Part shown: one piece after another, positions 1 to 27,897 of the stretch
Layout: the number at the start of each line of letters is the position of its first letter
Numbering within the stretch: position 1 is the stretch's first letter
IMG/VR virus record: IMGVR_UViG_3300030329_001771
Location: 1 to 27,897 of that record
Reading direction: 5' to 3' (one strand)
From: a virus
DNA length: 27,897 nucleotides
Position numbers and translations under genes: made by a program
Notes under the pieces: generated by a model
Told to the model about the DNA's origin: nothing
The model's database searches: none
What the model saw: only the letters and a program-made list of their open reading frames with translations

Positions 1-18
1 CATTATATGGAGAATAAA

Positions 19-192
19 ATGGCAGATCAATTTTTTAAAAAACCAAATGGAGTAATAATTAAAGTGATTCCTACACATGACATAGATTCACTTAAAGACA
101 GATTTATAGAGTGCGATGCAAAGGGAAATGAAATTAAGAAAGAAAAGCCTAAAGCAAAGCCTAAGAAGAAAGCAAAGAAAGAAGATAAATAA
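19..192 (+). CDS. Small Lys-rich phage protein (hypothetical)
   Basis: A 57-residue protein beginning MADQFFKKPNG. I place the start at the second ATG (19) because a GGAG site at 9-12 sits six bases upstream of it; the earlier ATG at 7 overlaps that site. The first ~40 residues look folded, and the last ~17 are almost entirely Lys, Ala, Pro and Glu, suggesting a disordered basic tail. It directly precedes the decoration-like protein. A second small protein with the same kind of tail (9536-9763) precedes the tail tube gene. I do not recognise a family; the position suggests a role in head assembly or completion. Confidence 0.7.
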   Translation: MADQFFKKPNGVIIKVIPTHDIDSLKDRFIECDAKGNEIKKEKPKAKPKKKAKKEDK

Positions 193-233
193 TATACCTT
201 ATTCATGGTAGCCAACCTTAAAGGAGAATAAAA

Positions 234-740
234 ATGGCACAAACAGAACTAAGACAATTTTCAGTACAAGAAAAACTCAACAAGATGGATGTTGATTTGA
301 TTGATGTGACACTTACCACAGATGCCGAAGCCCATGCAGACAACGATGTAATTGCACAATCTATAGAAATCCCTGATGCTGTTGCAGTAAATGGTGGATC
401 AGCAATTATCCAATCTATTATGCTATTAGACGAAGATGATGAAGCACCTGCTGTGGATTTAATATTTCAAACAGACAACACAGCGTTAGCATCAGATGAG
501 GGTGAAGTAATAAATATATCAGATGCAAATGCAAGAGATATATTAGGTTTTGTTAATGTATCCAACTGGTCAGACTTAGTTGGTTGTCAAATAGCTGTTA
601 AGTCAAATATTGGGCTTGTTGTAAAGGCTGCATCTGACACGAGAAGCATTTTTGTACACGCAGTAAATAGAAGTGGTGGAACATATACCCCTGCTGCAAC
701 AACTGACCTTAAAATGCGTATCGGCATTGTAAAAGATTGA
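234..740 (+). CDS. Putative particle surface/head decoration protein
   Basis: A 168-residue protein with a good AAGGAG site ahead of ATG 234. It is rich in Asp, Ala, Val, Ile and Thr, has no membrane segment or signal peptide, and reads as an all-beta structural protein. The patterns 'GGSAIIQSIMLLD' and 'NRSGGTYTPAATTDLKMRIGI' resemble structural proteins I recall from uncultured marine siphoviruses, where the type lies just after the capsid gene. That is a family-level memory, not a database match. The context of particle genes supports a head decoration or similar surface role. Its TGA overlaps the ATG of the next gene. Confidence 0.55.
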   Translation: MAQTELRQFSVQEKLNKMDVDLIDVTLTTDAEAHADNDVIAQSIEIPDAVAVNGGSAIIQSIMLLDEDDEAPAVDLIFQTDNTALASDEGEVINISDANARDILGFVNVSNWSDLVGCQIAVKSNIGLVVKAASDTRSIFVHAVNRSGGTYTPAATTDLKMRIGIVKD

Positions 741-1972
741 TGTTTACGACACGTAGAATAACAACAAGTGGTGGCGATAAATTCAGAGATGAGTATTCAT
801 TAGCGTTTGATGGTACTGATGATTATATAGTAACAGGTTTAGCAGGAAGTGCTTTTGATGGTAATTTTACTATCTCTGCTTGGGTTAAAAATGACATAGA
901 AGATATATATCATTCTATATTCTCTCATTATGTGGATGATAATAATTATATTCAATTATATATTCCTAAAAGTTCTGCAACTCACGCAAATAAAGCAATA
1001 TTTAGTGGAACGATAGGTGGAAGTTCTTTATATGTTACAGGTAGTACTGCAATTTTTGCAACAGATGCTTGGGTTCATTTGGTATTCACACAAGATGATG
1101 ATGCTAATGCTCAAGTTATTTATATAAATGCAGTTTCTGATGCCACAGAAACAAGAGATTGGGATATGGATTATGCAGGAACTACTTATATTGGTAGAAA
1201 ATCTCCAAGTGATGCACATATACATCAAGGTAATATATCAGAAATAGCAGTATACGACAAAGCATTATCAGCATCTGAAGTTAAAAGACTATATAATGGT
1301 AGAGAGCCTTATAACCACAAGGAGGGCGTATGCTCATCTAATCTACAAGCGTGGTGGCGTATGGGTGATGGTAGTTCTAATAATAGAAAATTTCAATATA
1401 TAGATAATAGTGCATCATCGGCAGGTAGTAAATTAATAATGTCATCAACATTCGATTCAGATGAAGATGGTTGGGTGGATTATTCTTCAGGAACAGTTGC
1501 ACGAAGTACAGATATATCAAGCCATAGTGGAAGTGCAGGGGTATTAAAATGCACGACTGATACGACAAGCCAATGGCTTGGGAAAACAGCAAACATCACA
1601 TCAGGTATGGAATCAGGGAAAATATATATAGCAGAAGGCTATGTTTACATTCCATCATCGTGGAGTGGAACAAGAGATATATATATATATAGTGCAGATC
1701 AGTTTGGAGATAGTGCAACAAATATAGGTGAACACGATTATAATATAGCACAACACGAAACGAAAGATGAGTGGCAACATATATTCTATACGTTTTTATG
1801 TAAAGAGGATAGTGGTAGTGGTGCAATATATTTAAGGGCAGCAGGTGGTGATAACTTAGAAGATGGTGATTTTGTTTATTTAGATGACTTTAAAATCACA
1901 GAAATAGATAAACTAAATAGTGGTGTTATAATAAATATGGATACTATAAGTTTTGAAGGAGATACGCCTTAA
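740..1972 (+). CDS. LamG (concanavalin A-like) domain structural protein
   Basis: A 410-residue protein. I choose ATG 740, which overlaps the upstream stop as TGATG, over an in-frame TTG at 737. Residues ~15-190 carry the hallmarks of a LamG/Laminin_G_3 jelly roll: 'SLAFDGTDDYIV' at the start, 'FTISAWVK', a central 'WVHLVFTQD', 'YIGRK' and 'ISEIAVYDKALSASEV' at the end. A linker with 'LQAWWRMGDG' follows, then a second beta-rich region (~230-395) ending 'GDFVYLDDFKITEI', which resembles carbohydrate-binding module folds. LamG folds usually bind glycans, so this is probably an exposed particle protein that contacts the host surface or polysaccharide. The next ORF starts in the stop codon (TAATG). 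Confidence 0.75.
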   Translation: MFTTRRITTSGGDKFRDEYSLAFDGTDDYIVTGLAGSAFDGNFTISAWVKNDIEDIYHSIFSHYVDDNNYIQLYIPKSSATHANKAIFSGTIGGSSLYVTGSTAIFATDAWVHLVFTQDDDANAQVIYINAVSDATETRDWDMDYAGTTYIGRKSPSDAHIHQGNISEIAVYDKALSASEVKRLYNGREPYNHKEGVCSSNLQAWWRMGDGSSNNRKFQYIDNSASSAGSKLIMSSTFDSDEDGWVDYSSGTVARSTDISSHSGSAGVLKCTTDTTSQWLGKTANITSGMESGKIYIAEGYVYIPSSWSGTRDIYIYSADQFGDSATNIGEHDYNIAQHETKDEWQHIFYTFLCKEDSGSGAIYLRAAGGDNLEDGDFVYLDDFKITEIDKLNSGVIINMDTISFEGDTP

Positions 1973-2208
1973 TGGATTACAGTAATAGAAAATGGGTGAT
2001 TGTAAACGTATCTGATATAACAGATGAAATGATAATAAGTGCAATACAAACATCTATGGATACACTTAGAAAATCATTAGATGGCACTAAAGCAATACTT
2101 AAATGGGATGGCGACACACCTACTTGCTTTGATGGTATGAGAACATATTCACACAACGAGATATTGACGGAACTTGCTAAATCAGACTGGACAGCAGAAG
2201 ATGCCTAA
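1972..2208 (+). CDS. Conserved small phage protein of unknown function
   Basis: A 78-residue protein starting MDYSNRKWVIVNVSD; its ATG overlaps the stop of the LamG gene by one base. The pattern 'KWVIVNVSD...T.DTLRKSLDGTKAILKWDGDTP' followed by 'YSHNEILTELAKSDWT' is one I recall as a small conserved protein of marine phages, usually annotated only as hypothetical. It has no membrane segment, and the predicted composition is mixed alpha/beta. Lying between a structural gene and the endolysin, it may be structural or accessory, but no function can be assigned from the sequence. Confidence 0.7.
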   Translation: MDYSNRKWVIVNVSDITDEMIISAIQTSMDTLRKSLDGTKAILKWDGDTPTCFDGMRTYSHNEILTELAKSDWTAEDA

Positions 2209-2602
2209 ATTTGGTAAACGATCAAGAGAAAGGTTAGCCACTTGCGATGAAAGGTTACAAAAGGTATTTAATGAAGTTATTAAATTCGTGGATTGCTCAG
2301 TACTCGAAGGACATAGAGGTCAAGAAAGACAAGACCAACTTTTCGATGAGGGTAAGACAAAAGTTCGTTTCCCTAATGGTCGTCACAATAGCGATCCATC
2401 TCGTGCTGTGGATGTTACACCTTATCCCATAAATTGGCAAGATAGAGAAAGACAGACTTTGTTCGCAGGGTTTGTTATCGGAGTAGCTAATCAGATGGGA
2501 ATAACACTTAGGTGGGGTGGCGATTGGGATCAAGATTTTGAAGTAATGGATAATCGCTTTGACGATTTCCCACATTTTGAATTGGATAAAAGTGAGGAGT
2601 AA
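2201..2602 (+). CDS. Endolysin, VanY/M15-type D-Ala/L-Ala-D-Glu peptidase
   Basis: A 133-residue single-domain lysin that cleaves peptide stems of peptidoglycan at the end of infection. The zinc site of the M15 family is visible: His62 and Asp71 in 'GRHNSDPSRAVDVTPYP', and His125 in 'DFPHFEL'; 'RWGGDWD' (104-110) is the usual segment before the last histidine. ATG 2201 is chosen because it overlaps the upstream stop as ATGCCTAA and leads into a normal M15 N-terminus; a TTG at 2174 in the same frame has less support. No signal peptide is present, so a holin is needed. The candidates lie downstream at 3838-4871. The length is typical of phage VanY-type lysins. Confidence 0.88.
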   Translation: MPKFGKRSRERLATCDERLQKVFNEVIKFVDCSVLEGHRGQERQDQLFDEGKTKVRFPNGRHNSDPSRAVDVTPYPINWQDRERQTLFAGFVIGVANQMGITLRWGGDWDQDFEVMDNRFDDFPHFELDKSEE

Positions 2603-2623
2603 CACTTAAAAACAAGGTTCTAA

Positions 2624-3841
2624 ATGATAGATGTAAATCCTAAAGAGTTGGTATGTCCACATTGTTATCATCAGGGCATGACAAAGCAAGGGTTAAACGA
2701 AAGAGGGCGACAAAGGTATCAATGTAAGAGTTGCCGACATAAAACAATATATCCACTCTACGATACAGATGTAGAGGTTATTAAAGAGAATGTAAGGCTT
2801 TCAAAACAGAAACAGAAAGCACAAGATAGAAACAGGATACACAACAAAGCATTTCGTGAACACGCAAGAATCGAAAATGCTGTTGAAGAATATAGCAGGG
2901 AATTAAAATCGCTTTTTGAAAAAAATAGTTTAAGTTGCACAACGACTAAGCATGAAGTCAATAATGAAGCAGTTGGAGTAATTCAGTTTTCAGATGTCCA
3001 CTTCAATGAATTGGTTGAATTAGAAAACAATAAATATGATTTTAGGGTTGCTTCGCAAAGGACAAGATATTTCGTAAATAGGGCTAAAAACTACTTTAAA
3101 ACGTCTAATATAAGCAATGTAGTGTTTGCTCTTACAGGAGATCTAATGAATAGTGATAGAAGGTTAGACGAACTCTTGAATCAAGCCACAAATAGGGCTA
3201 AGGCGACATTTCTTGGGGTGGACATATTACAACAAGCCATTATTGATATGAACAAGGACTTTAATGTAACAGTTGCATCTATTGTTGGTAATGAAGGTAG
3301 AGCCAATAAGGAAATGGGTTGGAGTGATATTATAGCCACAGATAACTATGATTATACGATATTCCAATGCCTGAGATACTTATTTAAAGATAGTGAGATA
3401 ACATTTGTACATGGAGATCCATCAGAACTTGTTATCAATGTTGCAGGACAAAATTTATTAATGATGCACGGACATGGTTCTTTTAGAGGTAAACTTGATA
3501 CAGCCATTAATCAAATTGCAGGTCGTTATTCACTAAAGGGCATAAAAATAGATTATGTCATATTCGGTCATATACATAGTGCAAGGGTAGGAGATAACTT
3601 TGGTAGGTCATCTTCTATGGTTGGTGCAAATGACTATTCAGAAAAGGCACTTAATCTCAATGGTAGAGCAAGTCAAAATTGCTATATATTTTATAACGAT
3701 GGCAATAGAGATGGGATTAAGATAGACCTGCAAAATGTTAAGAGTGAGGGTTATGATATAGATAAATCATTAGAAGCATATAATGCTAAATCTCACGGAA
3801 AGACAAAGAAGAAGAAAATAATATTTGAGGTAGTAGTATGA
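2624..3841 (+). CDS. Metallophosphatase with N-terminal IS1-type zinc ribbon
   Basis: A 405-residue protein. Residues 9-44 form a zinc ribbon (Cys11, Cys14, Cys34, Cys37) with 'GRQRYQCKSCRHKT', like the ribbons at the start of IS1-family InsA proteins. Residues ~115-375 are a calcineurin-like metallophosphatase: 'SDVHF' (Asp124, His126), 'TGDLMN' (Asp173), 'GNEGR' (Asn223), 'MHGHG' (His282, His284) and 'GHIHS' (His316, His318). The usual GNH[DE] motif reads GNE here, so its histidine is replaced. The enzyme is expected to hydrolyse phosphate esters, possibly nucleic acid given the ribbon. It lies between endolysin and holin candidates. An AAGG site precedes ATG 2624. Its substrate is unknown. 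Confidence 0.85.
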   Translation: MIDVNPKELVCPHCYHQGMTKQGLNERGRQRYQCKSCRHKTIYPLYDTDVEVIKENVRLSKQKQKAQDRNRIHNKAFREHARIENAVEEYSRELKSLFEKNSLSCTTTKHEVNNEAVGVIQFSDVHFNELVELENNKYDFRVASQRTRYFVNRAKNYFKTSNISNVVFALTGDLMNSDRRLDELLNQATNRAKATFLGVDILQQAIIDMNKDFNVTVASIVGNEGRANKEMGWSDIIATDNYDYTIFQCLRYLFKDSEITFVHGDPSELVINVAGQNLLMMHGHGSFRGKLDTAINQIAGRYSLKGIKIDYVIFGHIHSARVGDNFGRSSSMVGANDYSEKALNLNGRASQNCYIFYNDGNRDGIKIDLQNVKSEGYDIDKSLEAYNAKSHGKTKKKKIIFEVVV

Positions 3842-4098
3842 AAATGATTGAAAAGAAAATATCTATTGGAACTATCGTAACTATATTGACTGTACTGGTA
3901 ACTTGCATATACACGCAAGGTGCAATGGTTAATAAGATAGACTCTATAGCTTCTGACAACGAAGATAAGGCAAAGAGTATCCAATCCAATAGAAACAAGA
4001 TACAGAATGTAGAGATTGGTCAGGAAAGAATAGAAACAAAGATCGATGAGGTTATGAAACGATTTGACCGATTAGAAACATTAATTATGGAGATGTAG
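3838..4098 (+). CDS. Single-span membrane protein with coiled coil (spanin/holin candidate)
   Basis: An 86-residue protein with one predicted membrane span at residues ~9-28 (SIGTIVTILTVLVTCIYTQG) followed by a ~55-residue hydrophilic region with heptad-like spacing, 'IGQERIETKIDEVMKRFDRLETLI'. The start ATG at 3838 overlaps the metallophosphatase stop (ATGA), with GAGG upstream; ATG 3844 is an alternative. The layout of one N-terminal anchor plus a coiled coil matches inner-membrane spanins and some small holins. Its place two genes after the endolysin supports a lysis role, but no family signature is decisive. Confidence 0.65.
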   Translation: MKMIEKKISIGTIVTILTVLVTCIYTQGAMVNKIDSIASDNEDKAKSIQSNRNKIQNVEIGQERIETKIDEVMKRFDRLETLIMEM

Positions 4099-4395
4099 TT
4101 GGATTTTGTTTCAATACTACAAGAGTTTGGGCTTCCTGTATTGGGGGTAATTGCTTTAGGTTGGTATGTGAATAGACAAAATCAGTTTATACAGAACGAA
4201 CTACAAACAGAACTACGAGAAAGTTTTACAAGGTTAGAAGGAATTATTATAAAATTGATTGATGCACAAAAGGTTAATCAGTTAGAGCAAAGAGAAATAA
4301 AAGCAAGTTACAGAGCAATAGTAGAGATTCTCGCTTCTATGAGTGGGAATGGGTTAAAAGAAAAATTTATGCGAAAGCAAAACAAAGATTATTAA
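4099..4395 (+). CDS. BhlA/UviB-like holin candidate
   Basis: A 98-residue protein that starts with TTG at 4099, immediately after the preceding stop, with GGAGATG upstream at 4090. One membrane span lies at residues ~8-24 (QEFGLPVLGVIALGWYV). A charged helical region then follows with 'RQNQFIQNELQTELRESFTRL'-type heptads. An N-terminal span plus a helical tail is the pattern of BhlA/UviB-type holin-like proteins, and 'GLPVLGVIALGWYV' fits that group well. It lies in the putative lysis cluster. I am moderately confident of a holin-like role, and a spanin-like role for the neighbouring genes is equally open. Confidence 0.65.
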   Translation: MDFVSILQEFGLPVLGVIALGWYVNRQNQFIQNELQTELRESFTRLEGIIIKLIDAQKVNQLEQREIKASYRAIVEILASMSGNGLKEKFMRKQNKDY

Positions 4396-4408
4396 AAGGA
4401 GATAACAT

Positions 4409-4705
4409 ATGTTAGATTCAGTATTAGGAATGTTAGGAGAAAATTCAGGATTATTAGTAGGTGGTGGATCATCTGCGATAGTATTATGGGTATTAAAAAA
4501 GATACCTAATGAACATATTTGTTCAGTAATAGAAACAGCTTGTGAGAGTGTCGGTAGAGTGATGACACTTAATCTAAGTAAGTGGAATATGACCAAGAAA
4601 GTATGGAATAAAACCATAGAGCCATACTTCATTGATTTGTTTGATAATATCTTCGGATCAATTATCAGAGGATTCACTAAGGGATTGAGAAGTGATAACA
4701 AGTAA
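4409..4705 (+). CDS. Small membrane protein of lysis/tail region, hypothetical
   Basis: A 98-residue protein with a good AAGGAG site ahead of ATG 4409. A hydrophobic Gly/Ser-rich stretch at ~13-30 (SGLLVGGGSSAIVLWVLK) could span a membrane, and the remainder is amphipathic ('KVWNKTIEPYFIDLFDNIFGSIIRGF'-like). I recall similar short proteins next to holin genes in marine phages, without an experimental role. It may be a holin, an antiholin or a minor structural protein. The next small gene overlaps its last 14 bases. Confidence 0.6.
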   Translation: MLDSVLGMLGENSGLLVGGGSSAIVLWVLKKIPNEHICSVIETACESVGRVMTLNLSKWNMTKKVWNKTIEPYFIDLFDNIFGSIIRGFTKGLRSDNK

Positions 4706-4871
4706 AATTGTAAGTAAATTGCTGCCTTTCATAATGAAACAAGTGTGGAAGGCAGTAATGCCTGAGTTGAAGCCATTGCAACAATATGTCAATGAGCCAA
4801 ACGAATTAGATTTAAAAGTAAAGAGAATAGAAAAGAAATTGAAAAGAATAGAGAAAAGAATAGATGGCTAA
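4692..4871 (+). CDS. Small basic coiled-coil protein (59 residues)
   Basis: An open frame starting at GTG 4692 and ending TAA 4871, overlapping the genes on both sides (14 bases upstream, 8 bases downstream as ATGGCTAA). A GGGATTGAGA purine-rich stretch precedes the GTG. The protein begins with an amphipathic segment (SKIVSKLLPFIMKQVWKAVM) and ends in heptad-like 'VKRIEKKLKRIEKRI', which should form a short coiled coil. The gap would otherwise be 158 bases in a genome that leaves almost no gaps, and the start/stop overlap matches others here, so I treat it as real. No family is recognised; it may belong with the lysis or fibre genes. Confidence 0.6.
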   Translation: MITSKIVSKLLPFIMKQVWKAVMPELKPLQQYVNEPNELDLKVKRIEKKLKRIEKRIDG

Positions 4872-5475
4872 AGTGTTATCGTTAGAAAACAAATTAGCTT
4901 CAGATAAAAAGCCTGTTAAAATAGGAGAAGATTCTACTGGACTTCTCCTTGCAGACAATGATGTGTTTGTAGAAAATACTCCAACAAAAGATTATCATGT
5001 TGCAACCAAGAAGTACATAGATGACCAAATAAGTCAAAATGCAAATATGAATTTTTACATTAGGAGTGCGTTTTATCATGGGGGAACTAATTTGGAATAT
5101 ATACCATTGGCAGGTGGTTCAATTAGTGAACAGGCATCATTAGTAGATCATGCAGTTGATGACTCTTTCTTTGTTGTGCCATTTGATTTAAAGATAACTA
5201 AAATATATGCAAATATCACAAAACCTTCATCAGGTTCTAATAATGCAGGAAATACAGCTATGAGGTTGTTAAAAGGTGGAACTAATCTTTCAGGTTCTAT
5301 TACAGTTGATTTAAGTAGTGTTGGATATGACAGCACAAACATACAAGATGTATATACTTGGGATTTTAGTGGAGAAACAAATACTTATAGTGCAGGAGAG
5401 GTTATGCAAATATCAATAGATCCAACAAGCAATCTTTATTATGTTTCATTAACAATAGTGGGAGAGTATACTTAA
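4864..5475 (+). CDS. Tail fibre-like structural protein
   Basis: A 203-residue protein whose ATG overlaps the previous small gene (ATGGCTAA). The segment 'ENTPTKDYHVATKKYIDDQI' (~38-56) is the short repeat typical of the shaft of phage tail fibres, where 'ATKKYVD' marks a trimeric coil. Residues ~65-203 are beta-rich with many Ser, Gly and Asn and end in a strand-like 'LYYVSLTIVGEYT', suggesting a compact receptor-binding or tip domain. The next gene begins directly after the stop. Position after the lysis cluster and before other surface proteins supports a fibre or appendage role. Confidence 0.65.
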   Translation: MAKVLSLENKLASDKKPVKIGEDSTGLLLADNDVFVENTPTKDYHVATKKYIDDQISQNANMNFYIRSAFYHGGTNLEYIPLAGGSISEQASLVDHAVDDSFFVVPFDLKITKIYANITKPSSGSNNAGNTAMRLLKGGTNLSGSITVDLSSVGYDSTNIQDVYTWDFSGETNTYSAGEVMQISIDPTSNLYYVSLTIVGEYT

Positions 5476-6264
5476 ATGAGTTTAACTGGAAAAACATTAG
5501 CGAATACATATAAGGACTTATTGCAAGTTGATAATTCAAATAATGGTGTAGATTCTATAGGCAGAAGAATAAAAGATGGGCAAGGGAATGGTTCTTGTGT
5601 TCAAATATCAGATGATACCCTTAAAATTACACCACAAAACGACAATACAACAACAACACTTGTGGTGACGAATAGTTCTAATAGTGCCTTGTTTAGTGTA
5701 GATAGTACAAATAGTAGAGTTAATGCTTTGGGTAATAAAGTAAATACTCAGTATGCTACTTTTTCTATAGGAAATACCGAAGCAAGTGTACTTGCAGATG
5801 ATACACATCAAGCAATCCCTTTTGCATCAGCATCTTTTGGTACTAAAAATTATCCACCTGCATTTGGAACTGGTACAGATCCTGCTACTACATTCACTAC
5901 ATCAGATGGAAATGGCACGAGAGCAAGTGACTTAGTGCCTTGCTTATGGTATGTAATGGATGATATAAGCATAGATTCTGTGATAAGTATAGAAGGGGCA
6001 GACAACGCAACTGGAGATACGACTCGGATGCACTTATTTAGCTATGATTTCACAAGTGGATCAACATCTGCCCTATCAAATGGAACATTATTGGCACACA
6101 ATAACGATGTAACTAACGCAGGTAGCGAACAAGCATATACTGGTTCTTGGACAGTAGATAGTGCAGCAGTATCATCAGGGAAGGTAATTTTAGCATTTTT
6201 TAGATCAGATAGTATCAATTCTGATTATTCATTACAATTAACAGTAAAATATCATTTAACGTAG
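5476..6264 (+). CDS. Tail fibre-like/particle surface protein
   Basis: A 262-residue protein rich in Ser, Thr, Asn and Asp with no membrane segment. The N-terminal part ('GKTLANTYKDLLQVDNSNNG', then 'IGRRIKDGQGNGSCVQIS' and 'STNSRVNALG') looks like the attachment and shaft segment found in fibre proteins of marine phages, where a 'KDLLQVDNSNNGV' block recurs. Residues ~90-262 form a predicted beta-sandwich ending 'YSLQLTVKYHLT'. The ATG follows the previous stop with no gap, so translation is likely coupled. The call rests on composition and context. Confidence 0.6.
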   Translation: MSLTGKTLANTYKDLLQVDNSNNGVDSIGRRIKDGQGNGSCVQISDDTLKITPQNDNTTTTLVVTNSSNSALFSVDSTNSRVNALGNKVNTQYATFSIGNTEASVLADDTHQAIPFASASFGTKNYPPAFGTGTDPATTFTTSDGNGTRASDLVPCLWYVMDDISIDSVISIEGADNATGDTTRMHLFSYDFTSGSTSALSNGTLLAHNNDVTNAGSEQAYTGSWTVDSAAVSSGKVILAFFRSDSINSDYSLQLTVKYHLT

Positions 6265-6274
6265 GAGAAGAATT

Positions 6275-7369
6275 ATGGGATCAGGAGCAGATTTAGGGGC
6301 AACAACAGCCTATGGTGCAGCAGGTGGTTTTGAAGGCATCAGAGGAACAAGCAAAACAGATCTAAGTAAACCAATAGATTCAAAAACAAAATCAATAACA
6401 TATAGTGCATCAGTAAACAATTTGCTTCTTGACTTAGCCCCTGCAAGTGATGTTGAAACAAACACAGCAACAAGTATTGTATCTGCTGTAAAGGTTAGAA
6501 ATGATGGATATGTACCTGCACTTGCAATCTTTCAATTTTATAGATATACTGCAGCTACAACAGAGGGTGCAGCAGAGTATCTACACTTCTTATTAAATCC
6601 TGATGAGGAAATAGTGTTACCTGCTACAAGAGGAATAATTGCAGAAGATCCAGAGCAATACATTGGAACAGCAGTATCAGCAACAGCCCCTAACTCAGCA
6701 GAGAAAGTTGATACAGGAGATAATGTTGCAAGTGGCGAGTTAAACAACACCACAGATCCAGTTGTATTTGAACTCGACAATGGACATGAGAAATATAGAG
6801 TGGGCGACAAATTAAGAGTAGAGAATGAAATAATAAGAGTTGAGGGTACTTATGACAACAATCCAACAGCAGAAACAGTTGCAGACAACCATATAGTAGT
6901 GTCAAGAGGTTGGAATGGTTCAACTAACGCAGCACATAGTGGAACACCTGATGTTTATTATGCTTTCTTTAATGACTATCACGACTTTGATACTTATACA
7001 TTATCACAAACAGATAACTTAGGAAGGTGGAGATCAAGCAACTTCTTTGGCTATGGTAGGGCTGCAAGTGGAGAGGGTGGTTTGATGGCAGGTTCTGTTG
7101 CTATTCAGTTCTACACGCAAGGTAAAGCAATATTCAATCTATCTGATTTGACTTATAATACAGAGAGTGGACTTACTGCATCGACAGCTTATGAGTTTGA
7201 TATAACTGTAGATGGTGGAACTACATATGATAACCTATCGTTTACAACTGATTCAAGTAACACTAAGTTTGGTGGATCAACTGGGATAATAGCCAAGATA
7301 CAAGCAGCACTCGACACTCAATACTACACAGCAGGAAATCTATTTGAAAAGAAAGTAACTGTTTATTGA
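6275..7369 (+). CDS. Phage structural protein, N-terminal part of a frameshifted gene
   Basis: A 364-residue ORF with an AGGAG site ahead of ATG 6275. Residues ~40-115 form a beta domain ('SVNNLLLDLAPASDVETN', 'ALAIFQFYRYT', 'EEIVLPATRGII'), and ~165-215 holds a short domain ('LRVENEIIRVEG', 'IVVSRGWNGSTNAAHSG') also seen in the 7841-9088 protein. The final segment 'GNLFEKKVTV' runs into a TGA, while the next frame continues with 'IEDGDLVFRSGSY', which reads as its natural continuation. I therefore think this and the following ORF are one ~520-residue particle protein broken by a single-base shift near 7362. The exact structural role is not certain. Confidence 0.65.
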   Translation: MGSGADLGATTAYGAAGGFEGIRGTSKTDLSKPIDSKTKSITYSASVNNLLLDLAPASDVETNTATSIVSAVKVRNDGYVPALAIFQFYRYTAATTEGAAEYLHFLLNPDEEIVLPATRGIIAEDPEQYIGTAVSATAPNSAEKVDTGDNVASGELNNTTDPVVFELDNGHEKYRVGDKLRVENEIIRVEGTYDNNPTAETVADNHIVVSRGWNGSTNAAHSGTPDVYYAFFNDYHDFDTYTLSQTDNLGRWRSSNFFGYGRAASGEGGLMAGSVAIQFYTQGKAIFNLSDLTYNTESGLTASTAYEFDITVDGGTTYDNLSFTTDSSNTKFGGSTGIIAKIQAALDTQYYTAGNLFEKKVTVY

Positions 7370-7832
7370 AGATGGAGATTTAGTATTTAGAAGTGGCTCT
7401 TATTTGGCAGGATCTGCAATAGCTATCGGTGCAGGTTCAAGTGGAACAGCAGAGTTTTTAGGGACTGGTAGAATACCTGCATCAGCAACATCAATAGATG
7501 CAAGGCTTGAAACTGAAACAACAACAAATCCAATTACAAATTCTACTACATACAAGCAAATATTTATTAGAGATGATGGTAGAGGTAACTTGATTTGGAA
7601 GAATGAGAGAAAGGTCGGCACAGTAAACTATGAAACTGGTGCAATAGAGTGGACAATAGCAGAAAGACCAAATGCAGAGTTTGTTGTTAGTGTATTGCAC
7701 ACATCGGCTATGAGTGGTAAATTAGCAACATCAACATCAGGTAACAATGTTAGAATAAACTCACTAAGACAAGTGCTTGGCAATACACCACAACAGAAGT
7801 GTGAAGCTGTGCTAACAGTAGAAACATTTTAG
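7359..7832 (+). CDS. C-terminal part of the same structural protein, in +1 frame
   Basis: The frame is open from 7359, just after an in-frame TAA at 7356-7358, to TAA 7832. An independent start would have to be TTG 7404, with no good ribosome site, giving 142 residues. The segment 'IEDGDLVFRSGSYLAGSAIA' followed by 'GTAEFLGTGRIPA', 'DDGRGNLIWK', 'GTVNYETGAIEWTI' and 'GNTPQQKCEAVLTVETF' matches my recollection of the C-terminal half of structural proteins in marine phages that start like the preceding ORF. I read it as the continuation of 6275-7369. It could be a genuine mutation, an assembly indel, or less likely recoding. Confidence 0.6.
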   Translation: MFIEDGDLVFRSGSYLAGSAIAIGAGSSGTAEFLGTGRIPASATSIDARLETETTTNPITNSTTYKQIFIRDDGRGNLIWKNERKVGTVNYETGAIEWTIAERPNAEFVVSVLHTSAMSGKLATSTSGNNVRINSLRQVLGNTPQQKCEAVLTVETF

Positions 7833-7840
7833 GAGAATAA

Positions 7841-9088
7841 ATGGCAACAGATTTTAAATATGCAAGTCAGAGTGATCTAAACAGATATGTAGGCGATATT
7901 GTTGCTGATGCAGACAGCAAAAGACAAATATATGATTGGACAACTGAATCTTTTACAAAACACGATTCTTCAACAGTTAGTTTTTATGTAGCATATAATA
8001 CAGGATATATGTCGCAGTTATTTATAGATGGGAAATCACAACAAACAGGAAGTCAAACTATTGGAACAACAAAAGTTGCCGATACAAGTGAAGTAGTAAA
8101 TGCTGTAAGTGAAACGGTTATAGACATTGATGGGGATTATGGAAACCTTACTGCTGATACATTTATAAAGATAGGTAACGAGATAATGTATGTAAAATTA
8201 CTTACAGATGCTGATCCAGACACAATGACTGTTATAAGGGCTTGTTTAGGAACTTCTATGGAAGCCCACGCTTCAGGTGCAGATATATTTGAACATTTTA
8301 AGCCAACAGCAAATGGACACAACCTATACGATGCTGATAATGATTTTGTGATATTAAAGTATGGCTCAGATCCTAATGATTTAGTAGTTGAGTCAGGGTT
8401 TGATAATGACACATATTATGACCAAATGCTTGTAGATGCTTCAATGGAGTTAAATAACTTGCTTGATGCGAGGTATCCTATGCCTTTGCCTAAATATGAC
8501 CAATATGATGCTAATACAACTCACTCAGCAGCAACTACAGAGTATGATGCGATAATAATCAAGACAACTTGTTATTTGGCAGCTTCTAATGCACTTAGGG
8601 CAATAGGAGAGATTGAGAGAGCAGACTATTACTATGATTTGGTTACTAATGCAGAAAGAACTGGGATTGTAGATAGATTAAATGCAGGAGAATTTAAGTT
8701 ATCATTTGAGGTTGATTCACATGACGACAAGGGCAAGGTTAGAACAATAACCAAGTCAGGAAGTATGGATATAGTAGAAACAACTGGAGAATGGTATGGA
8801 GAGCCATATGATGTGGTCAGGATAACTTGCACAACAACAGGTGCTTATGGTACAGCTATTGTAAAAGCTGAAACCTATGGAGATGACAAGTTATTTGGAA
8901 CATTAACAGAAGATATTAAAGTATCAGGTACATTAGATGGAATAGTTAATGGATTGCACGTTAGATTTCAAGGTGCTTCGATGACACAGAACGATCAATG
9001 GGAAGTTACTGTAACAGGCACAGCGAGGAAAATATCAAATGCTCAAAGTGGTGCGATTGACCTAACAAGAAAGGGATATAGTTACTAA
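7841..9088 (+). CDS. Head-tail connector-like protein with extra domains (putative)
   Basis: A 415-residue protein with an AGGAG site before ATG 7841. The N-terminus 'YASQSDLNRYVG' and the region ~195-290 ('DASMELNNLLDARYPMPL', then helical 'ERADYYYDLVTNAE') resemble gp36-like/DUF1320 head completion proteins, whose helical bundle docks to the portal-adaptor ring. Between them (~90-155) is an inserted beta domain, 'IKIGNEIMYVKLL..TMTVIRACLGTS.EAHASGA', related to the small domain in the 6275 gene. A C-terminal beta domain (~300-410) follows. The family's usual length is ~140 residues, so the insertions are large. The connector call rests on these motifs and on its place before the tail genes. 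Confidence 0.5.
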   Translation: MATDFKYASQSDLNRYVGDIVADADSKRQIYDWTTESFTKHDSSTVSFYVAYNTGYMSQLFIDGKSQQTGSQTIGTTKVADTSEVVNAVSETVIDIDGDYGNLTADTFIKIGNEIMYVKLLTDADPDTMTVIRACLGTSMEAHASGADIFEHFKPTANGHNLYDADNDFVILKYGSDPNDLVVESGFDNDTYYDQMLVDASMELNNLLDARYPMPLPKYDQYDANTTHSAATTEYDAIIIKTTCYLAASNALRAIGEIERADYYYDLVTNAERTGIVDRLNAGEFKLSFEVDSHDDKGKVRTITKSGSMDIVETTGEWYGEPYDVVRITCTTTGAYGTAIVKAETYGDDKLFGTLTEDIKVSGTLDGIVNGLHVRFQGASMTQNDQWEVTVTGTARKISNAQSGAIDLTRKGYSY

Positions 9089-9528
9089 TGGCTGTCACTT
9101 ATGATGAAATATCATATAAGTATATAGAAAAGGGCTTAAAAACGATAATAAACGATGAATTTCGCAATGTTTATGTTTCTCCGACGTTTACTATGCGTGG
9201 AACAGAATGTGTGCGAATAGTGGTAGATAGTAGCGAAAACGAAGAAACAACAAATGCCTATGAAAGGCGAGTGTTTGAAGTTATTATACGATATTATCAA
9301 AAGGGCGACATTCGTTCTGAAAAAGTATATGAGGGGATCAGAAGAAAGGCAGATAGATTAAGAAAGCATTTGCTTGATAACCAAGTTAAGAATACATCAA
9401 CAGCAAAGTGGGTTGCTCTTGATATTGATACAATAAATTTTAATGTAGAAGATGAAGAAAACGAAGAAATAGATAATTTAAATATAACAGAGTATCTGCT
9501 TTCAGTTACTCATCACAATCCGTTATAG
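9088..9528 (+). CDS. Putative tail terminator/head-tail joining protein
   Basis: A 146-residue protein whose ATG overlaps the previous stop by one base (TAATG). It has an alpha-beta pattern: an N-terminal helix, strands 'NVYVSPTFTMRGTECVRIVV', 'RRVFEVIIRYYQKG', a helix 'EKVYEGIRRKADRLRKHLL', and a closing strand 'ITEYLLSVTHHNPL'. This order fits tail terminator/completion proteins, which cap the tail at the head interface and typically contain ~130-150 residues. The position between connector and tail tube is where such a gene usually lies. I see no diagnostic motif, so the call leans on length, fold pattern and order. Confidence 0.5.
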   Translation: MAVTYDEISYKYIEKGLKTIINDEFRNVYVSPTFTMRGTECVRIVVDSSENEETTNAYERRVFEVIIRYYQKGDIRSEKVYEGIRRKADRLRKHLLDNQVKNTSTAKWVALDIDTINFNVEDEENEEIDNLNITEYLLSVTHHNPL

Positions 9529-9535
9529 AGGTAGT

Positions 9536-9763
9536 ATGGCTAAATATAAAGCAAAATCATCGTATAAAGATTTGGATACCAATTATTTTGGAATCCATAA
9601 GCATAACAGCTTAGTTAGGGGTGGCTCAATAGAAATAACTGATTTTGATTCTTTGCCTGAATCAGTTAGAGAGTGTTTAGAGGAAGATAAGCCCATAGTG
9701 AAAAAAACAATAAAAAAGAAGGCGAAGAAAGTAAAAGGAGTAAATAATGGCACAAGCAACTAA
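9536..9763 (+). CDS. Small Lys-rich protein preceding tail tube gene
   Basis: A 75-residue protein with GAGG ahead of ATG 9536. Residues ~1-50 appear folded ('YFGIHKHNSLVRGGSIEITDF'), and the end is basic ('IVKKTIKKKAKKVK'). Its final codons overlap the start of the tail tube gene by 17 bases, and that gene's ribosome site lies inside the lysine-coding stretch. It resembles the first gene of the window in size, Lys-rich C-terminus and position just before a high-copy structural gene. No function is recognised. Confidence 0.7.
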   Translation: MAKYKAKSSYKDLDTNYFGIHKHNSLVRGGSIEITDFDSLPESVRECLEEDKPIVKKTIKKKAKKVKGVNNGTSN

Positions 9764-10751
9764 TTTCTTCCCAAGTCAAGATGTTTCCGTATGGTATCAA
9801 AAGGAAACAACCGTTGGAGATCAACCTGATGACGCAGGGTTAAAAAAATTGCAAGTAACAGGATTCACGATTCCTGAAGCATCTGTACCTGTGGAATACG
9901 CATCTGCAAGGACAGGTCAATATGTAACGACAGAAACACAAGGTCATCACGCAGAAGGCACAAAATTATGGACTTTTGATACAACACTTAGGGGTACACC
10001 TGCATCTGTATTGTTAGCAACCGAAGCTGTATTTGAAGATTCTTCAAGTGAAGCAACATTGTTAAACACATATGCTTTCCCACACGCAACATATTCAAAT
10101 GGAGCAAGTAGTGCTTCTACATTTGAGATCAGATTCATAAATGGTGGAGCAGATGCTACATTACACAATATGGTTTGTCAAGGTTGTGTTGGAACTGGAT
10201 TTACACTATCAGAAGCTATCGGTTCAGAGGGTGGAGAACTTGTATGCACAATAAGTTGGGCGACAGCATATTATCCTACATATAGTTCAGATGACATCGC
10301 ATCTCCTGCATATGATACAGGTACACCAAAAAATATAAGAAGTTTAGCAGCAGCATCTTGTTTGATAGATGCAAACAATGAGATGGTAATAGAATCTTGG
10401 GATTTAAATGTATCAAGGACTATTGAAAGAGTACACTATGCTGACACAACAAGTGGAACATTTGAGCCATTTGGGTATGCGATGACTGGTGGGTTTGAGG
10501 TTACAGGATCTATAACTGCAATCAGAAATGACGATGTCCACGATATTATTGCCAACTTTAGGAATAGCACTTCAGTAGATATTAATATTGCAGAGTCATC
10601 TAACTTTGCAATCGCATTGGATAAGTGTTATCTAAATGAACCAAGCATAGACAATGGTGGTGCAGTATTAAAAGAAATAATTCCATTCACAGTAGTTGGG
10701 GCAGATGACATCTCAACAGATGTAAAAATGGTAGGGATAACAATAGCATAA
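9747..10751 (+). CDS. Major tail tube protein
   Basis: A 334-residue protein with AAGGAG before ATG 9747. It is beta-rich and free of membrane segments. The segments 'VTGFTIPEASVPVEYASART', 'IESWDLNVSRTIERVHY', 'GGFEVTGSITAIRND' and the closing 'LKEIIPFTVVGADDISTDVK' match the general design of siphoviral tube subunits, whose hexameric rings stack into the tail tube. It sits directly before the frameshifted tail chaperone and the tape measure gene, the canonical order of siphoviral tail modules. The next gene starts inside its stop (TAATG). Confidence 0.82.
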   Translation: MAQATNFFPSQDVSVWYQKETTVGDQPDDAGLKKLQVTGFTIPEASVPVEYASARTGQYVTTETQGHHAEGTKLWTFDTTLRGTPASVLLATEAVFEDSSSEATLLNTYAFPHATYSNGASSASTFEIRFINGGADATLHNMVCQGCVGTGFTLSEAIGSEGGELVCTISWATAYYPTYSSDDIASPAYDTGTPKNIRSLAAASCLIDANNEMVIESWDLNVSRTIERVHYADTTSGTFEPFGYAMTGGFEVTGSITAIRNDDVHDIIANFRNSTSVDINIAESSNFAIALDKCYLNEPSIDNGGAVLKEIIPFTVVGADDISTDVKMVGITIA

Positions 10752-11008
10752 TGAAAGTAAAAATAAAAGGCGAAAACAAACAGATTGAGTTTGAATTAAA
10801 AGAACTTAATCTTGACGAGAGGGGCGAATTCAACGACTTATATACATCTGCTACATTTGGGGATTATAAATGGAGTGCGTTCGCCAAGTCTTGTTTAATT
10901 GCAACCGATATAACCGAGAACGAATTGAATGAATATACCGACTTGGATATTATAAACATCTCAAAAGAATGTTACTTGGTTGTGAATAAAAAAAAATTGA
11001 AGAAATAA
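10751..11008 (+). CDS. Tail assembly chaperone, short form (gpG-like)
   Basis: An 85-residue acidic, alpha-helical protein starting MKVKIKGENKQIEFELKEL. It lies between the tail tube and the tape measure genes, where siphoviruses encode the chaperone pair gpG and gpGT, which coat the tape measure and recruit tube subunits. Codons 80-82 are three AAA within a run of nine A. A -1 slip there removes the stop at 11006-11008 and joins the ORF to the frame ending at 11415. A one-base overlap with the tail tube stop suggests coupled translation. Confidence 0.82.
   Translation: MKVKIKGENKQIEFELKELNLDERGEFNDLYTSATFGDYKWSAFAKSCLIATDITENELNEYTDLDIINISKECYLVVNKKKLKK
10988..10996 (+). promoter_or_regulatory. 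Programmed -1 ribosomal frameshift site (A9 slippery run)
   Basis: Nine adenines read as AAA AAA AAA in the chaperone frame contain the canonical heptamer A AAA AAA. A -1 slip continues as ATT GAA GAA ATA AAA in an open frame that reaches the 11415 stop. A weak six-pair stem (10997-11002 with 11011-11016, one G-T pair, loop of eight) follows directly. It is closer than typical stimulators, so it may not contribute. Frameshifting at this gene is well established in siphoviruses. Confidence 0.8.
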
Positions 11009-11415
11009 AACTTCGATTAAATTTACATATTTCGTTAAATGGAGTACAGAAAACACACGCACTTCCGTATGATTTTCCATATAAAGCTATGAATCCTATG
11101 AGTTTGAAGGAAGAAACTTTTAATAGCTTAGATGATGTGTATCAAGTTTTGATCCAATGTTACGATAAATGTATAAACAAGGGAGTGTCAAATTTGGGGA
11201 AAGCATTATACGAACAATCCTTATTCATATGCAATGATGTTTTATTATTAGATAAGGGAAAGCAAAACACTATTAAAAAACACCAATTTTGCAAACAATT
11301 TAATTGCCCCCCATTCCCCTCACTTAATGATACTCCTGCACATATTGTTGATGATTTTATGACCATAGAACAAGAAATGAGAAACATCCAGTTGGGAGAA
11401 CTTAATGACAACTAA
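10996..11415 (+). CDS. Tail assembly chaperone T extension, made only by -1 frameshift
   Basis: This frame has no plausible independent start in its first 90 bases. An ATG at 11089 exists, but the codons from 10996 to 11088 are open and code-like ('EEIKLRLNLHISLNGVQKTHALPYDFPYKA'-type content read as one piece with the downstream part). The fusion would be 82 residues from the short form plus 139 from here, 221 in all, close to what is usual for gpGT proteins. It ends 11 bases inside the tape measure gene. The T part is thought to bind tail tube subunits. Its own composition, Cys- and Lys-containing with helices, fits a soluble adaptor. Confidence 0.78.
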   Translation: MEEIKLRLNLHISLNGVQKTHALPYDFPYKAMNPMSLKEETFNSLDDVYQVLIQCYDKCINKGVSNLGKALYEQSLFICNDVLLLDKGKQNTIKKHQFCKQFNCPPFPSLNDTPAHIVDDFMTIEQEMRNIQLGELNDN

Positions 11416-13237
11416 AAAAAGAATAGATATTGAAGCAAGAACTAAGGGGTTTGACAAGGCGAAGAAGGAATCCAAAGGTCTTAGTAAATCATTAGGTGGG
11501 CTAAAGAAATCATTGATGGGTGCAGCAGCAGGTTATTTTGCAGCACAAGGTTTAATTGCAGGAATAAAAGGCTCACTTGATGCCTATGCACAACAAGAAT
11601 TAGCTGAAAAGAAATTAAGATTTGCTTTGCAAGGCAACACTAAAGCCCTAACAGATCAAGCAGCAGCATTGCAAAGAACAACAACGTTTGGCGACGAAGC
11701 AATTATAACTCAACAAGCATTTCTTGCATCTCTTGGAATGACACAATCACAAATAATGGATATATTACCTGTAGCAGCAGACTTAGCAGCAGCGACAGGT
11801 ATGACACTTGAATCGGCTGTTCGTAATACTGCAAAGACATTTAGTGGATTAGCAGGAGAGTTGGGCGAGTTAGTTCCACAATTAAGGGATTTAACAGCAG
11901 AAGAAATGAAAGCAGGAAAAGCTGTTGAAGTTATGGCTGAATTATTTGGTGGATCTGCAGCAGCAGATGCAGATACATATACAGGATCAATCAAGCAATT
12001 AGGAAATGCTTTTGGAGATTTAAAAGAAAGTATTGGGAAAAGCATTGCACCTGCTGTAAAAAATATTGTTGATGGATTGAAGTCAATGTTTGAACTTACC
12101 GAATCTGAGAACTTACAGAAGCAACAGAAGGAGTTCTTGGCATTAACTGAGATTTTAAGAGATACAACTGTTTCTACAGATACTCGTAAAAGGGCAATGG
12201 AGAGATTAAACAAAGAATATAAACCATATTTACAAAATCTCGACCTTGAAAAGGCAAGTTTAGAAGAAATAGAAGCATTACAAAAGAAAGCAGCAGAAGC
12301 ATTTAATATAAGAATTAGGGAAAAAGTATTAGAGGAAGACATGACTGCTGCTACAGAGGAGAGAATCCAAGCAGAACTGGAATTATTTAGAGCAATATTA
12401 TCAAAACAAGAATCGTATAAGGGCGAAATAGAATTTGGAGATGACTTGTTTGAGATATTGCAAAAAAATCAAGGAATTGAAGATTTTTTAATTAAAGCAG
12501 CAAGGGAAAGACTTGAAACAGCAATCGAAGAAGAACGCCAAGTTAAAAAATCACAAGAATCGTATCTTTCATCAATAGAAACAAAGAAAAAAAACAACAG
12601 TATTCTGCAAACAGAGAAGGAATTTACAGATGCTGTGAATATAGCAAATGAAATATCAGCAGGGTTAAGGAAAAAAACATCTGTTGCTACAGTAGAACAA
12701 ACATTGTCATTGGGAGAAAAGGTAGAGCAGGACAAAGAAGAAATACAAATCGTCAAGCAACAAAACTTACTTCAAAAAATAAGAACGCAATCTCTTGAAG
12801 ATTGGACTGGGATCGCAAAGCAGACCAAGAAGATGGGCTTTATAGATGCACAGGCAGAATGGCAATTAACACTTACTATGGCTATTGTAGATGCAGCAGC
12901 ATCAATGTTAAAAGCAGGTAAAAAGGGTGGCTTAAAGGCAGCATTGGCGATGGGTGCAGTAGCAGCCCCAAATCTTGCAACAATATATGCAAACAAACCA
13001 AAGGTTGCAGCACAGACTGGTTTTGAAGGTGTGATTGATGAGCCAACACAATTCACAGTTGGAGAGGGTGGGGCAGCAGAATATATCTCTGTTCAACCGA
13101 TGGAAGGAGTAAACAATGCAGGTGGAACTGGTGTGACTGTTAATATATCAGGCAATGTAATGACACAAGAATTTGTTGAAGAAGAATTGGCTGACAAGAT
13201 AGCTGAAGCAGTTAGGAAGGGAGTAGCATTTGCGTAA
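11405..13237 (+). CDS. Tail tape measure protein
   Basis: A 610-residue protein with GGGAG before ATG 11405. The N-terminus 'IDIEARTKGFDKAKKESKGL', the hydrophobic Ala/Gly segment at ~36-55, the region 'ALASLGMTQSQI'-like around 105, and long Glu/Lys/Gln-rich helices (~225-440) are typical of tape measure proteins. The C-terminus has 'GFEGVIDEPTQFTVGEGGAAEYI' (~540-560), a conserved closing motif of this family. At about 0.15 nm per residue the tail would be near 90 nm. It sets tail length and may help DNA passage through the cell envelope. A long antisense ORF within it is a shadow. Confidence 0.88.
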   Translation: MTTKKRIDIEARTKGFDKAKKESKGLSKSLGGLKKSLMGAAAGYFAAQGLIAGIKGSLDAYAQQELAEKKLRFALQGNTKALTDQAAALQRTTTFGDEAIITQQAFLASLGMTQSQIMDILPVAADLAAATGMTLESAVRNTAKTFSGLAGELGELVPQLRDLTAEEMKAGKAVEVMAELFGGSAAADADTYTGSIKQLGNAFGDLKESIGKSIAPAVKNIVDGLKSMFELTESENLQKQQKEFLALTEILRDTTVSTDTRKRAMERLNKEYKPYLQNLDLEKASLEEIEALQKKAAEAFNIRIREKVLEEDMTAATEERIQAELELFRAILSKQESYKGEIEFGDDLFEILQKNQGIEDFLIKAARERLETAIEEERQVKKSQESYLSSIETKKKNNSILQTEKEFTDAVNIANEISAGLRKKTSVATVEQTLSLGEKVEQDKEEIQIVKQQNLLQKIRTQSLEDWTGIAKQTKKMGFIDAQAEWQLTLTMAIVDAAASMLKAGKKGGLKAALAMGAVAAPNLATIYANKPKVAAQTGFEGVIDEPTQFTVGEGGAAEYISVQPMEGVNNAGGTGVTVNISGNVMTQEFVEEELADKIAEAVRKGVAFA

Positions 13238-16200
13238 TATCTTCGGATCAGGAGAAGGGATAAAACCATCCCCAGTTACTAATATAGCATATCGTGTTTT
13301 TATATATGCCAATAATTCCAATCAAGACCATGTTGAAATCACGGATAGGGATATACCACATGGAGATGTTGATTTAAAGGTTTCAACAATAACAAATAAG
13401 ATAGATGTAAAAAACAAAAACATACATTTGCCTGACATTAGTATTTCTGCCAACAATTATCCAGTATATATAGATGACGACACAGGAGAAGAAAAAAGAT
13501 TGTCTGACATTCTTTTGGGTGGTATTGGTAGAAGGATTAAAGTAAGTATGCGATGGGGTAGAGATATGACTTCATCTATGACGATAGCAGAGGGAAGAAT
13601 ATCAAGAATACAACATGACGATAACAGAATTAACATTAGTGCAAATAATGTTCATTTAGAGGACTTTCATTTAGATTTGCCACAGCCTGAGTATGTTCTA
13701 AATAAAGATGTAAACACATATGAGCATTATCACGACAGACCAGTACCAATATTATATGGACATCTAAAACAAGCACCATCCCCTGTATATTTAAATAGGG
13801 TGGGAGAAAGTTCAGTAATAACGAATCAAACAATAAAATTATTGCCTGACAACTCAGATATTGGTGGATCTAACATTCATGGAATAAAAAAGTTTGAACC
13901 CATGTTGTTCGCAGGAATTAACACAGATTTAATTGAATTAAAAAGACAAGACAATGTTGGGGTAAAAATAGGAGATAATGTTTGCGATGTGCCTTGTTTG
14001 CCTTATGTTCAAACTCGTTCTATGATATTAGATGATGACCATGATTATCAACAATGGAGTACGAGTGGCAAAGATTATTTATCATTTAATGTGATCGATG
14101 ATGATGGCACTAAAACGCACATTAGAGATGATAAGATATGGTGTAGCTTCAATCAAAAACCAAATCCTAATCCTGATGACAAAAGAACATTTTATGTAGA
14201 AAATAACAACACGACATATGTTTCATCTCCATATTCATATGAAATAAAAGATATAACTGATTCATTTAAGACTTCTAACAATAGTAGATATGCTTATCGT
14301 GTTGGGGTGCAAACATTTGAGTTTGATCCCATATCAGGATATAAAACCGATGACAGATTGAAAGACGATGGAAGTCGAAAAATACATTCAGATGTACATT
14401 TTATAGGAAGTGCTAATATCTTACAGAAAAATTTTGGTGGTTCTCAAAAACAATTCCATTCATACACTTGGATGTTTCCTGTATATTCTGCTCCAAACTT
14501 AGAAGGGCAATCAGGTTCAGGTGGTCAAGAAACAGACCTTGAATATTTTGACAAACTTGCGTTCCCAAAAGAACTACACAAATTAGAAAGAAGCAATGGT
14601 AGTAGGCAAATAAGAGGAACACAAACGTGGGATTTAGATAGTTTTTACGAGGACATCACAAGGGCATATTTTAGGATGTTTGGGTTTTCTGAACATCAAG
14701 ATGACGAACAATTTAATAGCTATTTTACATCATTCATATCAGGTCGGTTTAACCAAAATTCACTTAATAACTTCGAGTCAAGATACCAAGCAGGATTTAG
14801 AAACTTGTATCCAATACTTGATGCCACAAGTTTGGCAATATATTATTTTGCAGATGCAGCTTCAAGTTCAAGTAGCAATAGCCCCTTTGTAATGTTTGAC
14901 ATAGAAGCACAATGGAGAGATCTTGAACTTAGAAAAGTGTGGCTTAATATGGATATGTTTGAAAAGGACTATTTCTTAAATGCCAAAGGCAAAGTTTATG
15001 GAGAAGAAAGGGATGTGTGGGATATTAATGGAAGTTTAACTATTAAGTATGAGGGTGTAGATGCTCCTGACCTTTCTAACAATGCTGCAAGTTCTGCTAA
15101 AAAAGATAACTTACATTTCACAGAATTATATAAATATTTAACAGACGAAGATTTAAAATCAAGATTAATTGGGAATAAGTATTATGAAATTATGCTAATG
15201 TGTGACGATGGAGATGAACCATCTTTTTTATATGATATAGAAATAAATAATATGAAGTTTTGCGATGGATTCTTGCCATATATGTGGAACAATGGTTCTG
15301 ATCCATATGTTGTCGATGGGGAATATGTAGGTCATAGTACAGGGTGGCTTGTTTCATTTAATTCCAAACAATTTGGTAAATCACATTCATATCAATCAAG
15401 TGGTAATTATATGCTAACTGGTGTTCGTTTAGTATATGGAAGAAAAAAATATGGATATGAAGGTAATGTTTTAACATTGCAAGAAATTGAATATCAAGAA
15501 GCAGAGGAACTCGCTACGTTTAATGACAACAATGGCTACGAGTTTGGCGACCAAACAGATGACTTATGGCGACCACATGGATATACTCTTGTTTCCTATT
15601 TGGGTGGGAATAGAACAAGTTCAGAGAGGTTGCTTGAAAATCCTGCAGAAATAATTAAAGACCTACTAAATACACAGGCAGAAAGTGATGTTGATTTCAA
15701 CGATGATAAATTCGAAAGGTCAGTAATCGCAACACAAGATGACAAGTTTGCATTTTCAATAAATAAGACAGAGAATATTAAAGATATAATAAACAATATT
15801 TTGAAAGAGTCAAGATTGTATTTGGGTTGGAATTGGAATCAGGAATTGGTAATCCATCACATAAAAGATGAATATAATGACAATGATGTAGATGGTGTCA
15901 TAGATGTAGATAATATTTATAATTGCAAGTTTAATTTAAGTAATATTGAAGATTTGGCAATCGGAGGGGTGGAAGTTAAGTATGGATACAATTATGCAAC
16001 AGAAAAGTTCGACAAAACAACCGATCCCATAACATTAGGGTATTTCACAGAACACTACAAGCAAGAATATGGCATAGAAAACGAAGATGATTACAAACTT
16101 GTTTTTGAGTCTAAATACATACAAGACAAAGGAACAGCAGAGCATTTAAGAAACTATTTATTTCATAGCAAGAAACATCAGCAACTTACTTGTAGCTTTG

Positions 16201-17249
16201 ATGCTCCCCTATCTGAGGTTTTTGAATATGAGGTTGGGGATATAATTATGTTTAGTGACAATCCTAAGAACACAAAGCCATATGGTAGAGATATAAAAGA
16301 GGTATATACAAACATAGATCAAACAATATATCCCTATTTTTTAATTACAAAAACAACTTTAAAGGGCAGGAGAATTTCTATCGAAGCTATGCAACTAAGA
16401 AACTTAGATGTAACAGAGATACCTGCAACACTCTTGGGAGATGTAAATCTTGATAACCAAGTTACTTGGGATGATGCCTTGCAATTAAATGAAATGTTGT
16501 TTTTTCATGGCAACAATCTTGATTATTACTATAGCCCACAACAAATTTCAAACGCAGATATGAATCAAGATGGGAATATAGACGTATTTGACCTAATTGA
16601 TCTTATAGATATTTTAGAAGAACCATATGATGATGGAGAATATGTAGATTTTGCAAGTGGAATATATCAGTCATCTACTGATGAGTTATATTTAACAGAA
16701 AATCAGATTGAAACTGACGATGTTTATGGCATGTTAGGGTTGCAACCATACAACACAAGTATTGTTTATTATGTAACAAGTAATTTGAATTGTGTTAGAA
16801 GCGATAGTGCAATCGCATCATTAATACAAGACCAACTTGGTTCTAATCCCTTTGATAGAAATCCAAGATCTTGGGGGGAAGTTGCAAAGCAAATGCAGAG
16901 TACAGGTTCTTCCTTTAACATTATGAATCAATATGTAAAATTAAAGGTATCTTTGGTAAGTGGGGCTAATATTGATCCATTAGAAGAATCCACAGCAAAT
17001 AAAATGCTTATATTCAATAACTGCTTGTTTAAATTTGATGGGCGACACTCATGGGAAACTTATGTTGGGATAAAACTTCTAAAGGATGGGGCATTATCTC
17101 CAAGTGGAAACGAGATAATATGGAATAGTAGTTATCAATGTACAATAGATGGACAGATGTACACCTATGGGTATGTTTCAATCGGTGATCCAATCGCAAA
17201 AAAAATAAACTTTGCAATAGAAGTTCCTGACAATTATTGGGAGGAGTAG
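13230..17249 (+). CDS. Large tail tip/hub protein with dockerin-like calcium repeats
   Basis: A 1339-residue protein starting with TTG 13230, eight bases inside the end of the tape measure gene and preceded by GGGAG. The N-terminal ~140 residues and the segment at ~870-1065 ('IKDIINNILKESRLYLGWNW', 'KYIQDKGTAEHLRNYLFH', 'FEYEVGDIIMFSDN', 'YPYFLITKT') resemble hub-type tail proteins of siphoviruses. Residues 1070-1130 carry two calcium-loop repeats, 'GDVNLDNQVTWDD' (Asp1071, Asn1073, Asp1075, Asp1082) and 'ADMNQDGNIDVFD' (Asp1110, Asn1112, Asp1114, Asn1116, Asp1121), each followed by a helix, as in type I dockerins. About 200 residues follow. It probably forms the tail tip that contacts the host. 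Confidence 0.75.
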   Translation: MRNIFGSGEGIKPSPVTNIAYRVFIYANNSNQDHVEITDRDIPHGDVDLKVSTITNKIDVKNKNIHLPDISISANNYPVYIDDDTGEEKRLSDILLGGIGRRIKVSMRWGRDMTSSMTIAEGRISRIQHDDNRINISANNVHLEDFHLDLPQPEYVLNKDVNTYEHYHDRPVPILYGHLKQAPSPVYLNRVGESSVITNQTIKLLPDNSDIGGSNIHGIKKFEPMLFAGINTDLIELKRQDNVGVKIGDNVCDVPCLPYVQTRSMILDDDHDYQQWSTSGKDYLSFNVIDDDGTKTHIRDDKIWCSFNQKPNPNPDDKRTFYVENNNTTYVSSPYSYEIKDITDSFKTSNNSRYAYRVGVQTFEFDPISGYKTDDRLKDDGSRKIHSDVHFIGSANILQKNFGGSQKQFHSYTWMFPVYSAPNLEGQSGSGGQETDLEYFDKLAFPKELHKLERSNGSRQIRGTQTWDLDSFYEDITRAYFRMFGFSEHQDDEQFNSYFTSFISGRFNQNSLNNFESRYQAGFRNLYPILDATSLAIYYFADAASSSSSNSPFVMFDIEAQWRDLELRKVWLNMDMFEKDYFLNAKGKVYGEERDVWDINGSLTIKYEGVDAPDLSNNAASSAKKDNLHFTELYKYLTDEDLKSRLIGNKYYEIMLMCDDGDEPSFLYDIEINNMKFCDGFLPYMWNNGSDPYVVDGEYVGHSTGWLVSFNSKQFGKSHSYQSSGNYMLTGVRLVYGRKKYGYEGNVLTLQEIEYQEAEELATFNDNNGYEFGDQTDDLWRPHGYTLVSYLGGNRTSSERLLENPAEIIKDLLNTQAESDVDFNDDKFERSVIATQDDKFAFSINKTENIKDIINNILKESRLYLGWNWNQELVIHHIKDEYNDNDVDGVIDVDNIYNCKFNLSNIEDLAIGGVEVKYGYNYATEKFDKTTDPITLGYFTEHYKQEYGIENEDDYKLVFESKYIQDKGTAEHLRNYLFHSKKHQQLTCSFDAPLSEVFEYEVGDIIMFSDNPKNTKPYGRDIKEVYTNIDQTIYPYFLITKTTLKGRRISIEAMQLRNLDVTEIPATLLGDVNLDNQVTWDDALQLNEMLFFHGNNLDYYYSPQQISNADMNQDGNIDVFDLIDLIDILEEPYDDGEYVDFASGIYQSSTDELYLTENQIETDDVYGMLGLQPYNTSIVYYVTSNLNCVRSDSAIASLIQDQLGSNPFDRNPRSWGEVAKQMQSTGSSFNIMNQYVKLKVSLVSGANIDPLEESTANKMLIFNNCLFKFDGRHSWETYVGIKLLKDGALSPSGNEIIWNSSYQCTIDGQMYTYGYVSIGDPIAKKINFAIEVPDNYWEE

Positions 17250-17669
17250 ATGAACATTAAAATGAAACAATATGTCAATGAAGTATATCTTGAAAATTTC
17301 AAGGACATGGTGTATTTAGATATAACGTGTGAAGGTAGCTTTGATATTCAGATGGAAGCAGATGGCTATGTATGGGGCAATTCTAATAGAATTGTAGTCA
17401 CGCATATAACAATGCCCCAATCAGGACTTTTATTCACTTATACAGGCGATTTAAGGATAGTGCAAGTAACAATGGGAGATGTGTATAAACAGAAACATTT
17501 CGTGCAAAATAAAAGAATTACAGATGAAGTCCAAGCTATAGAATCAATTTGGAGTTTGGACACATCGAGATATGAAGATTATGATCAATCCAACAAAGGC
17601 AAGGATATAGGTATTACTAAAGTTAAGACAAAGGTTGGATCTAAGAAAACAGCAAATATAAATAATTAA
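17250..17669 (+). CDS. Small tail-region protein, hypothetical
   Basis: A 139-residue protein; ATG 17250 follows the previous stop with no gap and has a GGAGGAG site. It is beta-rich up to residue ~85 ('FKDMVYLDITCEGSFDIQM', 'GDLRIVQVTMGD') with a Lys-rich, probably flexible C-terminus ('KVKTKVGSKKTANINN'). There is no membrane segment. It lies between the tail tip gene and another tail protein, so it is likely a tip or baseplate component or an assembly factor. I recognise no named family. Confidence 0.65.
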   Translation: MNIKMKQYVNEVYLENFKDMVYLDITCEGSFDIQMEADGYVWGNSNRIVVTHITMPQSGLLFTYTGDLRIVQVTMGDVYKQKHFVQNKRITDEVQAIESIWSLDTSRYEDYDQSNKGKDIGITKVKTKVGSKKTANINN

Positions 17670-17677
17670 GAGGGAAT

Positions 17678-18676
17678 ATGTCAGGACAAGTCGCAAAGCC
17701 AAGAATTTTTATAGATTACATTGCTTATGCAAGAGCAATCGGAAAACGAGTTAAGTACAAAAGGGGAGATGGTGTTGAAATTAAAAATTATCCATATTTG
17801 TTTACACTAAATCCACATAGGATAAACGAAATAGAAACAACCAATGAGCCATCTCATGTGCATTGTCTTATAAACCACGAGGAACAGGCAGAACCTGATG
17901 ACGAAGCCCTAAGAAAACTATTAAGCACAGCCAACTATTGGGGATTATTAGGACATAATCTTGCAGACTTAAATGCAACTGCTAAATTAAGTTATTATAA
18001 CAACGATGGTGCTTCCGATTACACATTATCACAATCAGATATTTATACAAACATTGATGACAATTATTTATTAAAGTCTATTAGTGGAACTATTTCAGAA
18101 GAAAATGCGAGTGGGGTATCTTTGCAAATCTCAGGACATACCATTGGAGATGAATTGAAATTAGGTTGTGTTACCTATGGAAGGACATATACATTCCCAC
18201 ATAGAGCAAATTTATCTATGAATATTAGTTATAGTCAAAGTGGAATCAAAAGGTCAAGAACTGCAGGTGGAAAAGACATAGTTGATATACAATACTACAA
18301 AGCACCTGATTGGGGAACAAGAAGGGCTTGGGATTTCTCCCCACGAGATAATAGAAGCATTGGATATAATGGTAGAAGGTCTTGGGATTTAACATTCTCA
18401 TATCTAACAGCAGATGATACTTTGCCATCAGATACTGACAATGATTTTATGTTTGATACTGATGTTGCAACTGGATCATGGAATATACATAGCACAGAAA
18501 ATATCACATCGCACTTTATGACACTAACTTTAAATGGTCAAATTCCCTTTATCTTCCAACCTGATGATACAAAGAGAACCTTTGCGTTGTGCAGATTAAA
18601 GTCAAATGGATTCTCTGTGCAGCAGTCAGCCCCTAACTTATATACTTGTAAAATGTCATTTGAAGAAACTTGGTAA
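17678..18676 (+). CDS. Tail structural protein (distal tail/tip region)
   Basis: A 332-residue protein with GAGGG before ATG 17678 and no membrane segment. A conserved-looking central part, 'ANLSMNISYSQSGIKRSRTAGGKDIVDIQY' split by strands and followed by 'PDWGTRRAWDF', 'IGYNGRRSWDLTFSYL', and a final beta domain ('FMTLTLNGQIPFIFQPD', 'NLYTCKMSFEETW') resemble a tail protein type I recall from marine phages. The last domain with its Trp- and Arg-rich repeats could be a ring-forming distal tail protein. It is the final gene of the late region and is followed at once by a terminator. Confidence 0.6.
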   Translation: MSGQVAKPRIFIDYIAYARAIGKRVKYKRGDGVEIKNYPYLFTLNPHRINEIETTNEPSHVHCLINHEEQAEPDDEALRKLLSTANYWGLLGHNLADLNATAKLSYYNNDGASDYTLSQSDIYTNIDDNYLLKSISGTISEENASGVSLQISGHTIGDELKLGCVTYGRTYTFPHRANLSMNISYSQSGIKRSRTAGGKDIVDIQYYKAPDWGTRRAWDFSPRDNRSIGYNGRRSWDLTFSYLTADDTLPSDTDNDFMFDTDVATGSWNIHSTENITSHFMTLTLNGQIPFIFQPDDTKRTFALCRLKSNGFSVQQSAPNLYTCKMSFEETW

Positions 18677-18719
18677 ATTTCCCTCCGACATCCTCCTTGT
18701 TGTAGGATAGCGAAAGAGA

Positions 18720-18751
18720 AGCCCTATACATTTTGTGTGGGGCTTTTTTTT
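18720..18751 (+). terminator. Rho-independent terminator of the late operon
   Basis: An 11-pair stem, AGCCCTATACA (18720-18730) with TGTGTGGGGCT (18734-18744), contains two G-T pairs and a three-base loop, and is followed by a run of eight T ending at 18751. It lies 43 bases after the last tail gene and before the early promoter, so it separates late from early transcription. Confidence 0.9.
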
Positions 18752-18779
18752 ATTTATTTTCAAATATATTTTAAAAAAC

Positions 18780-18808
18780 TTGCATATATTTTGGATATGT
18801 GTTAATAT
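18780..18808 (+). promoter_or_regulatory. Early promoter, sigma70-like
   Basis: TTGCAT (18780-18785) and TAATAT (18803-18808) are separated by exactly 17 bases. Transcription would start near 18815, just where the duplicated leader begins. The promoter follows the terminator and precedes the whole early/replication set, so it is well placed to drive it. The host form of the sigma factor is unknown. Confidence 0.72.
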
Positions 18809-18816
18809 AAGGGAGG

Positions 18817-18857
18817 TAAGCAAGACAAATAAATAACAGACATAGGAGAAACAAATG
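18817..18857 (+). repeat. Duplicated early leader, copy 1
   Basis: A 41-base stretch, TAAGCAAGACAAATAAATAA followed by the GACATAGGAGAA ribosome site, up to and including the ATG of the next gene. It matches copy 2 (22523-22563) at 37 of 41 positions by direct comparison. It is A-rich and has no obvious hairpin. It lies from about the predicted transcription start to the start codon. Confidence 0.8.
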
Positions 18858-19133
18858 TTAGATAAATACGATTCTTTACAGAATAAGTTAGGTTGTGAGA
18901 TTAATGAACTATCAACACATAATTCTGATAAGTTCTTCATAAATCACGAAAACATTATTAAATCTAAATTAAAAAAGTGTGGTATGTGTTGCCATGTCCT
19001 ACTTGGATATTTTATTGGCGACAAGTATTACAAAGTTAAATTGCAAACAAACGATGCTATTCTTTTAATTACAATGGAAAAAGAAGGTAGAGTTTTACAC
19101 ATATTAGAAGATAAAACACAAGGGGGAATCTAA
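18855..19133 (+). CDS. Early hypothetical protein
   Basis: A 92-residue protein, the first gene of the early region, behind the strong promoter and the duplicated leader with an AGGAG site. 'KKCGMCCHVLLGYFIGDKYY' holds three cysteines (C-x2-CC), and the overall charge is mildly basic. There is no membrane anchor beyond a short hydrophobic patch. Being first in the early operon suggests a host-takeover or regulatory role, but I recognise no family. It overlaps the next start by one base. Confidence 0.7.
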   Translation: MLDKYDSLQNKLGCEINELSTHNSDKFFINHENIIKSKLKKCGMCCHVLLGYFIGDKYYKVKLQTNDAILLITMEKEGRVLHILEDKTQGGI

Positions 19134-19615
19134 TGCCTATTAGTATACATGGAAAAGAGTATGTTACAGTTAATGAAAGAATACAAATGCTACATGAGTC
19201 TGACCTTTCAGAAATCACTTTAAATACTGAGATTTTGCACGATAGTGAGCAAAGCATAGTAATGAAAACAACATTGGAAATTGATGGTAAAGTGTTTACA
19301 GGTATCGCACAAGAAACAAAAGGCTCAACGAATATCAATAAGACATCTGCATATGAGAATTGTGAAACATCTGCAGTTGGTCGTGCTTTAGGCTTTGCAG
19401 GATATGGATCGGTTGAATCGATTGCAAGTGGAGATGAAGTTGCTCATGCAATAAAACAACAGGAACAGCTTGAACCTGAGTATGCGACACCAAATCAAGT
19501 TAAGTATATACAAAACTTGTGTCAAGAAAAAGCAATGGATTGCGAATATGATTTTGAAAAGATGACCAAACAAGAAGCAGGAAGTGTCATTGAGGGGATC
19601 TTAAATAAATCATGA
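19133..19615 (+). CDS. Putative ssDNA-annealing/recombination protein of phage type
   Basis: A 160-residue protein whose ATG overlaps the previous stop (TAATG). The start 'GKEYVTVNERIQML' and the core 'INKTSAYENCETSAVGRALGFAGYG' followed by 'SIASGDEVAHA' are features I recall from a widespread phage family placed near replication genes, often described as Erf/Rad52-like or ssDNA-binding. The C-terminal ~45 residues 'TPNQVKYIQNLCQEK...MTKQEAGSVIEGIL' form a small helical domain often attached to phage recombinases. The likely role is binding or annealing single-stranded DNA during replication or recombination. No catalytic motif is expected, so the assignment is moderate. Confidence 0.55.
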   Translation: MPISIHGKEYVTVNERIQMLHESDLSEITLNTEILHDSEQSIVMKTTLEIDGKVFTGIAQETKGSTNINKTSAYENCETSAVGRALGFAGYGSVESIASGDEVAHAIKQQEQLEPEYATPNQVKYIQNLCQEKAMDCEYDFEKMTKQEAGSVIEGILNKS

Positions 19616-19782
19616 GATTAGGTAGAAACCAAAAGTGTATTTGTGATAGCAACAAAAAATACAAAAAATGTTGTTGGATAAATCCACGAAAAAGAGTTTT
19701 GATCGAAGATTGCTATGACACGAATAAGTTTGGTAAACCATATTGTGATTATATATTGGATTGCATAAGGGATAAATCATGA
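19612..19782 (+). CDS. SEC-C motif mini-protein (56 residues)
   Basis: ATG 19612 overlaps the previous stop (ATGA). The N-terminus 'GRNQKCICDSNKKYKKCC' has Cys9, Cys11, Cys20 and Cys21 in the C-x-C-x8-CC arrangement of the SEC-C zinc motif, which is usually found at the C-terminus of SecA and in assorted bacterial proteins. Two more cysteines lie at the C-terminal end. The motif makes this a convincing gene despite its size. SEC-C zinc domains mediate protein contacts; the partner here is unknown. Confidence 0.75.
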   Translation: MRLGRNQKCICDSNKKYKKCCWINPRKRVLIEDCYDTNKFGKPYCDYILDCIRDKS

Positions 19783-19856
19783 GGGGTGTTGTTTGGTTGT
19801 CAATAATCTTTACAGGTATATTTATATGGTACAAAATATTTAAATTAATTTTTTAA
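19779..19856 (+). CDS. Tiny single-span membrane protein (25 residues)
   Basis: ATG 19779 overlaps the stop of the SEC-C gene (ATGA). The 25 residues consist of one hydrophobic span (GVVWLSIIFTGIFIWY) and a short basic end (KIFKLIF). It fills the gap before the next ribosome site exactly. The same design recurs in two other tiny early genes at 21541 and 23568, which raises confidence slightly. Function is unknown; chance is still possible at this length. Confidence 0.42.
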   Translation: MRGVVWLSIIFTGIFIWYKIFKLIF

Positions 19857-19870
19857 AAGGAGATAAACAA

Positions 19871-20110
19871 ATGAAAATAAATAGAATGACTAAGGGTAAC
19901 TGGGGTAAAGTGAAAGCATTTTTTGACTTAGATTGCGATGGAGTAATTGTAAAAGGATTCAAGTTAATAGAAGGCGAGAAGGGAATTTTTGTGGGAATGC
20001 CATCTGTTAAGAATAAAGATGGGGAATATGAGAACACAACCATTGTGCCTGAAGCAAGTACTATGCACTATCTACTTGAAATTGCACAGAAAGAATATGA
20101 GAGTCAATAA
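19871..20110 (+). CDS. SpoVG-like protein
   Basis: A 79-residue protein with AAGGAG before ATG 19871. The core 'KAFFDLDCDGVIVKGFKLIEGEKG' leading into 'IFVGMPSVKNKDGEYEN' matches the SpoVG signature (strand, 'vI.GFklieG..GlFVgMPS...dGe..'). SpoVG proteins are small site-specific nucleic-acid-binding regulators in bacteria, and phage copies sit near replication genes. Here it lies in the early operon and overlaps the next start by one base. The role would be binding phage or host DNA/RNA; its target cannot be read from the sequence. Confidence 0.78.
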   Translation: MKINRMTKGNWGKVKAFFDLDCDGVIVKGFKLIEGEKGIFVGMPSVKNKDGEYENTTIVPEASTMHYLLEIAQKEYESQ

Positions 20111-20349
20111 TGATAATATACGAGGTTTCATATATAGATGATAAGAATCTTCCTTTAGATGATCTTGACCTTGAAATACGCAGACAATATTTTTCAAATA
20201 AAGTTAAGGCTAAGTCTTTTATTGCTAAAACAAAAAGGGGAAATAAGGAACAATCAAGGTTATATGCTTTTAATATCCATAGGCATGAGGTTGGAAACTC
20301 AAAAGAAGATGTACTTAATTTTTTAAATAGGGGGAAAGACATTGGCTAA
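20110..20349 (+). CDS. Early hypothetical protein
   Basis: A 79-residue protein whose ATG shares a base with the SpoVG-like stop (TAATG). It is charged, with many Lys, Asp and Arg ('LDDLDLEIRRQYFSNKVKAKSFIAKTK'), and probably alpha/beta. No membrane segment or zinc motif is visible. Its last codons contain the purine-rich ribosome site for the following gene (GGGGGA). No family is recognised. Confidence 0.65.
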   Translation: MIIYEVSYIDDKNLPLDDLDLEIRRQYFSNKVKAKSFIAKTKRGNKEQSRLYAFNIHRHEVGNSKEDVLNFLNRGKDIG

Positions 20350-20671
20350 TAATTTAAAGGGTTTGCATGGCTTGGCTTTATATATTTATACAGATATACA
20401 CGATAGAGCAGACACGCATCCGATCAAATCAAAAGAGTTAGAGTTGAAATATAATGTGTCAGGTGTCAAGGTTAGGGAAGCTATTGCTGAACTTCGCAAA
20501 AAATACAAGCAACCTATTTGTAGTGGATCTACAGGATATTATTTTGCACGAACAAGGGCAATGTGGGATAGAACGAAAGCACAGCTATTGTCAAGGGCAA
20601 AAGAATTAAGAGATGCAGCAAACAATCCTGATGAGTATTTTTACGATAGTGAACAATCAAAGTTGTTTTAA
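20342..20671 (+). CDS. Winged-helix DNA-binding protein
   Basis: A 109-residue protein starting at TTG 20342 and overlapping the previous stop as TTGGCTAA, with GGGGGA nine bases before. Residues ~20-70 read as a winged helix: 'PIKSKELELKYNVSGVKVREAIAELRKK' holds the turn and recognition helix, and 'PICSGSTGYYFA' the wing. A helical tail ('WDRTKAQLLSRAKELRDAANN') follows. Phage proteins of this design occur near replication genes as regulators or replication helpers. It could control early transcription or act at the origin. Confidence 0.68.
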   Translation: MANNLKGLHGLALYIYTDIHDRADTHPIKSKELELKYNVSGVKVREAIAELRKKYKQPICSGSTGYYFARTRAMWDRTKAQLLSRAKELRDAANNPDEYFYDSEQSKLF

Positions 20672-20673
20672 GT

Positions 20674-21537
20674 ATGAATGTTTTAAGTTTATTTAATGGA
20701 ATGAGTACAGGGCACACCGCATTGGATAATGTTGGAATTAAAGTCGATAAATATTATTCATCTGAAATTAAACCTGCTGCCATAAAATTAACACAACACC
20801 ATTATCCTGATACTATTCAACTTGGAGATGTAACTAAATGGAAAGAATGGGATATTGATTGGAAGTCAATAGATATGGTGCTTAGTGGTAGTCCTTGTCA
20901 AGATTTATCCATAGCAGGGGCAAAAACACAAAGAATGGGTTTAGAGGGTAGTAGAAGTAGTCTTTTTTGGGTGTTTGTAGATATATTAAATCAAATAAAA
21001 AAATTGAATCCAAATGTTTTGTTTTTACAAGAAAATGTAGGTTCTGCACCTAAAAAAGATGTAGGAATTATGTCAAGAGCATTAGGCGTATATCCAGTTA
21101 GAATTAACTCTAAATTAGTGACTGCACAATTAAGAGATAGATATTATTGGACAAATATAAAAACAAAAAAAGATGGTTTGTTTGGTGACATTGTAAGCGA
21201 CATACCATTACCAAAAAATAAAAATATATTATTGCAAGATGTTTTGACAAGTGGTGTTGCACAAAAACAAAAACATTGTTGTTTGACAACCAAGTCTGGC
21301 GACCAATCTGACAATCAACAATATTTAAAACACAGAGATAACACAACAGGGATGATTACTCTTATATATGAAGAAGATAAGGTTAGAACTGCAAATAAAA
21401 TTGAATTATGTAGATTGCAAGGTTTTGATGATAATTGGTGTGATATATTAACTACAAGACAAGCAGGTAACCTGTTAGGGGATGGTTGGACATTGCCAAT
21501 CATAGAACACATATTTAGTTTTATAAAAAAGGATTAA
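20674..21537 (+). CDS. DNA (cytosine-5) methyltransferase
   Basis: A 287-residue protein carrying the C5 methyltransferase motifs in order: I 'SLFNGMSTG' (5-13, AdoMet binding), IV 'GSPCQD' with catalytic Cys75, VI 'ENV' (120-122), VIII 'QLRDRYYW' (152-159), IX 'RLQGF' (247-251) and X 'GNLLGDGW' (265-272). The start 'NGMSTG' and the short target domain are typical of the small phage type related to DNMT3-like enzymes. It methylates cytosine in DNA, and with no restriction enzyme nearby it probably protects phage DNA from host nucleases. Its target sequence is unknown. The start is ATG 20674, two bases after the preceding stop. Confidence 0.92.
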   Translation: MNVLSLFNGMSTGHTALDNVGIKVDKYYSSEIKPAAIKLTQHHYPDTIQLGDVTKWKEWDIDWKSIDMVLSGSPCQDLSIAGAKTQRMGLEGSRSSLFWVFVDILNQIKKLNPNVLFLQENVGSAPKKDVGIMSRALGVYPVRINSKLVTAQLRDRYYWTNIKTKKDGLFGDIVSDIPLPKNKNILLQDVLTSGVAQKQKHCCLTTKSGDQSDNQQYLKHRDNTTGMITLIYEEDKVRTANKIELCRLQGFDDNWCDILTTRQAGNLLGDGWTLPIIEHIFSFIKKD

Positions 21538-21540
21538 ATC

Positions 21541-21645
21541 ATGGAATTATTTATTATAGCATTTTTAATATTGTTTTTTATTGTAATGACATTATTTTTT
21601 TTATACAAAATAATTGATATATTAGATCATTGGTATTTTAAGTAA
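21541..21645 (+). CDS. Tiny single-span membrane protein (34 residues)
   Basis: ATG 21541 lies three bases after the methyltransferase stop. The residues are one long hydrophobic span (ELFIIAFLILFFIVMTLFFL) followed by a short polar end, 'YKIIDILDHWYFK'. It occupies the gap before the next gene, whose ribosome site AAAAGGAG starts at its stop. AT-rich codons such as TTT and ATA make hydrophobic ORFs easy by chance, but the fit in the gap and two similar neighbours favour a gene. Confidence 0.45.
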   Translation: MELFIIAFLILFFIVMTLFFLYKIIDILDHWYFK

Positions 21646-21656
21646 AAGGAGTATAT

Positions 21657-22514
21657 ATGGCACGAAATAGAATAATAAAAAAAGAGTTTTACACAGATCA
21701 GAAGATGATTGAACTCGACATTGTAGAAAGATTGTTATTTATAGGGATGACAAACTTCGCAGATGACACAGGTATCCATATTAATAGTGCAAAGATGTTG
21801 AAGGCAGAGATATTACCTGCTGATGAAATAAGCATTGATTACATAGAAGAAGCACTAAGTAATATGCACAAGTTAGGGTTAATTGAGTATAATGAAGATA
21901 GGTCATTATTTAGGATCACAAATTTTCTAATACATCAAAAAATCAATAGACCATATCCATCTAAGTATGAGTTTGTCGAGGAGAGTGAAACTGATTCAAT
22001 GAACATTCATGGAACATTCAATGAGTGTTCATCCCCTAATAAGAATAATAATAAGAAAAAGAATAATAAGAATAAAAAGAAAAAGAAAGATAATGAGAAC
22101 TCTGATTTTTTAGTTTGGTGGGAAATGTATCCAAGAAAGATCGGAAAGCCAAAAGCACAAGCTAAGTTTGAGGAAATGGTTACTATTTATTCGCTAAGAG
22201 AAGTTATTGAGGGAACTATATTGTGGAAGGATTACTGGAAGAACGCACATACAGAAACAAAGTACATACCACATCCAACTACATTTTTAAATCAACATCG
22301 TTTTATGGACTATCCTGATGAATTAGAATCTCAGATAGAGGTAGAATACAGATTAGACACTACAGGCAAGTTTTATATTGGATATTGTGCTAAGTGTCAG
22401 AAATCTAATTTCTATAGAAAAGAGGAACTAAGACAAGATTCAAGATGTTGTAAAGATAAGATATTGCCACAAAGAGATGCAATAGAGATTCAGGATGTAA
22501 ATGCAAAAGCATAA
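21657..22514 (+). CDS. Replication initiation protein (winged-helix, DnaD/O-like)
   Basis: A 285-residue protein with AAAAGGAG before ATG 21657. Residues 1-~110 form a winged-helix region with the phage replication pattern 'IVERLLFIGMTNFADDTG', 'LSNMHKLGLIEY' and 'LIHQKINRPYPSKYEF'. A Lys/Asn linker follows (~125-147). Residues ~148-220 hold 'VWWEMYPRKIGKPKAQAKFEEM' and 'YIPHPTTFLNQHRFMD', a C-terminal block common in phage replication organisers. A cysteine cluster (C-x2-C, then CC) ends the protein. It would bind the origin and recruit host replication enzymes; no DNA polymerase or helicase is present in the window. The origin itself was not located. Confidence 0.78.
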   Translation: MARNRIIKKEFYTDQKMIELDIVERLLFIGMTNFADDTGIHINSAKMLKAEILPADEISIDYIEEALSNMHKLGLIEYNEDRSLFRITNFLIHQKINRPYPSKYEFVEESETDSMNIHGTFNECSSPNKNNNKKKNNKNKKKKKDNENSDFLVWWEMYPRKIGKPKAQAKFEEMVTIYSLREVIEGTILWKDYWKNAHTETKYIPHPTTFLNQHRFMDYPDELESQIEVEYRLDTTGKFYIGYCAKCQKSNFYRKEELRQDSRCCKDKILPQRDAIEIQDVNAKA

Positions 22515-22517
22515 AAT
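22489..22517 (+). promoter_or_regulatory. Possible second early promoter
   Basis: TTCAGG (22489-22494, weak) and TAAAAT (22512-22517, good) are separated by 17 bases. The -10 box ends five bases before copy 2 of the leader, a layout close to that of the first early promoter (eight bases). The shared leader makes a promoter here more likely than the -35 box alone would. Confidence 0.4.
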
Positions 22518-22522
22518 GATTA

Positions 22523-22563
22523 TAAGCAAGACAAACAAATAATAGACATAGGAGAAAACAATG
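22523..22563 (+). repeat. Duplicated early leader, copy 2
   Basis: A 41-base stretch, TAAGCAAGACAAACAAATAA then TAGACATAGGAGAAAACA and the ATG, matching copy 1 at 37 of 41 positions. It lies in the gap between the replication initiator and the next gene, the second largest gap in the early region. Confidence 0.8.
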
Positions 22564-23178
22564 AAATTATATAGCATCATACAAAAGAATGGTAATCCCA
22601 AAAAGGTTTATCCAAAACATATAGCGATGAACTTAATGAGAGATATGAAGAATGGAGAATGTTTTTATTATGATGTATCGCACCAAAGAGCATTAGATTG
22701 GTGTCATATGTTTATGAGGAAAGAATTTTACAAACAGTATTTAGATAGTAGAAAACAGTATTATAGGAAATTAAAAGAATTTAAAAGGGTAAAAATAGAC
22801 AGTAAGACTGGGTATATAAAAAAAATAAAAGAGATTCCTATTTACACGGATGAAAAAAGAGCATATGATTTTATAAGAACAAGAAAAACAAAATTAACTA
22901 CAATGGGTTTGCAGATAAGAACATTAAAAATATTAAATAAAATAGGATTTGAATATTTTGAAGAATTTGCTGACTGTGGTGTGAAAACATTAGAGGAATA
23001 TCTTATTAAAAAATCAAGTGAATTAGGATGTTATGGTAACTATGACTTAATCCAAAAAATAATGCAAGACCTAAAAAAAATGGGAAAGAAGATAAGAATT
23101 GAAAATTCACAGGGCAACTCCGACTTACCTATGTCTAAAACGTCCGTATATACCACACACGATGGGGTTGCCTTGTGA
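22561..23178 (+). CDS. Early protein with alpha-CTD-like helix-hairpin-helix end
   Basis: A 205-residue basic protein behind the second copy of the early leader. The N-terminal ~60 residues are of unknown type; 60-120 is rich in Lys, Arg and Tyr. Residues ~112-180 ('TMGLQIRTLKILNKIGFEYF', 'LGCYGNYDLIQKIMQDLKKMG') follow the layout of the RNA polymerase alpha C-terminal domain: a capping segment, an 'R.L..L...GI' helix, a loop with Gly, and a last helix ending in 'L...G'. This fold binds DNA or RNA polymerase partners. A transcription-directed role is possible but not shown. GTG of the next gene overlaps the stop (GTGA). Confidence 0.6.
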   Translation: MKLYSIIQKNGNPKKVYPKHIAMNLMRDMKNGECFYYDVSHQRALDWCHMFMRKEFYKQYLDSRKQYYRKLKEFKRVKIDSKTGYIKKIKEIPIYTDEKRAYDFIRTRKTKLTTMGLQIRTLKILNKIGFEYFEEFADCGVKTLEEYLIKKSSELGCYGNYDLIQKIMQDLKKMGKKIRIENSQGNSDLPMSKTSVYTTHDGVAL

Positions 23179-23414
23179 TTGAAGTCGTATCATATTATTT
23201 CGCAGTATTATTATTATTCCAACCGATTGAGGAGATCCACAACTGCGAGAATCCAAACTTAATAGAGAGAACACCACATTTATTGTGCGTATGGGAGGAG
23301 AAAGATTTCTACAGAAATAAGCAAAACAAACTTATTCTTAGGAAGAAAAGGAAAACAGATAACTTCATTAAAGCATATTATAGGAGAAAATACTGGAATG
23401 ACAGAAGAATATAA
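23175..23414 (+). CDS. Small protein with N-terminal hydrophobic segment
   Basis: A 79-residue protein starting at GTG 23175, overlapping the previous stop (GTGA). A hydrophobic segment (VVSYYFAVLLLF, ~4-15) is followed by a polar, highly basic part ('RNKQNKLILRKKRKTDNF', 'YYRRKYWNDRR'). It may be a membrane-anchored protein with a basic cytoplasmic domain. Two cysteines lie in the middle. It overlaps the next gene by 17 bases, whose GGAG site lies within it. No family is recognised. Confidence 0.55.
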   Translation: MIEVVSYYFAVLLLFQPIEEIHNCENPNLIERTPHLLCVWEEKDFYRNKQNKLILRKKRKTDNFIKAYYRRKYWNDRRI

Positions 23415-23571
23415 AAAGCTACCATTCGCATATAAGATTAAGTATTGGGCAGATAAATATAACGCAACACCTAATGGGTGGGTGGTCGCATCATTAATAC
23501 AACAAGAACATAGAAGTGTATCAGCAGGTATGTCCATTGCACAAAGAAAGAGAAAAGGGGGAACAAGATGA
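23398..23571 (+). CDS. Small early protein (57 residues)
   Basis: ATG 23398 has GGAG about twelve bases upstream, and the frame ends at TGA 23571. The protein ('KLPFAYKIKYWADKYNATPN', then 'GWVVASLIQQEHRSVSAGM', basic end) has balanced composition unlike chance AT-rich translation. It overlaps the genes on both sides. The gap 23415-23567 would otherwise be empty. The function is unknown. Confidence 0.6.
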   Translation: MTEEYKKLPFAYKIKYWADKYNATPNGWVVASLIQQEHRSVSAGMSIAQRKRKGGTR

Positions 23572-23639
23572 TTTATGTAGTCGCAATATTAGTGATAAGT
23601 GGATTATTGTTAGCATATTACAAAAAGAACAATGATTGA
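23568..23639 (+). CDS. Tiny single-span membrane protein (23 residues)
   Basis: ATG 23568 overlaps the previous stop (ATGA), with GGGGGAAC upstream as a ribosome site. The residues are a hydrophobic span (IYVVAILVISGLLLAYY) with a basic end KKNND. Its end overlaps the methyltransferase start (ATGATTGA). Good ribosome site and coupled overlaps support translation. Confidence 0.48.
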   Translation: MIYVVAILVISGLLLAYYKKNND

Positions 23640-24252
23640 TTTAATATTAGATGATTGTATGAATGTAATGAAGGATTATGAAGATAATCACTTTGATTTG
23701 GCTATTGTAGATCCACCTTATAGAGATCAAAAAGAAAATCAACCAACAAAAGATATGAGGAATAATTCTAAAAGTGGAAACATGAAAGATTTTGGTAATA
23801 AGCCTAATATAGATTTTTTTAAAGAATTATTTAGAGTATCAAAAAATCAAATAATATGGGGTGCAAATAATTTTTCAGAAAATCTCCCTAACCACAAAGG
23901 TTTTGTTGTGTGGAGAAAATTAACAATATCAGAAAAATTTACTATGTCTATGTGTGAATATGCGTTTTTGTCTAATGGTTTAGGCACAACATCTAAATTA
24001 TTTGAATATCACCCACAAGACAAAGAAAGAATACACCCAACACAAAAGCCTGTAAAACTATATGAATGGCTCTTACAAAACTATGCCGAAAAAGGACAAA
24101 AGATATTAGACACTCATTTGGGTAGTGGTAGTATTGCTATCGCTTGTCATTATTTTGGTGTTGATTTAGTGGGTGTAGAGATAGATGAAGAATATTATAA
24201 TAAAGCAAAGCAAAGAATTGACGAACTAACCAAGCAAGAAACATTATGGTAA
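23632..24252 (+). CDS. DNA adenine-N6/cytosine-N4 methyltransferase
   Basis: A 206-residue protein with motif IV 'DPPY' at 27-30 near the N-terminus and motif I 'DTHLGSGS' at 160-167 near the C-terminus, then 'GVEID' (181-185). 'HPTQKP' (135-140) is the usual segment before motif I. The motif order is that of beta-class enzymes of the N6_N4_Mtase family. DPPY suggests adenine N6, though N4-cytosine is possible. It modifies DNA, probably against host restriction, since no nuclease partner is seen. The ATG lies eight bases inside the preceding gene. Confidence 0.9.
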   Translation: MIDLILDDCMNVMKDYEDNHFDLAIVDPPYRDQKENQPTKDMRNNSKSGNMKDFGNKPNIDFFKELFRVSKNQIIWGANNFSENLPNHKGFVVWRKLTISEKFTMSMCEYAFLSNGLGTTSKLFEYHPQDKERIHPTQKPVKLYEWLLQNYAEKGQKILDTHLGSGSIAIACHYFGVDLVGVEIDEEYYNKAKQRIDELTKQETLW

Positions 24253-24668
24253 ATTTCTTAATTAAGCAAAGACCAAAGCCACAACAAAGACACAGGAATA
24301 ATGGAAAGTTTCATTATGATCCATCTTCCCAAGATAAGAAAGACTTCCTTGCATTAGCAAAAGAGTTTGCCCCAAAGAAACCTGATAAGAATGTATTAGA
24401 CCTACACATTACTTTTTGTTATAAAAGACCAAAATCCCACTACAGAACAAAAAACAAGAAATTGATATTAAAAGATGATCTCCCATACTACAGGTTAGGT
24501 AAACCTGATATAGACAACCTGTGTAAATTCTATATGGATGCAATGAATGGAGTATTCTATGTAGATGACTCGCAAATAGCATCATTAAACGCAGTAAAAG
24601 TGTTTGGATCTGAAGATTATATACATATAAAGTTCTTCTATAATAAAAACTATTGTAAAAAGCAATAA
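24246..24668 (+). CDS. rusA: RusA-type Holliday junction resolvase
   Basis: A 140-residue protein with the RusA signature: 'KPDIDN' (86-91, Asp88 and Asp90), then 'FYMDAMNGVFYVDDSQI' with Asp107/Asp108; three acidic residues hold the catalytic metal. The N-terminal 'KQRPKPQQRHR' is the basic entry strand. RusA cuts four-way junctions so that branched replication DNA can be packaged. This fits its place just before the terminase genes. ATG overlaps the preceding stop (ATGGTAA). Length matches the family, at around 120-140. Confidence 0.9.
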   Translation: MVNFLIKQRPKPQQRHRNNGKFHYDPSSQDKKDFLALAKEFAPKKPDKNVLDLHITFCYKRPKSHYRTKNKKLILKDDLPYYRLGKPDIDNLCKFYMDAMNGVFYVDDSQIASLNAVKVFGSEDYIHIKFFYNKNYCKKQ

Positions 24669-24679
24669 AAAAATATTAT
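24653..24679 (+). promoter_or_regulatory. Possible promoter for a leaderless terminase transcript
   Basis: TTGTAA (24653-24658) and TATTAT (24674-24679) are 15 bases apart, shorter than ideal. The -10 box ends ten bases before the terminase small subunit ATG, so a start at +1 would fall at or within three bases of the ATG. No Shine-Dalgarno site is present in this gap, unlike most genes here. AT-rich sequence makes chance matches easy. Confidence 0.3.
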
Positions 24680-24688
24680 TTTTAGCAT

Positions 24689-25000
24689 ATGGCAAGACCT
24701 AAAAAATATGACATTGACACAAAAGAAGTAGAAAAGTTAGCAGGGTATGGATGTACCAATAAGGAAATAGCTGACTTCTTTGGTTGCAGTGCAGATCTAA
24801 TTGAAAAGAGTTATTCGGAATTTCTTAGAAAAGGTAGAGCAGGACTAAAAAAGAGATTAAGAAAGGCACAAATAGATACAGCACTATCAGGCAATGCTAC
24901 AATGTTGGTATGGTTAGGAAAACAAATGTTGGATCAGAAGGACAAACAAGAGGTAGAACATATAAGACCAATAGAAGAAGTGGACTTTAATGGCATCTAA
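24689..25000 (+). CDS. Terminase small subunit-like HTH protein
   Basis: A 103-residue protein with a helix-turn-helix at ~16-45 ('YGCTNKEIADFFGCSADLIE') followed by helices 'AGLKKRLRKAQIDTALSGNATMLVWLGKQML', a pattern typical of small terminases of the TerS type. It recognises the packaging site and loads the large subunit. It lies directly upstream of the large terminase, overlapping by 11 bases. The gap before it lacks a ribosome site. Length is at the short end of the family. Confidence 0.8.
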   Translation: MARPKKYDIDTKEVEKLAGYGCTNKEIADFFGCSADLIEKSYSEFLRKGRAGLKKRLRKAQIDTALSGNATMLVWLGKQMLDQKDKQEVEHIRPIEEVDFNGI

Positions 25001-26252
25001 ACTACAATTATACAAAGAAGATTATCTTCCACACCAATGGAAGTTTATAACATCAAAAAAACCAATCAATGCGTTAGTAGGTGGATTTGGTAGTGGAAAG
25101 ACATATGCGTTCTTGCACAAAACATTTGTAAATCATATAACAAAATTAAATAACAATGACATGTCAAATGGTTGGGTAATATATCCAACATATGAACTTG
25201 CAGAGGAATTGTTTGTAGAACCAATGCGAGAGATATTTGAAAGAAATGGAATAAACTTTAAGTATAATGTACAGAAGCACAAGTTCACTACACCATACGG
25301 AGTCATTAAGATATACCAGTTACAAAAGCCACAACGTATCGTAGGTGCTGAACTAACATACATTGGCTTCGATGAATTTGATGTAGAATCGTGGAAGAAT
25401 TGTGATATAGCATATAAGAAAGCTATTGGTCGTATGAGAGGTAGTGATAGTTGTGAGATATACATAGTAACATCTCCTGAGGGCTTTCACTACACACATC
25501 ATCAGTTTGTAGAGAATGGGAACGAGAGCAAGGCACTAATACATGGAAAGACAACTGACAATCACTATCTTCCTGACAGCTATATCGATCTATTAGAATC
25601 TAACTATGATAAGGCGATGCTTAAAGCATACAGAGATGGGCAGTTTGTTAATATATCTGCACTATCTACTTATCATTCATTTGAAAGGAGCAGGAATGTC
25701 GGACAATGTGAGTACAACAGGTCTTTGCCAGTACGAATCGGACTCGATTGGAACGTTGATCCCATGTGTGCAGTATTGTTCCACATTTACCCGAAAAGTC
25801 CAAAAGTTAGGATATTCGATGCGATTGCACTATCACATCAAGGTCAAGGGGATCTACTAAGTGCAAGGATGTGTGCAACAATAAAAGAAAAGTATCCAAA
25901 TAGTAATTACATATGCTATCCTGATGCAAGTGGCTTCCAAAGACACACATCAGCAATGTATAGTGATATTGACATATTAAAACAACATGGAATCAAAGTA
26001 AAGGTTAGAAAGAGTAATCCTCCTGTGGTAAACAGGGTAAATTCAGTTAATAAAATGTTGGAGGGAAACATTTTAATTGACCAAAGGTGTAAGATGTTAA
26101 TACAAGACTTGGAAAAGGTCACGAATAAACAAGGAACTCGTGATATAGACAAGTCTAATAAACTATTAACACATATGACAGATGCACTCGGTTATGCAAT
26201 AGAGTGGGAGTTTCCAATAATTAAACCAACATTAGGAGCAATAGAACGATGA
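24990..26252 (+). CDS. Terminase large subunit
   Basis: A 420-residue packaging ATPase/nuclease. Walker A 'GGFGSGKT' is at 31-38, Walker B 'YIGFDE' at 124-129 with catalytic Glu129, and 'IVTSPEG' is the coupling motif. The nuclease has 'GLDWNVD' (Asp253), 'YPDASG' (Asp312) and 'THMTDALGYA' (Asp398), the three acidic positions of the RNase H-like fold. It cuts concatemeric DNA and drives it into the head through the portal. ATG 24990 overlaps the TerS frame, and the stop overlaps the portal start (ATGA). Confidence 0.93.
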   Translation: MASKLQLYKEDYLPHQWKFITSKKPINALVGGFGSGKTYAFLHKTFVNHITKLNNNDMSNGWVIYPTYELAEELFVEPMREIFERNGINFKYNVQKHKFTTPYGVIKIYQLQKPQRIVGAELTYIGFDEFDVESWKNCDIAYKKAIGRMRGSDSCEIYIVTSPEGFHYTHHQFVENGNESKALIHGKTTDNHYLPDSYIDLLESNYDKAMLKAYRDGQFVNISALSTYHSFERSRNVGQCEYNRSLPVRIGLDWNVDPMCAVLFHIYPKSPKVRIFDAIALSHQGQGDLLSARMCATIKEKYPNSNYICYPDASGFQRHTSAMYSDIDILKQHGIKVKVRKSNPPVVNRVNSVNKMLEGNILIDQRCKMLIQDLEKVTNKQGTRDIDKSNKLLTHMTDALGYAIEWEFPIIKPTLGAIER

Positions 26253-27580
26253 TACCAAACGTAGGCGAGTTACTCGTAAAGCAATCAAGATATGATGCAC
26301 AGCAAAATGCAAAGAATAAATGGCGAAAGCAGAGAATGATCGCAAGAGATTTCTATAATGGAGATACGAAAAGCTATACACACAAATACTTTAGCACATC
26401 GCTACTCAGTAAAGTTCCTATTGCCAATGTAAACATTACACGCAGGATAATAGATAGAATAAGTCTTGTATATATGAAACCACCAAAGAGAGAGTATTCA
26501 AACGAGAATATCCCTATGGTATTTCACGAGAAAGACTTTAAAATGCAAAGAGCAGAGAGAATGTGTAATCTATTGGAACATATCTTGATAAAGCCTACGT
26601 GGAGAAATGGACAGATAGATTATGATATTATTATGGACTTTGAAGCACAATTTGGAGAAGATCCACTAAGACCAATATCAATTACATATCCACTCGCAAT
26701 GAAAGCATCTGTTCTTGATGACACTCCTGAATTAACTGCATATTGGGATGCAGAGAATACATTTATATTTGATGGCAATGGTCGTATTGTTGATGATCCT
26801 GATAATCCTGAACATATCAATCCATATGGAGTACTTCCATTCATAGAATGTTTTAAGAATGGTAGACCTGAGTATTCATACTTAGACACACGACCTGCCA
26901 ATGATCTTATTGCCACAAACCTTGAGGTGAACGTATCAGAAACAAATGCCAATGCGAACACGATGTTCCAGTCATTTGGTTATATGTATGTGAATGGTTC
27001 ACAAGTCGAGAAGGATACACTTGAAGTTGGACAAGACAAAGTATCGTTCTTGGGTATTGATGGCACAATGAATATTGTATCCCCACCGAATACAGTAGAT
27101 GCTCTCGCCTCCTCCATAGAGCATAGTTATAAACTACTCGCACAAAACTATCATCTAAATATATCATTCGTAGAGGGTACTGCTGCACAAAGTGGGGTTG
27201 CAATTAAACTAAGGAATCAAGAACTAACAGATAGTCGCATATCAGATGTTCTTAGGTGGAAAGGCATTGAGAGTAAGTTATTTGAATTGGAATCAATTAT
27301 CCTTGCAGTAGAAGCGAACACAAATGCAGGGGAACTACTAAAGGTTGATTACGAGGAAAACCAAGAGGTTCTATCTGATGAAGAAAAGAGAGCAAAATGG
27401 GATTGGGAACTATCTAAAGGCATTATTGATGTTGCAGACATATTAATGCAAAAAGATCCTGACAGATTCCCTGATAGAGAAACAGCACAGGAATATTTAG
27501 AAGAAAGAAACACAATAACAGAAACAGAGGAAACAACACAAGGATCACTACTTGAAGCATTGACAACACCAGTTAGCTAA
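26249..27580 (+). CDS. Portal protein
   Basis: A 443-residue protein right after the large terminase, starting within its stop. The N-terminal basic helix, 'RMIARDFYNGDTKSY', 'NVNITRRIIDRISLVYMKPPK', the core 'YWDAENTFIFDGNGR', and the long helix 'SIEHSYKLLAQNYHLNISFV' with 'GVAIKLRNQELTDSRI' are typical of SPP1/HK97-like portal proteins. Twelve copies would form the ring through which DNA enters. The acidic C-terminus ('ERNTITETEETTQ') is common in this family. The next gene overlaps its stop by one base. Confidence 0.88.
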   Translation: MIPNVGELLVKQSRYDAQQNAKNKWRKQRMIARDFYNGDTKSYTHKYFSTSLLSKVPIANVNITRRIIDRISLVYMKPPKREYSNENIPMVFHEKDFKMQRAERMCNLLEHILIKPTWRNGQIDYDIIMDFEAQFGEDPLRPISITYPLAMKASVLDDTPELTAYWDAENTFIFDGNGRIVDDPDNPEHINPYGVLPFIECFKNGRPEYSYLDTRPANDLIATNLEVNVSETNANANTMFQSFGYMYVNGSQVEKDTLEVGQDKVSFLGIDGTMNIVSPPNTVDALASSIEHSYKLLAQNYHLNISFVEGTAAQSGVAIKLRNQELTDSRISDVLRWKGIESKLFELESIILAVEANTNAGELLKVDYEENQEVLSDEEKRAKWDWELSKGIIDVADILMQKDPDRFPDRETAQEYLEERNTITETEETTQGSLLEALTTPVS

Positions 27581-27897
27581 TGGCTGAACAAAACAAAATA
27601 GACAACATTGCTGCACAAATTGCAAGACAAACAGATACATTGCAACAGGAACTTGTGCGAGATTTATTGAAACTATCTAAGGCAGACAGATTCCAATCTA
27701 TAGACCAATTCTTATTCGCATTAGATCAACTTGACATACAAGAGTTGGTAAGAATAAAATCAAAGAACATACTGCAGGGATACACACAGGCACACACAAT
27801 AATTCTTAGAGATATGGAAGTTGTCGCAGATGTGACAGAGGAAACACTTAGAAGTCTAACTAACTTTAGTACATCTACATTCTCAGACCATTTAGGT
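27580..27897 (+). CDS. Minor head protein, MuF-like (partial)
   Basis: ATG 27580 overlaps the portal stop (TAATG), and the frame stays open for 106 codons to the window edge. The visible part is helical, with 'LQQELVRDLLKLSKADRF', 'FLFALDQLDIQELVRIKSK' and 'LQGYTQAHTIILRDME', resembling the N-terminal helices of SPP1 gp7/MuF-like minor head proteins, which always follow the portal gene. The characteristic C-terminal motif lies outside the window, so the call depends on position and helix pattern. Confidence 0.65.
   Translation, partial: MAEQNKIDNIAAQIARQTDTLQQELVRDLLKLSKADRFQSIDQFLFALDQLDIQELVRIKSKNILQGYTQAHTIILRDMEVVADVTEETLRSLTNFSTSTFSDHLG

Follow-up and report, generated by a model that had tools for sequence, protein, structure and literature searches.

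The dockerin is the plug half of the plug-and-socket system of cellulosomes; besides cellulosomes, secreted proteins of bacteria and archaea are known to contain it. Type I dockerins (PF00404), such as those of C. thermocellum (1OHZ, 2CCL), consist of two duplicated F-hand calcium loops with helices over about 60 residues, with an NADxNxDG link between the repeats and, in C. thermocellum, Ser-Thr at loop positions 10-11, and belong to secreted enzymes. In secreted and surface proteins of bacteria and archaea outside cellulosomes, dockerins stand at or near the C terminus, have hydrophobic or variable contact positions and sometimes occur with Ig-like domains and GCTDPxATNYNPDA repeats.

The papers searched contained no description of a dockerin in a phage tail tip. 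Two phage papers have only the word in common with the present case: for gene 40 of VvAW1, "dockerin" comes up in a BLAST remark, the gene being considered there as a possible attP site (PMC3558961), and for Gp02 of the Escherichia coli phage HSE2, which is not a demonstrated dockerin, the cited template was called a dockerin carbohydrate-binding module (2WZ8; PMC5967307). Here, we describe a dockerin in the tail-tip protein encoded by a 27,897-nucleotide stretch of viral DNA (IMG/VR record IMGVR_UViG_3300030329_001771, positions 1 to 27,897; hereafter the window), where this known module had not been met in the papers searched.

Results

The tail-tip gene and its setting

The gene preceding the tail-tip ORF (11405-13237) encodes the tape measure protein (PHROG match, PHROG 28). 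Since the tail-tip ORF lies directly 3′ of it, its product occupies the place of the siphophage tail-tip protein, as in lambda, T5, Chi, and T1. The hub of this protein is conserved in the alignment of all relatives and matched no Pfam or PHROG family. Using VIA-align, we obtained weak matches of its last domain to the tail-tip proteins of lambda, T1, Chi, and T5 (Z 4.0-4.8), including lambda gpJ (8iyk_F; Z 4.8, rmsd 2.0 over 56 aa). The gene position agrees with the sequence-only reading, which had taken the product for a tail-tip protein. In contrast to the lambda, T5, Chi, and T1 tips, the present protein has a dockerin after the hub, and the known fibre domains of lambda-type tips were not found there.

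Table 1. Positions in the window of the tail-tip gene, its parts and the two genes that follow
Feature	Position	Strand	Basis or remark
Tail-tip (gpJ-like hub) protein	13230..17249	+	1339 aa, TTG start; ORF
Last conserved hub domain	16173..16406	+	directly 5′ of dockerin; hub alignment of relatives
Dockerin module, residues 1069-1132	16434..16625	+	PF00404, AF2 and PDB fold; kept in 28 related loci
Calcium loop 1, DVNLDNQVTWDD, residues 1071-1082	16440..16475	+	ligand positions D1 N3 D5 D12
Calcium loop 2, DMNQDGNIDVFD, residues 1110-1121	16557..16592	+	ligand positions D1 N3 D5 D12
C-terminal region of about 207 aa after dockerin, candidate distal tip	16626..17246	+	low AF2 pLDDT
Family c1, 139 aa, possible dockerin partner	17250..17669	+	synteny; predicted beta-sandwich, cohesin/CBM2-like
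Family c0, 332 aa	17678..18676	+	next downstream in all loci; control for co-variation

The region between the dockerin and the end of the protein had no phmmer match at E≤0.01 among the other tail-tip extensions, and the equivalent regions of the relatives are fast-evolving. Homology of the last ~200 residues to the C termini of relatives had been considered by eye from shared ...NYWE ends; phmmer gave no support for it, and AF2 modelled this part poorly. A search for isolated phages with a related tail tip or related dockerins found none. Elsewhere in the window, positions 737-1972 (+) encode a 411-aa protein that combines a LamG/ConA-like lectin domain with a CBM_4_9 carbohydrate-binding domain; it may be an adhesin or a fibre and has one relative (L002, 62% identity). 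In addition, a C-5 cytosine DNA methylase gene (20674-21537, +) is followed by a DnaD/replication-initiation-like gene (21657-22514).

A dockerin module directly behind the hub

The two calcium loops that the sequence-only reading had described in this protein are present at the positions given in Table 1; both are complete, and their ligand columns are conserved in relatives. In shuffled copies of the tail-tip protein, a strict calcium loop occurred at a rate of 0.005 per copy, and a pair within 60 aa was never found in 20,000 shuffles. The Pfam profile PF00404 (Dockerin_1) matched in a six-frame search with 25.7 bits (E 3.6e-7; cut-off 22.9). Its score was exactly at the curated cut-off (22.9 bits) when the whole tail-tip protein was searched and 23.6 bits with the C-terminal piece alone.

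We also modelled the tail-tip protein using AF2 with 15 alignment rows. The model was poor overall and good over the dockerin module (block-mean pLDDT about 67-90), where it showed the dockerin-type topology of two loop/helix units. Foldseek ranked two C. thermocellum dockerins first among the PDB matches of the module, and the top 21 rows from VIA-align were all dockerins, the best being a C. thermocellum dockerin (Z 11.2, 1.9 A, 62 residues). Profile and structure prediction thus agree on paired calcium sites in a type-I-like layout, as had been proposed, and residues 1069-1132 are a true dockerin module. It shares with the C. thermocellum type I dockerins the fold, the duplicated loops, and the NADxNxDG motif (26% identity); it differs from them in a longer inter-repeat link and in having WD and VF, respectively, at loop positions 10-11, as well as in residing in a phage tail-tip protein rather than in a secreted enzyme. 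By analogy, the tail-tip dockerins would each bind two calcium ions and fold only with calcium.

Dockerins throughout a lineage of uncultured phages

Relatives were collected from the same IMG/VR collection by a terminase search (18 loci) and a tail-tip alignment search (42 loci), and each tail tip, some being near-copies, was cut where the conserved hub ends. The hub end was visible in 39 tail tips, three of which ran off the contig without an answer, leaving 36 informative. A dockerin was detected in 29 of these (one to four each; one cut off after its first loop) with an HMM seeded with 11 of the loci, and the other seven were complete tail tips without one. The independent count with Pfam Dockerin_1 alone was 24 of 35 extensions, with a best E value of 1.3e-28. 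The loops are therefore not peculiar to the present phage, and when the records were searched whole, dockerin matches were found in the tail-tip frame only.

The dockerins either follow the gpJ-like hub without a gap or form the very C terminus. In ten rows of the tree the dockerin is the end of the protein, while many relatives have an internal dockerin followed by 100-500 aa. Tandem copies inside the protein, amounting to 2 to 4 pairs, were seen in L078-L080, L083, L085-L087, and L094-L096; eight tree rows contain two pairs and two contain three or more. The tail tips of L078 and L086 carry three to four tandem pairs in one protein.

Because dockerins are found in all main clades of the hub tree and their absence requires several changes, the simplest reading is an early gain with loss in some branches, the details being unsure as several branches are long. 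Five members of the main lineage (L068, L082, L084, L091, and L093) have no dockerin, indicating that it is not indispensable. The dockerin is nevertheless a lineage-wide tail-tip component of an uncultured siphophage-like group, positioned at the point where the hub gives way to the central tail fibre. The longer of the related contigs measure about 18-37 kb; judging from the sample numbers, most of the contigs are presumably marine, and the group is probably marine. Whereas the non-cellulosomal dockerins of cellular organisms resemble the phage modules in their C-terminal placement and their contact positions, the phage modules are fused to a tail hub, common to a viral lineage, and diversified within it.

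Selection on the dockerins and their exchange

Pairwise identity among 18 aligned dockerins was 83% in the eight ligand columns, 26% in all others, and 12% at the cohesin-contact positions, taken as in type I dockerins generally. In most pairs, dN/dS was 0.28-0.43 for the dockerin; the hub gave 0.11-0.28 and the remaining C-terminal part 0.21-0.83. The pair L067/L072 had six nonsynonymous and no synonymous changes. These comparisons show that the calcium ligands and the module as a whole are under purifying selection. In two pairs, dS jumped at the dockerin, rising from 0.06 at the hub to 0.64 at the dockerin in L071/L075 and falling from 0.35 to 0.03 in L064/L065, indicating that the dockerins have been swapped as units by recombination. 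L099, L075, and L064 have near-symmetric loop pairs, like dockerins that bind a partner.

The neighbouring genes c1 and c0

A small gene of the family c1 (126-191 aa) lies directly 3′ of the tail tip in 32 of 34 loci. Its product yielded a confident AF2 core (block-mean pLDDT 75-89 over the first 90 residues and 80-89 in the core), for which the first 11 PDB matches from Foldseek were all cohesins (E 6.5e-3, TM ~0.4). The best VIA match, an archaeal cohesin at Z 8.0, scored no higher than a CBM-like domain from a GH20 enzyme, and the tool warns that a Z under 8 may reflect nothing beyond a common arrangement. No credible Pfam or PHROG family was found for c1; cohesin profiles gave nothing at E≤1, and hhalign returned a probability of 0.1% against 20 cohesins. 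An HMM search of eight phage records likewise found no cohesins. Pfam, PDB-profile, and profile-profile comparisons thus ruled out c1 as a cohesin at the sequence level: it is like the cohesins (PF00963) in its predicted beta-sandwich and in their top Foldseek ranks, but it has no sequence similarity to them, its core is shorter, and CBM2-like domains are equally close.

After control for the hub, dockerin distances co-varied with c1 distances (partial r 0.215, p 0.002), whereas dockerin-c0 distances did not (0.056, p 0.17). Downstream of the tail tip, L071/L077 have two tandem copies of the c0 tail gene (504 and 402 aa). In BFVD, c1-like folds appear in several unnamed viral proteins, including A0A516LNX3 (1389 aa), a possible fusion of c1 with a tail tip that, if true, would support a physical association of the two.

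Clues to the host

A clearly related terminase was found in a single cellular genome, a MAG labelled Cloacimonadota. Of its two terminase matches, one is a fragment at 55% and the other is longer; both lie at contig ends, and no tail relative was found in this MAG, so it does not amount to a host assignment. Against phages of cultured hosts, mostly enterobacterial, the terminase reached just ~31% and therefore gives no clue to the host. For SAR406/Marinimicrobia as a candidate host, no supporting paper was found in the literature searched.

Of 125 genomes from the Cloacimonadota phylum, 60 contained cohesins above the cut-off, which makes a cohesin-bearing host no more than plausible. One genome of this phylum contains dockerins, cohesins, and GCTDPxATNYNPDA repeats together. 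In L065, L066, L071, L075, and L079, GCTDPxATNYNPDAxxDDxSC repeats, which also occur in Cloacimonadota-phylum genomes, lie between the hub and the dockerin; they may represent host-like surface-protein modules in a phage tail. In some relatives, such repeats and an Ig-like domain precede a terminal dockerin, and L065, L071, L075, and L079 in this respect resemble the non-cellulosomal dockerin proteins of cells.

Discussion

We infer that the dockerin folds with calcium and serves the distal tail tip as a docking module that can be exchanged. Most likely facing outward, it would anchor the tip to a host-surface protein, cohesin-like or other, and so mimic how the host's own secreted proteins plug in; in phages such as the present one, the C-terminal domain beyond the dockerin would probably share the recognition role. 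We favour docking to a host-surface protein, to which we give somewhat less than an even chance, because nothing lies beyond the dockerin in ten tree rows and because the dockerins have been exchanged and diversified like host-range parts. The host-like repeats and Ig-like domain that accompany a terminal dockerin in some relatives, and the Cloacimonadota-phylum genome that combines such repeats with dockerins and cohesins, also speak for it. The divergence of the contact positions and the raised dN/dS, however, would also fit a spacer under relaxed constraint, and the internal tandem copies look as much like a stalk as like a docking site. A serious rival, which we rank below a host partner and consider rather unlikely, is a calcium-stabilised spacer or hinge that has kept the fold, has lost its specific partner, and separates the hub from the C-terminal tip, its copy number setting the length. 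The long stretches behind many internal dockerins, the arrays of two to four pairs, the retention of calcium ligands beside poorly conserved contact positions, and the intermediate dN/dS are all consistent with such a spacer. Yet at least ten relatives end in the dockerin and have nothing to space, the modules are swapped as intact units, and the near-symmetric loop pairs resemble those of dockerins that bind a partner.

The partner may instead be encoded by the phage: c1, with a cohesin fold, would plug into the tail-tip dockerin within the virion, carrying or capping the tip. We regard this as improbable, and more doubtful still is a phage lineage with a virion cohesin-dockerin system of its own, in which c1 would be a diverged cohesin and the tail tip an exchangeable plug-and-socket assembly. 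The adjacency of c1 in 32 of 34 loci, its structural matches, and its co-variation with the dockerin beyond the hub, which the next gene does not share, argue for a phage-encoded pair, as do the joint movement of dockerin and c1 in L064/L065 and the absence of a dockerin from the only loci without c1 (L100 and L101). On the other hand, c1 is kept in the five dockerin-less members of the main lineage, its Z of 8 is at noise level and shared with CBM-like domains, cohesin sequence similarity is absent, and the co-variation could stem from physical linkage. In addition, the c1 genes of L071 and L075 are near-identical (one nonsynonymous change in 150 codons) though the dockerins differ. That a fragment of a host dockerin gene was captured recently by accident and plays no role is very improbable: similar modules do occur in cellular genomes, and the jump in divergence at the module boundary does reveal exchange, but conservation of the dockerin across all main clades largely refutes such a capture, and the purifying selection on the ligands and the whole module also stands against it.

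The tail-tip dockerins suggest that these phages use plug-and-socket docking in attachment. Either cohesins on uncultured hosts would be phage receptors, a new receptor class usable for finding hosts, or virions would use plug-and-socket assembly, and both possibilities are open to test on soluble domains as small as about 65 and 140 aa, making phage culture unnecessary. The dockerin may also serve as a sequence tag for linking this viral lineage to its hosts.
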